From Balneolaceae bacterium (GTDB lineage: Bacteria; Bacteroidota; Rhodothermia; Balneolales; Balneolaceae): a DNA stretch of 64,000 nt. Within the stretch, counting starts at the first letter, position 1. Each line of letters starts with the position of its first letter. The notes under the pieces are model-generated. The model saw only the letters and a list, made by a program, of their open reading frames with translations. It was not told the DNA's origin and made no database searches. This document shows, piece after piece, positions 1 to 64,000 of this stretch. The position numbers were made by a program, and so were the translations under genes. The stretch is from assembly GCA_034521495.1 (NCBI GenBank), contig JAXHMK010000004.1, forward strand, positions 310,001 through 374,000, read 5' to 3'.

Positions 1-303
1 GGCGCTCACTATCAAAAAGAAGAGGAGTTGGGCGTAACCTATCATTTAAACTCTACAAATATTGGCCATAAACTGGCTGTTAAAGTCCGTGTGCCGATCG
101 ATCATCCGCATGTGCCATCAGTTGAATCGATCTGGAAAACGGCGAACTGGCACGAACGGGAAGCGTTTGATATGGTTGGAGTAATTTTCGATGAACATCC
201 CAATCACAAAAGAATTCTCTGTCCTGACGATTGGGAGGGCCATCCGCTCCGAAAAGATTACGTTCAACAGGAATTTTACCAAGAGATGCCAACCGGCGAA
301 TAA
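1..303 (+). CDS. nuoC: NADH-quinone oxidoreductase subunit C (NuoC), 3' part
   Basis: The C-terminal part of the 30 kDa peripheral-arm subunit of respiratory complex I. The frame is open from base 1, so the gene starts before the window. The family signature is clear: a HEREAFDMVG segment, then HPNHKRILCPDDWEG and PLRKDY near the end. This subunit packs against NuoD and NuoB in the quinone-reducing module. It ends 9 bases before nuoD and a ribosome-binding site (AAGGAG) overlaps the junction, so the two are almost certainly co-transcribed. Any nuoA and nuoB would lie to the left. There is no sign of fusion to NuoD, which occurs in some lineages. Confidence 0.95.
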   Translation, partial: GAHYQKEEELGVTYHLNSTNIGHKLAVKVRVPIDHPHVPSVESIWKTANWHEREAFDMVGVIFDEHPNHKRILCPDDWEGHPLRKDYVQQEFYQEMPTGE

Positions 304-312
304 GGAGATCTT

Positions 313-1461
313 ATGGAAGTGATGATGAACGAAGTTGATAAAAGTAGCGAAAAAAGAGAGATGGTCATCAACATGGGGCCACAACATCCGTCTACTCACG
401 GGGTACTTCGGCTGGAGCTTGTTTTAGATGGCGAAGTGGTTAAAGAAGCTCGTCCCAATATTGGGTACCTGCACCGTTGTTTTGAAAAATACGCAGAGAA
501 GTTGGGCGACTATACCAGCGTAGTTCCTTACACCGATCGTATGGATTACGTATCAGCTATGAACCAGGAATTTGGATATGTAATAGCCATAGAGCGAATG
601 CTTGAATTAGAAATTCCCGAACGCGTGGAGTATATCCGGGTAATCATGGCGGAATTACAGCGAATTGCAAGCCATCTTCTTGGAATCGGGGCATTCGGAC
701 TCGACCTCGGCGCCTTTACTCCGTTCCTCTATCTTTTTACCGAGCGAGAGAAAATCTTGAATATTTTTGAAAAAACCAGTGGTGCCCGGCTGCTCTATAA
801 TTATATGACAGTGGGCGGCTTGATAAAAGATGTTCATAAAGATTTCAAAAAAGATACGGCTGAATTTGTTAAAACCTTCAGGCCAAAAATTAAAGAGCTG
901 AATGACCTGCTCTCATATAATAAGATTTTTATAAACCGGACAGCTAATATTGGAGTATTGCCTGAAAAGGTAGCGCTCAATTATGCCGCATCAGGACCTG
1001 TATTGAGGGGGTCTGGCAAGAAGTGGGATCTTCGAAAAGATGATCCCTATTCCATCTACGACCGGTTTGATTTTGACATTCCCACAGGCAGTGGAGAGAT
1101 GGGAAGCCTCGGCGATTGCTGGGACCGCTATATGGTTCGTGTTCGCGAAATGGAGCAAAGCCTCCGAATCATTGAACAGGCACTTGATGGTTTGCCAGAA
1201 GAGGGAGATGTAACCGAAGCCGTGCCTAAACGAGTTCGGCTCAAGGAAGGTGAACTTTATATGCGAACAGAAACGCCCAGAGGCGAGCTTGGCTACTACA
1301 TCATAAGCGACAAGTCGGGCGGCCCGTTTCGTGTAAAAGCACGCGCACCAAGCTTTGTCCATCTGAGTGTGCTTCCCGCCATTTCGAAAGGAGCCCTCAT
1401 TGCAGATTTGGTTGCGATTGTAGGAAGCATTGATATAGTACTTGGAGAGGTGGACCGCTGA
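313..1461 (+). CDS. nuoD: NADH-quinone oxidoreductase subunit D (NuoD)
   Basis: The 49 kDa subunit of complex I, which forms most of the quinone-binding cavity at the membrane interface. It is 382 aa, slightly shorter than many homologues. The N-terminal loop GPQHPSTHG is at residues 22-30 and carries the histidines that approach the quinone head group. Further family blocks are IGYLHRCFEK, PYTDRMDYVSAMNQE, GLDLGAFTPFLY and the C-terminal PRGELGYYIISD with RVKARAPSFVHL. The start at 313 is supported by AAGGAG about 6 bases upstream. In most operons nuoE, F and G follow nuoD; here the next gene is nuoH after 104 bases. Confidence 0.97.
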   Translation: MEVMMNEVDKSSEKREMVINMGPQHPSTHGVLRLELVLDGEVVKEARPNIGYLHRCFEKYAEKLGDYTSVVPYTDRMDYVSAMNQEFGYVIAIERMLELEIPERVEYIRVIMAELQRIASHLLGIGAFGLDLGAFTPFLYLFTEREKILNIFEKTSGARLLYNYMTVGGLIKDVHKDFKKDTAEFVKTFRPKIKELNDLLSYNKIFINRTANIGVLPEKVALNYAASGPVLRGSGKKWDLRKDDPYSIYDRFDFDIPTGSGEMGSLGDCWDRYMVRVREMEQSLRIIEQALDGLPEEGDVTEAVPKRVRLKEGELYMRTETPRGELGYYIISDKSGGPFRVKARAPSFVHLSVLPAISKGALIADLVAIVGSIDIVLGEVDR

Positions 1462-1565
1462 AAAAAATTCAGAGATAACAACAGAGAGAATGGTTTGTAT
1501 GGATTAAATGAAACCATCTCTTTTGAAACAGATGAATAAGAGTTTAACAACTAAAATGATAATTA

Positions 1566-2594
1566 ATGATTGAGTCATACGGAAATATCAATCCTGTTCT
1601 GGCCACACTGATTCATGCTTTTATCCCGCTCACAATCATACTTGTATATGCACTTGTTGCAATTTGGGGTGAACGGAAAATTGCGGGATTTATCCAGGAC
1701 CGTCTCGGTCCCCATCGCGTGGGAGGATGGCACGGATGGGCACAATCCATTGCCGATTTACTGAAATTAATTCAGAAAGAGGACATTGTACCGAAAGACG
1801 CCAGCAGATTTTTGTTCAAATTTGCACCTTTTATGATGTTTGCGGCATCCTATGCGGCCTTTGCGGTTTTGCCCTTTAGTAGTTGGTATATCGGGAGTAT
1901 GATCAATATTGGGGTGTTTTACCTGATAGCAATTACATCCGTATTAACATTAAGTGTAATTATGGCTGGTTGGGCTTCAAATAATAAATGGTCGTTACTG
2001 GGAGGAATGCGAAGTGCTGCCCAGATGGTCAGTTATGAAGTACCCACCATCGCCACTGTTTTAACGGTTATTGTCGTATCAGGTTCTTTAAACCTGATGA
2101 CGGTTACAGAACTTCAATCCGGCAATGATATTCTTGGATTTTTACCTAACTGGTTCATCTTACAGAATCCATTTCTGATTATCGCTTTTGGCATCTTTTT
2201 CATCTCAATACTGGTAGAATCGCACCGGGTACCTTTCGACCTGCCTGAATCTGAATCTGAATTAGTTGCGGGGTATCAAACCGAATACTCAGGAATGCGA
2301 TGGGCAATGTTTATGCTTGCCGAATACGCCGATATGCTGTTGCTCTCGCTGCTGGGAGCCACACTTTTCTTTGGAGGCTGGAATAGCCCGTTCGGCAGTT
2401 TTATGTCCGGGCCGGCCTGGGGATTCTTCTGGTTCATGCTGAAAGGCCTCTTGTTGGTATTTGTAATGATGTGGATTCGCTGGACTCTGCCGAGATACAG
2501 GGTCGATCAACTTATGCATATTTGCTGGGGTATTCTTATTCCGGCAACGTTTATCAATCTGATGCTGGTGGCTCTGTGGGAAGTAATTTTTTAA
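1566..2594 (+). CDS. nuoH: NADH-quinone oxidoreductase subunit H (NuoH)
   Basis: Membrane subunit of complex I that joins the quinone site to the proton-pumping arm. It is 342 aa with about eight hydrophobic helices. Two conserved cytoplasmic loops are visible: ERKIAGFIQDRLGPHRVG with DLLKLIQKEDIVP near the N-terminus (residues about 37-78), and the acidic ESHRVPFDLPESESELVAGY followed by EYSGMRWAMFMLAEYADM (residues about 219-257). Both lie along the quinone entry path in known structures. It follows nuoD directly and is 19 bases from nuoI. Confidence 0.96.
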   Translation: MIESYGNINPVLATLIHAFIPLTIILVYALVAIWGERKIAGFIQDRLGPHRVGGWHGWAQSIADLLKLIQKEDIVPKDASRFLFKFAPFMMFAASYAAFAVLPFSSWYIGSMINIGVFYLIAITSVLTLSVIMAGWASNNKWSLLGGMRSAAQMVSYEVPTIATVLTVIVVSGSLNLMTVTELQSGNDILGFLPNWFILQNPFLIIAFGIFFISILVESHRVPFDLPESESELVAGYQTEYSGMRWAMFMLAEYADMLLLSLLGATLFFGGWNSPFGSFMSGPAWGFFWFMLKGLLLVFVMMWIRWTLPRYRVDQLMHICWGILIPATFINLMLVALWEVIF

Positions 2595-2613
2595 AATTTA
2601 GAAGTTTAAAGTT

Positions 2614-3204
2614 ATGGCAACTGTAATTAAAGAAGGATGGAATACATTTAAATCCATATTCACCGGAATGGGAGTGACGTTTCGCCATCTTTTTCAACCG
2701 GCGGTAACCGAATTATACCCTGAAGAAAAAGTAGATCTACCGGAAGGTGCCCGCGCAAAACTCTATGTAAATATTGATGACTGCATAGGATGCAATCTCT
2801 GTGCACGGGCCTGTCCTGTAAACTGCATTGATATTGAAACGGTAATGGCTACGCCGGATGTGGACCTGGGAAAAACATCCACCGGTAACCCGAAACGATT
2901 TTGGCTCACCCGGTTCAATATCGATATGGCAAAATGTATGTATTGCGATTTGTGCACGTATCCATGCCCAACCGATTGTATATACATGGTTCCTGAATAT
3001 GAGTATTCGGATTACGATCGCTCCAACCTGGTCTATCACTTCAGCGATTTAGGGCCAGAAATGGTAGCCGAAGTGAAAGAAAAAGCGGAAAAAGAAGCTG
3101 AACGGAAAAAACAGGAACGCGAACAAAAAATGAAAGAGAAAAAGGCCAAAGCCAAGTCCAAGAAGAAACCATCGGAAAACAAAAAAGACGAGGAGGAGTC
3201 CTGA
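2614..3204 (+). CDS. nuoI: NADH-quinone oxidoreductase subunit I (NuoI), two [4Fe-4S] clusters
   Basis: Peripheral-arm iron-sulfur subunit that carries clusters N6a and N6b and passes electrons to NuoB. Two ferredoxin-type motifs are present: Cys57, 60, 63, 67 (CIGCNLCARAC) with Cys71, and Cys108, 111, 114, 118 (CMYCDLCTYPC) with Cys122. Unusually, the last 45-50 residues are an almost pure Lys/Glu tail (KEKAEKEAERKKQEREQ and onward), a charged and probably helical extension not needed for cluster binding. In a complex without NuoE/F/G this subunit would be near the electron entry point. nuoJ begins 3 bases after the stop. Confidence 0.96.
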   Translation: MATVIKEGWNTFKSIFTGMGVTFRHLFQPAVTELYPEEKVDLPEGARAKLYVNIDDCIGCNLCARACPVNCIDIETVMATPDVDLGKTSTGNPKRFWLTRFNIDMAKCMYCDLCTYPCPTDCIYMVPEYEYSDYDRSNLVYHFSDLGPEMVAEVKEKAEKEAERKKQEREQKMKEKKAKAKSKKKPSENKKDEEES

Positions 3205-3207
3205 CAG

Positions 3208-3726
3208 ATGGAATTTACAGCAATCCTTTTTTACCTGTTTTCACTGGTTACAATTGGGGCCGCATCCTTTATGGTGTTTTCTAAAAATATTGTTCATTCG
3301 GCCTTTGCATTGATGTTTACCCTGATTGGAGTAGCTGCCTTATACGTACTTCTCTACGCTGATTTTCTGGCAGCTACCCAATTACTCGTTTATGTGGGAG
3401 GTATCCTGATTCTGATTCTTTTTGGTGTAATGCTCACATCACAGGAATCCGCCAAATTAAATTTCAAAACAGTAACAGTAAATATTGTACCTGCTTCAAT
3501 TTTATCGGTTGCTGCACTTCTGTTATTAATATTTGCTTTTACAACCACAGAATGGGCACCTGAAAACATAGCTGCACCCGGAGAAACCGTAAGCGTTTTA
3601 GGAACTATGCTGATGAGTGATTATCTGTTACCGTTTATTATCGCAGGTGTGTTACTGCTCATCGCCATTATCGGTGCCATCCTGATGGCTACCCGGATCA
3701 CTACAAAAACAACTGAAAGCAACTGA
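3208..3726 (+). CDS. nuoJ: NADH-quinone oxidoreductase subunit J (NuoJ)
   Basis: Membrane subunit of complex I. It is 172 aa with five predicted helices. Its third helix in the family contains a pi-bulge that couples the quinone chamber to the pump, matching the YVGGILILILFGVML segment at about residues 62-76. The N-terminal part (NIVHSAFALMFTLIGVAALYVLL) is also typical. A GAGGAG purine run lies 12-17 bases before the ATG. The gene is tightly packed: 3 bases after nuoI and 1 base before nuoK. Confidence 0.95.
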   Translation: MEFTAILFYLFSLVTIGAASFMVFSKNIVHSAFALMFTLIGVAALYVLLYADFLAATQLLVYVGGILILILFGVMLTSQESAKLNFKTVTVNIVPASILSVAALLLLIFAFTTTEWAPENIAAPGETVSVLGTMLMSDYLLPFIIAGVLLLIAIIGAILMATRITTKTTESN

Positions 3727-3727
3727 T

Positions 3728-4063
3728 ATGGAAAATTCAATAATACAATGGCTTTCAACTCCCGGCCTCACACACTTTTTGATCGTTAGTGCCATACTGT
3801 TCTCTTTAGGAGTGATGGCCATACTATCAAAACGAAATGTAATTATGGTCTTGATGGGAGTAGAACTGATTCTGAATTCAGCCAATATCAATTTTATTGC
3901 GTTCAGCCGTTTTACAGATCTCTCGCTGGACGGACACATGATCGGGCTTTTCGTCATCATCGTAGCGGCGGCAGAAGCAGCTGTTGCACTGGCAATTGTA
4001 CTGAATGCGTACAACCGCTTCAAAACAATAAACCTTGATGACATGAGCATATTGAAAGGATAA
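3728..4063 (+). CDS. nuoK: NADH-quinone oxidoreductase subunit K (NuoK)
   Basis: Small antiporter-related membrane subunit of complex I, homologous to MrpC. It is 111 aa with three helices. The conserved acidic pair used in proton transfer is visible in GVELILNSANINFIAF (helix 2, about residues 44-59) and VAAAEAAVALAIVL (helix 3, about residues 78-91). The length is slightly above the usual 100-105 aa because of a longer N-terminus. It lies 1 base after nuoJ. Confidence 0.95.
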   Translation: MENSIIQWLSTPGLTHFLIVSAILFSLGVMAILSKRNVIMVLMGVELILNSANINFIAFSRFTDLSLDGHMIGLFVIIVAAAEAAVALAIVLNAYNRFKTINLDDMSILKG

Positions 4064-4102
4064 TGCTGCAAGAAATGAAAAATTCATAATAGAAAATATC
4101 GC

Positions 4103-6139
4103 ATGTTTACAATCTTACCCATAACGATTCTTCTGTTACCTCTGCTGGGATTTATACTACTGATTTTCTTTGGTAAGAGATTGCCGCGCCATGGAGATTG
4201 GCTTTCTACCGGTTTGATTTCGACATCCCTGTTGTTGTCACTTTTCCTGTTAGTTATAAAGGTAAGCTCCTATTCAGGAGAGATGATTTCCAACACCTTT
4301 ACATGGGCACTGGTGGGATCAACAAATATTGAGATAGGAATCGCAATTGATAATCTCGCGGCGGTAATGCTTGTTGTCGTAACGCTTGTGAGTACATTAG
4401 TACACCTCTTTTCGATCGGCTATATGAAAGACGATCTCCGGTATTCACGATATTTTGCATACCTGGGATTGTTCTCTTTCTCGATGTTGGGAATTGTAAT
4501 TACCAACAACCTTTTGTTGATGTACGCAGCATGGGAATTGGTTGGACTTAGTTCTTACCTGCTAATTGGTCACTGGTACGAGAAGAAATCTGCATCAAAT
4601 GCAGCGAACAAAGCATTTATTGTAAACCGTATTGGAGATTTCGGGATGTTCATCGGGATTATGATCCTGTTCTTCACATTCTCAACCTTCACTTTCGAAA
4701 CCATTTTTGATTCGATCAACGGGGGGCAGCTTCCGTTTGGAAGCCAGGGATGGCTAACTGCAGCAGGCGTCTTGATCTTCTGCGGGGCGGTTGGTAAATC
4801 AGCCCAGTTTCCGCTCCACGTTTGGCTGCCCGATGCGATGGAAGGTCCCACGCCTGTCAGTGCACTTATCCACGCCGCAACGATGGTTGCAGCAGGTGTG
4901 TACCTGGTGGCTCGCGTCTTCCCGATGCTTACGGCCGATGCTTTGCTTGTGATCGCCTACATAGGCGCCATTACCGCACTCATCGCCGCAACCATTGCAA
5001 TTACCCAGTTCGATATCAAAAAAGTATTGGCTTACTCAACAATTAGTCAGCTCGGGTATATGATTATGGCCCTTGGCGTAGGTGCTTTTACGGCTGGGTT
5101 TATGCACCTCGTAACCCATGCTGCTTTCAAAGCCGGGCTTTTTCTGGGTGCAGGAAGTGTAATCTACGCCATGCATGCGAGCCTTCATAAAGCGGATGAT
5201 CATCATACAGATGCGCAGGATATCCGCAACATGGGCGGGCTGAAATCAAAAATGCCGATTACTTACATCACCTTTTTGATGTTTACGTTAGCTATTTCGG
5301 GTATTCCTTTTACTTCAGGCTTTTTAAGTAAAGATGAAATTCTTGCAGGAACCCTGGCCTTCAGTACGCTGAACGGGCACTGGTTGCTACCGGTCATCGG
5401 TTTTGCAGTTGCGGCTATGACCGCTCTTTACATGTTTCGCCTGCTTATTCTCACTTTCCACGGGAAGCCTGCCGATGAATCAATCTTTTCAGAGATCAAG
5501 GAATCTCCTTACGTAATGACAATTCCGCTGATTGTACTTGCCACACTTTCTCTATTTGTGTTCTACAGTTTCAATCCTTTGGGAGCTTCAAGCGGATGGT
5601 TTTACGCAGCAATTGAACGGCCTCTGAGTGTTGTGCCCGAAATGATGCAACCGGCAACACAGCATCTGTTTCACGAAGCTGTTGAAAATGTGCATGGGCT
5701 GGCGATGACCATATCTATTCTTATGGCCGGCGCCGGGGTATTGTTGGCATTTGCCATGTATCAATGGAAGAAAGTCAGTGCGGATAAACTCGCAAAACGC
5801 GCAGGTGTTCTTTACAAAGGGGCTTTTAATAAATGGTATTTCGATGAGATGTATGACAAAGTATTCGTTGGTGGTACACTATTACTCACCCGAATTTTAA
5901 GATGGTTTGATGAAAACATCATCGACGGTATCGTGAATGGTTCTGCATGGGTCACTCTGCATATTTCTACCATCAGTGGTTGGATTGATAACAATATTGT
6001 AGACGGATTGGTGAACGCCACGGCAAATACCGCTGACAGAGCCGGCGGATTACTCAGCAAAATTCAAACAGGAAAAGTACAGGTATACCTGGTCTATGTT
6101 GTGTTCAGTTTCCTGGTACTCTTCATCCTGTTTTTATAA
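4103..6139 (+). CDS. nuoL: NADH-quinone oxidoreductase subunit L (NuoL)
   Basis: The largest Mrp-antiporter-like proton pump of complex I and the distal end of the membrane arm. It is 678 aa, within the usual range. The antiporter core shows AAWELVGLSSYLLIGHWY, then the lysine-bearing segment around FCGAVGKSAQFPLHVWLPD with AMEGPTPVSALIHAATMV. The C-terminal third holds the long lateral helix and an extra terminal membrane helix (YLVYVVFSFLVLFILFL) expected only in NuoL, which separates it from NuoM and NuoN. It is followed by nuoM after 38 bases. Confidence 0.96.
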   Translation: MFTILPITILLLPLLGFILLIFFGKRLPRHGDWLSTGLISTSLLLSLFLLVIKVSSYSGEMISNTFTWALVGSTNIEIGIAIDNLAAVMLVVVTLVSTLVHLFSIGYMKDDLRYSRYFAYLGLFSFSMLGIVITNNLLLMYAAWELVGLSSYLLIGHWYEKKSASNAANKAFIVNRIGDFGMFIGIMILFFTFSTFTFETIFDSINGGQLPFGSQGWLTAAGVLIFCGAVGKSAQFPLHVWLPDAMEGPTPVSALIHAATMVAAGVYLVARVFPMLTADALLVIAYIGAITALIAATIAITQFDIKKVLAYSTISQLGYMIMALGVGAFTAGFMHLVTHAAFKAGLFLGAGSVIYAMHASLHKADDHHTDAQDIRNMGGLKSKMPITYITFLMFTLAISGIPFTSGFLSKDEILAGTLAFSTLNGHWLLPVIGFAVAAMTALYMFRLLILTFHGKPADESIFSEIKESPYVMTIPLIVLATLSLFVFYSFNPLGASSGWFYAAIERPLSVVPEMMQPATQHLFHEAVENVHGLAMTISILMAGAGVLLAFAMYQWKKVSADKLAKRAGVLYKGAFNKWYFDEMYDKVFVGGTLLLTRILRWFDENIIDGIVNGSAWVTLHISTISGWIDNNIVDGLVNATANTADRAGGLLSKIQTGKVQVYLVYVVFSFLVLFILFL

Positions 6140-6177
6140 AGGATATTTAAAAGAAAACATTAATAGAACGTTAAACT

Positions 6178-7755
6178 ATGGAACTTCAAATATTTGGCAT
6201 CGGCATTCTAACCTGGCTTGTGTTTATCCCGATTGTAGGAATGGCAGCCGTTTTACTGATTCCCGGAAAAAACGAAAATGCTATTCGCTGGACGGCTGCT
6301 GTCTCCACTGGAATCCAACTTGTCCTGGCTGTCATTATCTTTTCTGTTTTTGACCGAACAAAAATCGGGATTAACGAAGCCGAAAGTTTCCAGTTTGTGG
6401 AGCATCTCAGCTGGATCACGGTTGATTCGGTTCCCTGGGTTGGGCGTATAGAAATAACCTACTTCCTGGGTCTGGACGGACTCAGTGTCATCATGGTCAT
6501 CCTGACAGCACTCATCGGTTTCATAGGAGTCATCTCTTCGTGGAACATCGACAAGATGGTGAAAGGATATTTTGCCCTTTACCTTCTTCTTGTAACGGGA
6601 ATGATGGGAGTTTTTGTAGCGCTCGATTTCTTCCTCTTCTTCATTTTTTGGGAAGTAATGCTTTTGCCGATGTACTTTTTAATCGGCCTTTGGGGCGGCC
6701 CGCGGCGGGAATATGCAGCCATCAAGTTTTTCCTCTACACATTTGTAGGCGGCATCTTAATGCTGATTACTATGCTTGCACTCTACTTTAGCGTTGCTTA
6801 CACAGATCCCGCAACCGGTGAGACCATTCATACATTCAATATGCTGCATATGATGAACCCGGAGAATTTCATTGATGGCGGACTTCTGACTGGGGTGGAT
6901 ACAACCTGGCGTTACGTTGCATGGATGGCACTGTTTATCAACTTTGCAATTAAGATTCCTCTTTTTCCATTTCACACATGGCTGCCCGATGCCCACGTTG
7001 AAGCTCCGACACCTATCAGCGTAATTCTTGCCGGTATTCTACTGAAGCTTGGAGCGTATGGCCTGCTCCGTATTAACTTCCCGATTTTTCCGGATGCCAC
7101 AATCTACTTCGTCTACTTTATGGCAACACTTGGAATGATCAGTATCATTTATGGAGCCCTTTGTGCAATGGCACAGGACGACTTCAAAAAACTGATTGCC
7201 TATTCATCCATCAGCCATATGGGAATTGTGGTTCTTGGAATAGCCGCACTTAATACACAGGGAATGGTAGGCGGAGTACTGCAGATGTTTAACCACGGTA
7301 TTATTACAGCCGTACTCTTCCTTTCCGTTGGCGTACTTTACGACAGAACACACACTCGCGGTTTATACGACTTTGGAGGAATTGCCAACCAGATGCCTAA
7401 ATATACGGGCATTGCGATGATCGGTATGTTTGCAGGCCTTGGCCTTCCGGGGCTGAACGGATTTGTAAGTGAGCTCTTCTCGTTTCTGGGTGCATTCCAG
7501 GCGTACAAGTGGATCACAATTGTATCCGTAACCGGTATCATCTTTACGGCGGGCTATATTTTGTGGACAATTCAGCGGGTATTCCTGGGCGAACGGCCTG
7601 AGAAACTAAAAGATCTCAAAGATCTGACTCCACGAGAAATTCTCGCTTTCACACCGCTGATTATCCTCATTATTTTTCTCGGTATTTATCCCGCGCCGGC
7701 CATTGAATTGATGAATACATCATTGAGCTTCCTGGTTGAATTTGTTACGAACTGA
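6178..7755 (+). CDS. nuoM: NADH-quinone oxidoreductase subunit M (NuoM)
   Basis: Middle antiporter-like proton pump of the complex I membrane arm. It is 525 aa and lacks the lateral helix of NuoL. Diagnostic blocks are FIFWEVMLLPMYFLIGLWGG, the lysine-containing IKIPLFPFHTWLPDAHVEAP with TPISVILAGILLKLGAYG, and AYSSISHMGIVVLGI. The start at 6178 follows a 38-base gap after nuoL. It is followed 14 bases later by the ATG of nuoN. Confidence 0.96.
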   Translation: MELQIFGIGILTWLVFIPIVGMAAVLLIPGKNENAIRWTAAVSTGIQLVLAVIIFSVFDRTKIGINEAESFQFVEHLSWITVDSVPWVGRIEITYFLGLDGLSVIMVILTALIGFIGVISSWNIDKMVKGYFALYLLLVTGMMGVFVALDFFLFFIFWEVMLLPMYFLIGLWGGPRREYAAIKFFLYTFVGGILMLITMLALYFSVAYTDPATGETIHTFNMLHMMNPENFIDGGLLTGVDTTWRYVAWMALFINFAIKIPLFPFHTWLPDAHVEAPTPISVILAGILLKLGAYGLLRINFPIFPDATIYFVYFMATLGMISIIYGALCAMAQDDFKKLIAYSSISHMGIVVLGIAALNTQGMVGGVLQMFNHGIITAVLFLSVGVLYDRTHTRGLYDFGGIANQMPKYTGIAMIGMFAGLGLPGLNGFVSELFSFLGAFQAYKWITIVSVTGIIFTAGYILWTIQRVFLGERPEKLKDLKDLTPREILAFTPLIILIIFLGIYPAPAIELMNTSLSFLVEFVTN

Positions 7756-7769
7756 AGAAATTGAGAGAT

Positions 7770-9260
7770 ATGATCGAACAAACATTATATAGCATTAGCC
7801 AGTTTTACCCGGAGATCATCATCATCCTGACGCTCTGTGTGATTATTATTGCCGATCTCATTATCAAAAATAACAAAAACACTACCGGCTGGATTTTGCT
7901 GGGTGGATTCGTCTTGTCAGGAATAGCCATTCTGTTGCAAACAGGACAAAATGGGTCCATGTTTTACGACATGGTTGTTGTTGATCCATTTTCTGTTTTT
8001 TTCAAATTACTGCTCATCCTTGCTGGAATTTTTATAGTTCTCTTTTCACTGAAGAACCGGGAGCTCGACGAATACTCTTCAAGAAAAGGTGAATACTACA
8101 TGCTGCTGTCCGGTATGATGCTCGGCATGTTCATGATGGTAAGTTCAACCAACTTGCTGATGATTTACATTGCCTTTGAAATAACCAGTATCAGCTCTTA
8201 TGTGCTGGTTGGATTTACCAAAAAAGCAACTTCATCAGCTGAAGCCTCCACCAAATATATCATTTATGGGGCGGTTTCTTCCGGTGTGATGTTATATGGC
8301 ATCTCAGTTTTAATTGGATTTACAGGTGCTGCAGATCTTGTTGCAATTAACGAAGCGCTGCTGAGTCGAACTGATGTTCCCTTTATTGTGAATATATCCA
8401 TCCTGATGATTTTAGTAGGTATGGGCTTCAAAATTGCAGTGGTACCTTTTCACTTCTGGGCGCCTGATGTTTATGAAGGAGCACCTATTACCATTGCTGC
8501 AATACTTGCAGTAGCATCTAAAACCGCTGCGTTCGGTTTGTTGATCCGGTTTTTCTCCGTCTCCTTTATCGATTCAGAAGGAGTATTGGAAACAGGAATT
8601 TGGCAAACTATTGAGGGAGTTCAGTGGACGACTCTTTTGGGAGGAATGGCGGCATTGGCGATGATAGTTGGAAATCTTACTGCACTCCGGCAAGATAACA
8701 TTAAACGGATGCTTGCTTACTCAAGTATAGCTCATGCCGGATACCTTTTAATGGGGGTTGTTATTTTAGCCCAGGAAGGCTTGACTTCAATCATGTTTTA
8801 CCTTGTCATATATCTGTTTATGAACCTGGGGGCTTTTTATGTAGCTATGCTCTTTTCAAATTCTATTCAAACTGAATCTATTGAAAAATATAAAGGTCTT
8901 GGATTCAGAGCTCCTCTTGAAAGTATAGCTTTAACAATTTTTTTAATCTCTCTGACAGGACTGCCCCCTACCGGAGGATTCGTAGCGAAACTTTTTATTT
9001 TCAGTGCCGCGATCAGCGGTGGCTGGATCTGGTTGGTAACAATTGCAGGTATCACTACTGTGATCTCTCTTTTCTATTATATCCGGGTAGTAAGAAACAT
9101 GTTTTTCTACAAGCCGGAATCTGATGCAGGTATCATTAATTTCGATCTGTCATCTAAAACCATTTTACTAATTCTATTGATTCCGGTACTGGTGTTTGGA
9201 GTTTACTTTTCTCCAATCCTTGAGTTTGCCAAAAATTCTGTCCAAATATTTGGAATGTAA
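7770..9260 (+). CDS. nuoN: NADH-quinone oxidoreductase subunit N (NuoN)
   Basis: Antiporter-like proton pump nearest the quinone module and the last complex I gene here. It is 496 aa. Family blocks are IAFEITSISSYVLVGF, FKIAVVPFHFWAPDVYEGAP with ITIAAILAVASKTAAFG, and LAYSSIAHAGYLLMG. I placed the start at the ATG at 7770, preceded by a GAGAG purine run. An in-frame TTG three codons upstream (7761) is possible but less likely. Transcription may continue into the HEPN-like gene 58 bases downstream. Confidence 0.95.
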   Translation: MIEQTLYSISQFYPEIIIILTLCVIIIADLIIKNNKNTTGWILLGGFVLSGIAILLQTGQNGSMFYDMVVVDPFSVFFKLLLILAGIFIVLFSLKNRELDEYSSRKGEYYMLLSGMMLGMFMMVSSTNLLMIYIAFEITSISSYVLVGFTKKATSSAEASTKYIIYGAVSSGVMLYGISVLIGFTGAADLVAINEALLSRTDVPFIVNISILMILVGMGFKIAVVPFHFWAPDVYEGAPITIAAILAVASKTAAFGLLIRFFSVSFIDSEGVLETGIWQTIEGVQWTTLLGGMAALAMIVGNLTALRQDNIKRMLAYSSIAHAGYLLMGVVILAQEGLTSIMFYLVIYLFMNLGAFYVAMLFSNSIQTESIEKYKGLGFRAPLESIALTIFLISLTGLPPTGGFVAKLFIFSAAISGGWIWLVTIAGITTVISLFYYIRVVRNMFFYKPESDAGIINFDLSSKTILLILLIPVLVFGVYFSPILEFAKNSVQIFGM

Positions 9261-9318
9261 ATACTAACAAATTACACCTTTTGATGATATAAAATCATAA
9301 CCTTTAACCCTTCGAATT

Positions 9319-9744
9319 ATGGATAATCAAATTATACATGAACTGTTTCAAAAAGCTGAAAAAGATCTTGCCGCAGCCAGGGAAGAGCTCTACCAACCGG
9401 CTGAAGATGTAGTAACGTATTCAGTATGCGTATCCTCAAGAAGGGCTTTATACAATTTTTTGAAGTGCCTGTATATTCTCTATGCCAATGAGAATGATGA
9501 CCCTGTTAAAGAACACCAGACGATTGAAGAACTAATTACATACTGCAGCAAGTTTAACGAGCAATTAAAAGATATAGATTTTTCTGACCTCAATTGTAAA
9601 TGCCAGGAAGATATTCACGAAAATAAAAAAGAGGCCTACTATTGCAATAATGTATCTAAAGTAAGCTATTGCAAAAAACTTGCAGAAGAGGTACGCACAT
9701 TAGTTATAGAAAAAGGTGGTAAAAACATTCTGGAGGAAGTTTAA
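9319..9744 (+). CDS. Cysteine-rich HEPN-domain-like protein
   Basis: A 141 aa soluble helical protein. The layout fits the HEPN family: an AEKDLAAAREEL first helix, a long second helix with the conserved basic/small pattern (SSRRALYNFLKCLYILY), then EHQTIEELITYC matching the family's His-containing loop and helix. The canonical RNase motif RX4-6H is not obvious, so a catalytic role is doubtful. It has seven cysteines (37, 50, 76, 93, 95, 109, 118), four of them within 26 residues, unusual for HEPN and suggestive of metal or redox binding. It sits between nuoN and an Rrf2 regulator. HEPN identity is from pattern only; the function is unknown. Confidence 0.6.
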   Translation: MDNQIIHELFQKAEKDLAAAREELYQPAEDVVTYSVCVSSRRALYNFLKCLYILYANENDDPVKEHQTIEELITYCSKFNEQLKDIDFSDLNCKCQEDIHENKKEAYYCNNVSKVSYCKKLAEEVRTLVIEKGGKNILEEV

Positions 9745-9864
9745 CGAATATCACAAAGGAATTATTCGCAGCAGCTAAGGAATTGTTTATATTTAGGCGC
9801 TTTATACCTTTTTATCCAATTATTAAAATTTCTCTAAACTTCGTAACTCAATTATAGCACCATA

Positions 9865-10440
9865 ATGTTTTCAACCTCATGCCATTACGGTCTCCAGGCA
9901 ATGATATTTATTGCTCTGCACGCTTCAGAAAATGAAAATGTAGGGCTCACTACAATTGCCAAAGAGCAAGATATACCCAAACATTTTCTCAGCAAAATCC
10001 TTCAAATGCTGGTGAAGCATAAATTGCTTGTATCTATGAAAGGGCCTACGGGCGGATTCAATTTAAATCGTCCGGCTGATGAAATAACACTCATCGAAGT
10101 TATTGAAGCGATCGATGGATTGGACATGTTTAATAAATGCGGAATAGGATTCAAACGATGTAATGATGAACATCCATGCCCTATTCATCACGATTACAAA
10201 AAGGTCAGAAATCGCATCCAGGAGCTTTTTGAAACCAAAACACTCAATGAGCTGGTAAAAGATGTGGAGAGAGGGGATAGTATAGTAAGCCTGGGTAAAC
10301 CTCAGGATAGTTTAGAAGGCTTTGAAAACGTGTATCGTCAATCTGAACTGATTCAGATTCTCCATTGTCTTTATAGCCAGATGGAGATCCTGAATCAAGT
10401 TCAGGATGACGTAAGTTTTGCAAAGCCTTCTTATATTTGA
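9865..10440 (+). CDS. Rrf2-family transcriptional regulator A, with repeat-derived C-terminus
   Basis: A winged-helix regulator of the Rrf2 (IscR/NsrR/RsrR-like) family. The N-terminus MFSTSCHYGLQAM and the wing segment KGPTGGFNLNRPADEITL are typical. Cys92, Cys99 and Cys105 in the KCGIGFKRC..PCPIH segment match the family's iron-sulfur ligand region, so cluster sensing is likely. It is 63-65% similar by eye to the second copy at 11108, which is only 145 aa. The extra C-terminus from about residue 151 is the translation of a dispersed palindromic repeat (10315-10432), so the native protein probably ended near residue 145-150. It lies upstream of a ferredoxin gene. Confidence 0.88.
   Translation: MFSTSCHYGLQAMIFIALHASENENVGLTTIAKEQDIPKHFLSKILQMLVKHKLLVSMKGPTGGFNLNRPADEITLIEVIEAIDGLDMFNKCGIGFKRCNDEHPCPIHHDYKKVRNRIQELFETKTLNELVKDVERGDSIVSLGKPQDSLEGFENVYRQSELIQILHCLYSQMEILNQVQDDVSFAKPSYI
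10315..10432 (+). repeat. Palindromic dispersed element, family 1, copy 1 (inside rrf2 gene)
   Basis: A 118-base copy of an element that occurs three more times here (21342, 49784, 62794). The ends are inverted repeats: GAAGGCTTTG(C)AAAAC at the left and GTTTTGCAAAGCCTTC at the right. The interior holds two smaller palindromes, around CTGAACTGATTCAG and ATCCTGAATCAAGTTCAGGAT (shown in part: CCTGAATCAAGTTCAGG). This copy is shorter than the others by several small deletions, and its reading frame stays open through the whole element. Confidence 0.9.
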
Positions 10441-10553
10441 TTATGGTTATGGTTTAAAAAAAGACTGACCTATAACCAGGATTTTTTCAATAACTGAACA
10501 AAAGAAGTCATCTTTAGACTGTGAATAAATAAGCTTTTTATTACTTTAAATTG

Positions 10554-10574
10554 GAGTTTTTTATCTAAATATCT
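10554..10574 (+). promoter_or_regulatory. Shared element upstream of ferredoxin A
   Basis: A 21-base block whose core is TTTTTTRTCTAAATATCT, found 45 bases before the ferredoxin ATG at 10620. The same block with one mismatch lies 59 bases before the second ferredoxin gene (16369-16389). The surrounding DNA is not conserved, so the block is likely a promoter or operator core. An Rrf2 target or a promoter are both possible; which protein binds is not known. Confidence 0.55.
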
Positions 10575-10619
10575 TATATATAAAGTGTGATATAACCATT
10601 TAACCAGTGGTAAGCTATT

Positions 10620-10991
10620 ATGGCCTTATTGATCAACGACAGATGCATTAATTGTGGATACTGTGAAAAAGAGTGTCCAAACCAAGCCATTTATGAACCT
10701 GGAATGGAGTGGACATTATCAGAAGGTACAACATTGAAGGGGCGTTTCACTCTGTTTAACGGCAGGAACGCAGATGTAAATGATGAACACGAACCTCTGT
10801 CGGAAACCTATTATTTCATTGTTCCTGAAAAATGCGCAGAGTGTAAGAATATTTATTCAGAACCTCAGTGTATGGTTGTCTGTCCTAATCCTGAAAGCAT
10901 TGTTGTGCATCCCGGCTATAAAGAGACAGAAGCAGAATTGACCGAAAAACAGGCATTACTTAATCAACAAACCTTTACCACAAAAACTTAA
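10620..10991 (+). CDS. 2[4Fe-4S] ferredoxin A (Alvin/YfhL type)
   Basis: A 123 aa low-potential electron carrier. The first cluster motif is Cys9, 12, 15, 19 (CINCGYCEKEC) and the second is Cys72, 75, 84, 88 with CX2CX8CX3C spacing; the 8-residue insertion in the second motif is the hallmark of Allochromatium-type ferredoxins. A roughly 50-residue linker containing YEPGMEWTLSEGT separates the motifs and is longer than in the classic proteins. It is a paralogue of the ferredoxin at 16449 with identical cysteine positions. It lies between two Rrf2 regulators and upstream of PFOR, the likely electron donor. Confidence 0.92.
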   Translation: MALLINDRCINCGYCEKECPNQAIYEPGMEWTLSEGTTLKGRFTLFNGRNADVNDEHEPLSETYYFIVPEKCAECKNIYSEPQCMVVCPNPESIVVHPGYKETEAELTEKQALLNQQTFTTKT

Positions 10992-11107
10992 TACCAGAGG
11001 GAATTCAGTTCATACATATACCTGTGAAATTATTACCAGGAAATGATAGAACGACCTCTTTTTACAAATACTGACGAGAGACTGATACACATTTAAATTC
11101 GGCAATT

Positions 11108-11545
11108 ATGTTTTCAGCATCATGCCATTATGGATTACAGGCAATGTTTTACATCGCATCTCACTCTACAGAAGAAATCAATGTAGACTTGAATACAATT
11201 GCGCATGAACAAGACATTCCAAAACATTTTTTAAGTAAAATTTTACAATTGTTAGTCAAAAACAAACTTCTCATTTCAATGAAAGGACCCAATGGAGGAT
11301 TTCGTTTAAGCCGTCCTGCTGATTCAATAACACTCATTGAAATAGTAGAAGCCATCGATGGACTGGACATCTTTAAACAATGTGGAATTGGCTTTCGGGA
11401 GTGTGATGAAAGCGATCCATGCCCTATCCATACTGACTATAAAAAAATTAGAGATCATGTAAGATATCTGTTTGAGCAAAAAACATTGAATGCCCTTACA
11501 AAAGACGAACTGGGAGGAGATTTTCTTACAAACATTGCCACATAG
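11108..11545 (+). CDS. Rrf2-family transcriptional regulator B
   Basis: A 145 aa winged-helix regulator, paralogue of the one at 9865. It keeps the N-terminal MFSASCHYGLQAM, the helix-turn-helix region IAHEQDIPKHFLSKILQLLV, the wing KGPNGGFRLSRPADSITL, and the three cysteines at 92, 99 and 105 (QCGIGFREC..PCPIH), so it probably binds an iron-sulfur cluster and senses redox, NO or cluster status. It ends normally with no added tail. It is 73 bases upstream of nifJ in the same direction, which suggests control of PFOR and ferredoxin genes; this is inference from position. Confidence 0.92.
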   Translation: MFSASCHYGLQAMFYIASHSTEEINVDLNTIAHEQDIPKHFLSKILQLLVKNKLLISMKGPNGGFRLSRPADSITLIEIVEAIDGLDIFKQCGIGFRECDESDPCPIHTDYKKIRDHVRYLFEQKTLNALTKDELGGDFLTNIAT

Positions 11546-11617
11546 TACAAACAGGATCTAATGAATTTTAATTAATCGAACTTTATTGATTTAACTTTTT
11601 TCGGAGGAAATAATCTC

Positions 11618-14600
11618 ATGTCAAAACATATGGTAACCATTGACGCAAATGAAGCTGCGGCGTATGTCGCTCATAAACTAAGTGAAGTAATCGCCATCTA
11701 CCCGATCACCCCGGCCTCTCCGATGGGAGAATGGTCAGATGAATGGTCCATGGCCGGGAAAAAAAATATCTGGGGCACAGTACCTGATGTGATTGAACTA
11801 CAAAGTGAAGGCGGTGCGGCAGGAACCCTGCACGGCGCTCTTCAAACGGGTGCTATGGCCTCTACATTTACGGCTTCTCAGGGTTTACTGCTCATGATGC
11901 CCAATCTCTATAAAATTGCCGGAGAATTGACGCCTGCTGTAGTACATGTAGCTGCACGAACCGTTGCTACTCATGCACTTTCCATCTTCGGAGACCACAG
12001 TGATGCCATGGCTGTACGTCCAACGGGCATGGCAATGTTAAGTTCTAACAGTGTGCAGGAAGCGATGGACATGGCCTTAATTGCACACGCAGCTACTCTT
12101 GAATCAAGAATTCCTTTCCTCCACTTTTTTGATGGATTCAGAACCTCACATGAAGTTCAAAAAATTCAGCAGATCGATCCTGAAATCATGAATCAGATGA
12201 TCGATGAGAACTGGGTTATTGCTCATAGAAAGCGGGCATTAACACCGGATAAACCTGTACTTCGGGGTACGGCACAAAACCCGGACGTATTCTTCCAGGC
12301 CCGGGAAACGGTGAATTCATATTATAATGCCTGTCCCGATATCGTTCAAAAAACAATGGACACGTTTGCTGAACTGGGCGGACGTTCTTATAAACTATTC
12401 CAATATCATGGCCCGGAAGATGCTGATCGTGTAATTATCCTCATGGGTTCTGGTGCTGAAACGGCTCATGAAACTGTTGAAAGACTCAATGCACAAGGCG
12501 AAAAAGTGGGTCTTATTAAAGTACGTCTTTTCAGGCCGTTCAGCATGTCTCACTTAATAGAGTCGCTTCCGGAAACTGTAAAAGGTATTGCCGTTCTTGA
12601 CCGTACAAAAGAACCGGGTAGTGCAGGAGAACCTCTTTATAATGATGTTCTGGCTGCGATGCATGAAAATCGTTCAGAAAAATGGAAAGATTTTACCCAT
12701 GATGTAAAAGTGATTAACGGCCGATATGGACTCTCCTCTAAAGAGTTTACCCCTCCTATGATTAAAACTATTTTTGATGAACTTGAGGAAGAGAAACCAA
12801 AAAATCACTTCACAATTGGCATTCATGATGATCTGACCAATACAAGCCTTGAATACAGCGATGAGGCCTGGGAAACTGAAGAAGGTGTATTTGAAGGATT
12901 ATTCTACGGACTGGGAGCTGACGGCACGGTAAGTGCCAACAAGAACTCCATAAAAATTATTGGTAACAATACCGACAACTATGCGCAGGGTTATTTCGTG
13001 TATGACTCGAAAAAATCAGGTGCAACAACGGTATCTCACCTGCGATTCGGTCCCAACCCGATCCGGTCAGCCTATTTGATTGACAAGGCTAAATTTGTGG
13101 CTTGTCACCAGTTCCAGTTTCTAAGCAAGCTGGATATGCTGCAACATGCCAAAAAAGGAGCAACATTCCTCTTGAATGCTCCCTATGATAAAGATGAAGT
13201 TTGGGACAACATCCCGGATAAGGTTCAAAAACAGATCATCGATAAGGAGCTGAAATTCTACAGCATTGATGCTTATAAGGTGGCCAAAGATACGGGAATG
13301 GGTACTCGCATCAATACAGTAATGCAAACCTGTTTCTTTGCCATTTCAGGCATTCTTCCAACTGATAAAGCAATTTTGCTGATTAAGGATGCCATCAAGA
13401 AAGCGTATGGTAACAAAGGCGAGAAGATTTTGAAAAGCAACTATGCTGCTGTAGACAACTCTCTTGAGAACCTTTTTGAAATTGAAGTACCCGATAAGGC
13501 AACTTCAGATGTTGAAATGAAACCACCTGTTCCTGAAGAAGCTCCTGAGTATGTACAAAAAGTGATTGCTGAAATTATTGCCGGAAATGGCGATGATCTT
13601 CCCGCAAGTGCTTTTGAACCGGATGGAACCTTCCCAACAGGAACCACAAAATGGGAAAAACGAAATATTGCCATGGAGATTCCTGTACTGGAACCGGATA
13701 TCTGTATTCAATGTGGTAAGTGTACGCTGGTTTGTCCCCATGCTGTAATCCGGATGAAGGCGTTTGACGGAGAACTTCTTGAAGCCTCTCCCGAAACCTT
13801 TAAGTATATGGATGCACGTGGCCGTGAATGGCCGGATAATACCAAGATCAGTATCCAGGTTTCACCGGAAGACTGTACAGGTTGTGAGCTTTGTGTGGAA
13901 GTTTGTCCGGCAAAAGACAGGAAAAAAGTCAGCCGTAAAGCTCTTAACATGGCGCCGATTGACCCACTTATCGAACAGGAAAAAGAGAACTGGGATTTCT
14001 TCCTTACACTACCTGAATACGATCGTTCTGAACTGAAAACAGAAACGGTTAAAGGGGCCCAGTTCCTGGAACCACTCTTTGAATTTTCAGGTGCCTGTGC
14101 CGGTTGTGGTGAAACTCCATACATCAAACTAATTACACAACTGTATGGCGATCGAATGGTAATTGCAAATGCCACAGGTTGTTCTTCCATCTATGGCGGC
14201 AACCTGCCATCTACGCCATATACCACAAACAGTGATGGGTACGGACCTGCCTGGTCGAACTCCCTGTTTGAAGATAATGCCGAGTTTGGCCTTGGTTTCC
14301 GACTCACAATTGACAAACAACAGGAACAAGCCCGTAATTTATTGAAAAATATGAACGGGGCGATTGATTCAGAGTTGAAAGAAGCTATTCTGAATGAGGA
14401 TCAATCTACTGAACCGGGAATCTATGAGCAGCGCGAACGTGTGAAAAAGCTCAAAAAGATCCTCGAAGATTCCGATGTAGAGAATGGCAAGATGCTTCAC
14501 AGCCTGGCTGATTACCTTGTGCGTAAAAGCGTCTGGATCTTTGGCGGTGACGGATGGGCCTATGATATCGGATACGGCGGCCTTGATCATGTACTGGCAA

Positions 14601-15187
14601 GCGGCCGCGATGTAAATATTCTTGTGATGGATACGGAGGTTTACTCCAACACCGGGGGACAGTGCTCCAAAGCAACACCGCTTGGTGCCGTAGCTAAATT
14701 CGCAGCCGCTGGTAAACGAGTGGCCAAGAAAGACCTTGGGCTGATGTCCGTCAATGGCGGTAAAGCCTACGTGGCAAGAGTAGCGATGGGTGCAAACGAC
14801 ATGCAAACGATGAAAGCGATTATTGAAGCCGAAAGATATCCCGGACCCTCAATTATCATCGCATACAGTCACTGCATTGCACATGGATATGACATGAAGA
14901 ATGGATTAACGCAGCAGAAACTTGCAGTTGATTCTGGCTATTGGCCGCTCTTCAGATACGATCCGTCTTTAGCAAACGAAGGGAAAAATCCGTTCCAGCT
15001 CGATTCCAAAGCACCTAAGATAGATCTGAAAGATTACGCATACAACGAGATGCGGTATCTGATGCTCGCCAAAGCGCAACCGAAGATTGCGAAAGAGCTC
15101 ATGACACAAGCTCAAAAAGAAGTGAAGGAGCAGTGGAAGATCTACGAGAAATACGAAAAAATGTATGAACCCAATGGGGAGGAATAG
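11618..15187 (+). CDS. nifJ: Pyruvate:ferredoxin (flavodoxin) oxidoreductase, single-chain
   Basis: Oxidises pyruvate to acetyl-CoA and CO2 and reduces ferredoxin, using thiamine diphosphate. It is 1189 aa, the normal length for the one-subunit enzyme. Domains in order: the pyrimidine-binding domain with YPITPASPMGEWSDEW (residues about 28-43); the CoA-related second domain; the gamma-like domain with GLGADGTVSANKNSIKIIG; a ferredoxin domain with Cys696, 699, 702, 706 and Cys753, 756, 759, 763; and the diphosphate-binding domain with GACAGCGETPY, ATGCSSIYGGNLPSTPY and GGDGWAYDIGYGG. All expected cofactor ligands are present. The start is supported by GGAGG about 9 bases upstream. A perfect hairpin follows at 15206. 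Confidence 0.97.
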   Translation: MSKHMVTIDANEAAAYVAHKLSEVIAIYPITPASPMGEWSDEWSMAGKKNIWGTVPDVIELQSEGGAAGTLHGALQTGAMASTFTASQGLLLMMPNLYKIAGELTPAVVHVAARTVATHALSIFGDHSDAMAVRPTGMAMLSSNSVQEAMDMALIAHAATLESRIPFLHFFDGFRTSHEVQKIQQIDPEIMNQMIDENWVIAHRKRALTPDKPVLRGTAQNPDVFFQARETVNSYYNACPDIVQKTMDTFAELGGRSYKLFQYHGPEDADRVIILMGSGAETAHETVERLNAQGEKVGLIKVRLFRPFSMSHLIESLPETVKGIAVLDRTKEPGSAGEPLYNDVLAAMHENRSEKWKDFTHDVKVINGRYGLSSKEFTPPMIKTIFDELEEEKPKNHFTIGIHDDLTNTSLEYSDEAWETEEGVFEGLFYGLGADGTVSANKNSIKIIGNNTDNYAQGYFVYDSKKSGATTVSHLRFGPNPIRSAYLIDKAKFVACHQFQFLSKLDMLQHAKKGATFLLNAPYDKDEVWDNIPDKVQKQIIDKELKFYSIDAYKVAKDTGMGTRINTVMQTCFFAISGILPTDKAILLIKDAIKKAYGNKGEKILKSNYAAVDNSLENLFEIEVPDKATSDVEMKPPVPEEAPEYVQKVIAEIIAGNGDDLPASAFEPDGTFPTGTTKWEKRNIAMEIPVLEPDICIQCGKCTLVCPHAVIRMKAFDGELLEASPETFKYMDARGREWPDNTKISIQVSPEDCTGCELCVEVCPAKDRKKVSRKALNMAPIDPLIEQEKENWDFFLTLPEYDRSELKTETVKGAQFLEPLFEFSGACAGCGETPYIKLITQLYGDRMVIANATGCSSIYGGNLPSTPYTTNSDGYGPAWSNSLFEDNAEFGLGFRLTIDKQQEQARNLLKNMNGAIDSELKEAILNEDQSTEPGIYEQRERVKKLKKILEDSDVENGKMLHSLADYLVRKSVWIFGGDGWAYDIGYGGLDHVLASGRDVNILVMDTEVYSNTGGQCSKATPLGAVAKFAAAGKRVAKKDLGLMSVNGGKAYVARVAMGANDMQTMKAIIEAERYPGPSIIIAYSHCIAHGYDMKNGLTQQKLAVDSGYWPLFRYDPSLANEGKNPFQLDSKAPKIDLKDYAYNEMRYLMLAKAQPKIAKELMTQAQKEVKEQWKIYEKYEKMYEPNGEE

Positions 15188-15205
15188 ATCCATTCATTCT
15201 GAATA

Positions 15206-15235
15206 ATGGCGGGTAGTTTTATGAATACCCGCCAT
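15206..15235 (+). terminator. Hairpin after nifJ
   Basis: A perfect 10-bp inverted repeat (ATGGCGGGTA and its complement) around a 10-base loop starts 18 bases after the nifJ stop. There is no run of T after it, so it may be a processing or stability hairpin and not a complete intrinsic terminator. The DHODH-like gene begins 43 bases later. Confidence 0.6.
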
Positions 15236-15277
15236 AAACATCCGAAAATATTAATTGACTAAAAAACTTTACCTGAT

Positions 15278-16285
15278 ATGAATTTAGAAACAAAATACCT
15301 TGGCCTTTCCCTTAAAAATCCTCTTGTTCCGTCGGCCTCCCCGCTTTCAAGCGAAGTGGACAAAGTTAAAAAACTTGAGGATGCCGGTGCATCAGCAGTG
15401 GTGATGTATTCTCTGTTTGAGGAGCAGATTACTATGGAAAATGAGGCACTTGACCATTTTTTGAACACTCCGCAGGAAAGCTATGCCGAAGCACTCAGTT
15501 ATTTTCCGGAGCCGCAAACATATCACAATCTTCATGCGGAAGATTATCTTGAGCAAATAGAAACTCTTAAGAATGCCGTGGATATTCCCGTCATTGCCAG
15601 TATCAACGGTATATCAGAAGGGGGATGGATGTCGTACGCCAAAAAAATGGAAGAAGCCGGAGCAGATGCTCTTGAACTCAATATTTACTATATCGCAGCC
15701 GATCCCGATTTGACATCGACCGAAGTTGAGGAGATGTATATCAATGATGTAAAAGCTGTAAAAAAAACGGTGAACATCCCGGTGTCGGTAAAACTTGGCC
15801 CATACTTTAGTGCCTTTGGAAACATGGCCACCCGTATTGAAAAAGCCGGAGCCGACGGCCTCGTCTTATTTAATCGGTTCTACCAACCCGACTTTAACCT
15901 TGAAGACCTTGAAGTTGAGCCAAGTCTCGCACCAAGCAGCTCTTTTGAAAAAAGGCTGCCGTTACGCTGGATCGCTATGTTGCGGCCACATCTGTCTTGC
16001 AGTTTAGCCGCCACAACAGGAATTCACACCGCAAAAGATGTGATAAAAATGATATTGGCTGGTGCCGATGTTGCCATGATGGCTTCTGTACTTCTCTATA
16101 AAGGTTCCGAAGTGTTAACTACTATGGAAAAAGAGATTAAACTCTGGATGGAAGAAAAAGAGTATGCTTCTCTTGATGAAATGAAAGGAGCTATGAGCTC
16201 TGCCTCTGTCGGAGATCCAAGCGCCTTTGAAAGAGCTAATTACATTAAAGTATTGCAAGGTTTTCGATTAGACAATTTTAGATAA
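15278..16285 (+). CDS. Dihydroorotate dehydrogenase-like flavoprotein
   Basis: A 335 aa TIM-barrel flavoprotein of the DHODH/PreA superfamily. The N-terminus MNLETKYLGLSLKNPLVPSA, ADALELNIYYIAADP, VSVKLGPYF, ADGLVLFNRF and the C-terminal AGADVAMMASVLLY blocks are typical of FMN-dependent barrels. The product normally linked with this gene beside PFOR is annotated only as DHODH-like; a pyrimidine role is not shown, because no pyr genes are nearby. No iron-sulfur motif is seen, so an external electron carrier is expected; the ferredoxin at 16449 is a candidate partner. It is in the same direction as nifJ and the downstream fdx-korAB genes. Confidence 0.85.
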   Translation: MNLETKYLGLSLKNPLVPSASPLSSEVDKVKKLEDAGASAVVMYSLFEEQITMENEALDHFLNTPQESYAEALSYFPEPQTYHNLHAEDYLEQIETLKNAVDIPVIASINGISEGGWMSYAKKMEEAGADALELNIYYIAADPDLTSTEVEEMYINDVKAVKKTVNIPVSVKLGPYFSAFGNMATRIEKAGADGLVLFNRFYQPDFNLEDLEVEPSLAPSSSFEKRLPLRWIAMLRPHLSCSLAATTGIHTAKDVIKMILAGADVAMMASVLLYKGSEVLTTMEKEIKLWMEEKEYASLDEMKGAMSSASVGDPSAFERANYIKVLQGFRLDNFR

Positions 16286-16368
16286 CCTAACTATCTATAC
16301 TGAATCTAAATTTCAATCATTAACCAGGATAATTGTTCAAACTACAGCTTTTGATTATCTTATTTATA

Positions 16369-16389
16369 GAGTTTTTTGTCTAAATATCT
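16369..16389 (+). promoter_or_regulatory. Shared element upstream of ferredoxin B
   Basis: Second copy of the block found at 10554-10574, again with the core TTTTTTGTCTAAATATCT preceded by GAG. It lies 59 bases before the ATG of the ferredoxin at 16449 in a 163-base intergenic gap, which suggests that fdxB-korA-korB has its own promoter. Confidence 0.55.
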
Positions 16390-16448
16390 AAATTACGTTT
16401 TGAGAGAAAAACTTGAATAAAATCACCTTTAAAATAATTTAAAATATC

Positions 16449-16799
16449 ATGTCAGTTTTTATCACCGATACATGTATCAATTGCGCAGCATGCGAACCAG
16501 AATGCCCAAATCAGGCAATTTACGAACCCGGTGCCGAATGGTCTATGGCCGAGGGAACTGAACTTTCGGGTACAGTCTCTCTTTTAAACGGAACCGAGGT
16601 TGACGCAGATGAAATGCAGGAACCGCTTTCAGACGAGTTTTATTTTATTGTTCCTGACAAATGCACAGAGTGTACAGGATTCCATGAAGAGGAACAGTGC
16701 ATTGCATTTTGCCCGGTTCCCGATTGTATTATTCCGGATCCGGATCATGAAGACAGTGAAGATGAACTTATGGCAAGACACGATTTCTTGCACGGATAA
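16449..16799 (+). CDS. 2[4Fe-4S] ferredoxin B (Alvin/YfhL type)
   Basis: A 116 aa ferredoxin, paralogue of the one at 10620. Cluster cysteines are at 9, 12, 15, 19 and 72, 75, 84, 88, the second motif again with an 8-residue insertion (CTECTGFHEEEQC). The linker keeps YEPGAEWSMAEGT. An additional cysteine lies in the tail (VPDCIIPDPDHEDSEDE) and the C-terminus is strongly acidic. It is 60 bases upstream of korA and so likely the electron acceptor of the 2-oxoacid oxidoreductase. Confidence 0.92.
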   Translation: MSVFITDTCINCAACEPECPNQAIYEPGAEWSMAEGTELSGTVSLLNGTEVDADEMQEPLSDEFYFIVPDKCTECTGFHEEEQCIAFCPVPDCIIPDPDHEDSEDELMARHDFLHG

Positions 16800-16859
16800 T
16801 TTTTTCTTCCTCATTCTACATTTAAAAAAATACTTTCAACGCATCAAAAATCACTGGTT

Positions 16860-18707
16860 ATGACTGAAACAGTTTTAACTCCTGAGATGAAGAAAGTCGT
16901 AGTTCGATTTTCCGGCGACTCTGGAGACGGCATGCAATTAACCGGAGACATGTTTTCTCAATCTTCCGGTATTGCGGGTAACGATTTAACAACTATTCCT
17001 GATTTCCCTGCTGAAATCAGGGCTCCCCAGGGAAGTATCGGAGGCGTATCCAGTTTTCAGATCCAGATCGGAGGTACTGAGATCTATACTCCCGGTGATG
17101 ATGTGGATGTTTTGGTTGTGATGAACCCGGCAGCTCTGGCGGCAAATTTAAAATTTCTGAAATCGGGCGGGGTAATCATAGCGGATAAGGATAACTTCAA
17201 TTCCCGAAATCTAAAAAAAGCCAATTTCGATGAAAATCCACTCGAGGACAGTACACTCAAAGACTATTTTGTAATTGAAGCTCCGGCTACATCTCTTACC
17301 AAAGAGGCTTTGAAAAATCTCGGCCTTAAGATGAATGAGATTACACGCAGCAAAAACATGTTTGCTCTCGGTGTAGTTCTGTATCTGTTTAGCAGGCCTC
17401 TTGATAAAACCATAGACTTTATCGAGAAAAAGTTCATTAAAAAACCAACGTTGGTAGAAGCCAATAAACTTGCATTAAATGCAGGTTATAATTTTGCGCA
17501 CAGTACTGAACTTATTGGGCAATCTGTTCATATACCACCGGCTAAACTGCCAAAAGGCACCTATCGGAATATCGATGGTAATAAAGCAGTTGCATGGGGA
17601 CTCCTGGCAGCAGCAGAGAAAAGCGGCAGAAAACTATCCTTAAGCTCTTACCCGATAACACCTGCTTCCGAAATTCTGCATGAAATTTCGGCCCGCAAGG
17701 ATATGGGGGCAATTGTACTTCAGGCGGAAGATGAAATTGCTGCTGTTACCGCTGCAATTGGAGCCGCATTTAGTGGAAATCTCTCAGCTACAACCACATC
17801 AGGGCCGGGAGTATCCCTAAAATCCGAAGCGATGGGCCTTGCGGTAATTGCAGAAATACCACTTGTAATTGTTAATGTACAACGCGCCGGGCCTTCAACC
17901 GGACTGCCTACAAAAACAGAACAGGCCGACCTTAATCAAGCTCTCTATGGGCGCCACGGAGAAGCTCCTATGGTTGTAATGGCTGCAAGCTCTCCCGATG
18001 ATTGTTTTCATTATAGCTATAAAGCTGCAAAAATTGCTATGGAACATGTTACACCCGTTCTTTTACTTTCAGATTCATATCTGTCGAGCGGAACAAGTCC
18101 ATGGAGAATTCCGGAAAAAGAGGAGTGGGAAGAGATTAATATTCCAAGATTTAAAGGGACTCCAGATGAATGGGAACCTTATATGCGTCAGCCGGAATTC
18201 TTAAACCGATACTGGATGGTTCCGGGCGACAAAGGCTTTGAACATCGAATTGGGGGGCTGGAAAAGAAAGAGATAACCGGTAACCTGACGTATGAGCCGC
18301 TGAATCATGAGAAAATGACGAAAATAAGGGAGGAAAAAATTCAGCGAATCGCAAAGAAACTTCCAAAACAAAAAGTAATCGGAGCAGATTCGGGTAAATT
18401 ATTAATTGTGGGGTGGGGAAGCACTTATGGTGCTATCAATACAGCCGTTACAGAATTGATAGAAAACGGAGAAGAGGATATTGGTTTCACTCACTTCAAC
18501 TACATTAATCCACTTCCTGAAAATACAGAAGAAATTTTAGGTAACTATGATCAGATTTTAGTCTGCGAGGTCAATAATGGACAGTTTGTAAATTATTTGC
18601 GATCAAAGTTTTATCAATATTCGTTTAAACAGTTTAATAAAATCCAGGGACAACCCTTCTTCACTTCAGAAATAAAAGCTGAAATTATAAATCTATTATC
18701 GGAGTAG
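16860..18707 (+). CDS. korA: 2-oxoacid:ferredoxin oxidoreductase, alpha (gamma-alpha fused) subunit
   Basis: Subunit of 2-oxoglutarate (or related 2-oxoacid):ferredoxin oxidoreductase. It is 615 aa. The N-terminal 190 residues form the gamma domain (FSGDSGDGMQLTGDMFSQSS, then FPAEIRAPQGSIGGVSSFQI). The pyrimidine-binding alpha domain begins near residue 235, with SSYPITPASEILHEIS at about 261-276 and TTTSGPGVSLKSEAMGLA later. The fused gamma-alpha layout is typical of KorA in aerobes and Bacteroidota. korB starts 2 bases after the stop. Substrate specificity is assumed from the family: 2-oxoglutarate is most likely, replacing the NAD-linked dehydrogenase of the TCA cycle, but branched-chain 2-oxoacids cannot be excluded. 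Confidence 0.93.
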   Translation: MTETVLTPEMKKVVVRFSGDSGDGMQLTGDMFSQSSGIAGNDLTTIPDFPAEIRAPQGSIGGVSSFQIQIGGTEIYTPGDDVDVLVVMNPAALAANLKFLKSGGVIIADKDNFNSRNLKKANFDENPLEDSTLKDYFVIEAPATSLTKEALKNLGLKMNEITRSKNMFALGVVLYLFSRPLDKTIDFIEKKFIKKPTLVEANKLALNAGYNFAHSTELIGQSVHIPPAKLPKGTYRNIDGNKAVAWGLLAAAEKSGRKLSLSSYPITPASEILHEISARKDMGAIVLQAEDEIAAVTAAIGAAFSGNLSATTTSGPGVSLKSEAMGLAVIAEIPLVIVNVQRAGPSTGLPTKTEQADLNQALYGRHGEAPMVVMAASSPDDCFHYSYKAAKIAMEHVTPVLLLSDSYLSSGTSPWRIPEKEEWEEINIPRFKGTPDEWEPYMRQPEFLNRYWMVPGDKGFEHRIGGLEKKEITGNLTYEPLNHEKMTKIREEKIQRIAKKLPKQKVIGADSGKLLIVGWGSTYGAINTAVTELIENGEEDIGFTHFNYINPLPENTEEILGNYDQILVCEVNNGQFVNYLRSKFYQYSFKQFNKIQGQPFFTSEIKAEIINLLSE

Positions 18708-18709
18708 AT

Positions 18710-19726
18710 ATGCAGGTAGAAACAGTTAAAAAGAACGATCAAAACCAACTGACCAGAAAAGATTTTAAAAGCGATCAATCGGTTCGATGGTGTCCGGGGT
18801 GTGGCGATCATTTGATTCTGGCAACAATGCAGAAAGCATTTGCCAAAATGGGTACAAAAAAAGAAAATATACTCAGTATTTCGGGGATTGGGTGCTCATC
18901 GCGAATCACCTATTATCTTGATACATATGGTATACACTCCATTCATGGACGAGCGATTGCCGTTTCTACCGGGGCAAAACTGGCTAATCCAGATTTGAAT
19001 GTTTGGGTATTCACAGGAGATGGCGATTCAATGGCCATTGGCGGCAATCATTTTATCCACGCATGCCGAAGAAATATCGATCTGAATGTGGTTGTCTTTA
19101 ACAACAAGATTTACGGCATGACGAAAGGCCAGTCTTCTCCTACAACTCCCATCGGCCAAAAAACCAAAACCGCACCTGAAGGCAGTTATGACAATCCGTT
19201 TAATATTGGAGAAATAGCAATCGGGGCAGGAGCTACATTTTATGCCCGTGTTCCTGATAACGATCTGAAATTACTTGAAGACGTTATGCTGCAAGCTCAT
19301 CAACACAAAGGGATTTCCATTATTGAAGTACTGCAAAACTGTGTGATTTTTACGGATGGAATTCATGAACAGATCACCAGCAAAGATTCTAAAGATGAAA
19401 ATCAGGTTGTTCTTAAGCATGGAGAGCCGATACGGTTTGGCAAAGAAGAGATGGAAGGACTAAAAATTAATGGTATGCGGCTTGAAAAAACATCGGCAGA
19501 TGATACAATTATACATGATGCAGAAGAAGCGGATACAAACATGCATCTGTCATTAACCAGGTTAAAATTACCTGATTTTCCTGTAGCAACCGGAGTAATC
19601 CGTAAGGTTAAATCCGAACCTTATGAGAAAAGAGTTCATGATGTAATAGCCGATCAAAAAAACAGAACTGAATTTAAAAGTGTTGAGGATCTATTCCATA
19701 GCGGTAATACCTGGGTAATCAATTAG
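18710..19726 (+). CDS. korB: 2-oxoacid:ferredoxin oxidoreductase, beta subunit
   Basis: Thiamine-diphosphate- and [4Fe-4S]-binding beta subunit, partner of korA. It is 338 aa. Cluster cysteines are in WCPGCGDH (Cys28, Cys31) and SGIGCSSRITYYLDTYG. The diphosphate/Mg motif is FTGDGDSMAIGGNHF (about residues 101-115) with NNKIYGMTKGQSSPTTP following. Start and spacing (2 bases from korA) indicate translational coupling. It converges with the FNR gene, 103 bases between the stops. Confidence 0.94.
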   Translation: MQVETVKKNDQNQLTRKDFKSDQSVRWCPGCGDHLILATMQKAFAKMGTKKENILSISGIGCSSRITYYLDTYGIHSIHGRAIAVSTGAKLANPDLNVWVFTGDGDSMAIGGNHFIHACRRNIDLNVVVFNNKIYGMTKGQSSPTTPIGQKTKTAPEGSYDNPFNIGEIAIGAGATFYARVPDNDLKLLEDVMLQAHQHKGISIIEVLQNCVIFTDGIHEQITSKDSKDENQVVLKHGEPIRFGKEEMEGLKINGMRLEKTSADDTIIHDAEEADTNMHLSLTRLKLPDFPVATGVIRKVKSEPYEKRVHDVIADQKNRTEFKSVEDLFHSGNTWVIN

Positions 19727-19829
19727 ATCGGTGAGATTTTAGCGCAGTACACGAATCAAATTTCCTGATGCATAATCCGGGGTAAAGCTTTTGGAGCGAT
19801 TACTATTATTAGCACAATAAACCGGTTCA

Positions 19830-20774
19830 TCAATATACTTCCAGGAACATTCTTTCACCGGCCTTCACTTTTCTTTTGAGCTGTTTCCGGGTCCAGTCCA
19901 TAGGATCTACATCTTTGACCTCATCTTTCAGATTCAGGTAATCGTACAAGCCCATCATACCTAAAATCCGGAAGATTCCGGTTTCCATACCTTTTAAACC
20001 GCAGACATAAATCAGCGTATTGTTTTTCTCAAGAATGGGGAACATCAATGCCTTTTGGTCAATGATGGTATACTGCACATATGGTTTCGTGCCATCCGGC
20101 CGAGGATCTTCCCTGGATATCGATTTCAGATAGTGAAAATTTTTATGCTTTTCGGCAAGCTCTTCAAAGAGAGGCCGGTACAACAGGTCCGTGCGATACG
20201 GGCAGCCGAATGAGAGTACAATATCATTATTCATCCCCGAGCGCAACAGGTCCAAAACCATTCCCCGAAATGGCGCAATTCCGGTTCCGGTTGCCATAAA
20301 TATATAATTATAGTCCTCCGGATTTTCAGGCAGGATGAATCGCTTTCCGCTTGGGCCGGTCATTTGCAATTTAGCACCTGCACTTTGGTCACACATATAA
20401 TTCGAACAGACTCCAAGAGTTAGTTTATGCGTTTTCCAGTGTTCGTTAATCTCTCGTTTTACAGTAGTTGCATATATTTTTCCATCTCCATACTCTCCAC
20501 CTGTGGGTGAGCAGGTTGAATAGAGCCGCAGTTTGTGAGGGCGTCCGTTTTCATCCTCGCCGGGAGGCAATACACCAACGGCCTGTCCCGGTACAATACT
20601 GTTTTCAAGCAGTGTGCCGGATACATCAAACTCAATATGTCTCACAAAATTGGGGCTGGCGGCATCGGTACAGATTTCATTTTTTGTAATGGGTACCTCT
20701 GCCGGATTGCTGGGTTTGTAATGGAACATATCAACGTCCGGCAGTCGAATTTCCTGGTCCTTTACATCAGGCAT
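19830..20774 (-). CDS. Plant-type ferredoxin-NADP(+) reductase
   Basis: FAD enzyme that transfers electrons between reduced ferredoxin and NADP(H). It is 314 aa from the ATG at 20774; a TTG three codons upstream is less likely. Signs of the plant-type fold: RLYSTCSP for FAD binding, a following CSNYMCD segment, the NADP domain with GTGIAPFRGM, and an aromatic last residue after FLEVY, which stacks on the flavin in this family. The location opposite korB fits a role in making NADPH from ferredoxin reduced by PFOR and KOR. This differs from the thioredoxin-reductase-like FNRs common in many Gram-positive bacteria. Confidence 0.92.
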   Translation of the reverse strand: MPDVKDQEIRLPDVDMFHYKPSNPAEVPITKNEICTDAASPNFVRHIEFDVSGTLLENSIVPGQAVGVLPPGEDENGRPHKLRLYSTCSPTGGEYGDGKIYATTVKREINEHWKTHKLTLGVCSNYMCDQSAGAKLQMTGPSGKRFILPENPEDYNYIFMATGTGIAPFRGMVLDLLRSGMNNDIVLSFGCPYRTDLLYRPLFEELAEKHKNFHYLKSISREDPRPDGTKPYVQYTIIDQKALMFPILEKNNTLIYVCGLKGMETGIFRILGMMGLYDYLNLKDEVKDVDPMDWTRKQLKRKVKAGERMFLEVY

Positions 20775-20876
20775 GGTGTTCAAATATTGATTTTATTTTT
20801 GTGTAGTGTTCCAGTCAAATACAGCGACTGTATCGGGTTAAATAAAAGTGGCATAAAAAATTGGTTATTGCGCTGA

Positions 20877-21031
20877 GACTGTTCAAAAAAGATCTCCTTC
20901 TGAACTTGATTCTCCAAAGGAGTCCCTGGAACAGAATTTCCGATCTATATTTATGTCTGGCGATGCCCGGTCGGAGTCCGGCATGACAACATAGAATATA
21001 TAATCTTAAAGTACATTCTTTTTGGACAGTC
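20877..21031. mobile_element. MITE-like element with terminal inverted repeats
   Basis: A 155-base segment bounded by imperfect inverted repeats: GACTGTTCAAAAAAGA at the left and the complement of GACTGTCCAAAAAGA at the right. The interior has a short palindrome around TGCCCGG..CCGGCA. It has no coding capacity. No other copy is seen in the window, so its mobility is inferred from structure only. Confidence 0.5.
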
Positions 21032-21341
21032 CTTTTTTAAATACCTCTGCTGTTATTAATCATTTTATATCCAGCAGATGGATATTCAACGATCTCCCCT
21101 TCAAAGAAATGTATTTTCTTCAATTTTGAAACTTAAATCCCCTGTTTTCTTCGGTGTTGTTTACTGCTTGGTTTGATATGGTTTAATTCCCCGACCTTCT
21201 GGGCTGAAAAAGACAAAAGTCCTTCTTTTTTGATTTTGAAGAGGAGAGCGAACTTGTCCGCCGTACAAGACGTTGAAATGCGGGCGGTGTGAGCCGGGGT
21301 GTGAGTTTCTAAGTTCTGAATTGATCATATCTAAATTCTGA

Positions 21342-21472
21342 GAAGGTTTTGCAAAATTATGACCGTCATCCTGAACTTGATTCAGGATCTCCTGATACTG
21401 GCTATAAAGACGAATGGAGAATCTGAATCGAGTTCAGATTGACGCATACCCACGGTTTTGCAAAGCCTTCTC
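21342..21472 (-). repeat. Palindromic dispersed element, family 1, copy 2
   Basis: A 131-base copy in the opposite orientation to the other three. Its complement reads GAAGGCTTTGCAAAACC and continues almost base for base with the copy at 49784, including the central CTTTATAGCC and the two internal palindromes. Confidence 0.9.
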
Positions 21473-21750
21473 TGAAGCATTACGGATCATCCCCATTGTC
21501 CATCGAAAGGAAGACACTTCAAGAATAACGTATAGGAGGCTTTGAAATACCCATCTGTCGGTTGTTTTTACCGGCTGATGGGTGTCCCCAACCCGTCAGC
21601 CCGCACATACAGCGTGCAGACGGGCAGTAATGCAAATCCCTCGTATAGTTAACTTAAATTTTTTGGATGTGATGATACCTCACGGGTTCTGCCCCGAAAT
21701 AGTTCCTATAAAAGACGAAACAAAGTAATCCATTGAGTGACTACCACTTA

Positions 21751-22109
21751 TTAAACAAACTCAGGGGCTTTCCCGGGAACAACAGCTCTCACGCTTCGAT
21801 GCGATGTTTTGGTATCCGCCCCTGAGTCCGTTTCTGGCAATTCAACCTCAAACAGCTTTGCCAGATTTTGTTTATCGCTCTGTATTTCGAATCTGCAATC
21901 TCTCTATCTTTTTTGCCATGCGTTTTTTGGATGGCCTCCTTGATTTGTAATTTTGCAGTCTCTCCATCCGGTATGTTTAAAATGCCGAAAAAACAGGCCT
22001 TTATTACCGTGTTGATTTCATCATCAATACTACACTCTCTTGTTACTTTACACGCCACTCTTGCAACAGCCTCGTTGGCCTCTAATGTAGTTGTTTGGAG
22101 ATGTTTCAT
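21751..22109 (-). pseudogene. Internally deleted, frameshifted nifJ (PFOR) remnant
   Basis: A relic of a second pyruvate:ferredoxin oxidoreductase gene. It starts at an ATG with GGAGG upstream, like the intact nifJ. The first 22 residues (HLQTTTLEANEAVARVACKV) match the N-terminus of PFOR (HMVTIDANEAAAYVAHKL). The next part jumps directly to the region around residue 565 of PFOR: INTVIKACFF versus INTVMQTCFF, then IKEAIQKTHGKK versus IKDAIKKAYGNK and SKYRAIN versus SNYAAVD. More than 500 codons are therefore missing. A one-base loss in an A-run near 21866-21869 shifts the frame; the original frame continues as LAKLFEVELPE and ends after APEFV at 21751. Divergence from the intact gene suggests an old or separately acquired copy. 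Confidence 0.8.
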
Positions 22110-22608
22110 TTTTCCTCCGTATAACCTCTTCAAGGTTCACTATATTTAAAATAGGTAACAGCATACTCCTGTAAAACAGGGAGAAACTGAAAACTGCATA
22201 GGGGATTTGCTTAGTTGTACGCCGGACAGCTTGTCCGGCAATACTAAATTTAAATCTTGCCTGGATATTTTGATTTCAGACTCACTGCCACATCGTTTCA
22301 GTTTGGTATGTGTTTAGCGGATTGAATTAAACAACCTGACAGAGCACCGTGCTTTTCGGCTCCTGTCAGAGTTGTGGGCCAAGACAATATCTTCAAAAAC
22401 TGCACCCACTATCCGAGATAGCGCAAGCGTCCCGCTTGTGCTCGTAGTTCATGTCTATACAGGGCACGAGCGGGACGCTCGCGCCATCAGGCATTAGGAA
22501 ACTTAAACCGTGGCGGGATAATCTGGATTCAGTATGCCTGCCTGACATCCTCGACTTGTCTTAGAAATAACGGGTAGAGGGAACGGGCAGGCTGCCCGTT
22601 GTACAAAA
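22110..22608. other. Intergenic region with several inverted repeats
   Basis: No gene seen. It holds a short hairpin GCCGGACAGCTTGTCCGGC (22221-22239), a CTGACAG..CTGTCAG hairpin near 22337-22369, a long imperfect hairpin (22421-22484), and ACGGGCAGGCTGCCCGT at about 22583-22599 just past the end of the membrane protein gene, which may act as its terminator although it has no T-run. Confidence 0.6.
22421..22484. repeat. Long imperfect inverted repeat
   Basis: Arms of 21 bases, GCGCAAGCGTCCCGCTTGTGC and its near complement with three mismatches, around a 22-base loop. The sequence is GC-rich compared with its surroundings and looks like a REP-type intergenic element. Given in part only: the left arm begins GCGCAAGCGTCCCGC. 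Confidence 0.7.
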
Positions 22609-23469
22609 TCATTCAACATTTTTTAAAACAAGGGCAGTGCAGGCAATGGACACCAGCAATATAGTTGGAATGATAAAAATGACCGGGATGATATTCTGTC
22701 CTAACAGCCCCATGGCAATAATCTTGGCAAGAAGAGCTGTCATCAGAATGCTGAGAAAAACCAGGTACACGGGGCCAAGGAGGAATCCCATTGGTTTTTT
22801 CTGTATGAAAAGTACTCCTGTAACAAATGCAATTGGAAGAAGCAGCCCGAGGTCCAGTCCCTGTACAATCAGGGTTGTATAGTGTTCTGTTTGTTTTGGA
22901 ATAATTGTCCCGTCAAGCAGTGGCGGAACCACTACTCCGAGCCAAAGTATGCCAATAGCAAGCGTATTCAAGATGAGAAATCCACCAGCTGTTTTAACCG
23001 GCGTCTTTTTCGAAAATCGGTCGGGTAGTTCATCCATATCAAACGAAAACATCGTCAAAGTAAACCCAAAAAACGAGGTTCCAAGCAGCGCTGCATACAG
23101 CAGGAAAAGAACGTTGTACATTGCCATCACCAGGTAAAAAAGATAGGTAACCAAAAAGTAGCCAAGTGTACCTGCCAGCAAAAAACGGCCTTTCAGCGAT
23201 CCATTCCTCGTCCACAAAAATGAGATCCATAAAAACGGAATCGCAATGAAAAGTGTCACATAATCCTGTGCAATGCCCTGTGGCGCTACATCGGCCGACA
23301 TATCTCTGTACAATCCCTCACCATAAATTTGAACGGTTTCTCCCCTGATGGATTCATACTCATAAGACCCCGGACCGCCGCTTGAAAATATTCCCATGGA
23401 AGCAGCCACGGCTGCCATGATCGATATCATCAAAACCAGAACTTTTACCGGCTTTTGATTCTTCATCAC
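22609..23469 (-). CDS. Integral membrane protein of unknown function
   Basis: A 286 aa protein with about eight hydrophobic helices. The first helix (VLVLMISIMAAVAASMGIF) is followed by an approximately 45-residue hydrophilic extracytoplasmic stretch (GGPGSYEYESIRGETVQIYG and onward), then alternating helices to the C-terminus. No catalytic motif or family signature is recognisable to me. It begins 5 bases after the stop of the upstream small membrane protein gene (23475-23882), so the two form an operon and may work together. Confidence 0.8.
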   Translation of the reverse strand: MMKNQKPVKVLVLMISIMAAVAASMGIFSSGGPGSYEYESIRGETVQIYGEGLYRDMSADVAPQGIAQDYVTLFIAIPFLWISFLWTRNGSLKGRFLLAGTLGYFLVTYLFYLVMAMYNVLFLLYAALLGTSFFGFTLTMFSFDMDELPDRFSKKTPVKTAGGFLILNTLAIGILWLGVVVPPLLDGTIIPKQTEHYTTLIVQGLDLGLLLPIAFVTGVLFIQKKPMGFLLGPVYLVFLSILMTALLAKIIAMGLLGQNIIPVIFIIPTILLVSIACTALVLKNVE

Positions 23470-23474
23470 GGTTC

Positions 23475-23882
23475 CTATTTATCTGATCGGTCAATCATTC
23501 GGATCCAGGAAACCAGAGTAATAAGTATGCCGGTCACCCCATAGATCAATTGAAGAGGAGGATTCGAAATATAACCGATCATATATATTTCAACGGCGAT
23601 CCATATCATAAGAGCAATACCCGTAATAAAGGAACCTGTAATCGCCCAGTCTTTGCCTTTCCACAAACCGGCATAACAGATCATCGGAAAGATGCCCAGT
23701 ACCACAAAAAGTATCACGCCGGGAATTAAATAGGTGTCAAATATTGAGTTTAATAACCATTCCTGCGGAATGCCTAAAGCCTCACCGGTTGGATCCAGGA
23801 TCAAGCCAAACCCTCCTGCCAAACCGCTCAGTCCTTGAAAGCCGACCAAAATATTTAGAATCCTCTTGAATAAAGTTTTCAT
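23475..23882 (-). CDS. Small membrane protein of unknown function
   Basis: A 135 aa protein with four predicted helices (LVGFQGLSGLAGGFGLIL; YLIPGVILFVVLGIFPMICY; ITGSFITGIALMIWIAVEIYMIG; LIYGVTGILITLVSW). It is the first gene of a two-gene operon with the larger membrane protein. The four-helix pattern with a central WKGKDWAI loop resembles small uncharacterised membrane proteins of many Bacteroidota; no function can be assigned. Confidence 0.78.
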   Translation of the reverse strand: MKTLFKRILNILVGFQGLSGLAGGFGLILDPTGEALGIPQEWLLNSIFDTYLIPGVILFVVLGIFPMICYAGLWKGKDWAITGSFITGIALMIWIAVEIYMIGYISNPPLQLIYGVTGILITLVSWIRMIDRSDK

Positions 23883-24044
23883 ACTCTGTAATCTTGATTT
23901 TACTGTTCTGCTATAAAATAGAATAGATTACAATAATTTTGAATAGGGAAAATTCCTATAATCAGTTAGATATGCCTGGAACCCAAGCAGATGTAGAAGC
24001 TTATTATCTTTTCACTCCGACCATTCAACCAATTTGATCCATAA

Positions 24045-24074
24045 AAAAAGCGGTGAGATCACTCCCACCGCCTG
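24045..24074 (-). terminator. Intrinsic terminator of collagen-like lipoprotein gene
   Basis: On the minus strand, GCGGTG and CACCGC pair around a 10-base loop and are followed directly by seven T. It lies about 25 bases past the stop at 24097. Confidence 0.8.
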
Positions 24075-24096
24075 AATAAACATTGAGTTTTATTCT

Positions 24097-25014
24097 TTAA
24101 TCCCGGATGCCAAAGTATTTCTTAACCTGCTCATAATTGTTGAGATCGATTGGCAGGCTTTTAGCTTTGGCATTTAAACTCTTGCCCCCGGGGATAAGTA
24201 CATAACGAAAATCTATTTTCGTACTAAGCACCATTGGAAGAGTCGTAGAATTGTCTGGATCCAAATAGCCAATCGTCAATTGCTGAGGTTTTAACTCAAA
24301 AAAGAAACTATATTTGGGGTTAGCCGGGGTATCTCCCTTACCTATGGGAAGTGAATAAATAGACTGTGTATTTAAATTTGTATAAACCTTAACAACACCA
24401 CTATCTAATATTTCTTGTGTCATTGCGTTTGCTGAAATATCAAAATAACGATATTTGGTTGCATTAAATGTCCCCTCTTCCCATTGCTGTGGATTTACCC
24501 AATCTGAATACATTACATTGGCTGTCCCTTTCAGATTGATAGGCGTACCCCAACCACTGTCGGTTTTTGGGCCATAAAGATCGAATGTTGACGTGTTCAA
24601 AAAATAGTCGCCGGGTTGTCCCATTCCTGCATCAGGGGCTGAGGTTCCCGAATGTATTTGACTGCCGTCTTCGCCATCTTCACCGTCTGCCCCGGGAGGT
24701 CCCTGTAAACTAAGCGGTGTACCCCAACCCGACTCATTTTTCGGTCCGTAAAGTTCAGCATTATCACGGTCCAGATAATAGTCACCAACAGATCCAGTGT
24801 CAGAAGAGGGTGCGCCGGTTCCAGCCAATATCATACTGCCATCTTCACCGGCGGGTCCTACAGGTCCCTCAGGACCTTGTTCACCAGCCGGACCTTCAGG
24901 GCCTTCGGGTCCTTCACAGGCCATAAAAATTCCTAACCCCAAAACCAGTGATAAACATAGAGTCATGAGTCTTTTTAAATAAATGATTGAGCTTTTTTCT
25001 AAGTAGTTATTCAT
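24097..25014 (-). CDS. Collagen-like repeat lipoprotein
   Basis: A 305 aa probable surface lipoprotein. The N-terminal hydrophobic segment (LCLSLVLGLGIFMAC) ends in a lipobox with the lipidated cysteine at about residue 33. A Gly-X-Y collagen-like tract follows (GPEGPEGPAGEQGPEGPVGP). Then two tandem units of about 58 residues each contain GxYYLDRDNAELYGPK/ FDLYGPK, SGWGTPL or SGWGTPI, and a short further Gly-X-Y tract (GPPGADGEDGEDG). The last 130 residues are globular and unknown. Such units are common in outer-surface and appendage-like proteins. An inner Met (24966) would shorten the N-terminus and still keep the lipobox. Confidence 0.85.
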   Translation of the reverse strand: MNNYLEKSSIIYLKRLMTLCLSLVLGLGIFMACEGPEGPEGPAGEQGPEGPVGPAGEDGSMILAGTGAPSSDTGSVGDYYLDRDNAELYGPKNESGWGTPLSLQGPPGADGEDGEDGSQIHSGTSAPDAGMGQPGDYFLNTSTFDLYGPKTDSGWGTPINLKGTANVMYSDWVNPQQWEEGTFNATKYRYFDISANAMTQEILDSGVVKVYTNLNTQSIYSLPIGKGDTPANPKYSFFFELKPQQLTIGYLDPDNSTTLPMVLSTKIDFRYVLIPGGKSLNAKAKSLPIDLNNYEQVKKYFGIRD

Positions 25015-25297
25015 TGTAAGTGCTTTTGATTATTTCTCTAATGAAATGAAAGTGTTCTGTAGCTATTGATACTTCTGTTAGATTGGTTTTTCATTAAATT
25101 TATAGCCATCTATTAGTAGAAGTGAGCCTGTTTATGTAAGGCATCTGATCGGCTAAAAAATAAAATTGTGTTTGCAGAAGCCAAAACCATCCCGGCCTTC
25201 AACTTCAAAGAATCAGTTCTTCAAGTTGATCTCTAAGTCAAATACCATCAGTTGTACTTTTCAATCTAAATCTTCAAATTTGAAGATTGATTAACCG

Positions 25298-26326
25298 ATG
25301 TCTAACCATCATCCAGATAAACATGTTGATATGATTTTCTCAAACTCTCTCAAATGCACACTATTCATTTTGATATCTATTGGACTTAGCCTGAACCCTA
25401 AAACCTCTTACTCCCAAATGAATCAATCTCAAACCCTTGCCGAACAACTGGGCTACCCAGCCGATGCTAAACTCCTTATTATCCATGCCGATGATTTAGG
25501 TGTTGCCCACTCAAAAAATGCAGCCGGTACTTCAGCCTGGGAGCAGAACGGTATCAATTCGGCCTCCATTATGGTTCCTACACCCTGGTTTCCTGAAATT
25601 GCGCACTATGCCAATAAAAATCCCAGGTTCGATTTGGGCCTGCACCTCACATTGACCTCCGAATGGATGTATTATAAGTGGGATGGCGTGCTTCCATCAA
25701 ACGAAATTTCTACCCTTTTAACTGACAAAAATTACTTCTACCCAACAGTAGCTGAGGTGGTGGAAAATGCCGATCCCACTGAGATTGAAAATGAGATCCG
25801 TGCCCAGGTGGAACGTGCATACCAGTTTGGCCTTGAGCCAACTCACCTCGACAGCCATATGGGTACGTTGTTTTCTCATCCCGAATTTTTTGAAGCATAC
25901 CTGCGAGTCGGAGAGGAATACAGACTTCCGGTTCTGGTTCCTGATAATTGGATTGAAGATGCGATGTTTTCTGATGAAGAGGCACGAAATCGAATTATGC
26001 AACTGTCTGAGGAGTACCCGGTACATGTACAGGAAGTGATTATGCTGGATTCAAGCACTCCTGAAAGCGATTGGTTTGAAAAATACGACAGCGAAATTAA
26101 AAACCTGGAACCTGGCTTAAACGAAATTTTGCTGCACCCCGCGTATGATGATGCCGAGATGAATGCCATGACCATAAACTACCATCATAATTTTGGTGCC
26201 GAATGGCGCCAGCGCGATTACGACTATTTTACAAGCCAACGAGTGAAAGATCTCCTTGAAGAAGAGAAGATCAAACTGGTTACATGGCGGGAAATTCAGA
26301 AATTAATGTATCCGGATTCAGAATAG
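25298..26326 (+). CDS. Exported YdjC/ChbG-like carbohydrate deacetylase
   Basis: A 342 aa protein with an N-terminal signal (SLKCTLFILISIGLSL, cleavage near SYSQ). The YdjC fold is shown by LLIIHADDLGVAHSKN (metal-binding Asp pair), RFDLGLHLTLTSEW and THLDSHMGTLFSHPEFF (metal-binding histidines), and LHPAYDD near the end. Family members remove acetyl groups from oligosaccharides such as chitobiose. Secretion suggests action on external or periplasmic glycans. No Shine-Dalgarno is obvious; an inner ATG at 25331 is a possible start. It converges with the gene ending at 26459 across a hairpin terminator. Confidence 0.85.
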   Translation: MSNHHPDKHVDMIFSNSLKCTLFILISIGLSLNPKTSYSQMNQSQTLAEQLGYPADAKLLIIHADDLGVAHSKNAAGTSAWEQNGINSASIMVPTPWFPEIAHYANKNPRFDLGLHLTLTSEWMYYKWDGVLPSNEISTLLTDKNYFYPTVAEVVENADPTEIENEIRAQVERAYQFGLEPTHLDSHMGTLFSHPEFFEAYLRVGEEYRLPVLVPDNWIEDAMFSDEEARNRIMQLSEEYPVHVQEVIMLDSSTPESDWFEKYDSEIKNLEPGLNEILLHPAYDDAEMNAMTINYHHNFGAEWRQRDYDYFTSQRVKDLLEEEKIKLVTWREIQKLMYPDSE

Positions 26327-26406
26327 CGACCCGGTTGAATAGAAATCGCATTTTTCAAAGCACCACAAATCTCTAAAAGATATTCCATTTAACGCGTTTA
26401 CCGGTT

Positions 26407-26449
26407 AAAGGACCTTCAAGCGTCCGCAGGTCCTTGAAGCGTCCTTTTT
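26407..26449. terminator. Hairpin repeat between convergent genes, family 2 copy 1
   Basis: A 14-bp stem with one bulge: AAAGGACCTTCAAG pairs with CTTGAAGcGTCCTTT around a 12-base loop, then TT. The same core (CTTCAAGCGTCCG.AGGTCCTTGAAGCG) is found at 38991, also between two convergent genes. It probably terminates both the deacetylase gene and the minus-strand gene. Confidence 0.75.
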
Positions 26450-26458
26450 GGTGATTTA

Positions 26459-26917
26459 CTATAAGAAGACGTGACGCTTGAAAGACTTCCGCTCCCAGGC
26501 AATCCAGTGTGGATGTCCGTTTTCATCGCGAAGTCTGAGTAACTTATTCCCTTGTTTTAATTCTTGTGCAACTATTGCGGATTTGTCATTCAAATCCATC
26601 CGTGATCCTATTACTGAAATGGTTTCTCCTTTTTTAAATTTTTCATGTTGCATTTTCATATACCATACAGGTCCAAGGTAAATCGGAATCAGTTTTTCAT
26701 CTGTCTGCAGTATCAACTCCATGCCTTTACTTTCGCTGTTGTCTTTACCTGAATATGTGATATCAACAACTTTACCAGATATTTCTTCAACGGTATTCAC
26801 ATCAAATTCCCGATGATAACCCTTTTGTCGATTCTTGTATTGATATCCGGCAAGAGCAACACCTGCTAAGGTAACCAGAGCAGCTCCGCCTGCAATTACT
26901 TCATTCCTTACTTTCAT
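26459..26917 (-). CDS. Membrane-anchored OB-fold-like protein of unknown function
   Basis: A 152 aa protein with one N-terminal helix (VIAGGAALVTLAGVALAGYQY) and a soluble domain outside the cytoplasm. The domain pattern VEEISGKVVDITY, GMELILQTDEKLIPIYLGP, FKKGETISVIGSRM, KSAIVAQELKQGNKLLRLRD, NGHPHWIAW looks like a beta-barrel of OB type as found in small redox- or metal-associated proteins; this is a fold guess, and no catalytic residues are evident. The start has a strong AAGGAGGGAG ribosome-binding site. Confidence 0.72.
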   Translation of the reverse strand: MKVRNEVIAGGAALVTLAGVALAGYQYKNRQKGYHREFDVNTVEEISGKVVDITYSGKDNSESKGMELILQTDEKLIPIYLGPVWYMKMQHEKFKKGETISVIGSRMDLNDKSAIVAQELKQGNKLLRLRDENGHPHWIAWERKSFKRHVFL

Positions 26918-27025
26918 AACTCCCTCCTTATTACGGTTCTCTTTTTAAAAACTGTTCAAATCAAATCTGAAAATCCAATTACTATTACCTAATGCGCACG
27001 TAATTAAATACCGACTGTAGTTGTA

Positions 27026-27043
27026 AGGGAATGGATTACATGG
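27026..27043 (+). promoter_or_regulatory. GGATTACA-type motif upstream of hydrolase
   Basis: The sequence AAGGGAATGGATTACATG lies about 105 bases before the hydrolase start. Related motifs occur at 28744-28762, 28696-28708 (minus) and 35694-35707. The recurrence near stress-type and sensor genes suggests a common operator or promoter, unproven. Confidence 0.3.
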
Positions 27044-27145
27044 TTTATAGCTAAACCGAGGAGTAGGTCTTATGGGCTGCACCTATGGCGTAACACTTAA
27101 ATAATCGGGAGTTTTTAATATAAACTTGAATTAGGGGAGAGATAA

Positions 27146-27835
27146 ATGATGATGAACATAAAGCAGGTAACCATCCCGATTGGGGATGATGATATTTCCG
27201 CAACGATTAGCAAACCGGATGTTGCAAAAGGAATTGTGATTTTTTCGCATGGTTTGGGCAGCGGACGATTCAGCCCGAGAAATGTTAAAATTGCCAACCA
27301 ATTGCAAGATGCCGGTTTTGCAACACTCCTATGCAACTTGCATGATAGGCAAGAGCAGGATGCAGATTCTGTAAGTTTTGATCTCAAAAAAATAGCTTTA
27401 CGCCTGGTGTTGATTGTTCTGTGGTTAAAAAATCAAAGTCAGTATGATAAGTTGCAGCCTGCTCTTTTCGGATCAAGTACAGGAGCTGCAGTAGCAATAA
27501 AAGTTGCTTCCGAGCTGGACGGGATTATCAAAGCCCTGGTATGCCGGGGAGGACGAGTTGATCTTACCGAAGAGTATGTGGCCAAAGTAACGGCTCCAAC
27601 ACTGCTTATTATTGGTGAGCTTGATTTTCATCTTATTGAGGTTCATAGAAAAATCTTTAAAAAACTTACTGCCCAAAAAGAGATGGCCATAATTCCGGGT
27701 GCTTCTCACCTGTTTGAAGAACCCAAAAAACTCGAAGAGGTCGGAAAAATTTCGGTTGAATGGTTTAGTAAATTTTTGAACCAACCAAACCCGGAGCACA
27801 AACGGATAGATGTAGATATTGAAGATAAAGTATAG
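27146..27835 (+). CDS. Alpha/beta hydrolase (dienelactone hydrolase-like)
   Basis: A 229 aa cytoplasmic alpha/beta hydrolase. The nucleophile elbow is FGSSTGAAVA (Ser in GSSTG, about residue 112), the acid is expected in GELDFHLIE and the base is the His of PGASHLFEEP. GIVIFSHGLGSGRFSPRN provides the oxyanion region. Homologues with exactly this pattern are often fused or next to a phosphoribosyltransferase domain in stress loci; no such domain is present here. AGGGGAG precedes the start; two consecutive ATGs are possible. Substrate unknown. Confidence 0.85.
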   Translation: MMMNIKQVTIPIGDDDISATISKPDVAKGIVIFSHGLGSGRFSPRNVKIANQLQDAGFATLLCNLHDRQEQDADSVSFDLKKIALRLVLIVLWLKNQSQYDKLQPALFGSSTGAAVAIKVASELDGIIKALVCRGGRVDLTEEYVAKVTAPTLLIIGELDFHLIEVHRKIFKKLTAQKEMAIIPGASHLFEEPKKLEEVGKISVEWFSKFLNQPNPEHKRIDVDIEDKV

Positions 27836-27872
27836 CTTGCCTTAGCAGGCAAATCACACATATCAATCATTT

Positions 27873-27904
27873 AAAAAGGGGTCCAAAAAATTGAACCCCC
27901 TTTT
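27873..27904. terminator. Bidirectional terminator between hydrolase and dodecin genes
   Basis: AAAAGGGGT pairs with ACCCCcTTTT around a 12-base loop, giving a T-run on both strands. It lies between the hydrolase stop (27835) and the dodecin stop (27933), which face each other. Confidence 0.8.
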
Positions 27905-27932
27905 AGATCCTGAATTTTACCTCCCATAATTT

Positions 27933-28130
27933 CTAATTCAAAACAAATGTAATCTTCGCATTTACTCTGTATGTTTTAATAGTGTTACCTTCAACAATCC
28001 CCTGAATGTTTTCCACATACACGCTCTTAATATTATGAACGGTTTTGGATGCATCAATCACGGCATTCTCAACGGCTTCTTCCATCGTTGATCCTTCTGC
28101 TATCACTTCTATTACTTTTGCTAATGACAT
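27933..28130 (-). CDS. Dodecin-family flavin-binding protein
   Basis: A 65 aa protein with the beta-alpha-beta-beta layout of dodecin, which assembles into a hollow 12-mer that stores or buffers flavin. The helix (STMEEAVENAVIDASKTV) and the second strand (IKSVYVENIQGIVEGN) match. The tail TYRVNAKITFVLN supplies the last strand. The usual flavin-stacking tryptophan of archaeal dodecin is absent, with Tyr39 or Val near that position, so the ligand is uncertain; bacterial homologues that bind other cofactors exist. AGGTGAG precedes the ATG. It lies 53 bases downstream of the DUF2267 gene. Confidence 0.88.
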   Translation of the reverse strand: MSLAKVIEVIAEGSTMEEAVENAVIDASKTVHNIKSVYVENIQGIVEGNTIKTYRVNAKITFVLN

Positions 28131-28183
28131 AATCTCACCTCATGTTTTTGTTATCGTTTCCTGCTTTCTTACTCCATTGTGTT

Positions 28184-28630
28184 TTACCAAACCGCTGCAT
28201 TTTGAATTTCCTTGTCCCAAAGATTTGCAATATCCTTTGGCATAGATTGTTTTACATCGTCTAACTCCCCAATACTTACATGTTCATGTAAAACTCCCAA
28301 AACAGAGCTTAATGCTTCCTCGGCAGACAATTCGTTGGACGGGCCCAACTCCTTTCGTATCCTGTCAAGAAATTGTTCAGCGTTCATTTTTTCTCGTTTG
28401 CCAGATGGCCGGTATCCTTCAAAAAAGTAACCCCGTAACAACACGGGAAGTTGTGCCGAAAGATGGAATGCTTCTTCAAGGGTGGTTCGGTCTCTGATGG
28501 CATGCAAAACAGCTCGCAATGCATTAAAAGCCCAGTCTTCTCTTTCAGGGCAACTGGTTCTCTCAACCACATCGTAAACCCACATTAACGTTTCTTTGCA
28601 TTGTCTGTCAAAATGGACCTTTGTATTCAT
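28184..28630 (-). CDS. DUF2267-family protein
   Basis: A 148 aa soluble helical protein. The pattern is that of DUF2267: YDVVERTSCPEREDWAFNALRAVLHAIRDRTTLEEAFHLSAQLPVLLRGYFFEGYRP, then NAEQFLDRI and SAEEALSSVLGVLHEHVSIGELDDVKQSMPKDIANLW (shown in blocks shorter than the whole). The family has no proven activity but is often found with universal stress and dodecin genes, as here. GGAG precedes the start by 6 bases. Confidence 0.85.
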   Translation of the reverse strand: MNTKVHFDRQCKETLMWVYDVVERTSCPEREDWAFNALRAVLHAIRDRTTLEEAFHLSAQLPVLLRGYFFEGYRPSGKREKMNAEQFLDRIRKELGPSNELSAEEALSSVLGVLHEHVSIGELDDVKQSMPKDIANLWDKEIQNAAVW

Positions 28631-28971
28631 TTTTTCTCCAAATCCAATTCTTTTCGCTTCTTCTACACCAATATTTGAAATTCAATTCTATTTACTGTAA
28701 TCCCCCGTAAATCAAAATCGTAGTCTATTATCTCATCCTTTAATAGGGGTACTGATTACATGCAGAGATGAATGACACTATTAAAAATAAAAGAATAAGT
28801 ACCCTGGGCTCACTTTTACGTTTTGATACCTTTTTACCGCAGAATACTCGTGGTTTTCCCTACATTTATAATCGGGAAAATTCTATAAATAAGGTTGAAT
28901 CCGTTGTATTAAAATCCACTGTTTATCTGCATACATTTATAACAGACATTAGATAATCTAAGGTGTGTATT
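28631..28971. other. Divergent promoter region
   Basis: About 340 bases between the DUF2267 gene (leftward) and a small rightward gene. Two GATTACA-containing motifs face opposite ways at 28696-28708 (minus) and 28744-28762 (plus). No protein-like frame is seen. Confidence 0.5.
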
Positions 28972-29223
28972 ATGAAATCAGAGATTCAAATAATTAAAAT
29001 TAAACTCGATGTCCCCGATTCAGTGATTGAATATTTTCAACGTGAACAACAGTGGGAAAACGAGGGAGGCGCAATTCCCCGCAACGAAGAAGCTGAACTT
29101 GAACATGATATTCAGGTTCCGCTAAAACCAGGCATCTCTTACTTTGTGATGGATGGCCGGCTTGATATTGATGGTGACCATCTGTACTACATCGCTGATA
29201 TTCACCAGGATAAACAGGGCTGA
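28972..29223 (+). CDS. Small protein of unknown function
   Basis: An 83 aa soluble acidic protein (KSEIQIIKIKLDVPDSVIEYF; ENEGGAIPRNEEAELEHD; GISYFVMDGRLDIDGDHLYYIADIH). The two-strand ends with a helix between look like a compact domain, but I do not recognise a family. The ATG at 28972 is chosen over a GTG three codons earlier. It is alone on this strand. Confidence 0.5.
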   Translation: MKSEIQIIKIKLDVPDSVIEYFQREQQWENEGGAIPRNEEAELEHDIQVPLKPGISYFVMDGRLDIDGDHLYYIADIHQDKQG

Positions 29224-29300
29224 GTTGTAAACCCACCAGGCATTCAGAAATACAACCATGTTTGAGAAATTGTTCCATCGGCTGAGGGCCGCGCTTTCCT

Positions 29301-29396
29301 TTACCAAGAAGCATGCCGGCCCTGTTGCTGAGCCTGAACTGCAGTTGCTAAAAGCATTACAACCATCAGCAAAAAGCTAAATTTTACGTTTTTCAT
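29301..29396 (-). CDS. Short secreted peptide or truncated exported protein
   Basis: A 31-codon frame with a good ribosome-binding site (AAAGGAG, 10 bases before the ATG). It starts with a complete signal peptide (KNVKFSFLLMVVMLLATAV, cleavage after QAQ) and stops six residues later. Either it encodes a tiny exported peptide or it is the 5' end of a gene cut short by a frameshift; nothing downstream continues it convincingly. It is 32 bases downstream of the PEP synthase gene, same strand. Confidence 0.4.
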   Translation of the reverse strand: MKNVKFSFLLMVVMLLATAVQAQQQGRHASW

Positions 29397-29427
29397 CACT
29401 CTTCTCCTTTATTTTTAATTCGTCTCT

Positions 29428-31873
29428 TTAGGTTATTTGATATTCTAAGTTCCTGGTCGATCTTTTTTCTGCATCCGTTACTTTATGAATCACATCGATC
29501 ACACTATCCGGCACCACTGAAATGGAGTCGATACCACATTCTACAAGAAAAGCGGCGTATTCAGGATTATCACTGGGTGCCTGGCCGCAAAATCCTACAC
29601 TCGTTTCTTCCTCATGCGCCCGCTCAATCACTTCGCGAATAGCTGTTTTTACAGCCTCGTCATTTTCACTGAACAGGTGGGCCATCTCTCTTGAATCTCT
29701 GTCTACTCCAAGGATGAGTTGTGTCAGATCATTGGAGCCAATAGAAAATCCATCAAACATTTGTGCAAATTTTCCTGCTAAAATATAGTTCGACGGAATT
29801 TCACACATCATATATATTTGAAGGCCTTTTTCTCCCCGATTGAGTCCATTATCAGCCATTACGGAAAGCACTCGCTCTGCTTCATCCAGCGTACGGCAAA
29901 ATGGAATCATAACGATCACATTGTCCAGACCAATCTCTTCTCTCACTTTTTTCAGAGCCCGGCATTCCAGCTTCAAACCCTTCACGATATCCTTCACTGT
30001 AGTACCTTGAAGCACCTCTCCAGCCAAGCATTGGATTTTCTTCATGAGGTTCAAAATGCCGACCACCAATCAAACCTGCATATTCATTGGTTTTAAAATC
30101 ACTGGTGCGAACAATCACCGGATTTGGATATTGAGAGGCCGCTATTTTAGAAATTCCGCTTGCCAGGCGATCTACAAAATAGAGCTTCATATCACTGTAG
30201 CCGGACGTGAGTTTTCTGATTTTTCTGAATTCGTCTTCATTGTCAATTTTCTCGGGATGAACCAGGGCCATCGGGTGGATTTTTATATGATTGCTGATAA
30301 TAAACTCCATCCGCGCAAGCCCGATCCCTTTTACGGGAAGTTTCCACCATTTAAATGCCGATTCGGGTGTGGCAAGATTCAACATTATCCGGGTATGTGG
30401 CTCCGGAAGGTCAGACAGATCTGTTTCATGAACATCAAATTCAAGCAAGCCGTTATACACATAACCGGCATCTCCTTCGGCACTGGATAGCGTAACCTCC
30501 ATTCCGTTTTCAATAACCTGTGTGGCATCTCCGGTTCCAACAACTGCAGGAATTCCCAATTCTCTGCTAACAATAGCGGCATGGCAGGTTCGACCGCCAA
30601 AATCGGTTACAATTCCAGAGGCCCGCCTCATCGCCGGAACCCAGTCCGGTTCAGTCATTTCTGTAACCAGAATTGTATTCTCATCAATATCTTTTAAATC
30701 GGTGGCATCCCGAATCAATTTAGCTTTCCCGTTTGCAATACTGCTGCCTATGCTTACCCCGGTTACAAGTGTTTCATGTTTTCCGGGTTTCAAATTGTAA
30801 GATTTGAAATAACCGTTTTCTGCCACTGAGTGAATGGTTTCGGGGCGAGCCTGAAGGATATAGAGCTTCCCGGTTTCATCTTCTTTCACCCATTCAATAT
30901 CCATCGCTTTTTGATAGTGGTTTTCGATAGCTACACCCCATCGGGCCAGTGTCAGAATCTCTTCGTCATCCAATACAAATTTATCTCTTTCTGCAATATC
31001 TGTGGGAACAGTTATTGTGTTTCCATTTTTATCTGTGGCGTAGATCATTTTTACCTCTTTTGAACCGAGGGTTTTTTCAATGATTGGCTTATAGTCTGTA
31101 TTGCTCAGATGTGGTTTAAACAGATAGTACTGATCCGGATTTACCGTTCCTTTTACAACCGTTTCGCCCAGTCCCCAGGCTCCTGTAATTACAATGGCAT
31201 TTGGAAATCCTGTTTCCGTATCTACGGTAAACATTACGCCGGAAGAGCTTTTATCTGCCCGAACCATCTTTTGAACGCCCACCGAAAGAGCTACTTTCAG
31301 GTGATCGAATCCCATCTTTTCCCGATAGATAATAGCTCGATTTGTGAAAAGTGATGCATAGCAGCTCTTACAGGCACTCAACAGACTTTCGGATCCATTT
31401 ATATTCAGATACGTTTCCTGCTGACCTGCAAAACTCGCATTGGGCAGATCTTCGGCTGTTGCACTGCTTCTCACGGCTACATCAACAGTAGCATTTCCGG
31501 AGTGTTTCGAAGATTTTTCCTGGTATTTTTTACATAATATTTTGTAGGCATTATGAATTCCCTCTGCCAAGGGGGTTGGAAACGTACTTTTAAGAAATAA
31601 TTGCCGGATTTTTCGTCCCGCCTCATCCAACTCCACCTCTCCATTTTGATATGCTTTTAAAATATCCTGAACGGGGGGCTCAAGATTATTGGAATGAATA
31701 AAATCCCAGTAAGCTTCGGAGGTTGTTGCAAATCCGTCCGGCACAGAAATTTGTTCTTTTTTAAGGTGACGTATCATCTCCCCAAGCGAAGCATTCTTCC
31801 CGCCAACAACCGGCAGATCCTGTATGTCCATTTCAGAAAACCAAATGATGTAGGGTTTAGATAGCTTATTCAT
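29428..31873 (-). pseudogene. ppsA: Phosphoenolpyruvate synthase, interrupted by a one-base insertion
   Basis: Converts pyruvate and ATP to phosphoenolpyruvate, AMP and phosphate. The gene reads in two frames. Frame one covers the ATP-binding domain (FSEMDIQDLPVVGGKNASLG at the start) and the swivelling phosphohistidine domain with GGRTCHAAIVSRELG (His431). Frame two resumes at KLECRALKKVREEIG and covers the PEP/pyruvate domain, with CEIPSNYILA, GFSIGSNDLTQLILG and the active Cys762 in VGFCGQAPSD. One extra G (C on the plus strand) at about 29974 separates GYREGF from KLECRA; removing it gives an 814-aa protein of normal length with all motifs. A single indel in an otherwise perfect gene may be an assembly error. 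Confidence 0.85.
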
Positions 31874-31952
31874 AATTTTTTTATGTTATATTTTTTTGCT
31901 GATTTGGCACCTCATATCTATCAGACTGTTGCATTCTTTTGGCATTTCTATA

Positions 31953-32711
31953 TTATGGAACCGTATATCCTCCATCTACCAGTAACGTATGTCCTGTTAC
32001 AAACGAAGATTCATCAGAGGCAAGCCATAAAACAGCATCCGCAACTTCTTCCGGCCTGCCCAACCGCCCCATGGGATGAAGATCCACAACGCTTGCTTTC
32101 ATCTCCTCGTCGGTTGTAATACCGGCCTTTTCTAACATGGGGGTTTCAATAAAGGCGGGAGCGATGGCATTGATGCGAATTCCTTTGGCTGCATATTCCA
32201 ATGCCGCCGTTTTAGTAAGACCAATTAAACCGTGTTTTGCAGCTGTATACGCGGGTGCATTTGCAAATCCAACCGTACCTAAAATTGATGAGACATTAAT
32301 AATAGATCCTTCACCATTTTTCAGCATAGCCGGTATTTCATGCTTCATACAGAGCCATTGACCTTTCAAATTAATATTCATCACACGGTCCCACTCTTTT
32401 ACAGAATAATCGGCTGTTGTTGCTAATTCGCCACTCACACCGGCATTATTGCAGGCAATATCTAATTGTCCATATTCACGAAGGGTTTCTTTAATTAATT
32501 GCTTTACCTGTTTTTCATTGGAAATATCAGCAACAACAGGTATAGCTCGCCCACCCTGATTTTCTATCATTTTGGCAGTTCTGAACACCCCTTTTTTATC
32601 AATATCGCAAAGAACCAAAGAAGCGTCTTTATTTGAGAATATGATCGCCACCTCTCGTCCGATACCGGATGCTGCACCAGTAATAATCGCAACTTTATTG
32701 TGTAACATCAT
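31953..32711 (-). CDS. Short-chain dehydrogenase/reductase
   Basis: A 252 aa classical SDR. The Rossmann glycine motif TGAASGIG is at residues 10-17, the NNAG motif near residue 90, a catalytic Ser in NVSSILGTVG, and the YTAAK Tyr-Lys pair at about 155-159. The length and the C-terminal GHTLLVDGGYTVP fit the 3-oxoacyl/glucose-dehydrogenase-like class. Cofactor choice is unclear; CDIDKKG after strand 2 favours NAD. It is 79 bases upstream of ppsA on the same strand, so the two are probably one transcript. Substrate unknown. Confidence 0.88.
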   Translation of the reverse strand: MMLHNKVAIITGAASGIGREVAIIFSNKDASLVLCDIDKKGVFRTAKMIENQGGRAIPVVADISNEKQVKQLIKETLREYGQLDIACNNAGVSGELATTADYSVKEWDRVMNINLKGQWLCMKHEIPAMLKNGEGSIINVSSILGTVGFANAPAYTAAKHGLIGLTKTAALEYAAKGIRINAIAPAFIETPMLEKAGITTDEEMKASVVDLHPMGRLGRPEEVADAVLWLASDESSFVTGHTLLVDGGYTVP

Positions 32712-33278
32712 CGTTATACCTCCGGCAGTAATTTTAAAATAGATAGTACCGGAACTTGTCAGGCTCCGGCACTGAATTCTTCAGTTAACTTTTATCTCTT
32801 CACCTTATACATTTTCAGTTGACTAAAATGCATTAAATACCCGGGTTTGCTAACCGGACCTCACATAGGAAAGAAAAGAAGAGTTGGACACATAGTTTGC
32901 AGTCTGAGCCTGAAACAGGTTGTAATGGAAGGCTGATTTTTTCTTTAGGGATTTTCCTTACAATCGCCTTTGTAGCAGGCAAAACAGGAGTACCTGAGAG
33001 TCTGTTAGCTCCTGACAGAGTTCGGATAATTACTGATCCTTATCGATCAGTTCCCTCCCCATTTTATACTGATGGCTGGCATTATTTACGGAATGACAAT
33101 TGCCAGGACAGTTTATCCCGTTATGAGGCTTATTTTTACAAACTGCCACCGGTAGCAACTAATTTTGCCCAAAAGCGGGGCAACACCATTGAGGAAGTGA
33201 CAGTTAATTTACCCGTAGTTCCAACTTTCAAGTATAAGGAAGATCTCTCATCCTTCGGCCTTGATTGGTGGAGGGATT

Positions 33279-33367
33279 GCATGGTTTGCAACACAGCACG
33301 GGAGAAATCGCTCTGCGCGCTCGCCTTGTGAGCATTCACAGAGTGTACCCGTGCGGGCAAACCATGC
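33279..33367. repeat. Large inverted repeat
   Basis: Left arm GCATGGTTTGC then GCACGGG after six bases; right arm CCCGTGC then GGCAAACCATGC. The loop of about 45 bases is GC-rich. It resembles the ends or recombination hairpin of a small element; no transposase gene is near. Confidence 0.6.
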
Positions 33368-33397
33368 CCCGAAAGCAATCATAGCCGGGAGTTTTTG

Positions 33398-33423
33398 ATT
33401 CCTTTTGGCGGTCCAAAAGGAAT
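33398..33423. terminator. Perfect 11-bp hairpin
   Basis: ATTCCTTTTGG and its exact complement are separated by four bases (CGGT). It lies about 87 bases past the stop of the response regulator gene (33510) in the minus direction and could end that transcript, but it has no following T-run. Confidence 0.5.
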
Positions 33424-33509
33424 AGGGAAGAAACGGTATGAGGCTTTTATGTTGTATCAAGACGTATTTTTATGAATCTGTCACTGGTAGGATGTAGGCA
33501 TTTCACAAC

Positions 33510-34169
33510 CTAATACTCGCTTTCTACCCACTTCACGGCATGATACATCATCTCAGTAGAGTTCTTAAAGCTCAATTTTTCCTTAATCCTGGATCGATAG
33601 GTTTCTATGGTTTTGGAGGCCAGGTGTAGTTGATTTGCTATTTCGTTGCTGCTTTTACCTCTCCCAATCAGTTCAAATACTTCAAGTTCGCGATCACTTA
33701 GTACATCCACAGGAGATGTAATGGAATTCTTTTTTCCCTGCATAGCATTCATTAATAGTTTTTCAGAAATCTCTTCGCTAACATAAATACCTCCCCCAAG
33801 TATTTTTTTTATAGCCTTCAGCAAGGTTTCGCTTTTTTCAAATTTCATTACATATCCTTTTGCCCCGGCTCGTAACGCGCGTTCTGCATAAAGAGATTCC
33901 TCATGCCTGGAGACCATCAAAATTTTTTGATCAGCCTTTTGGAAGATCACATTCTTTACAAGTTCAATCCCGTTCATACCGGGAAGAGATACATCTACAA
34001 TCATTAAATCAATATCATTATCATCCAGTTTTTCCAACACCTGCTCAGCTGTTTTCAGCTGGTACACCACTTCGTAGCCAAGTTCAGATTGAATGGTGCT
34101 TGCAAGTCCTTTCCGCATCATCGGATGATCATCAACAATCAATATTCTTTTTTTAAATGTTTGATTCAT
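33510..34169 (-). CDS. LuxR/NarL-type response regulator
   Basis: Output half of a two-component system. It is 219 aa from the ATG at 34169, which has GGAGG 7 bases upstream; an upstream ATG would add 29 unlikely residues. The receiver domain has the acidic pair in LIVDDHPMMRKG, the phosphorylated Asp59 in IVDVSLPGMNG, and the Lys near VMKFEKS. The C-terminal GerE helix-turn-helix is LSDRELEVFELIGRGKSSNE with KTIETYRSRIKEKLSF. The sensor gene ends 11 bases upstream of this start, so the pair is cotranscribed and is the obvious partner. Confidence 0.93.
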   Translation of the reverse strand: MNQTFKKRILIVDDHPMMRKGLASTIQSELGYEVVYQLKTAEQVLEKLDDNDIDLMIVDVSLPGMNGIELVKNVIFQKADQKILMVSRHEESLYAERALRAGAKGYVMKFEKSETLLKAIKKILGGGIYVSEEISEKLLMNAMQGKKNSITSPVDVLSDRELEVFELIGRGKSSNEIANQLHLASKTIETYRSRIKEKLSFKNSTEMMYHAVKWVESEY

Positions 34170-34179
34170 AACGCCTCCA

Positions 34180-35589
34180 TTATCTCCCGATATCCCCAGG
34201 TTCATTAAAATGTTCAAGATTGTTTGGTATGATGCATTGTACTCGTGTTGTTTCATCTTCTGTTCGAGAGATATCCAATATTCCGCCGAGCATTTCAGCC
34301 CTGTACTTCATGATTTGAATACCTGAACCTCCTTTCTGAACAGAATTCGGATCAAATCCCTTACCGTCATCTTCTATAGTAACAGATGTATGAAGTTTAT
34401 TCTTTGCAAGGCGTATGAGAATCGCTTTTGCCTCAGCGTGTCTTACGGCATTATTTACCGCCTCCTGTACAATCCGGTAGATATGAAGTGCCATGTAGGG
34501 GTTCTCAAATTCAACCTGTCCACTTTCTGTATAGGAACAGTTTATGTTGTACATTTTTGGAATTCGATTCGCTAAATTCCCCAAAGCAACACACAGCCCC
34601 ATTTTTTCCAGATCTACCTGTACCAGGCCACGGGAGAGGGTTCGGGCATATTCATCAGCATCGTTAATCATTTCTGAGATTTCCTGAACTTCATCGGCAC
34701 CGGGAACCTCATTAGCTTTTAGTTTCCTGGCAAGATTTTCCGCAACCATCCGGGTGCCGGTAAGCATTTGTCCTAAGCCGTCATGCAGATCCCTACCAAT
34801 TCGCCGCCGCTCCTCATTGGCAATGTCCAGTACTGTTTTTTCCAGCTCTCTTTTTTGGGACAGATCCCTGATTATACCCAAAAACATTCGTTCTCCCTTC
34901 CAGGGAACTTCACTTACGGACAGGTTTATGTGAAAAATTGTCCCATCTTTACGTAAACCTTTAAAATCAATTTTGCCACCTTTTGTAATCGTGTCGTCCA
35001 AACCTGTAAATCTTTTCAGAAACAGATCTTGATTTTCACTGTAGAAGGAGGGAATAAGCAGGTGTACTTTTTTGCCAATGACTTCCTCTTTTTGGTAGCC
35101 AAACATTTCGACAGCGGCAGGATTAAAACTCAAAATATCTCCTCTCTTATTGGTCGTTATAATTGCGTCAACGCTTGTTTCGAGAATGGTTTCTTCAAGA
35201 GCTTTAATCTGCTTAAGATTACGCTTTGCAATTTCCAGCTTTTCAATGCTGTTCAGCGATATCACGCAGTATTGATTTTTTAGATCCTCATCGAACGTGG
35301 TCTTTGACCGAACATTCAGCCAAATTCGACTGCCGTCTTTACATTTTCCCCTCCATCTTTCATTGTGCTTATCATCGTGGCTGCATCTTTCCAGTAAGCA
35401 TTTGAAAGGCATCTTACAATCGCACAGAACTCGAATTGATTTCCCGACGATTTCGTAGTGTTTATAGCCGAATATACGTTCGCAAGCGGGGTTCCAATAT
35501 TCAATAATACCATCGGAATTGATCACCAAAATCCCGTGCTGAATAGAATTCAGTATCTTTAAATGAGACAAGGTTAATAATTCCTGCAT
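34180..35589 (-). CDS. PAS-domain sensor histidine kinase (NarX/HisKA_3 type)
   Basis: A 469 aa soluble sensor kinase with no membrane helix. PAS domain 1 (residues about 10-120) has an unusual cysteine cluster: Cys56, 58, 64, 69 within RVLCDCKMPFKCLLERCSH. PAS domain 2 is at about 130-245 (IITTNKRGDILSFNPAAVEM, then YQKEEVIGKKVHLLIPS). The HisKA_3 phosphoacceptor is His269 in RIGRDLHDGLGQ. The ATP-binding domain has NNAVRHAEAK, DDGKGFD and GGSGIQIMKYRAEMLGG. A cytoplasmic PAS sensor implies an internal signal such as redox state, oxygen or metal. It is followed by its response regulator. Confidence 0.93.
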   Translation of the reverse strand: MQELLTLSHLKILNSIQHGILVINSDGIIEYWNPACERIFGYKHYEIVGKSIRVLCDCKMPFKCLLERCSHDDKHNERWRGKCKDGSRIWLNVRSKTTFDEDLKNQYCVISLNSIEKLEIAKRNLKQIKALEETILETSVDAIITTNKRGDILSFNPAAVEMFGYQKEEVIGKKVHLLIPSFYSENQDLFLKRFTGLDDTITKGGKIDFKGLRKDGTIFHINLSVSEVPWKGERMFLGIIRDLSQKRELEKTVLDIANEERRRIGRDLHDGLGQMLTGTRMVAENLARKLKANEVPGADEVQEISEMINDADEYARTLSRGLVQVDLEKMGLCVALGNLANRIPKMYNINCSYTESGQVEFENPYMALHIYRIVQEAVNNAVRHAEAKAILIRLAKNKLHTSVTIEDDGKGFDPNSVQKGGSGIQIMKYRAEMLGGILDISRTEDETTRVQCIIPNNLEHFNEPGDIGR

Positions 35590-35693
35590 TGATTCTCCCT
35601 TTTACTATGACTCAATACACTCATTAAATCCCGGACAGAGCAAACCGAACCGCTAATTATTTGAAATTAAAGAATTGAACCCACCTTTAGTAT

Positions 35694-35707
35694 AGGTATA
35701 ATCCCTA
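35694..35707 (-). promoter_or_regulatory. GGGATTA-type motif upstream of the sensor kinase operon
   Basis: On the minus strand the sequence ATAGGGATTATACC lies about 105 bases before the kinase start. It resembles the motifs at 27026, 28696 and 28744. It may be a site for the adjacent regulator, unproven. Confidence 0.3.
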
Positions 35708-35708
35708 T

Positions 35709-36425
35709 TTATGGATTAAAATAAAACCGATAACGCTCTCTCTTTCCGGCGGGACAGACCTTTATTTTTCCGGAATCCCGAACAACTTCTGCATTCTGAA
35801 AATCGGGCTGAACAAATGTTGCTCCTGCAGTGGTCAGTGCATCAGATTGATTATTTTCATTGATCCCCACAACCGTAGATCCCGCGCCGGATGCAGCTTT
35901 CACTCCGCTAACTGAATCTTCAAAAACTATTACATCCTCAGGATCCAGATCTAATTTCTCTGCTGCAAGACAATAGCATTCGGAATTTGGCTTACCATTT
36001 TCAACAAGATTTGCGGTGATCATCACTTCAAACGGAGATGGATAGCTCAATCCCGCCAGCATTCTCTCAACTTTACCGGGCAGAGCACTCGTTACCAGGC
36101 CAATGCGGATTCCGTTTTCTGAGCACTGTTTTATAAAACGTTCCGCGCCCGGAATCATCGGGTACTCTTCCACAGACGCATCATACTCACCACACTCTTT
36201 GATAATCTCTTCGCGCGTCTCTTCAGGCAGACCTGCAAACAGATCGTTAACAGTGGGGCGTGCGGGCCGACCGTGAAATCTCTCCTCTCTTTCATTCTCC
36301 GGTATGTCAATGTTGTACTCGTCCAGTTTTTGTAGCCAAAACTCTTCAACATGATCTTTACTGTTGATAATCACACCATCCATATCAAAAATTATGGCTT
36401 TGTATCGACCGGTATTATTTTTCAT
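35709..36425 (-). CDS. HAD-superfamily phosphatase
   Basis: A 238 aa hydrolase of the beta-phosphoglucomutase/phosphatase-like HAD group. Motif I is IIFDMDGVI (nucleophile Asp near residue 14 and the acid Asp two later), motif II is GLVTSALPGKVERML, and the final motif is VIVFEDSVSGVKAASGAG with the metal-binding Asp. The helical cap (residues about 20-90) is present. The substrate cannot be told from sequence. It lies 120 bases upstream of the kinase gene on the same strand, but the motif between them suggests separate promoters. Confidence 0.85.
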   Translation of the reverse strand: MKNNTGRYKAIIFDMDGVIINSKDHVEEFWLQKLDEYNIDIPENEREERFHGRPARPTVNDLFAGLPEETREEIIKECGEYDASVEEYPMIPGAERFIKQCSENGIRIGLVTSALPGKVERMLAGLSYPSPFEVMITANLVENGKPNSECYCLAAEKLDLDPEDVIVFEDSVSGVKAASGAGSTVVGINENNQSDALTTAGATFVQPDFQNAEVVRDSGKIKVCPAGKRERYRFYFNP

Positions 36426-36788
36426 CTATCTATAAATCCTGTCAAATTTTTAATTCGTGTTTTCTGCTGTAATCCCAAAACTCATCAATCTCTACATACT
36501 GAGAAGTTACCCCGAAATTTTTACTTCTTGAACTGTAAGTATAATAAAATCAGAAGGATACTTTTTTAAACAAGTGGAAATGCTCTTTGTTTGAAAGAAG
36601 ACTACATAATAAGCCCCTTTCGGGGCTTTTGATCGCAAAAACTCCTTGGTCCCGACGGTTCGGGACGTTTCAAAAACCGAGACAAATTTCATCGTCATTG
36701 CTAATTATTTGCTTAAAAAAATGGGGTAACTCCTCCTACATACTCAATTCACAACCTGTCAAACCAGTTTATGATATTGATTCTGTTT
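36426..36788. other. Intergenic region with hairpins
   Basis: About 360 bases with no gene. It includes AAGCCCCTTTCGGGGCTT (36611-36628) followed by TT on the plus strand, and a second hairpin GTCCCG..CGGGAC near 36640-36660. Both are terminator-like for the convergent or leftward genes around. Confidence 0.55.
36611..36630 (+). terminator. Intrinsic-terminator-like hairpin
   Basis: A 7-bp GC-rich stem (AAGCCCC with GGGGCTT) with a four-base loop and a short T-run on the plus strand. Confidence 0.6.
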
Positions 36789-37187
36789 TTACATTATGGA
36801 GACCCGATAGTTCTTGATTGAATACCGGGATCGCTGAAAAACATCTCTCACAGGGCCTTTCAGTCCTGTAAAAATTATCTCAATATCCCTCTCCTCGTAA
36901 CTGTCTGCCAGCTCTTTAAAACCTCGCAGAGCACTTGCATCAACCTCGTTTATGCCGATTGCATCAATAATAATCTGATTTAGATTTTTACCGCTTCCAA
37001 TTGTAAGTATTTCCAGTTGCTCCCTTAAATAAGGAATATTTGCGAAGTATAAAGCCGCGTCTATTCTTACAATAATTGTATTCGTTTGGGTCAGTGCTTC
37101 CGGATAGCGATTTAAATCCCGGTAGGTATCTGTGTCGGGGCCTGCGCGCACATCTCTTTTAAGATCGGGAAGATGAACCTCCCGAAT
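36789..37187 (-). pseudogene. C-terminal (STAS) remnant of a SulP-family anion transporter
   Basis: An open frame of about 130 codons with no proper start codon (a GTG at 37151 is the first candidate). It begins with the linker that in SulP proteins joins the last membrane helix to the STAS domain (PDTDTYRDLNRYPEA), then the STAS domain itself: TIIVRIDAALYFANIPYLRE, NLNQIIIDAIGINEVDASAL and DIEIIFTGLKGPVRDVF. A free-standing STAS protein would not have the SulP linker, so I read it as the 3' end of a transporter gene whose 400-residue membrane part has been lost. An in-frame stop lies just upstream. Confidence 0.7.
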
Positions 37188-37355
37188 TCAATCAGTTACC
37201 GGAATAAAACGGTGTAAAAATGATTTTTTTATGGTTCATTTCCTCTGTCTATGTTGAACAAAATAATTTTTTTCAACCGTTTTTCTGGATCACCATTTTC
37301 TATAATACGATAAGATCTTTTTTCATTCCAAATTTTGGAATCCTACGTTTACACA

Positions 37356-37380
37356 GAACTTTTTTTGTCTTAAATACCTG
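37356..37380 (+). promoter_or_regulatory. Weak match to the ferredoxin upstream element
   Basis: CTTTTTTTGTCTTAAATACCT, 53 bases before the synthetase ATG, resembles the block at 10554 and 16369 (TTTTTTRTCTAAATATCT) with one inserted base and a mismatch. Listed as a possible third member, low confidence. Shown motif trimmed: TTTTTTGTCTTAAATACC. Confidence 0.25.
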
Positions 37381-37432
37381 AATAGCAAGCATTGCTCCTG
37401 ATCTTTTTAGGAAGCAATTGAACCATATTTAC

Positions 37433-38989
37433 ATGCAGATTACCCAATATTTAAAACAAGCTGTGCAGATCCATCCTTTGAGACTGGCCACCATTGATAT
37501 TAAAAATAACCGCCGGCAAACATGGCTGGAATTTGGCACCCGGGTTACCAAACTTGCCGGTGCCCTTCAATCATTTGGCGTAAAAACCGGGGATCGTGTA
37601 GCTATACTTACAATCAACAGCGATGTTCATTTAGAATACTATTTCGCCACCATTTGGACCGGAGGAATCTCTGTGCCATTAAATACCCGTCTGGCTTCGA
37701 ATGAAATCTGGCATATTTTGGATGACTGTGGCGCTAAATTTTTAATTGTGGATGATTCCACCTATCCAACTTTACATGGAAATTTAGAAAACTCATCTTC
37801 CATTACGCATACCATTTTTGCAGGCGCGGGAAAATCGCCTGATGGCCTGGTTGCACATGAAACGTTTTTACAATCCTCTAATCCTGTGCCCGGTAAAGAT
37901 TGCGGGGATGAAGATATTGCTATGATCACCTACACCGGCGGTACAACCGGTCAGCCAAAAGGAGCGATGCTCACTCACAACAACATCATCCACAATTCCC
38001 GCTCTGCACTGGCTATTTTAGATGATGACGAACCCTGGACCTATCTGCATGCCGCGCCGATGTATCACATTGCCGATTGCCAGTGGAACACCGGGGTAAC
38101 GATGGCGGGAGGGACGCATGTTTTTCTTGATAAATTTGATCCTGAAGACGTTCTCACCGCGATTGATCGGTTCAAAATCACTCACACCGCATTGGTTCCC
38201 ACGATGATTAAAATGTTGTGTGATCTGTCCGACATCGACTCCTTTGATCTATCCAGCCTGAGAAAAATCAACTTTGGCGGATCGCCGATCTCTCCAGAAT
38301 TGATCAAAAAAGCCCGACAGAAATTCCCGCAGTGTGAATTTATCCAGGGATATGGGCTGACGGAAACCTCGCCGAATATCTCCATGTTGCCGGATAAATA
38401 TAACAGGCCGGGAAATCCAAAAATTGAGTCGGCAGGGAGACCGGTTCCCGGAATGGATGTAATGATTATTGATGAAAATGGCGATGAAGTACCTCGCGGA
38501 ATCATCGGTGAAATCATCACAAAAGGACCGCATGTAATGGCCGGGTACTGGAATGATTCCGAGGAGACCGAACGAGTATTGAGAAACGGCTGGCTTCACA
38601 CCGGAGATTTGGGATATATGGATGAAGACGGGTTCATTTTTGTTGTGGATCGCCTGAAGGATATGATTATAACAGGCGGAGAGAATGTGTATTCTACTGA
38701 AGTGGAACAGGTTATTGAAAAACTGGATGGTGTAGAAGTTTGTGCTGTGATTGGAATTCCTGATGAAAAATGGGGAGAAGCAGTGTATGCAATTGTTCTT
38801 CCAAAAATAAATCAGAAGTTGAGTGAGGAAGAGATAAAATCACATTGCAGACAATATCTGGCCCATTATAAATGTCCAAAAAGTATTGAAATTCGCTACG
38901 AACCATTGCCGGTGAGTGGACCGGGCAAGATCTTGAAACGAAAACTTCGAAAACCGTTTTGGCCGAAGGACGGTCGACAGGTGAATTAG
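37433..38989 (+). CDS. Long-chain fatty-acid/acyl-CoA synthetase (AMP-binding family)
   Basis: A 518 aa ATP-dependent carboxylate-CoA ligase (ANL superfamily). The P-loop-like A3 motif ITYTGGTTGQPKGAMLTH is near residue 165, A5 is GYGLTETSP, A7 is HTGDLGYMDEDGF, A8 is VDRLKDMIITGGENVYS and the catalytic A10 lysine is in GPGKILKRKLR. The length and GENVYSTEVE pattern suit medium/long-chain acyl-CoA ligases. ATG at 37433 is preferred over a TTG five codons upstream. The gene stands alone, so the pathway cannot be inferred from neighbours; beta-oxidation is possible. It converges with the GH3 gene. Confidence 0.9.
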   Translation: MQITQYLKQAVQIHPLRLATIDIKNNRRQTWLEFGTRVTKLAGALQSFGVKTGDRVAILTINSDVHLEYYFATIWTGGISVPLNTRLASNEIWHILDDCGAKFLIVDDSTYPTLHGNLENSSSITHTIFAGAGKSPDGLVAHETFLQSSNPVPGKDCGDEDIAMITYTGGTTGQPKGAMLTHNNIIHNSRSALAILDDDEPWTYLHAAPMYHIADCQWNTGVTMAGGTHVFLDKFDPEDVLTAIDRFKITHTALVPTMIKMLCDLSDIDSFDLSSLRKINFGGSPISPELIKKARQKFPQCEFIQGYGLTETSPNISMLPDKYNRPGNPKIESAGRPVPGMDVMIIDENGDEVPRGIIGEIITKGPHVMAGYWNDSEETERVLRNGWLHTGDLGYMDEDGFIFVVDRLKDMIITGGENVYSTEVEQVIEKLDGVEVCAVIGIPDEKWGEAVYAIVLPKINQKLSEEEIKSHCRQYLAHYKCPKSIEIRYEPLPVSGPGKILKRKLRKPFWPKDGRQVN

Positions 38990-38990
38990 A

Positions 38991-39021
38991 ACCTTCAAGC
39001 GTCCGTAGGTCCTTGAAGCGT
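38991..39021. terminator. Hairpin repeat between convergent genes, family 2 copy 2
   Basis: The core CTTCAAGCGTCCGTAGGTCC then TTGAAGCG is nearly identical to the hairpin at 26407-26449. Again it lies between two genes whose stops face each other (38989 and 39107). Confidence 0.7.
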
Positions 39022-39050
39022 TCGATTGTGGTTCCTACAAGATTTTCTAA

Positions 39051-39090
39051 AACTGGCACAGTGTTCAGCGAAGTGTCACTTGTGCCCTTT
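39051..39090. repeat. GGCACAAGT inverted repeat, family 3, copy 1
   Basis: A 40-base hairpin element: AACTGGCACA..GTG then CACTTGTGCC. Its complement is almost identical to the element at 61654-61693. It sits just before the GH3 stop, so it may also function as a terminator stem. Confidence 0.7.
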
Positions 39091-39106
39091 TAACTTCGGC
39101 AACCAA

Positions 39107-41086
39107 TCATTTATAACTCAATCCATACCCAAATGGAAAGAGCGGATCTTCCGAATCAAACGGAACATCTTCTTTCTGATTCAATACAGCTTCCCATGAT
39201 GACGGCATTTCAAACGGTAGTTTACCCGTTGGATTGAACTCACCGAAGAGAAGATCAAAAATAGCTTCATTGCTGGATCCAAAATTTGCAAGAATGGCTG
39301 ATGCCGAATCGGCCAGTTCAGGTATCACAGCCGGTCTCGAGAGGTAGGTTGTAATCACCGTCGGCTTCTGATGAATGATCTCCATCACGGGTGCCAGTTC
39401 CTCATCGGTGTAGTATAAACGTCCCATCGGGAAAAGGCTCATCCCTGCAAAACTTCCTATATCGGGGTCTTTGGGGGCTTCCAGGTTCAGGATAGCTACA
39501 TCCGCTTCCTCAACCGTTTCAACAACTTGTCCATATTCAGAAGCAACCTCAGAATCTAAATTTTCAATGTAAATCTTTGTTCCCTGTTGGAGCGGCAAAA
39601 TCGACTGGCCGTTCACTTTGTTATTGGTCAAAAGTACTTGCGACCGCAATTGAGACTCATATCCCATTTGCATTGCTTCATCTGTACCGGTCCGTTCGTT
39701 AACCATTTCAACATCTACATACGGATCATCAAACAACCCTAACCTGAATTTCAGTGCAAGCAGTTTTCGAACAGATAGATCAAGTCGTGATTCGGGAATA
39801 CTGCCCTCTTTAACAAGCTGCACCACCAATTCCGGAGTGGATTCTCCTCCAAACTGGTCAACCCCTGCATCCAGTGCTTTTTTCACCCGAAGGACCGGCG
39901 CCAGATCTTCAACGCCGTAATTTTTTGTGCCTGCAAACGGAATAATATTCTCAATAGGATATCCCAGGATTGTCGTTGTGTTAATCAATCCCCAGTCGGT
40001 ACAAACAATACCCTCATACCGCAGAGAATCCTGAAGTAAATCCGTAATGATCTCCTTATTGAATGCAAATCCAACCTCTTCGCTGGTTTGACCAACCGGA
40101 ACTCCATAGTAAGGCATGATTTGTGAGGTGCCAACCTCTATGGCTGCTTCAAACGGAATCAGGTGATAATCAAAGTTATTGCCAGGGTACACCTGGTCTT
40201 TGCCGAATCGAAAATGGGCATCCCAGCCGTCTTCCTGCGGTCCGCCTCCCGGAAAATGCTTGGTCATGGTGGATACGCTGCTTGATGTGAGAGAATCTCC
40301 CTGGAAACCATGCACATACGCAGCGGTAAGTTTGGCGGAAAGATCGGCGTCCTCCCCAAAAGTTCCGCTGATTCGGGCCCATCGTGGATCGGTAGCCAAA
40401 TCAGGCATCGGATGAAGTGCTGTGTGAATCCCAACCGCCCGATATTCCTGCGCGGCAATTTCGCCAAACTTGTGAACGAACGCAGAATCGCCAATTGCAG
40501 CAAGGCCAATCGGTTCCGTCCATTTCGAAAAACCCTCGATATTGAAACCAACGGTCGCCAATTTCATCGTGGTGTGGCGGGGATCTGAGCTGATAGTAAC
40601 CGGAATTCCCAAACGCGTTCTCTCGGCAAGTTCCTGAACCTTGTTTTGCCACTCGGCAAGAAGGGCAGCCTCCGGCACTGCAAACAGGTTAAAGAAGTTC
40701 ATCTGCTTATCAAGCAATGCTTCTTCCAGCGGTAAAAAATTCATGATATTGAATACACCCGCAAAATCTCCGTCCGAGCCGACGGCTGCCGGACTGTGAA
40801 ACATCAAACCGGCTTTTTCTTCCACTGTCATCTGTGCCAGCAGATCTTCGACCCGTTCATTTACGGAGAGTCGGTGATCTTCATAGGGGTCCAGTTCAGC
40901 ATTCTTGTTCAGGTCCCGAAAAGTCTTCCCATCAATAGTAAGCGTATTGACAGGTGGACCGGCTTTTTCCATCGCTGCATTAATTTTACCCGTCTGACTG
41001 AAATAGAAATATCCAGCCAGAACGGTAATTAATATGATGATTGCCAGTAATAGAATACCAATTCCCTTGAATACTTTTTTTATCAT
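39107..41086 (-). CDS. Glycoside hydrolase family 3 enzyme, membrane-anchored
   Basis: A 659 aa GH3 enzyme with one N-terminal helix (GILLLAIIILITVLAGYFYF), so it is tethered with the enzyme outside the cytoplasm. The TIM-barrel domain has RLGIPVTISSDPRH, the KHFPGGGPQEDG signature and the nucleophile Asp in GIVCTDWGL (about residue 363). The C-terminal alpha/beta sandwich follows (TPELVVQLVKEG onward) and ends with FPFGYGLSY, the usual last block. Activity on beta-glucosides or xylosides is expected; the exact sugar is unknown. Residues 230-260 include the expected substrate-binding Asp/Arg pattern. It precedes a set of glycan genes on the plus strand. Confidence 0.92.
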   Translation of the reverse strand: MIKKVFKGIGILLLAIIILITVLAGYFYFSQTGKINAAMEKAGPPVNTLTIDGKTFRDLNKNAELDPYEDHRLSVNERVEDLLAQMTVEEKAGLMFHSPAAVGSDGDFAGVFNIMNFLPLEEALLDKQMNFFNLFAVPEAALLAEWQNKVQELAERTRLGIPVTISSDPRHTTMKLATVGFNIEGFSKWTEPIGLAAIGDSAFVHKFGEIAAQEYRAVGIHTALHPMPDLATDPRWARISGTFGEDADLSAKLTAAYVHGFQGDSLTSSSVSTMTKHFPGGGPQEDGWDAHFRFGKDQVYPGNNFDYHLIPFEAAIEVGTSQIMPYYGVPVGQTSEEVGFAFNKEIITDLLQDSLRYEGIVCTDWGLINTTTILGYPIENIIPFAGTKNYGVEDLAPVLRVKKALDAGVDQFGGESTPELVVQLVKEGSIPESRLDLSVRKLLALKFRLGLFDDPYVDVEMVNERTGTDEAMQMGYESQLRSQVLLTNNKVNGQSILPLQQGTKIYIENLDSEVASEYGQVVETVEEADVAILNLEAPKDPDIGSFAGMSLFPMGRLYYTDEELAPVMEIIHQKPTVITTYLSRPAVIPELADSASAILANFGSSNEAIFDLLFGEFNPTGKLPFEMPSSWEAVLNQKEDVPFDSEDPLFPFGYGLSYK

Positions 41087-41426
41087 AACTAACCTCTAAT
41101 CCAATAACGATTCACCAACCCTTTAAGGTTTAATTTAACACGAAATCTCAATAATAATTGAGACATTTATCTACTACTTTTTTAAGATCTTGCAGCAGTT
41201 CAAGCAAAATTATTTTGTTCGCCTGATATCAGCTGCTCAGATATTGTTCAGAATTCTTTGTTATTTTCTCTTATTTGAAACCAAATGCCCCTCCACTTTT
41301 ATGTAACCGATATTTCTCAGAAAACCCAGATTCATACACTTCCAGCCAATTTTATCTGAAAGAATCATGCTTATCTTATTTTTCTGTTAAATTAGATTGA
41401 ATGAAAACTATCCAAAAATATCTGCC
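41087..41426. other. Divergent intergenic region
   Basis: About 340 AT-rich bases between the GH3 gene and the truncated DUF1593 gene. It probably holds both promoters. No repeat or protein-like frame seen. Confidence 0.4.
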
Positions 41427-41624
41427 ATGATATCAATACATAAAATGAGAGCTGAATATGCGATCACCATATTACTTTCTGTATTGATTATAGTTTTTAT
41501 CATTCAGCTTAAACCGGTCCTTGCACAACTTGAATTTGAAGAGATTCCGGTTGAAAAGCCGCAGGTACTTGTGCTTTCGGATATTGCCAATGAGCCGGAC
41601 GACCAGGAATCACTCATTCGATGA
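41427..41624 (+). pseudogene. Truncated DUF1593 (nucleoside-hydrolase-like) gene, 5' fragment
   Basis: A 66-codon frame with a signal-peptide-like N-terminus (ITILLSVLIIVFIIQL, then PVLAQ) followed by KPQVLVLSDIANEPDDQESLIR. This block is the start of the DUF1593/nucleoside-hydrolase fold, whose members continue for about 400 residues; here the frame stops right after it and no continuation is found downstream. The remainder was lost and the next gene begins 100 bases later. Alternative starts are 41397 (TTG) and 41445. Confidence 0.7.
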
Positions 41625-41723
41625 CCTGGCGTATAGTTTCTAAAATATCAGAACAATCAGAGTATCATTTTTTGGGTTTTATTGACACTTTAGATTTATG
41701 AATCATAATAAACGCAGTTGACC

Positions 41724-43181
41724 ATGAATAGATTAAAAGTACACGTTTATCCCCTATTACTCGCGGGGATTACCCTGTTGAGTATGAATCTTGCATACGC
41801 TCAAAGCACAACCATTGATAACGCCATCCAACCCTATCACGAAAACCCCTGGTATTGGCAATATAAAGGAGAACCGATTTTGCTGATTGGGGCGAGTGAC
41901 GAAGATAATCTGTTTCAGTGGACGGGTGAGCAACTGACTGATCATCTTGATTTGATGGAATCAGTCGGTGGCAACTATGTAAGAAATACCATGTCAGACA
42001 GAGATGAGGGAAACCTATTTGCAGTAAGAGAAATTGAAGATGGCAAGTACGATTTGGAACAGTGGAATGATGAATACTGGAACCGATTGGAATTTTTCCT
42101 CGATGAAACGGAGAAGAGAGATATTGTGGTGCAGCTAACACTATGGGATTGGTTTGACCTGTTATACGGCCGTTTTCCCATTCACCCGCTGAACCCGGAA
42201 AATAATATCAACTGGGAACCCGGTACCATTGAAGATACCCGGGATTTCTATGGCGGTTCGCTCTACGAGAATAACGAATCTGTTTTAGATTTTCAGCATC
42301 GATACATTGATAAATTGTTATCAATCACCCTGGCCTATGATCACATTCTTTATAACATCAACAATGAGAGCAGCATAGGGGCTGAATGGGAAAACTACTG
42401 GGCAACATATTTGAAAGAGGTTGCCGATTCAAGCAATAAGGATATATACATAACCAGTATGCAGCTAATTCCAAGTAATTCATTACGCCATGTCATGACA
42501 AACAGGGATTTGTATGCTTTTGTTGATGTGTCCCAAAACAACCAGGATGCGGCCGGTGCTGTTGGGCACAAGCATTGGGAGAATCTGATCTACTGGCGGA
42601 ATATGATCGATGCCCAGCAAGATGGCCCCATGCCCATTAACAACATAAAAGTATATGGCGAGAGCGTGGGGAATAATGTGAGAGCCGGTACGGAAAAAGA
42701 GGCCGTCGAACGATTTTGGAGAAATATTTTTGCCGGTTCCGCATCCACGAGATTTCACCGGCCGGGCATCATGAGTGTTGAAGCCGGAGGATGGGGCATC
42801 GGGCTATCCGATAAAGCACAACACACCCTGCAGACCGTTACGATGTTCCTGGATGAGTTCGATATATTCAATGCTGAACCGTATGCAGGGTGCAAAACAA
42901 TTGGCCCATCCATTCCCGCTGATTACTGCCTGGCTAACGTTGGCGAAGCTTATGCTGTTTACTTTCCCTCCGGCAGATCTTCTGTTGATATCGATCCCTG
43001 GGTTTATCTTGATGAAGTAACGATCAAATGGTTAAATGTTACAAGAGGCGAATGGGTGAAAGAGGAAACTAAAAAGTTAGACTGGACAAAAGAAGTCTCA
43101 TCCTGGTGGGGACCGGACAGGGTTCTGGTTTTAACACCTGAAGATGAAGAATCGTACATTGCCATTATTAAAGCTAAATAG
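41724..43181 (+). CDS. Secreted TIM-barrel glycosidase-like protein (clan GH-A type), copy 1
   Basis: A 485 aa exported protein with a signal peptide (LLLAGITLLSMNLAYAQ). The barrel begins with NPWYWQYKGEPILLIGASDEDN, then GGNYVRNTMSDRD, DIVVQLTLWDWFDLLYG, and YNINNESS, where the NNE at the end of strand 4 is the expected acid/base position of clan GH-A. The C-terminal 80 residues (VYFPSGRSSVDIDPW onward) form a small beta domain seen at the end of DUF4038/DUF6298-type proteins. The precise substrate is unknown. It is a paralogue of the next gene and 135 bases upstream of it. Confidence 0.78.
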   Translation: MNRLKVHVYPLLLAGITLLSMNLAYAQSTTIDNAIQPYHENPWYWQYKGEPILLIGASDEDNLFQWTGEQLTDHLDLMESVGGNYVRNTMSDRDEGNLFAVREIEDGKYDLEQWNDEYWNRLEFFLDETEKRDIVVQLTLWDWFDLLYGRFPIHPLNPENNINWEPGTIEDTRDFYGGSLYENNESVLDFQHRYIDKLLSITLAYDHILYNINNESSIGAEWENYWATYLKEVADSSNKDIYITSMQLIPSNSLRHVMTNRDLYAFVDVSQNNQDAAGAVGHKHWENLIYWRNMIDAQQDGPMPINNIKVYGESVGNNVRAGTEKEAVERFWRNIFAGSASTRFHRPGIMSVEAGGWGIGLSDKAQHTLQTVTMFLDEFDIFNAEPYAGCKTIGPSIPADYCLANVGEAYAVYFPSGRSSVDIDPWVYLDEVTIKWLNVTRGEWVKEETKKLDWTKEVSSWWGPDRVLVLTPEDEESYIAIIKAK

Positions 43182-43315
43182 TGTTTGGTAAGAAAAATCA
43201 TACGGGTGCAAACAATAACAAAACACTTTTCAATATGATTTTACCGGCAGGTTATTATTAGCAAGATTTTTTAAACGAAAAACAATCAAAGCATAAACAT
43301 CAAAAAAAAACCGAT

Positions 43316-44824
43316 ATGAAACCTCAGTCAGCCGGACCGCACACAAAATTAGGATTCAACCAGATTTACCCGGTGTTGACCTCAGCGCTTTTTACAGTGG
43401 TACTTATTTTCTTAGGATACCCACAGTTAAGCAGTGCACAAAATCACGAAAGTGAAGCCATTCGTCCTTTCACCGAAAACCCAATGTATTGGCAGTACAA
43501 AGGCGAGCCTTTGATGCTAATTGGCGGAACGGATACGGACAACCTGTTTCAGCTTCTGTACCTCGAAGAGCACCTGGATGAACTTAAAGCCGCCGGCGGG
43601 AACTATGTTCGAAACACGATGGCGTTTTCGCGCGAAGAGGATGTATGGCCCTATCAAATAAATGATGAGGGACAGTTCGATCTCGATCAGTTCAATCCTG
43701 AGTTCTTCGAACGGTTTGAGAGATTGCTGCGAATGGCTTATGAGCGTGATATCATTGTACAGGTAGAAATATGGGCGACGTGGAATTACTATATGGAAGG
43801 AGGTGAAGGATATCCGAAAAGAGGCTGGAATCTGAGTCCGTTCAATCCGCTAAACAATGTAAATTATACTGTTGAAGAATCCGGTCTGCCAACAGAAATT
43901 GATTACAGCAAGAGCGAATATCCGGGTGAGCATGCTTTTTTCTACACGCGGCCGTCTGAACTGGATCTTGAGATTGTGAGAAAATACCAGGAAGCGTTTG
44001 TCGATAAAATCCTGGAGATCGCTTTTCAGTATCCCAATGTGCTGTACTGTATGAATAACGAGGTAAATGAGGCACATTCCTGGGGACAGTATTGGGCCCA
44101 ATATATTCAGGATAAGGCAGCCGAAAAGGGGATCGACGTACAAACAGCAGATATGTATGATATCAATGCCCTTACCGATCCGCGCCACCGACAGATTCTG
44201 GACGATCCCGTCTACACATTTGTTGATATCTCCCAAAACAATTTTCACACCGGTGAGGTGCATTATGAGCTGGTGCGCTATCTGCGTGAGTACAGTCTCG
44301 AAGGCCCTAAAAAGCCGTTAAACAACACCAAAATCTACGGCGGTGTGTGGACGTATGATGAAGGCGGAGTGGATGAAGGTGCTGCCCGGTTTATGCGAAA
44401 CCTGTTTGCAGGAGCCGCTTCCATGCGATTTCACCGCAGAGATGCCGATCCCTATGCGGATGAACTTCGAAATTACTACGGGCTCGGACTGGGCGATGAG
44501 GCGAAAGCGGTCATACAAAGCACAAACATGCTTCTTGAAGAGATCAACCCGTGGGACCTGGAACCAACCTACGATCACTTTTTGGCGCGATACCGGAATG
44601 AAGCGTATTTTCTGGCCGATCCCGGGAATACGTATGCCGTCTATTTCCAAAACGGCGGTGTGGTAGAGCTCGATCTCCGCGAGCAAACCGGCACCTACAC
44701 CATCCAATGGCTGGATGTGATGAACTCCACCTGGGCTGATGAAACCCGCGTTGAAGCCGGAGAACTCACCGAAATTGAAACTCCCGGCCAGGGGGATTGG
44801 GTAGCTGTTATTAAAAGAAGATAG
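43316..44824 (+). CDS. Secreted TIM-barrel glycosidase-like protein (clan GH-A type), copy 2
   Basis: A 502 aa paralogue of the gene before it with the same order of blocks: NPMYWQYKGEPLMLIGGTD, GGNYVRNTMAFSRE, DIIVQVEIWATWNYYM, a longer insertion with GWNLSPFNPLNN, and NVLYCMNNEVNEAHSWG with the NNE acid/base position. It also ends with a beta domain (YAVYFQNGGVVELDLRE). It has a signal-like hydrophobic segment (VLTSALFTVVLIFLGY) preceded by a longer N-terminus. Tandem copies with diverged loops suggest two related substrates. Confidence 0.78.
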   Translation: MKPQSAGPHTKLGFNQIYPVLTSALFTVVLIFLGYPQLSSAQNHESEAIRPFTENPMYWQYKGEPLMLIGGTDTDNLFQLLYLEEHLDELKAAGGNYVRNTMAFSREEDVWPYQINDEGQFDLDQFNPEFFERFERLLRMAYERDIIVQVEIWATWNYYMEGGEGYPKRGWNLSPFNPLNNVNYTVEESGLPTEIDYSKSEYPGEHAFFYTRPSELDLEIVRKYQEAFVDKILEIAFQYPNVLYCMNNEVNEAHSWGQYWAQYIQDKAAEKGIDVQTADMYDINALTDPRHRQILDDPVYTFVDISQNNFHTGEVHYELVRYLREYSLEGPKKPLNNTKIYGGVWTYDEGGVDEGAARFMRNLFAGAASMRFHRRDADPYADELRNYYGLGLGDEAKAVIQSTNMLLEEINPWDLEPTYDHFLARYRNEAYFLADPGNTYAVYFQNGGVVELDLREQTGTYTIQWLDVMNSTWADETRVEAGELTEIETPGQGDWVAVIKRR

Positions 44825-45395
44825 AAATTACCTGAGTTCGAGATAAGATTTAAAATCGAAAAGCCCCTTAAAGGGGATTGATGAGATAATCTCCCCTCGA
44901 GGGGAGTACTCCGTCAATCGACGGAGGGAGGGGTGTACTTCAAAATCTCGCACGAATGTGAACAACTTGTGCGATTACAACGAATTGGGTTCAAGTTAAA
45001 AACTTGCACCCGTTCAGAGGGACAACCGTACTAAAACTTCATTAAACGAGGACAATTGCGCCATCGCAGTTCACTTTTTAAAATAATGTTAGAGGTGCCC
45101 AACGAAGAAACCATTTGGGACATGAAATTAAAAAAGAGAGCCAGTTGATAACTTCTGTCACTCAATAACCTCACTTCATCAACCATAACCACATGGACTC
45201 AATAAAAGCAGGAATATAAACAGCAACAAAGCTCTTCGCTGGCTCTCTTAATCAAAATAAATTGTCAGATCACTATCAATCTTTCGATCACCTTATAAGA
45301 GACACTTATACTCTATTTCTAATCATTTGTTTTTTTTAAAACGTGTAAAATTGAGCGGCGGAATATCGGCCCAAATTAAAGATTTGCAAGAGGGA
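44825..45395. other. Intergenic region with clustered hairpins
   Basis: About 570 bases, no gene. Three hairpins in a row: CCCCTTAAAGGGG (44864-44876), the perfect palindrome CTCCCCTCGAGGGGAG (44891-44906) and CTCCGTCAATCGACGGAG (44909-44926). They are the kind of GC-rich stem found between genes throughout this group. The remainder is AT-rich and without structure. Confidence 0.6.
44864..44926. repeat. Three consecutive palindromes
   Basis: Three short perfect inverted repeats within 63 bases beginning 40 bases after a stop codon. The first may terminate the glycosidase transcript; the cluster may be a REP-type element. Confidence 0.65.
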
Positions 45396-46137
45396 TCAGT
45401 TTCTACCGGCCGGAAAATGAATACCGGTAACTTCCTCGCAAACAGCAAGAAATTCTTCCTGCAGTTCAGCATCATCTGCCTTTGAATGATAGTTTGCTTC
45501 TCGTTTGTGATAAAAATAGCGTCCGTTGACTTTCGCTTTTTCATCGTCACTCACTGCCAGCCACACCTGTGTTTCATATCCTTTTTGGAGATCATCTGTT
45601 GCACCTGAGCCGCCCATTTTTGTTGGAACCCAGCCGGGGTCAACAGCATTGGAAAAGACATCCGGCCATTTTCGGGCCACAGCTTTTGCCAACAACAGAT
45701 CATGGAATTTGGAATCAGAGTAAGGGACCCCTTTTCCCGATTTTATTCTGTCTAAGTGAAGGATTTCCATGCTTATGCATACCAGAACTCAGGTAAATGA
45801 GTCGTTTTGGTTTCTGAATCAGGCAGGTCAGGATGTATGGTGCCAATGTGTTTACAGTCATAATCGTCTGTTGATCCGTCCGATACACTCCGGCGTTGTG
45901 AATGACCGCATCAAACCGACCCAAATCATTAACATCTTTGGCCAGCTTTTTTGTCTCTTCAATATTTGAAAGATCACCGGTTGCAACACCTTCAGCATTA
46001 GGTACATTATCCATTGTATCTTCTGCTCGTTTTTTATTTCGGGCATGCAGGACAACTTCGTGTCCCTGTTGGATCAGGGATTTTGCTGCCAGTTGTCCGA
46101 GTCCGGCGGTTGAGCCGGTGATAAATATTCGTGGCAT
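45396..46137 (-). pseudogene. Short-chain dehydrogenase interrupted by a one-base insertion
   Basis: A retinol-dehydrogenase-like SDR read in two frames. The first part has the Rossmann motif FITGSTAGLGQ (residues 5-15), HARNKKRAED and IHNAGVYRT. The second part has the catalytic GVPYSDSKFHD Tyr-Lys pair and VDPGWVPTKMGG. The frames join at NPSLDRIKSGKG if one extra base at about 45753 is removed, giving a 246-aa protein of normal length. No second defect is seen. It could be a recent mutation or an assembly error. Confidence 0.8.
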
Positions 46138-46356
46138 AATAAACGAAATCTTCGATTTACTTTTACTAATAGGAAAAGAGGATCATACTCTCTTTTCAAA
46201 ACTGCCCATGTGTCTAAAGAAAATTATATTCATATTTAAATGTTGTTGCAGTAAAGATTGATAACTAATGACTCCCAAGTAAACAGAAAGCCAATGAACC
46301 CTAAAATTCTATCTGAAAATTGTTTTAACAAATGCATTTAAAGATTAAACCCTCTG

Positions 46357-46779
46357 TTATTTTAATCCATCGTTGATTTTTGCATCGATTGAGTATTTAC
46401 CGGCACCTGTCAAAAACAGTGATAAAAATGCTATCAGAAAGAACAAGGGCAACTCCTTATCCCCAAATGGATCACCGGCGTAAACAATAAATACGATTAC
46501 TACAAAAGTAAATATTAGCGGAATAGTCGCCAACCGTGTCCATAATCCAATCAGTACAAAGATGGCACATATTACCTCAGCAAATGTTGCTAATAACAGA
46601 GAAACCGCAGATCCAAGTCCAAGTGGATCACCAAAGCTAAAATCACCATTAATGATCTTTAAAAGTTTTGGAATTCCATGAGTCATAACCAGACAGGCAG
46701 TTCCAATTCTTAGAAGCAGGATAGCCAGATCCGGACTCACAATTTCGTTTAAACGAGGAGAGTTTAGTTTTCTAAACAT
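46357..46779 (-). CDS. DoxX-family membrane protein
   Basis: A 140 aa protein with four helices and the DoxX pattern: LAILLLRIGTACLVMTHGIPK, AEVICAIFVLIGLWTRLATI, and FIVYAGDPFGDKELPLFFLIAFLSLFLTG. Members are linked to thiosulfate:quinone oxidoreductase or to oxidative stress complexes, but most single copies have no proven job. There is no obvious partner here; it lies 63 bases past the stop of no same-strand gene except the DUF5916 gene upstream, which ends 63 bases before its start (46842), so they may be cotranscribed. Confidence 0.88.
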   Translation of the reverse strand: MFRKLNSPRLNEIVSPDLAILLLRIGTACLVMTHGIPKLLKIINGDFSFGDPLGLGSAVSLLLATFAEVICAIFVLIGLWTRLATIPLIFTFVVIVFIVYAGDPFGDKELPLFFLIAFLSLFLTGAGKYSIDAKINDGLK

Positions 46780-46841
46780 AGTAAGATTTTATTGAGGTTT
46801 TTGTCTGCGAAAGTTCTGAATTTAATCTTCAATCCTAATAC

Positions 46842-49400
46842 CTAATAAAGGAACGTATAGTTGATTTTAAGCAAAATTGAATTATCAGGAAGAATATCGA
46901 ATGTATCATTGATTTGAGTTCCAATCGGCCGGTCGTATGGAGAGGAGCCATAGGGGGAAAGAGGATTGAGTTCATCCGAGAAATTCCTTCCATGAGACCA
47001 TACCAGAAAGATGGTTGAACCGGGACGATATTCCCAGCGTATGACCATATTTGAGAGAAAACTATTGAATGAAAACTCATCCCGCTTTGGATAGGAGCTG
47101 AAATCAGCAAGATTGTCCCGATCTTGCAGTATCTTGAAATTTTCGTATTTACCTCTTGCAAGAAAAAGCTGGTTGTAGATTTGAAGTGACAAATTTTGCG
47201 TAAATGTTACCGTACTTCTGAATGTGAAATCAATGGATCGGGTATCTCTTTCCCCAAACACCGGAACATAGTATGCATTATCACCAAAAGGCTCTTTACT
47301 TGATAAAATCGGGCTGAGCTCTCCTCCGTCATCAAATGAGCGATATTCATCATTACTCAACCTGGATGGTGGTGCAGATGTTTCCCCAATGAACCAATCT
47401 GATCCACTTCGTCGAAAAGATTCATTTGATGTCCAGGCAGTAACGGCTCTTTCCCATTCTCCCTCTACATTTGCAAACAGATCCAACCTCGAACCTACAT
47501 TCCAGTTTCCCCGCAATCCAAGGGCATATTCATTGCCCCCATCATCATGGTATGTCCATGCAGCTTCCGGCGAGAGTTGCCAGGGCCTTCTCTCATCTGT
47601 TTCAAATTCAAATTCAAATTCAGCACTAAATGGCTGGGCATAAGGGCCTAATCCACGTGTTTCAAAAAGATCATAACCACCGAAGATTTTATCGACATTA
47701 ACATCTGCCCCAATGGACTGAAACGATTTAAACGTCCAGTTTGATCCGGTTCTTAATCCCAAACCAAGATCCAGGCCTTCATCATATGAAACTGATTGTG
47801 TAATAAAGGCATCAAGATCCGCTTGTTGAAAAGCTCCAAACGGGCGGCCACCATTGATTTGGTGTTCTATCCTGCCTATCGCTACTATGTAATTATTTTG
47901 CCGTAATTGACCAAGATCATTTGGATTAAAGTCGTCACTAAACACTTCCGCACCAACAAATCCCCGCCACGCACCCTGGCGTTTTTCAGTGAATAACTTA
48001 CCTGCAAAACCAGTTTCGGTTTCATCATTTGCAGTCAATCTCCTGTGAGTGAATGAAGCATATCCGTCAATTCCATAGTTGTTGTCAGCGAATCGAAGAT
48101 CCCAATCTGTTCCGCCGGAATATGTTCTGCGTCTGCCATCTCCTCCACGAAAAGGACTGTCATAGAATGTTAAAATACCTCCAATCGTTGAGAAATCTCC
48201 GATCTGTTGGCTTGCACGAGCTACACCGTAATTCCTGGAGGGATCAAACTCATCCCCGGTCATCGCTCCAAGTACACCAAACGAGAGGCCTTTTTCGGTT
48301 CGGCCGGAAAGTTTTGTAGCACCAATAATGGGATCTTCAGCTCCAATTCTTCGGGTATACAGGAGTTCACCACGGCCAACAGAAAATTCATAGATTTCAA
48401 TACCTTCTACAAAAAACGGTCGCTGCTCCTGGAAAAATGTTTCAAACGCCGTGAGATTTAAAACAGCCGGATCGGCCTCCACCTGCCCAAAATCAGGATT
48501 AATCGTTGCATCAAGTGTGACATTTGGGCCTAAACCAACTTTAATATCACCACCAACATCTATATTTGTATCCGTTGCCACTTCTCCGGGATCCGTTGGA
48601 TTTTCTCCGGAATTAAATCCACTTACCATATATGGACGAACCTGGATATTTGGCTTTGGTTCTACATTTCTAATGTTTTGCAGAAGCCCAAATTGAGCAA
48701 TCAGATTATCTCTCTCAACCCTTGGAACCAACGGCCACTCTGTAACCTCCCCAAGCCTCGGTATATTCCTGGTGAAATGAATTCCCCAGGTTTGAACATC
48801 CGTTTCCGAGAATCGAAGCATGCTGTATGGAATCTGCATTTCAACAATCCACCCTTCATTCGTCACACTCACATCAGAATACCAAACTGCATCCCAGGAC
48901 TCGTCAACACCCGGAATACCGGGGCCTCCCCCAAAACCACCTGAGCTTCGTATACCATCATATTGAATTCCTGCTGCATTTATTCCAAAAGTAAAAGCAT
49001 TTTGGCGATTGTAACGCGAATCAAACGAAACAATAAACCAATCGGCACGGTTGTAGTCATCCCGCCTTCCCAAAGCACGTTCAATTTCAGAGGGATTATC
49101 ATCATGCAGCATGGCTCCAACATAAATACCACCATCTCCATAAAGGATACGAACTTCTGTGTTTTGGGTTGATACTTCACCTTCATCAGGACTGAATTGC
49201 CTGAAATCCGTTGCAATTTCAGCCTGATTCCATGCTTCTTCATCGAGCCTGCCGTCAATACTGACAGATGATTCTATTTGATGTGCATTTACACTTGTTT
49301 TTTCTTGTGCCAGAGATTGGCTTGAAAACAGCAGAATAACGGCGAGCGAGATGCAGAGACTTATTTTGTTGATAAACAAATTATTTTTGATTCTTCTCAT
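46842..49400 (-). CDS. DUF5916 outer-membrane barrel protein with CBM9-like N-terminus
   Basis: An 852 aa exported protein. The signal (LCISLAVILLFSSQSLAQ) is followed by a carbohydrate-binding-family-9-like domain (VSIDGRLDEEAWNQAE, then VRILYGDGGIYVGAMLHDD, residues about 40-220). The rest is the DUF5916 region, rich in alternating strands, with NPDFGQVEADPAVLNLTAFE and FFQEQRPFFVEG as fixed blocks, ending in a strand with terminal aromatic residues (LLKINYTFLY) as expected of outer-membrane barrels. Function unproven; carbohydrate handling is the usual suggestion. A paralogue is at 55309. It is divergent to the cytochrome gene. Confidence 0.88.
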   Translation of the reverse strand: MRRIKNNLFINKISLCISLAVILLFSSQSLAQEKTSVNAHQIESSVSIDGRLDEEAWNQAEIATDFRQFSPDEGEVSTQNTEVRILYGDGGIYVGAMLHDDNPSEIERALGRRDDYNRADWFIVSFDSRYNRQNAFTFGINAAGIQYDGIRSSGGFGGGPGIPGVDESWDAVWYSDVSVTNEGWIVEMQIPYSMLRFSETDVQTWGIHFTRNIPRLGEVTEWPLVPRVERDNLIAQFGLLQNIRNVEPKPNIQVRPYMVSGFNSGENPTDPGEVATDTNIDVGGDIKVGLGPNVTLDATINPDFGQVEADPAVLNLTAFETFFQEQRPFFVEGIEIYEFSVGRGELLYTRRIGAEDPIIGATKLSGRTEKGLSFGVLGAMTGDEFDPSRNYGVARASQQIGDFSTIGGILTFYDSPFRGGDGRRRTYSGGTDWDLRFADNNYGIDGYASFTHRRLTANDETETGFAGKLFTEKRQGAWRGFVGAEVFSDDFNPNDLGQLRQNNYIVAIGRIEHQINGGRPFGAFQQADLDAFITQSVSYDEGLDLGLGLRTGSNWTFKSFQSIGADVNVDKIFGGYDLFETRGLGPYAQPFSAEFEFEFETDERRPWQLSPEAAWTYHDDGGNEYALGLRGNWNVGSRLDLFANVEGEWERAVTAWTSNESFRRSGSDWFIGETSAPPSRLSNDEYRSFDDGGELSPILSSKEPFGDNAYYVPVFGERDTRSIDFTFRSTVTFTQNLSLQIYNQLFLARGKYENFKILQDRDNLADFSSYPKRDEFSFNSFLSNMVIRWEYRPGSTIFLVWSHGRNFSDELNPLSPYGSSPYDRPIGTQINDTFDILPDNSILLKINYTFLY

Positions 49401-50208
49401 TTACTACTGGTTAACATCCATAATGGAATTGTTTTTCATGATTGTTACAAATTTAAACATTGGAGGAATTTATATCATTTTTATACCTCTTGATTTACAT
49501 TTAATAACTTTTTTAGGCTTGTTTGAGTTATAACAAGGTAGGCTTCAATTCTGCTGTAAAATTGAATGAATTCTGAAGGAAATTTGATTTTTACTATTTT
49601 TTACAGCGCATCTTCTTAGATATCGATTCATTTTTTAAGCAAGCTTTCCAACTATTACACCAACTAAACCAAAGCTTTCGAATTTCCTCTATTTCTGAAA
49701 GCGAAAATCCTCAACAAAAAATGAGAAATACGATACAATCTGAATTGCTTTGTTCATCCCCCTCTTTTTTTTTACATCTAAAGGAAGACTTTGCAAAACC
49801 GTGGGAATACGTCAATCTGAACTCGATTCAGATTCTCCATTCGTCTTTATAGCCAGTATGTGGAGATCCTGAATCAAGTTCAGGATGACGGTCATAGTTT
49901 TGCAAAGTCTTCTAAAGTTGACAAAGCTCTTCATACAGAACAACTTTACTTCTTGGCTACAGTTAAGTTCACTTTATTCGTATTGACTAAAGAACTATGA
50001 GTTGATGGATCTCAAAAAAGGCAACGTGTTTTTTTCAAATTGAATTTTTTTAGAAGATTATCGCTTTTTGATCATCATATTGACGACAAAAATCCTGTTT
50101 AATGAAGTTTAAAAAATGATTTATAATATCCAGTTAACTTTTTGGTTTTAAGAAGTTACATTAAACCGGTTTATCCCATTATCACTCTTTTACCATAACA
50201 TAGATTCA
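49401..50208. other. Divergent intergenic region carrying a family 1 element
   Basis: About 800 bases between the DUF5916 gene and the cytochrome lipoprotein gene. It contains the family 1 element at 49784-49912; the rest is AT-rich and presumably holds two promoters. No gene seen. Confidence 0.6.
49784..49912 (+). repeat. Palindromic dispersed element, family 1, copy 3
   Basis: A 129-base copy with terminal inverted repeats GAAGACTTTGCAAAAC and GTTTTGCAAAGTCTTC. The paired change of G to A in the left arm and C to T in the right arm keeps the ends complementary, which points to selection on base pairing or to correction between the arms. The interior matches copies 2 and 4 almost fully. Confidence 0.9.
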
Positions 50209-53200
50209 ATGAGCATTATCAGTTCCTTTCTTACAGATCAAAAACAAATTTTTACCAAACTATTAATTCTGGCGTTCGCTGCAGTTCTATTTCATAGTTG
50301 TTCCGGTGAAGATTCCAGTACTGAAGCCGTAGAATTTGAACCCCAGGTTCTTCGCGTTAAACCTGACCAGGCAGCCTCGGAAGCGAATGAAATCACACAA
50401 AATACCCAGGCAGAAGTGGCCGAGGGACTTGAATACTCATTATGGGCTTCGGAAAAACTGATTGCCGATCCCATTGCCATTGACATGGATAACCAGGGCC
50501 GGGCATGGATCACGGTTACCAACCGAAGCGGTAACTCCGAATTTGATGTTCGCGGTGTAGACGACAGCTGGCGTATTGAATCGATGAAATGGGAAACCGT
50601 TGAAGATCGCCGTGAATTTTTACATACCGAACTGGCACCGGAAAAAGTGATCAAAACACCTGGATACCGGACCGAAATGAAGATGGCTCTCACGACTGGC
50701 GCGATTTGGCCGTTGTGGAGGAAGAGATCTGGAAAGTGGAAGATACCTCAGGTGATGCAATAGCAGATCAGTCTCAGCTTTATATAAGTGATTTTAATAA
50801 CGAAGTAACCGACGTGGCCGGAGGACTTACAACATTCAAGAATAATGCGTTCTTGGGTGTTGGCCCTGATCTTTGGAGAATTCGCGATACGGATAATGAC
50901 GGAATGGCTGATGAAAAAGAGTCCCTAAGCCATGGTTATAACGTACATATTGGTTTTGGTGGCCACGGAATGTCTGGCGTAAAAGTGGGACCCGATGGAC
51001 GAATTTACTGGGGAATCGGGGATATCGGATTTAATGTAGTGGATAAAGAGGGCAATCGTCATAAGTATCCAAACCGCGGCGCGATTCTTCGGTCTGATCC
51101 GGACGGCAGCAATTTTGAAGTGTTTGCCACGGGGGTTCGAAATACCCACGAATTCGATTTTGACAAATATGGAAATCTTATTTCGGTTGATAATGACGGC
51201 GACCATCCCGGCGAGCACGAACGATTGGTTTATTTGATTAACGGTTCCGACAGCGGGTGGCGCATCAATTGGCAGTTTGGCAAGTATCGTGATCCAAAAA
51301 ATAACGAGTATAAAGTGTGGATGGATGAGGAGTATTTTCAGCCCCGGTTTGAGAATCAATCCGCTCACATTTTACCTCCGATTGCTCCATATCATGCCGG
51401 TCCCGCGGGATTTGCTTACAATCCCGGAACCGCACTCAGCGAGGAGTGGAAAGAACACTTTTTTGTGATGTCCTTCCGTGGATCGATTGCCAATTCACCC
51501 ATTTATGGATTTACACTGGAGGAAAGCGGGGCCGGATTTGAACTCAAAACGGATGAGGAAGTGCTGACCGGAATCTTAGCTGTTGGACTGGATTTTGGTC
51601 CCGATGGCGCTCTCTACATGACTGACTGGCGAGACGGATGGGATCGAAACGGTGAAGGGCGCATCTGGAAACTCGATGCTCCAGCCGATGCAAATTCTGA
51701 TATTCGCCTCGAAACCAAGAACCTGATTGCTGATGATTTCACTCAAAAATCAGAAAATGAATTAACCTCACTGCTTGCACATCAGGACATGCGTGTCCGC
51801 CAAAAAGCCCAGTTCGAACTTGTAGACAGAGGCGCGAACGATCTCCTGCTTGGGGCAATCGAATCTAACGACAATCAACTTGCAAGAATTCACGGCATTT
51901 GGGGGCTAGCACAACTCGGACGGGAAAACATCGAAGCTGTAGAACCTCTGGTTCAGTTTTTGGATGACGAAGATGCGGAAATAAGAGCCCAGGTTGCTAA
52001 AATGCTGGGCGATGTTCGATATGAACCGGCGGCCGATGCGATCCTTCCTCTTTTATCGGATGAAGATGCCCGCGCTCGAATGTTTGCCGCCGAAGCTCTC
52101 GGAAGAATCGGGTATGAAGATGCCGTGGCTCCAATCGTTGATATGCTGGAAGTCAATAACGATGAAGACGTTTACCTTCGCCACGCCGGTGCTGTTGCCC
52201 TGGCACGAATCGGGGATACGGAAGCTGTAAACGATTTAGAAGACCATCCCTCAAGAGCCGTTCGTATTGCGGCCGTTGTAGCATTGAAGCGGATGGGAGA
52301 TCCCGGTGTTGCCCAATTTTTGGATGATGAGGATGAATTTATCGTAACAAATGCCGCCAGAGCCATCTCCGATGACGCGTATATTGAAGAGGCCATTCCG
52401 GCTCTCGCTCAGCTTTTAGATCAAACAAATTTCACCAATGAACCCCTGCTGAGGCGTATCATCAATGCCAATGTGTACAGCGGAACTGCTGAGGATGCCC
52501 AACGGCTTGCTCAATTTTCACTGCGGGATGATATTCCGGTTGAATTAAGAGTTGAGGCTTTGAATACACTTGAATACTGGGATAATCCTTCCATATTCGA
52601 CCGGGTTACCGGACGCTATCGCGGAGAGATCAGTAATAGTCAAAATGATGCGCAGGAAGCGATTGCCGGTGTGATGGAAACACATCTTTCGAATGGAGAG
52701 GAGAGCATCAAAGTGGCAACTCTCACTGCAATCGGCCAACTTCAACTTTCAGAAGCGACTGAACAAATATTAATGCTGGCTGAGGATGATCCTTCATCGC
52801 AGGTCCGAACTACGGCACTACAAACACTCTCTGACCTGGACTATCGGCAACTGGATGATGCGCTTGCGAAAGCTATTGAAGATTCAAATCAGGAAGTTCG
52901 TATGCAAGCAATCAGCCTCCTGGTGGATTCCGATTTTCCATCCGAAACGAAAGTTGCTCTTTTTACAACCGTTCTTGAAGAGGGGACTACAGCTGAGAAA
53001 AAAGAGGCGTACGAAGCGTTGTCCAGGCTGAATTCTTCCGGTGCCGAAAAACTGCTGTTGAACGAAATGGAGCTGCTGATGACCGGTGAACTTAATCGCG
53101 AAATCCACCTCGATCTGATTTTGGCTGTGGAAAACAGCGATTCCGGTCAACTTCAACAAGCACTTGAGGAATACAATGCTGAAAAACCGGATGATCTTCT

Positions 53201-53655
53201 TGCTGAGTATCGGGAAACCATGTATGGAGGAAACGCCCAAAACGGCTCAAGAATTTTCTATTCGGATGTTTCCGCGCAGTGCATCCGCTGCCACATGATC
53301 GGTGATTACGGTTCAGATGTGGGGCCGCCTCTGACGACCGTCGGGGAAAGATTAGCCAGAGAAGAGCTGCTTCTTTCTATGATCGATCCATCCGCTCAGC
53401 CCGCATCGGAATATTCGCCTGTGACTGTTACTAAAAAGCAGTGGCGAAACAGTCCGCGGAGTTTTTCTCGAAGAAACAGATTCCGCTTTGACGTTGTCTC
53501 AGCAGAATGAAAAAATAACCATTCCAAAATCGGAGATCTCTGAAATTAGCTATGCTCCGTCTGCCATGCCGGCCGTGGGCGATCGTCTGAATAAACAACA
53601 AATTCAGGATCTGGTTGAATTTCTGAGTCAGCTGAGTGGCGAACAGGGCAATTAA
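50209..53655 (+). pseudogene. Sorbosone dehydrogenase-like/HEAT-repeat/cytochrome c lipoprotein, two frameshifts
   Basis: A gene for a protein of about 1149 aa that reads in three frames. Order of domains: lipobox (AAVLFHSC) lipoprotein signal; a beta-propeller like membrane-bound sugar dehydrogenases (GPDGRIYWGIGDIGFNV, RNTHEFDFDKYGN, FGPDGALYMTDWRDG); a long run of HEAT repeats (LVQFLDDEDAEIRAQVAKML and further); and a C-terminal class I cytochrome c domain with CIRCH. Frame one ends within GYRTE; loss of one G near 50676 explains the shift to DEDGSHDWRDLAVVEEE. The second shift is near 53440, where a lost CT (VTVTLKSSGETVRG expected) moves the frame; it then continues as GVFLEETDSALTLS to the stop at 53655. 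This multi-domain type occurs beside DUF1080 genes, as here. Confidence 0.82.
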
Positions 53656-53678
53656 CTTTCAACAAAACCATCTTTATT

Positions 53679-54500
53679 TTGAAAAATCTTTTGATTCAAA
53701 CAGGTATTACTCTTGCGGGAATATTGTTTCTCAGTTTTATTAATACGACGGCAGTTCATTCACAAACCAAAACCGCCCCCGTTACACAAGAGCAGAACTG
53801 GGTTCCGCTTTTCAATGGTGAAAATCTGGATGGCTGGACTCCAAAGTTCGCCGGTCACAATCTCGGCGAAAATTACAAGAATACATTCCGGGTTGAAGAC
53901 GGACTTCTCAAAGTTTCTTATGATGAATATGAAACATTCGATGGCAAGTTTGGTCACCTTTTCTACGAGCAGCCTTATTCAAACTACAGGATCCGACTCG
54001 AATATCGATTTGTAGGAGAGCAGATTCCCGGCGCCCCCGATTGGGCCTGGCGAAATAACGGTATCAAGTTTCACTCTCAGCCGCCGGAAACAATGAGTCT
54101 TGATCAGCAATCTCCGGTTTCTATTGAAGTTCAATTACTTGGTGGGAATGGAACTGACGAGCGCCCCACCGCTAACATCTGTTCGATGGGAACACACATC
54201 GTGATGGACGGCGAGCTTATCACCCCACACTGCACCGAATCGAGTTCAAAAACCTATCACGGCGATCAATGGGTAACTGTTGAGGCTGAAGTTCACGGCG
54301 GAGAGATCATTCACCACTATGTAAATGGAGAGAAAGTACTTTCCTACAGTGCCCCTCAGTATGATACGTCTGATGAGCTTACAGAACATCTAATACCTGA
54401 AGAGGGCAGCATGATTATTTCCGGTGGCTACATTGCTCTTCAGGCCGAAAGCCATCCCACCCATTTTCGGAATATTGAGATTTTGCCTTTGGGAGATTGA
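53679..54500 (+). CDS. Secreted DUF1080 (3-keto-disaccharide hydrolase-like) protein
   Basis: A 273 aa exported protein. The start is a TTG at 53679, since it gives a complete signal peptide (NLLIQTGITLAGILFLSFI, cleavage near VHSQ) and no ATG is available before the mature part. The DUF1080 fold begins with WVPLFNGENLDGWTPKF, then FRVEDGLLKVSYDEY, FEQPYSNYRIRLEYRF, NGIKFHSQPPETMS, and ends with GGYIALQAESHPTHFRNIEI. Proteins of this fold hydrolyse 3-keto-glycosides or bind sugars. It lies 23 bases after the cytochrome gene, so oxidation and hydrolysis of sugars at the cell surface may be linked. Confidence 0.88.
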   Translation: MKNLLIQTGITLAGILFLSFINTTAVHSQTKTAPVTQEQNWVPLFNGENLDGWTPKFAGHNLGENYKNTFRVEDGLLKVSYDEYETFDGKFGHLFYEQPYSNYRIRLEYRFVGEQIPGAPDWAWRNNGIKFHSQPPETMSLDQQSPVSIEVQLLGGNGTDERPTANICSMGTHIVMDGELITPHCTESSSKTYHGDQWVTVEAEVHGGEIIHHYVNGEKVLSYSAPQYDTSDELTEHLIPEEGSMIISGGYIALQAESHPTHFRNIEILPLGD

Positions 54501-54859
54501 TTCTCAACTTTTCTTGTAGTGAAAGGTGTTGATATTGCCATTGCAACTGTTACGCCCCACCCTAAATCCCCATAAGCGCTAACTTAAAATTTTCTTTCAA
54601 TACATTTAGAGTTTCTAAAGATTTCTCCTTCTTCCTTGCCAAGGAGAGGAATTAGGGGTGGTTCAAACAGGTTCTGTTCATTTTTCACACTTTTATGAAG
54701 AAAAAGATTCCGGTCCAACCACCCCAGGAGGGCCGGGGGATGGGGCAATCAGCCATTGCGATTCTTCGCATACTTTGCAGTTTAAAAGGGGACCTGCAAA
54801 GAGCGCTGAGTTTTTCTCTGCTCTTTGAGAGAAGACAGAAAGAGCGTAGCGATTCCCAC
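54501..54859. other. Intergenic region, repeat-like sequence
   Basis: About 360 bases without a clear gene. Sections with runs such as CCACCCTAAATCCCC and TTAGGGGTGG form an imperfect long-range inverted repeat around 54552-54662. An open frame from 54695 continues into the DUF4097 remnant but its first 55 residues do not look like protein. Confidence 0.5.
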
Positions 54860-55186
54860 GAAGTAAAACTACCAGTTAATGGAGATATCACCGCATCATT
54901 CAATAATATCGGGGATAACCCCATGGCATTTAGCAATGTACAGGGCGATATTGATATAACACTCCCTTCTGATGCCGGTGTTACGGCAAAAATGAGATCG
55001 GAGTGGGGAGAGGTTTATACAGATTTTCAGATGGAGATCGACCGGTCGAACCGGGAAAGTATCGAAGCGGATACCGATGTGTACAGAGTATCAATTAACA
55101 ACTGGATTACCGGGCGAATCAACGGAGGCGGACCGGAGTATATGTTCAAAACGCTTCGCGGTGATATCTACCTGCGGAAGCGATAG
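54860..55186 (+). pseudogene. 3' remnant of a DUF4097-family gene
   Basis: The last 108 codons match the C-terminus of DUF4097 beta-helix-like proteins: KLPVNGDITASFNNIGDNPM, SNVQGDIDITLPSDAG, KMRSEWGEVYTDFQMEI and INGGGPEYMFKTLRGDIYLRK. The upstream two thirds of the normal protein, including the signal peptide, are missing and replaced by unrelated DNA. The frame has an upstream ATG at 54695, but the added part has repeat-like composition. I therefore class it as a remnant; transcription is uncertain. Confidence 0.7.
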
Positions 55187-55308
55187 AATTCGGAAAACCT
55201 GCAGATACTTTTTAAAAGTCTCCTGCCGAGTTCTGAAAAATATTGTAACACGAATCTACGTCCGATTCGTCTGATTAGTGACAAGAATAATATAAATCTG
55301 GATGTTCG

Positions 55309-58059
55309 ATGTTTTCTACCAAACTATTATCTGCACTTTGTCTTTTTATTCTCTTACCGTTAACAAGTCTTATTGCCCAGGATATTTCAACTGAGGAGAC
55401 AACAAGTAACTTAGGAACTGTCGAATCGCGCTCTTTACAGGCCGTTCGAATTTCATCCGACGATGTGATCCGGCTGGACGGAACGCTGGATGAGATGGTC
55501 TGGCAGAATGCTCCCGTTGCCACCGATTTTATCCAGCGCATACCGGACGACGGCACGCCTGCCTCAGAAAAAACCGAAGTACGAATTCTCTATACCTCGG
55601 AAGCCGTTTATATCGGCGCCCAGGCTTACGATTCCGCGATGGACTCGGTGGCTGCAACTCTCTTTCGAAGGGATGGAACCGGCTACAGCGACTGGTTTTA
55701 TGTAACCATCGATAGCTATAACGATAATCGTACGGGTTTCTCCTTTGCGGTAAATCCAAAGGGTGTACGAAAGGATATTCTGCTTTTTGATGATGATAAT
55801 GAAGACCTCCGGTGGGATGCTGTCTGGGAAGCGGAAACATCCATTAATGAGGATAATTGGACGATTGAGATGAAAATTCCGCTTTCTCAACTGCGCTTTA
55901 GTCCGCCCGAAAATGGAACAGACACAGAATGGGGAATCAATTTCCAGAGACGAATTGCCCGCAATGAGGAGATCTCTTTTTGGGCACCAACTCCGCAAAA
56001 TGCTTCGGGTTTTGTATCAAGATTTGGTCAGCTTCAGGGAATTCGTCAGCTCGAATCGCCCCGGCGTTTTGAGGTGAGTCCATATCTCTCTTCAAACCTG
56101 ACCCGCGCTCCATCCAATAGTTCAAATCCGTTTTATGATGCTAATGATTGGGGCGGATCGATTGGGGCGGACATTAAATATGGCCTCACATCGGATTTAA
56201 CACTTACAGCAACCATCAACCCGGATTTTGGTCAGGTGGAGGCCGATCCTGCGGTCATTAACCTAAGTGCATTCGAGACGTTCTTCCGTGAACAACGCCC
56301 GTTCTTCCTGGAAGGGAATGATATCTTTCAGTTTGGCAGAACGAAGACGTTTAACACCTATGGAAATCCAATAACCTTTTATTCACGTCGTATCGGCCGC
56401 GCACCGCAGGGAAACCTGAATCAATACAATGACTATCGGAACGAATCTGTTTATAATCCCGATGCTGTCGATGATATCTACACCAATGCACCGGATCAAA
56501 CCACTATTGCAGCCGCTGCCAAAGTAAGCGGAAAGACACAATCCGGCTGGTCGATTGGGCTGTTGAATGCGTTTACCACGAACGAATCATCCCCTTACCA
56601 GATCAACCAAAACGGCCCCACCGGTGATTTTACCGTTGAACCAGCTACGAACTATCTCGTTGCCAGAACTAAAAAAGATATAAACAGCGGGAACAGCGTT
56701 TTCGGTGGATTCTTCAGCGCTGCCAACCGCCGGGTCAACGGAACCTATTTTGAGGATTTTCTCCACTCTTCCGCATACCTGGGCGGCATGGATTTTGAAC
56801 ACAATTGGGATGACCGAAACTGGTCTTTCAGCGGAACCATTTCTGCCAGCCAGGTAAACGGAACACCTGATGCAATAGAACGTACTCAAAAATCATCGAC
56901 CCGGTATTACAATCGTGTAGATTCAGATAAGCTGAGCGTCGACCCTGATCAAACCAGCCTCAGCGGATTCGCTACAGAAGTGAGTCTTCAAAAATCCGGA
57001 GGGGAACACTGGCTCACATCGCTGACCTATTCAGAGGTGAGCCCCGGCTACGAGGTAAATGATCTTGGATTTCAAAACAGGGCAGACTACAGGGCGGGAG
57101 CAATTGCTTTGGCCTATAAAGAATCGAACTCAGATTTGATAAGGTTTTATCAATTTTTCATTGCTGCAACATATGCCCAAAATTATGACGGCGACGTAAT
57201 CTCAAACAATCCTGCAACAGGGGGTGAATTTCGGTTCAACAATTTGTGGTCCTTCAACTTCAATATTCAATATTCAGGTAAACGTTATCTCGATCGCCTG
57301 ACCCGCGGTGGGCCTGTTTCCGGGCGGCCGAAGGATTACAGTATTAATTTCAATCTGAGGTCCGATCAAACCAAAAAAGTGTCGTACGGTATTGGCGGAT
57401 TTTACAGAAACGAGGTAAACAGTTACGAAATCGATCGGCGGTTTTGGAGTTTCGTAGAATTTCGGCCTACCTCTTACATTCAACTGGAAATCTCACCGCA
57501 ATTTGGCTGGGAAATTGAAAGTGACCAATATGTAACCGATGTGGACGATGTGCTGGCAACAAATACTTACGGTACACGCTATCTGTTTTCTGATCTTGAT
57601 CTCACCTACATCTCCACCAGTATTCGGCTGGACTGGACCTTTACCCCGGATATGAGTCTTCAGCTCTATGCCCGACCTTACATAAACTCTGGCGATTTCT
57701 ACAACTTTAAAGAGTTCAAAACTCCCCGCGAGTATGAGTTTAATATCTATGGAGAAGATGCCGGTACCATCACCTATTCGGAGGCGGATGAGGAGTACAC
57801 TGTTGACCCCGACGGAGAGGGGAACGCTGAACCTTTTACGTTTTCTGAGCAGGATTACAACTTCCGGTCCATCCAGGGAAATGCCGTGTTTCGGTGGGAG
57901 TACCGGCCGGGTTCCACTCTCTTTCTGGTATGGCAGCACGACCGTTCAAGCAGCGGCCAACAGGATGACTTTCGATTTGGGCGGGATTTCAGAAACCTTT
58001 TGGAGGCTGAATCAACGAATATCTTTTTAGTGAAGCTGAGTTACTGGTTTGGTTCGTAA
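55309..58059 (+). CDS. DUF5916 outer-membrane barrel protein, second paralogue
   Basis: A 916 aa exported protein with a signal (LCLFILLPLTSLIAQ). The CBM9-like domain has VIRLDGTLDEMVWQNAPVAT and VRILYTSEAVYIGAQAYDS. The DUF5916 fixed blocks are NPDFGQVEADPAVINLSAFE and FFREQRPFFLEGNDIF. The C-terminal strands end in YRPGSTLFLVWQHDRS and FLVKLSYWFGS, with aromatic residues near the end as in outer-membrane barrels. It shares the exact block order with the protein at 46842 but has longer loops. It is on the plus strand downstream of the DUF4097 remnant and is probably under its own promoter. The role in carbohydrate or peptide handling is unproven. Confidence 0.9.
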   Translation: MFSTKLLSALCLFILLPLTSLIAQDISTEETTSNLGTVESRSLQAVRISSDDVIRLDGTLDEMVWQNAPVATDFIQRIPDDGTPASEKTEVRILYTSEAVYIGAQAYDSAMDSVAATLFRRDGTGYSDWFYVTIDSYNDNRTGFSFAVNPKGVRKDILLFDDDNEDLRWDAVWEAETSINEDNWTIEMKIPLSQLRFSPPENGTDTEWGINFQRRIARNEEISFWAPTPQNASGFVSRFGQLQGIRQLESPRRFEVSPYLSSNLTRAPSNSSNPFYDANDWGGSIGADIKYGLTSDLTLTATINPDFGQVEADPAVINLSAFETFFREQRPFFLEGNDIFQFGRTKTFNTYGNPITFYSRRIGRAPQGNLNQYNDYRNESVYNPDAVDDIYTNAPDQTTIAAAAKVSGKTQSGWSIGLLNAFTTNESSPYQINQNGPTGDFTVEPATNYLVARTKKDINSGNSVFGGFFSAANRRVNGTYFEDFLHSSAYLGGMDFEHNWDDRNWSFSGTISASQVNGTPDAIERTQKSSTRYYNRVDSDKLSVDPDQTSLSGFATEVSLQKSGGEHWLTSLTYSEVSPGYEVNDLGFQNRADYRAGAIALAYKESNSDLIRFYQFFIAATYAQNYDGDVISNNPATGGEFRFNNLWSFNFNIQYSGKRYLDRLTRGGPVSGRPKDYSINFNLRSDQTKKVSYGIGGFYRNEVNSYEIDRRFWSFVEFRPTSYIQLEISPQFGWEIESDQYVTDVDDVLATNTYGTRYLFSDLDLTYISTSIRLDWTFTPDMSLQLYARPYINSGDFYNFKEFKTPREYEFNIYGEDAGTITYSEADEEYTVDPDGEGNAEPFTFSEQDYNFRSIQGNAVFRWEYRPGSTLFLVWQHDRSSSGQQDDFRFGRDFRNLLEAESTNIFLVKLSYWFGS

Positions 58060-58068
58060 AAAATTTAT

Positions 58069-58704
58069 TTACTCTGCCTTATCAAAAACGAGATAGTAGA
58101 ACCGATCCGATTCATCCTGAGTATCTATCAACTCAAACCCGGCATTTGTGATCTCTTCAATAACTGTTTCAGGAGTAACTCCATGCTGGTCGCCCGAAGC
58201 TCTTTCGCCGGGTTCCGCCTCTTCTCCACGCGGCCTGAAATCGATAATGGCAAGTCGTCCGCCCGGTTTCAGGGATTCCAGCAAACTGGCATTAAAGGAT
58301 GGGGGATCGCCAATATGATGATAAACCCTTCTCAAAAAAATTGCATCGCAACACGCTTCAGGCAGGTTGGTTTGCTCCGGGTGACCTTCCAGCACAGTTA
58401 CGTTGCTCAATCCTGAACTTTCAATACTTCTCAGCAGATCATCAATTGATTCTTCACCAAGCTCGGTGCTGTAGATATGTCCTTCCGGCCCAACATATTG
58501 AGCCAGTTCAATACTTTGATCTCCATCTCCTGCACCTATATCAGCTACAATTGAACCTTCGGTGAGTTCCAGTGCATCAATCAGCCATTGTACATCTCTT
58601 GAATATTCCTGGGCTGATGCGCATCCAAAAAGCAATAGAATTGCAGCAACAGTAAGAGTGCAATTTTTCCATTTTTTTGACCTTGCCAGGATATGAATAT
58701 TCAT
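58069..58704 (-). CDS. Exported class I SAM-methyltransferase-like lipoprotein
   Basis: A 211 aa protein with a signal ending in a lipobox (VAAILLLFGC, cysteine near residue 28). The rest is a Rossmann-type methyltransferase fold: VADIGAGDGDQSIELAQYVG (SAM glycine motif, near residue 54), IYSTELGEESIDDLL (acidic ribose-binding residue), TVLEGHPEQTNLPEACCDAIF and LKPGGRLAIIDFRPRGEEAE. The motifs look intact, yet the signal would place it outside the cytoplasm, where SAM is not made. Either the signal is decoy or mispredicted, or the fold has a new role. It is 54 bases downstream of the HAD gene, same strand. Confidence 0.8.
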   Translation of the reverse strand: MNIHILARSKKWKNCTLTVAAILLLFGCASAQEYSRDVQWLIDALELTEGSIVADIGAGDGDQSIELAQYVGPEGHIYSTELGEESIDDLLRSIESSGLSNVTVLEGHPEQTNLPEACCDAIFLRRVYHHIGDPPSFNASLLESLKPGGRLAIIDFRPRGEEAEPGERASGDQHGVTPETVIEEITNAGFELIDTQDESDRFYYLVFDKAE

Positions 58705-58758
58705 TTTTCAAGGATTTTTATTTTGATTATCTACATTAATTAATCCAATTCGTGAAGA

Positions 58759-59430
58759 TTAACGTTCAAAAAGTTGAAAAAGTCGTTCAATAGTCATCTC
58801 CTCAAAATCCTTGATCACAATGTGTGCGCCATTAAATTCCTCCGGGGTATGTGTTGTCGCCACGCCCACCACTTTCATATCAGCATTGAGCCCTGCCTTC
58901 ACCCCGGCCACTGAATCTTCAAAAACCACACAGCATTCCGGTTCTATCTCCAGTCTATCTGCCGCTTTCAAATAAATTTCGGGGTTGGGTTTCCCTTCTG
59001 ATACATCGGCCGAGTGCAGAAACACATCGAAATAGTGCCGAAGATTGAGGCTGTCCATAATAAAATCCAGGTTTTCGATGGGGGCTGATGTTCCAACTGC
59101 GGCTTTGATCTCTCTTCGTTTCAGTTCATCTAAAAAATCAATCAACCCGCTTACCGGTTCTACATCATTTCTATACAGATCGCGGAAAATGGACTCCTTT
59201 TCATCGGCCCATTGTTTTCCCTTTTCAGGAGTGTATTTATCGCCAAAAATAAATGGAAATATTTCGGCATTCGTCCGGCCATACACATGATCTTTCAGCT
59301 CTTGGTCACTGATAGAGATGTCATGTTTATCCAGAAATATTTTGAACGCTTTTTTATGATAGGGATTGGTATGAACAATTACGCCGTCCATATCGAAAAG
59401 TGCGGCGATGGAGGTTGGGGTGTTTGGCAT
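58759..59430 (-). CDS. HAD-superfamily beta-phosphoglucomutase-like phosphatase
   Basis: A 223 aa protein with motif I ALFDMDGVIVHTNPYHKKAF (nucleophile Asp near residue 13), motif II AAVGTSAPIENLDFI, the Lys region SEGKPNPEIYLKAADRL and the metal motif VVFEDSVAGVKAGLNADM. The helical cap has the YGRTNAEIFPF sequence typical of sugar-phosphate phosphatases. Likely substrate is a sugar phosphate, in keeping with the glycan genes nearby. It is the first gene of a pair with the lipoprotein methyltransferase. The DEAD-box helicase upstream is 132 bases away on the same strand. Confidence 0.87.
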   Translation of the reverse strand: MPNTPTSIAALFDMDGVIVHTNPYHKKAFKIFLDKHDISISDQELKDHVYGRTNAEIFPFIFGDKYTPEKGKQWADEKESIFRDLYRNDVEPVSGLIDFLDELKRREIKAAVGTSAPIENLDFIMDSLNLRHYFDVFLHSADVSEGKPNPEIYLKAADRLEIEPECCVVFEDSVAGVKAGLNADMKVVGVATTHTPEEFNGAHIVIKDFEEMTIERLFQLFER

Positions 59431-59562
59431 ATGGTATTCTGATGCTATTTATTTGGTTTGAAAGTCCTAACAGAATAGACACTAAATCTTCTCAAATCAA
59501 AAAAATATCCTGCAGCAGGTATTGCAATCCCTGCTGCTTGATACTTGCAACCTGTACCTGTG

Positions 59563-60810
59563 TTATCGTCTGCTTCTGAATTTTCGTTTCCGTCCAGAAG
59601 GGCGTTTTCTCTTTTTGTTACTACGGCTACTGTTTGAAGATCGCTGATTTTTTTGTGAACCAGACGAACTTCCATGAACCGAAGCATATTCGTGCTCGTC
59701 AATCACGGGAATCTGTTTCCCGATCAGTTTTTGGATATCGCGGATGTAGGCTCGTTCAACGGAGTCTACAAAGGAGAGGGCTGTTCCGTCAGCGCCTGCG
59801 CGTCCGGTTCGTCCGATACGGTGGACATAGGTTTCCGGCTCATTCGGTATCTCGTAGTTGATTACATATTTCAACTCATCTACGTCAATGCCGCGGGCGG
59901 CAATGTCGGTCGCCACAAGTACGCGCGTTTTCTGATCTTTAAAATTGCCCAGTGCCCGCTGCCGTGCTGACTGCGATTTATTTCCGTGAATAGCTTCAGC
60001 ATTAATATTTCGGCCATTCAACAGTTTAACCACCTTATTGGCATTCCGCTTTGTGCGGGTAAACACCAGGGCAGATTCAATCCCCGCATCCTGTAATATA
60101 TCGATCAAAAGATTCTTCTTATTTCCTTTTTCAACGAAATAAAGACCCTGGGTAATGGTGTCTACGGTGGGTGATTCCGGTTCGATTTCTACTTTTGTCG
60201 GATTATGCAAAAGAGAGTTCGCCAGTTTTAAGATCGTATTCGGCAGAGTAGCCGAGAAGAAAAGCGTCTGGTGTTTTTTGGGCAGAGCTTTCCTGATTTT
60301 TTTGATGTCGTGAATAAAGCCCATATCGAGCATCCGGTCAGCTTCATCTAATACAAAAACTTCAACATCTGAGAGGGATATATGACCCTGGTTCATCAGG
60401 TCGAGAAGTCGCCCGGGAGTAGCCGTGAGTATATCCACGCCTTTATTCAGTTGTTTTACTTGTCGTTTTTGACTCACTCCACCGTAAACAACTGTACTGT
60501 TCAGGCCTGTGTATCGTCCGTAATTTTGAAAACTTTCTTCGATCTGGATGGCCAGTTCCCGTGTTGGGGTTACTACCAAACTCCTGATTTTCTTCTGGCC
60601 TCTTTTCTGTGGATTTGCTCCCAGGTTCTGTAAAATCGGGATGGCAAAGGCGGCCGTTTTACCGGTTCCTGTTTGTGCACTCGCCATAAGGTCCCTGCCT
60701 TCGAGGGCAATAGGTATCGCTTTTGATTGAATAGCTGTGGGGTTAGAATATCCTTCTTGTTTTAGAGATCTAAGGATAGGATCTGTGATATTCAATGATT
60801 TAAATGACAT
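59563..60810 (-). CDS. DEAD-box ATP-dependent RNA helicase (RhlE-type)
   Basis: A 415 aa helicase. All core motifs are present: the Q-motif region GYSNPTAIQSKAIP, motif I ASAQTGTGKT, Ia PTRELAIQI, II VLDEADRML, III FFSATLP, IV ALVFTRTKRNA, V VATDIAARGIDV and VI YVHRIGRTGRAG. The C-terminal tail (SSSGSQKNQRSSNSSRSNKK and onward) is basic and disordered, as in RhlE proteins that assist ribosome biogenesis and cold adaptation. The ATG at 60810 is chosen because the longer reading adds a non-conserved stretch. A terminator-like hairpin lies 20 bases upstream of this start in the leader. Confidence 0.93.
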   Translation of the reverse strand: MSFKSLNITDPILRSLKQEGYSNPTAIQSKAIPIALEGRDLMASAQTGTGKTAAFAIPILQNLGANPQKRGQKKIRSLVVTPTRELAIQIEESFQNYGRYTGLNSTVVYGGVSQKRQVKQLNKGVDILTATPGRLLDLMNQGHISLSDVEVFVLDEADRMLDMGFIHDIKKIRKALPKKHQTLFFSATLPNTILKLANSLLHNPTKVEIEPESPTVDTITQGLYFVEKGNKKNLLIDILQDAGIESALVFTRTKRNANKVVKLLNGRNINAEAIHGNKSQSARQRALGNFKDQKTRVLVATDIAARGIDVDELKYVINYEIPNEPETYVHRIGRTGRAGADGTALSFVDSVERAYIRDIQKLIGKQIPVIDEHEYASVHGSSSGSQKNQRSSNSSRSNKKRKRPSGRKRKFRSRR

Positions 60811-60829
60811 AATATATATAAAATGAAAA

Positions 60830-60858
60830 AGCCCGCGCTTAAACATTTAAGCCGGGCT
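60830..60858 (-). promoter_or_regulatory. Terminator-like hairpin in the helicase leader
   Basis: On the minus strand AGCCCG, CTTAAA and their complements form a 12-bp stem with small bulges, followed at once by five T. It ends about 16 bases before the helicase ATG. It could terminate leftward transcription from the antitoxin gene or work as an attenuator for the helicase itself. A TTTTATATATATT stretch between the hairpin and ATG is AT-rich. Confidence 0.55.
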
Positions 60859-61050
60859 AAGAAATAAATGAGCCTGAAGGTACGGATAAAATTGGTGAGG
60901 TGTGCTATTTAACATAGGGTCGACGTAAGAATCTTGAATATGACGCTCCCCTCCTGTGTAAGTGTTTTGTTTTGATACATAGGTAAGGAGGGGTTGGGGG
61001 AGGTAGCTTTGTGATTTCAGGCTTCAAATCTAATCAGATTTTTGTTTCCC

Positions 61051-61136
61051 AAACTGGCGCAAGTGTTAAATCCGTTATTTCATAGGATTAATTGAAATCA
61101 TATAGTCAGTAAATCACGGATGTCACTTGCGCCAAA
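61051..61136. repeat. GGCGCAAGT inverted repeat, family 3, copy 2
   Basis: A roughly 86-base element with ends CTGGCGCAAGTG and CACTTGCGCCA. The middle is almost the same as in the copy at 61522 (TTAAATCCGTTATTTCATAG versus TCTAAATCCGGTATTTCAAA). Confidence 0.75.
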
Positions 61137-61197
61137 TGGTGTTTACCACCTTAGGCAAAATTAGGAGCCGCCAAGGACAGGAAAGAAGGCTCAGGCA

Positions 61198-61404
61198 TTA
61201 TTCGGCAAGTTTATCCAGTGATTTTCGGTGTTTTTTACTGATCTGCTGATAAGCGGACTTGGCATCCACTTTTTTAATTAACAATCCCTCCTCGTGCGGA
61301 ACAATCTCAACTTTATCATCCTCCTCAACCTTCAGGAGTTTCAACAGGGCTTTTTCGAGGAGAATGCCTCGGCTGTTTCCAATTTTTTGAAGTTTTTTAA
61401 TCAT
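61198..61404 (-). CDS. AbrB/MazE-type (SpoVT-AbrB) antitoxin-like protein
   Basis: A 68 aa swapped-hairpin DNA-binding protein: MIKKLQKIGNSRGILLEKAL, LLKVEEDDKVEIVPHEEGLL and a short C-terminus (SAYQQISKKHRKSLDKLAE) that in antitoxins contacts the toxin. No toxin gene follows on the minus strand, so it is an orphan or acts as a regulator. Upstream is a pair of direct repeats (61421-61440) that are also present before the decayed second copy at 63323, consistent with autoregulation. Confidence 0.82.
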   Translation of the reverse strand: MIKKLQKIGNSRGILLEKALLKLLKVEEDDKVEIVPHEEGLLIKKVDAKSAYQQISKKHRKSLDKLAE

Positions 61405-61420
61405 GATAATGTGTGGGTTT

Positions 61421-61440
61421 GTTCTTACATAGTTCTTACA
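61421..61440 (-). promoter_or_regulatory. Direct-repeat operator upstream of antitoxin
   Basis: On the minus strand TGTAAGAAC occurs twice with an 11-base period (about one helical turn), 17 bases upstream of the antitoxin ATG. The same pair and spacing occur at 63543-63562 before the decayed copy. Likely the binding site of the antitoxin. Confidence 0.55.
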
Positions 61441-61521
61441 ATGATTATACGAAAAGATTTGGTGAAAAGTATAGGGGAGCTTTTACACAGTGATAAAGAC
61501 TTTGATCGGATGGCTGCCCCC

Positions 61522-61638
61522 AAACTGGTGCAAGTTCTAAATCCGGTATTTCAAAGGATTAATTGGAATCAAATGGTCAATGTTTGGTTGGAACAATCAT
61601 TTTACCATCAGTAGGTCAAGGATGTCACTTGTGCCAAA
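61522..61638. repeat. GGTGCAAGT inverted repeat, family 3, copy 3
   Basis: A 117-base element with ends ACTGGTGCAAGT and CACTTGTGCCA. It shares its left half with the copy at 61051 and has about 30 extra bases in the middle. Confidence 0.7.
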
Positions 61639-61653
61639 TCTTTTTTGGATAGA

Positions 61654-61693
61654 GAAAAGGGCACAAGTGACGCTTCGCTTAATACTTGCGCCA
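61654..61693. repeat. GGCACAAGT inverted repeat, family 3, copy 4 (short form)
   Basis: A 40-base hairpin (GGCACAAGTGACGCTTCGC with ACTTGCGCC at the right end), nearly identical to the complement of the element at 39051-39090. Confidence 0.7.
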
Positions 61694-61771
61694 GATAGGG
61701 GGGTTAGATCTGAAACAGAACAACCAACACAAACCACAGAACCACCAATAACAAGTTAAGAAACCCTCATT

Positions 61772-62719
61772 CTATTCCCACTCAGGGAATTGAGTCTTAT
61801 TCAGGTCCAGTGCGGCAATCGCTTGCATATCAGATTCATCAAGCTCGAAATCGAAGATATTTACATTTTCTGCCATATGGGCCTTCTGTGATGATCTTGG
61901 AATAGCAACGATGCCCCGTTGGTAGTGCCAGCGCAGGGCCACCTGTGCATTGCTCTTGCCATACTTTTTGCCAATTTCCGCAAGCGTTTCATTAGTAAAA
62001 TGCCCGTTTCGTCCCTGTGCCAGCGGCGACCACGCTTCATGTTGAATGTTATGATCGTTTAAAAACTTCAGGTCATCGGGCTGCATAAAGAAAGCATGTG
62101 TTTCGATCTGGTTTACTGCCGGGGTCACGCTGAAGTTATCCATCAAATCAGTAATCTGTTCGGCTGTAAAATTACTGACACCAATCGCTTTGATTAACCC
62201 ATCCTTATATAGCTCTTCCATGGCTCTCCATGTACCATTAACATCGCCGCGCGGCCGGTGAATTAGATACAGGTCCAGGTAATCCAGTCCCAGTTTGTTC
62301 AACGAAGTTTGAAATGCTTTTTTCGTACTTTCATATCCTGAATCGTCAACCCACAATTTTGAGGTTACAAAAAGCTCTTCCCGGTCGATTCCACTTCGTT
62401 TTATCCCGCCTCCTACAGCTTCTTCATTACCGTAAATTGTGGCGGTATCGATAAGCCTGTAACCCAATGAAATGGCATCGGCAACACATCTTATACCGAG
62501 CTCATCGTCAAGGTATAGCGTTCCAAACCCAAGAATAGGCATATCTACGCCATTGTTAAGTGTAATGGTTTCAATTGAGGTTGCCATTGGACCGGCATTC
62601 GCAGCGCCAAATACTTTGGAAGTTCCCAAACCCATAAACATTGCAGAACCGGCTAACTTTGCTCCGGTTTGTAAAAACTCACGTCGATTCATTCCATTTT
62701 TATGATTTTTTTTATTCAT
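61772..62719 (-). CDS. Tat-exported aldo/keto reductase
   Basis: A 315 aa NADPH-type aldo/keto reductase with a twin-arginine signal (NRREFLQTGAKLAGSAMFMG). The ATG at 62719 is chosen because it begins just before the Tat signal; an earlier in-frame ATG would read through a repeat. The catalytic tetrad is visible: Asp and Tyr in LIDTATIYGNEEAVG, Lys in FVTSKLWVD and His in YLIHRPRGD. The NADP-binding end is IPRSSQKAHMAENVNIF. A Tat signal on an AKR is uncommon, but Tat-exported AKRs with cofactor loaded before export are known. Substrate unknown. Confidence 0.87.
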   Translation of the reverse strand: MNKKNHKNGMNRREFLQTGAKLAGSAMFMGLGTSKVFGAANAGPMATSIETITLNNGVDMPILGFGTLYLDDELGIRCVADAISLGYRLIDTATIYGNEEAVGGGIKRSGIDREELFVTSKLWVDDSGYESTKKAFQTSLNKLGLDYLDLYLIHRPRGDVNGTWRAMEELYKDGLIKAIGVSNFTAEQITDLMDNFSVTPAVNQIETHAFFMQPDDLKFLNDHNIQHEAWSPLAQGRNGHFTNETLAEIGKKYGKSNAQVALRWHYQRGIVAIPRSSQKAHMAENVNIFDFELDESDMQAIAALDLNKTQFPEWE

Positions 62720-63043
62720 GGTATTCTCTTTTGATTTAAAAAAATTCAACTTTAGGCTACCTGACAGACCGTAATACTTATTATATCCTTTCAGAGGGCT
62801 TTGCAAAACCGTGGTTACTGGTCAATCTGAACTCGATTCAGATTCTCCATTCGTCTTTATAGCCTGTATCTGGAGATCCTGAATCAAGTTCAGGATGACG
62901 GTCATAGTTTTGCAAAGCCTTCTTTCAGATTTCAGGCCATAAAACAGATCTATCGATAAGTCTCTCCTTGTAATGTAAGGACATGAATTACTTTTTGCAT
63001 TTTTTTTACTCAGGTATCCGGTACTATAGCGGTTATACCTCCA
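62720..63043. other. Upstream region with family 1 element
   Basis: About 320 bases with the family 1 element at 62794-62923 and an AT-rich tail. Nothing else is recognisable. Confidence 0.5.
62794..62923 (+). repeat. Palindromic dispersed element, family 1, copy 4
   Basis: A 130-base copy, ends GAGGGCTTTGCAAAAC and GTTTTGCAAAGCCTTCT. The interior has the same two palindromes and CTTTATAGCC centre. It lies 75 bases upstream of the aldo/keto reductase start. Confidence 0.9.
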
Positions 63044-63257
63044 TCAATTAATGAGTTGTATTCTAAGCTTTTTCCCAAACGCTTTGGCATACTTCTAAAG
63101 AGTGGATAAGCGAATATCCTCCGCATGATTTTCAATTCGGGAAACAACTGCCTTTTTTGGTATTTAATTGTTGGGCCGCTTCATCCTGAGTAAGCCCCGC
63201 TTCTATACGGGCCTGTTTCAGAAGCACGCCAATTTTTAAGTTTCGAAATCTCTTGAA
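63044..63257 (-). pseudogene. Xre/HigA-type antitoxin remnant
   Basis: A decayed helix-turn-helix gene. The frame reads LKIGVLLKQARIEAGLTQDE with AAQQLNTKK, then an extra base in a run of A and G shifts it; the correct frame continues as AVVSRIENHAEDIRLSTL, meets an in-frame TAG, and goes on as KYAKAFGKKLRIQLIN before the true stop. The start and the first 20-30 residues are missing. The pattern is a HipB/HigA-like antitoxin whose toxin gene is not seen. Confidence 0.75.
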
Positions 63258-63282
63258 TGAATATGGTCCTTTTTAGGAGAAA

Positions 63283-63315
63283 ACCCCTCCAAGGGTTCAG
63301 AACTCTTGGAGGGGT
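63283..63315 (-). terminator. Intrinsic terminator
   Basis: An 11-bp perfect stem (ACCCCTCCAAG with its complement), 11-base loop, then four T on the minus strand. It lies 8 bases after the end of the decayed AbrB/MazE copy and separates it from the Xre remnant. Confidence 0.85.
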
Positions 63316-63322
63316 GAAATAT

Positions 63323-63527
63323 CTAAACCAAGAAGAAGGTAAAATCAAGCCAACTCAAATTCATCGGCTGGTAAGCGGATTCAGCATCAACTTTCTTAAT
63401 TAACAATCCCTCCTCGTGTGGAACAATCTCAACTTTATCATCCTCCTAAACCTTCAGGAGTTTAAGCAGAGCTTTTTCGAGGAGGATTCCCCGGCTGTTT
63501 CCAATTTTTTGAAGTTTTTTAATCATG
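63323..63527 (-). pseudogene. Decayed duplicate of the AbrB/MazE-like antitoxin
   Basis: The same reading as the gene at 61198 (IKKLQKIGNSRGILLEKALL, EDDKVEIVPHEEGLLIKKVD) but with a TAG stop replacing the Glu codon after LLKV. The C-terminus is different from residue 55 on. Upstream the direct repeats and the ATGATTATACGAAAAG stretch are conserved with the first copy, so about 270 bases were duplicated. Confidence 0.8.
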
Positions 63528-63871
63528 GTTATCGATTAGGTTGTTCTTACACAGTTCTTACAATGATTATACGAAAAGATTTGGTGAAAAATATAGGGGG
63601 TATTTTACAAAGACAACTGGTGTATCGAAAATGAAGTAAAGTTTCTACATAATGACAAAGATTTAACCGGATGGCTGAGGAGTTGCCTTTGCGGGATTAT
63701 GGGGAAAATCTATAACACGCAATTTAAATTACAATTACAGTGGCGATATAATCCTGTATTTATGATTTGTATATCTTGAGCTACCTCTTGATTTTGATGG
63801 CCTGGTATAAAAACTCCCTCTTAGTGCCTAATTTTTACAGTCTGTTTAATCCGTATTTCTACTCTTATATT
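63528..63871. other. Intergenic region after the duplicated segment
   Basis: About 340 bases. The first part (63543-63690) repeats the upstream region of the first antitoxin with a 46-base insertion. The rest is AT-rich and unremarkable. Confidence 0.4.
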
Positions 63872-64000
63872 TCATTTAGGATGTACTTTTATACTTAATA
63901 ATTTTATCGGGAAATCTGGAGAAACACCTACTTCTTTGCCAAGAGCTTTTATTAATGCTGTTGTTTCTAAATTATGACGAAGTACAAAACGAGTAAGATC
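63872..64000 (-). CDS. C-terminal end of an unknown protein (cut by the window)
   Basis: A 42-residue open frame that enters from the right edge on the minus strand and stops at 63872 (FVLRHNLETTALIKALGKEV, then SPDFPIKLLSIKVHPK). It is too short to identify. The composition looks like real protein. Confidence 0.4.
   Translation of the reverse strand, partial: DLTRFVLRHNLETTALIKALGKEVGVSPDFPIKLLSIKVHPK

Follow-up and report, generated by a model that had tools for sequence, protein, structure and literature searches.

Most probably, the C-terminal tail predicted for one Rrf2 regulator of a Balneolota bacterium is incidental; it may also reflect an error in the sequence, and a function for it is unlikely. 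We give a probability of about 0.72 to the reading that an ordinary MITE, or CGTC-REP-like dimer, lies near the stop of the rrf2 gene and that the tail is not a coding element that has been kept. The window (the whole 64,000-nucleotide stretch analysed) lies on contig C4 of a Rhodohalobacter-like genome (4.57 Mb, 22 contigs), the nearest relative found being Rhodohalobacter sulfatireducens (orthologue ~85% identical).

A predicted element-coded tail in one Rrf2 regulator

The gene rrf2-1 (9865-10440, plus strand) was assigned by PF02082 (E 5.6e-31) and by orthologue alignment, and its product has 191 residues as deposited, of which approximately residues 1-148 form the conserved part in this alignment. 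Residues 151-189 are the conceptual translation of a palindromic element copy at 10315-10431, and the final codons (TAT ATT TGA, with the TGA at 10438-10440) belong to the flank outside the element; QSELIQILHCLYSQMEILNQVQDDVSFAK is an example of a peptide from residues 151-191 of the predicted product. A sequence-only reading had taken the last ~40 residues as the translation of the element, which is borne out within one residue, and it had correctly described the paralogue at 11108 as ending without the tail (rrf2-2, 11108-11545, plus strand, from its ORF and Pfam Rrf2 match; 145 residues). The products of both genes match the Pfam Rrf2 family and have three conserved cysteines in common (C92, C99, and C105 of Rrf2 are invariant in an alignment of 22 sequences). 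A ferredoxin-like gene (10620-10991, plus strand; Fer4 family matches) is located between them, and the three-gene block is bordered by putative nuoN-like and pyruvate:ferredoxin-oxidoreductase-like genes (names from ORFs). The window copy of this ferredoxin gene is intact, whereas its R. sulfatireducens counterpart (L001:3640-3808), likewise located between two rrf2 genes, has been shortened, with the loss of most of its cysteines. AlphaFold models (22 sequences) gave pLDDT >80 across nearly the whole Rrf2 domain and ~37-46 at residues 141-191, where a helix was drawn without confidence at 160-184.

The alignment of orthologues, a check proposed together with the sequence-only reading, agreed with that reading: all 31 orthologues fetched from genome contigs lack the tail and end, like the adjacent paralogue, at 145-156 residues, so that the tail is private to the window sequence. 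It was also absent from all matches in 58 relatives. One candidate continuation of the tail, in the orthologue of genome G023, was rejected because the match crosses three stops. A single scan of genome contigs returned no second strain of the host species.

The element is a MITE carrying a REP-like dimer

The element is a 129-nt palindrome with ~99 copies of 116-158 nt in the host genome (profile scan). It has the characteristics of a MITE: its ends are 16-bp terminal inverted repeats (GARGGCTTTGCAAAAC / GTTTTGCAAAGCCYTC), its many copies have no transposase gene of their own, and, among the 96 copies with both ends recognised, the 5-bp target duplication is perfect in 69 and matches at 4 of 5 positions in 12 more. 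In a search for an autonomous partner with the same ends, the right-end pattern occurred, among the matches listed, only within element copies; the draft may lack IS copies. The interior consists of two head-to-head palindromes, with CGTC-AT-CCTGAA...TTCAGG-AT-CTCC in both arms. The CGTC foot, the AT-based stem, the short loop, the CC-containing tail and the head-to-head dimer all correspond to the textual description of CGTC-REP dimers (PMC3733652), and these dimers are likewise often found near gene 3' ends; the dimer studied here differs in sitting within the 16-bp terminal inverted repeats and a clear 5-bp target duplication. The combination of inverted-repeat ends, target duplications and a CGTC-REP-like interior identifies the element as a MITE carrying a CGTC-REP-like dimer. 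Rfam gave no credible match at window positions 9000-12000.

Three intact copies in the window were aligned with the rrf2-1 copy (21342-21470, minus strand; 49784-49912, plus strand, target duplication TAAAG; 62795-62923, plus strand, target duplication TTTCA), and none of the three forward frames of the intact element is free of stops. Approximately 29 copies of the genome (L226-L254) are 145-158 nt long or truncated. In the longer variants, the right inner palindrome has one of two inserts, CCCCGGAGGGATCCCGATGGGAAA or CCTGCCTGCGCTAAGCTTCGGCAGACAGG, in its loop, which looks like other repeats nested in the element. In a genome of the same genus (G009), the 28-nt core palindrome is clustered on contigs C90, C33, C23, C48 and C11, with several per kb. 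The window also contains a 250-nt direct repeat (61241-61490 and 63363-63612, 88% identical) near its end, and short direct repeats (24673-24704 and 24838-24869) whose sequence resembles a region coding for a collagen-type Gly-x-y stretch.

Deletions and insertion edges of the rrf2-1 copy

The only differences between the copy coding for residues 151-189 (10315-10431, plus strand) and subfamily B (~15 element copies sharing the GTATGC allele) are 11 deletion events, which together remove 13 nt; the copy has neither substitutions nor insertions of its own. The sequence-only reading had spoken of "several small deletions" that leave the frame open; the frame is indeed open as deposited, but the number of deletions was understated. 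Only 10 indel events were counted among 69 other aligned copies (mean 0.15 each), which makes the rrf2-1 copy a gross outlier (Poisson P ~1e-17), and plain neutral decay fails to explain 11 deletions with zero substitutions. The only other deletion-riddled copy found, L230 (C8:70238-70350), has 6 deletion events and 3 substitutions and is located in non-coding DNA, in a conserved region upstream of nth. L230 was rejected as a second coding insertion because of this flank and of the stops that a relative has in the same frame; its flank was also considered as a repeat family, with no match. A separate subfamily sharing the deletions of the rrf2-1 copy was sought, and none was present among the ~99 copies of the host or in relatives.

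The right target duplication is TTATA (10431-10435, plus strand), and the left flank TTTA (10311-10314, plus strand; 3/5 match) is probably the same duplication minus one base, which suggests that one further base was lost. Upstream of it lies an out-of-frame TAG, in the region GGATAG (10304-10308, plus strand), which, from the comparison with the R. sulfatireducens stop, might have served as the rrf2 stop before the loss of a single base (gene 3' end GGA AAA TCG AAG AAA TAA in R. sulfatireducens vs GGT AAA CCT CAG GA-TAG TTTA in the window). The bases at this edge would fit the opening of an original TAG of rrf2-1 by a single lost base, and would equally fit an empty site CAG GAT AGT TAT ATT TGA into which the element was inserted three codons before the present TGA; none of the relatives has an immediate flank similar enough to choose between these two.

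The deletions left the hairpin of the rrf2-1 copy nearly unchanged (45 pairs, -58.0 kcal/mol, after the loss of 13 nt vs 45 pairs, -61.1 kcal/mol, in the parent). Random deletion sets had a mean MFE of -38.5 and reached -58 in 0.2% of cases; pair count alone is a weaker measure, 45 pairs being reached in 7% of the random sets (P = 0.07). The deleted bases tend to be those unpaired in the parent (P 0.03 to 0.0001, depending on the placement of ambiguous gaps), and L230, with a well-kept hairpin, leans the same way (P = 0.04). All of these tests were designed after the sequences had been seen. Copying of one arm by template switch was rejected because the new sequences do not match the opposite arm. 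The preservation of the hairpin could reflect structure-guided mutation, selection on the hairpin, or a consensus artefact linked to the hairpin.

The open frame as evidence of coding

When the 11 deletion events were placed at random, 16% of the trials kept a frame without stops across the element; the open frame therefore gives no evidence of coding selection, and frame-restoring selection was rejected. An intact element at the same place would still yield a short tail. Among the surveyed full-length copies, an ORF runs right through in only two, both of them deletion-riddled (the rrf2-1 copy and L230; L256, in the same survey list, is a core-only repeat of a different kind), and, as the ORF of L230 lies in non-coding DNA, the riddling with deletions is not tied to coding.

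Reliability of the deposited bases

A comparison between 214 kb of the window's contig and 200 kb from R. sulfatireducens yielded 9 frameshift candidates in the former, over ~90 kb of conserved coding sequence, vs 1 in the reciprocal comparison. At least six of these amount to one base gained or lost in a well-conserved gene. One such gene, PEP-synthase-like, is split near 29977 into two minus-strand ORFs (29428-30069 and 29882-31873) because it has one G more than the R. sulfatireducens sequence, which is either an assembly error or a pseudogene. Further single-base frameshifts in conserved genes are found at ~45744 and ~50644 of the window and at 379186, 407069, 409300 and 410831 of contig C4, three of those on the contig falling within 4 kb in apparent arabinose-use genes. 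Part of the candidates may be real pseudogenes. Given this excess, the deposited sequence cannot carry an argument from the frame alone, and frameshifts in conserved neighbours make indel error a live alternative. The indels outside the rrf2-1 copy are, however, scattered and mostly insertions, unlike those within it, so that a simple error rate is also an incomplete explanation.

Origin of the tail

We suggest that a non-autonomous mobile palindrome entered the gene on the rrf2 stop or no more than a few codons from it, that the element copy and its edge lost ~13-15 bases in the deposited sequence, and that the rrf2 frame now happens to cross the element for 39 codons. The predicted tail, if translated, would probably be disordered and tolerated, the Rrf2 regulator being normal in other respects, and we infer that it is nearly neutral. 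Three observations stand against an incidental tail: plain neutral decay fails to explain eleven deletions without a substitution, the TGA directly beyond the element is regained exactly in frame, and the hairpin survives the deletions better than expected by chance.

In one form of the incidental tail, which we consider a serious candidate at somewhat under even odds, the true copy is an ordinary, intact one located directly downstream of the rrf2 stop, and the frame-opening deletions, including one before the out-of-frame TAG, are uncorrected bases of the assembly; being a sub-case, it shares its probability with the preferred reading. The frameshift candidates in conserved genes and the abnormal spectrum of eleven deletions without a substitution point to such an error, but ~97 other element copies are clean, the rrf2 gene itself is intact, and the rrf2-1 copy has deletions only, which respect the hairpin. 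That respect for the hairpin would be accounted for if the bases are real and palindrome-linked mutation, or selection on an RNA hairpin, removed mostly unpaired bases from two copies, the coding tail being a by-product. Mutation by template switch at quasipalindromes is already known (PMC7202029, PMC3820800), and the retained pairs, the MFE and the lean of L230 agree with this; yet the altered sequences do not reproduce the opposite arm, the pair-count test is weak alone and the tests are post hoc, and we regard it as rather unlikely. Doubtful to a greater degree is the more specific proposal that two MITE copies had a hairpin-preserving burst of small deletions (11 and ~6 events, accompanied by few substitutions or none) and that the burst in rrf2 gave a translated in-frame C-terminus; no description of such bursts in bacterial MITEs was found in the literature. 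It is very improbable that the tail was domesticated, i.e., selected as a new Rrf2 C-terminus. The frame is open through the element and returns to the TGA in a gene whose orthologues are tailless, as domestication would have it, but such a frame is expected 16% of the time, the eleven deletions were unneeded because the intact element already gives a short tail, the fold of the tail has low confidence, and no second coding case occurs among the surveyed copies.

The sequence-only reading is thus literally true of the deposited sequence in so far as an element has been added to the coding end of the gene: the element is there, the frame runs on through it and the orthologues have no tail. Its absorption, in the sense of retention as coding sequence, is unsupported, given the chance frame, the non-coding L230, the low-confidence fold and the frameshift-prone assembly, and the interpretation as a coding-absorbed element is weakly supported.

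Comparison with known systems

The nearest precedent, by analogy, is QMITE2 of Coxiella burnetii: one strain has an EnhC that the element lengthens by 33 residues, whereas in another strain an indel places a stop immediately ahead of the element (PMC5896051). In both systems, a MITE at the 3' end of a gene adds a C-terminal tail and entry of the frame into the element hinges on an indel just before it; the element and the phylum are different, and two strains were compared there vs one sequence here. The sequence-only reading had drawn a parallel to the RPEs of Rickettsia in a different group. What holds of it is a palindrome (100-150 nt in RPEs; PMC10969869, PMC2229807, PMC3767692) inside a reading frame and a core that resembles the CGTC-REPs. 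RPEs, however, are recurrent in many genes and their element frames are open (PMC10969869, PMC2229807), whereas there is a single coding case here among ~99 copies and the intact element is closed in every forward frame. The point of a different group is also weak, because the CGTC-tagged REPs, a superfamily that includes RPE-4 and RPE-6 of Rickettsia, have already been reported in Bacteroidetes (PMC3733652).

If the deposited bases are wrong, the rrf2-1 copy is a caution on reading protein tails from indel-prone drafts. If they are real, it would add a case from outside the Proteobacteria to the conserved proteins that a mobile palindrome has made longer, and its odd deletion spectrum would make it possible to test whether mutation at palindromes is guided by structure.

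Follow-up and report, generated by a model that had tools for sequence, protein, structure and literature searches.

A decayed second nifJ gene next to a retained ferredoxin-NADP reductase-like gene: a probable exchange of PFOR operons in a Balneolaceae lineage

Gene content of the locus and anatomy of the relic

The window analyzed here, a 64,000-nucleotide stretch of a Balneolaceae genome (G000 below), carries an intact pyruvate ferredoxin oxidoreductase (PFOR) gene, nifJ1, that heads a cluster of co-oriented genes ending close to FNR2, a ferredoxin-NADP reductase-like gene on the opposite strand (Table 1). Upstream of FNR2 and on its strand, the minus strand at 21746-22109 is a dead nifJ gene, whose reading frame (21751-22109) translates as MKHLQTTTLEANEAVARVACKVTRECSIDDEINTVIKACFFGI.... 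An Rrf2-type regulator gene (11108-11545) flanks a ferredoxin gene a short way before nifJ1; the gene on the other flank of that ferredoxin gene (9865-10440) matches the same loci and is probably Rrf2 as well, and genes of the Rrf2-type/ferredoxin kind found at 9865-11545 recur before nifJ1 in relatives. On the far side of the relic are two minus-strand genes (22609-23882; 286 and 135 aa) that are 82-84% identical in the sister genome G015 and for which, at the thresholds applied, neither Pfam nor NCBIfam gave a match, and then a gene for a collagen-like repeat protein (24097-25014; 305 aa, 86% identical in G015). Searches of the window returned no Rfam match at gathering scores and no tRNA.

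Table 1. Positions of the PFOR-related genes, relic segments and repeats in the window.
Feature	Position	Strand	Description
nifJ1 (PFOR), intact	11618..15187	+	1189 aa; POR_N, POR, EKR, PFOR_II, Fer4 and TPP domains
dhod1, ferredoxin, korA-type (POR + POR_N), korB-type (TPP)	15278..19726	+	Pfam matches
FNR2	19830..20783	-	80% identical to the FNR after nifJ2-dhod2 in G011; NAD_binding_1
Dispersed repeat, ~130 bp, MITE-like	21341..21472		between relic and FNR2; inverted ends, GAAGGCTTTGCAAAAC...
Second dispersed repeat, ~116 bp	21531..21650		between relic and FNR2; genome copies
Relic block C	21746..21862	-	other frame; nifJ2 residues ~617-652, then two TAA stops
One-base loss	21863..21870	-	single gap in G011 alignment; frame change in translations
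Relic block B	21870..22049	-	nifJ2 residues ~555-614, end of POR domain
Deletion junction	22045..22056	-	residues 19-22 joined in frame to residues 554-556
Relic block A	22050..22109	-	nifJ2 codons 1-19/20
Relic leader (former nifJ2 leader)	22110..22215	-	noncoding; alignable with G011 nifJ2 leader

The relic is best read against the intact nifJ2 gene of G011, a member of the same genus. Recognizable homology begins at ~22215, about 106 bp before the start codon, from where a 185-bp alignment with G011 nifJ2 (75% identity) runs into the first codons of the relic; the ATG and a GGAGG 4 bases upstream of it are present, as in G011. Identity to G011 (bases, then residues) is 48/54 and 16/18 in block A (codons 2-19), 136/180 and 41/60 in block B, and 80/108 and 24/36 in block C. 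Between blocks A and B an internal deletion has removed approximately 1,602 bp, or ~534 codons, in frame; this length is obtained by lining up the similar words ATAAGGT and ATAAAGT of G011, and the rough figure is 1,601. The blocks matched by G011 show a 6-base overlap at this junction word, which has 7 bases with one mismatch and was read in G011, the sequence before the deletion no longer being visible. Past the one-base loss the frame of the ATG continues to a TGA, giving a reading frame of 106 aa, while homology goes on in another frame until residue ~652 and stops there at two stop codons, so that the C-terminal ~540 codons of nifJ2 are absent.

A first-pass annotation of this DNA had proposed that a second PFOR gene survives here as a fossil, with some 500 codons deleted from its interior, and that its start and ribosome-binding site are preserved; both proposals are borne out, the former by two blocks collinear with a single G011 gene. 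It had joined the first 22 residues to the region around residue 565; a join of the start to an internal region does exist, with the joined points lying at the residues given in Table 1. The same annotation placed a one-base loss in an A-run. The single-base frameshift is real, but it lies in or beside CAAAATC (~21863-21870) and the exact base, in or out of the A-run, cannot be fixed. Beyond what was then described, the C-terminal half of the gene and dhod2 have been lost, and FNR2 is the surviving operon partner.

Approximately 1 kb with two hairpin-forming dispersed repeats now separates the relic from FNR2. For the repeat at 21341-21472 the genome offered 205 candidates; of the 40 that were scored, 36 are other places with 87-98% identity. 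This repeat folds end to end as a hairpin (-68.5 kcal/mol for a 142-base stretch); it is MITE-like in that its many copies are short, non-coding and bounded by inverted ends, and is too short for a transposase. The repeat at 21531-21650 was found at 3 further places with 97-98% identity among 40 scored, and its end at 16 places in its own genome. Upstream of the relic, an inverted repeat of 25 bases whose arms are 22 bases apart (22417-22488) is possibly another repeat family. The interval between the relic and FNR2 contained no other part of nifJ2 or dhod2 scoring above shuffled sequence (79 of 100 shuffles as good).

Descent of the relic and operon context in relatives

Protein and DNA alignments both trace the relic to nifJ. 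It matched two segments of the window's own NifJ in adjacent frames, residues 552-613 in the first and 615-646 in the second, with a combined E of 1e-12, and its start weakly matched residues 3-27 (E 0.017). Against the NifJ of G011 (numbering after Met) it matched residues 554-630 (E 4e-22) and 1-27 (E 4e-6), and the shifted frame matched residues 616-652 (E 2e-11, tblastn). The local alignment with G011 scored 300, well beyond the best of 100 Markov shuffles (35.5). In a DNA search of 28 genomes of the genus, the G011 gene matched window positions 22045-22153 at 79% and 21746-22050 at 74%, and these two blocks lie collinear in that one gene, 1.6 kb apart. Over 342 bases (114 codons) the relic is 77% identical to G011 nifJ2 and 49-57% identical to six other nifJ genes, namely those of G019, G021 and G003, which belong to the same clade as G011, and three nifJ1 genes including the window's own. 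A weak match to the relic protein in G024 (contig C241, E 0.04) was taken as chance, as it lies on the opposite strand of a long reading frame that we call nuoG-like from its translation, without a family search.

In a tree of 38 NifJ rows, the proteins of G003, G011, G016, G019 and G021 formed one clade (99/96), here called nifJ2, and the window NifJ1 fell in another together with that of G015, which it matches at 91%. The relic is of the nifJ2 type, as judged by its DNA identity, which is highest to a nifJ2 gene, and by the FNR2 gene downstream. Among the 28 genomes, with one genome per species and several of them fragmented, nifJ2 was found in 5, nifJ1 in 18 (twice in G002) and neither in 5, and no genome had both intact. 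Types were called by the tree, or by identity for genes in pieces (G001, G012 and G042); three of the five genomes with neither type are only 57-81% complete, and contig ends cut nifJ in G001, G006, G012, G021 and G042. Two fragments of nifJ starts (G006:C200 and G042:C92) were considered as further relics and rejected, because each match stops at a contig end and thus reflects an assembly break of nifJ1. The order nifJ1-dhod1-ferredoxin-korAB was the same in all 10 of the fetched loci of relatives having a complete nifJ1, and in both the window and G015 the cluster adjoins FNR2. G002 has two such clusters (L101 and L102), and in the tree the NifJ of one of them has the G013 protein as its closest neighbor.

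The nifJ2 gene has other neighbors. In G011, G019, G016 and G003 it is followed on the same strand by dhod2, a dihydroorotate dehydrogenase-like gene, and FNR2; the G021 contig breaks off within nifJ2, and the sole FNR match of that genome has 56% identity. At identities of 69% and above, FNR2 occurs in 7 of the 28 genomes: four with nifJ2, two with nifJ2 scars (G000 and G001, see below), and G015. The window FNR2, downstream of the relic and on its strand, is thus the last survivor of a former nifJ2-dhod2-FNR2 operon. As it is the only FNR match (E 1e-20) in G000, G015, G011, G016 and G003, these genomes may well have needed to keep it.

The link of the relic to FNR2 is firm, and its upstream synteny with G011 is loose. 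Homologues of window genes 35709, 27146 and 33510 lie upstream of G011 nifJ2 in a different order, the nearest upstream neighbors of the relic (22609-26326) have no homologues in the 14-kb stretch around G011 nifJ2, and the collagen-like gene has weak matches only, farther off. In the matching gap of G015 no trace of the relic, of its leader, or of nifJ2 plus dhod2 exceeded shuffled sequence (of 100 shuffles, 17, 30 and 5, respectively, did as well), and the loss of nifJ2 in G000 and G015 may have been shared or separate.

Substitution pattern and a second scar

Changes polarized with the nifJ2 genes of G019, G021 and G003 and the window nifJ1 as outgroups were distributed differently on the two branches. 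On the relic branch they numbered 16, 7 and 15 at codon positions 1, 2 and 3 (25 nonsynonymous and 13 synonymous), whereas on the G011 branch they numbered 3, 3 and 15 (7 nonsynonymous and 14 synonymous; Fisher p 0.028 for relic versus G011); the 38 relic changes are few, and third positions are hard to polarize at such distance. Relaxed selection is thus combined with a frame disrupted by the internal deletion, the frameshift and two stops, as in a pseudogene. The 106-aa product lacks the domain set of a functional NifJ (POR_N, POR, EKR, Fer4 and TPP-binding), which the intact window NifJ has, and a Pfam search with it was empty at E 0.01. The unpolarized differences between the relic and G011 are third-position-heavy (22/10/46), and the overall identity of the relic resembles that of the living FNR2 genes of the two genomes (75%, differences 52/21/163), which indicates that part of the divergence is older than the death of the gene. 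Block A is better preserved (48 of 54 bases, 89%, identical to G011) than blocks B and C together (216 of 288, 75%; p 0.033). This excess might represent retained constraint at the start, although block A was likewise the more alike part, if less so, in 5 of 6 intact nifJ pairs.

A comparable scar was found in a second species. On contig C145 of G001, nifJ2 codons 1-40 are fused in frame to dhod2 codons 306-330, and the DNA is little decayed, being 93% identical to G021 nifJ2 over 343 bp. The end of the scar contig (L111, reverse strand) overlaps the contig with FNR2 by 81 bases, with the FNR2 match starting 444 bp past the stop of the scar, and homologues of window genes 26459 (45%) and 28184 (52%) lie upstream of the scar, with the order and strand that these genes have upstream of the window relic. 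G001 also has a nifJ1 without stops, spread over two contigs. The two scars are alike in that the same gene suffered a deletion that kept its start and the reading frame, with FNR2 following and a nifJ1 in the genome; they differ in that the G001 scar is younger and its breakpoints join nifJ2 codon 40 to dhod2 codon 306. An RpoB tree grouped G001 with G021 (100/100) and G011 with G000 and G015 (85/99, moderate). This tree covers 25 of the 28 genomes (G009 and G040 gave no match and G042, a fragment, was omitted) and is partly resolved, with 10 of 22 inner branches open and the bootstrap not settled; its G012 row is partial and has an absurdly long branch, probably because the wrong frame was picked. 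The G001 scar is an event independent of the window deletion. Given this scar and the intact nifJ1, the swap from nifJ2 to nifJ1 has happened at least twice.

Probable replacement of the nifJ2 operon and alternative readings

We consider the relic to be a dead nifJ2, the remnant of a nifJ2-dhod2-FNR2 operon that was lost after the nifJ1 set came to lie beside FNR2, and put the probability of this explanation at about 0.93. An ancestor of the window lineage would have had the operon as it exists in G011 today. The divergent nifJ1-dhod1-ferredoxin-korAB set would then have settled next to FNR2 in the ancestor that G000 and G015 share, with nifJ1 as the presumed replacement of nifJ2, and redundancy of nifJ2 and dhod2 may have been what exposed them to loss. 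The in-frame deletion of ~1.6 kb, perhaps between short similar words, would have taken residues ~20-553, and further losses (the C-terminal half together with dhod2, and one base) and the landing of two dispersed repeats in the debris probably followed, while FNR2, without another FNR match in the genome, would have been retained. Bacterial pseudogenes can arise by internal deletion between short repeats. The relic resembles such pseudogenes in its junction word, the later loss of a base and the dispersed repeats, and, with this mechanism being a possible one here, shows nothing beyond what is usual for them. Compared with the nifJ2 genes of G011, G003, G016, G019 and G021, it shares the leader, the start and two collinear blocks with G011 (74-79% DNA identity) and the FNR2 downstream with four of the five, and differs in lacking residues ~20-553 and everything past ~652, in its frameshift and in the absence of dhod2.

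The sequence of these events bears on whether the two sets were ever active together. That nifJ2 was already dead when nifJ1 arrived would agree with the absence of genomes having both intact, but we regard it as unlikely in view of two observations. The first is a mosaic in the dhod1 gene of G015 (L100:12179-13183). Inside a tract this gene is 77.5% identical to G011 dhod2 and 65.0% to its G000 orthologue, while outside it the values are 69.3% and 78.9%; the tract bounds used for these percentages (columns 405-645) were picked after a sliding-window profile, and the tracts of the test itself are wider. A permutation test, which takes sites as independent, gave p 0.0002 with each of four outgroups when G011 was the donor, and p 0.0022, 0.0064, 0.0020 and 0.13 with G019 dhod2 as the donor. 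In the control with G000 dhod1 as the recipient, p was 0.24, 0.034, 0.70 and 0.057, one of the four being nominally low. No signal of conversion from nifJ2 to nifJ1 was seen with G015 (p 0.20) or G000 (p 0.60) as the recipient. The tract suggests gene conversion from a dhod2 that then still existed, which would require a dhod2 donor after the split of G000 and G015; import from another strain would give the same pattern. The second observation is the little-decayed scar in G001, a genome with nifJ1. Together they hint that both sets once coexisted. The first-pass annotation had inferred two nifJ genes about 7 kb apart in this lineage; a second, lost nifJ type is evident and coexistence has this indirect support, but the spacing does not carry over, since ~7 kb is the distance today, deletions and two dispersed repeats included.

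Another possibility is that the stump persists because FNR2 uses its promoter, ribosome-binding site and in-frame start as a leader, so that only deletions sparing translation were tolerated. In its favor, both scars (G000 and G001) retain leader and start and have an in-frame junction, block A is more conserved than the remainder, and FNR2 comes directly after nifJ2-dhod2 in four genomes. However, two in-frame junctions out of two are expected by chance in 1 of 9 trials and represent just two cases, the higher identity of block A is seen to some extent in most intact pairs as well, the window relic took a later frameshift and is separated from FNR2 by ~1 kb with two hairpin repeats, and the corresponding gap in G015 has no recognizable leader. 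We therefore find this function improbable. Slightly more doubtful still is the generalization that, where nifJ1 displaces nifJ2, selection for FNR2 expression favors in-frame deletions and such fossils are recurrent functional operon leaders.

A functional small gene built from nifJ2 pieces and held by selection would account for 106 open codons with a ribosome-binding site, but is very improbable given the excess of nonsynonymous changes, the homology that runs on past the frameshift in the other frame, and the occurrence of the joined form in 1 of 28 genomes; the 106-aa frame is most likely debris without function. Descent from the window nifJ1 by partial duplication, which could be entertained from the shared family and 62% DNA identity over 191 bp, was rejected and has next to no likelihood, as G011 nifJ2 is far closer over the same columns (77% versus 56.5%) and has the leader and operon context in common with the relic.

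The relic itself is an ordinary pseudogene, and what is gained from it is its context, in which PFOR operons have repeatedly been exchanged while the FNR stayed in place: a gene replacement seen afterwards, not a new system. We found no paper on pyruvate ferredoxin oxidoreductase in Rhodohalobacter, the genus of the nearest named relative encountered (Rhodohalobacter sulfatireducens WB101, 91% NifJ match), and the Balneolaceae papers that matched pyruvate and ferredoxin oxidoreductase were, by their titles, not on this subject. For annotation, the 106-aa frame should serve as a warning, since it is not a gene. For the biology of the group, a short reading frame becomes a step of an enzyme swap in which one PFOR type gave way to another and the redox neighbor FNR2 was retained, and the independent scar in a second species provides a replicate for comparing what is kept and what is lost.
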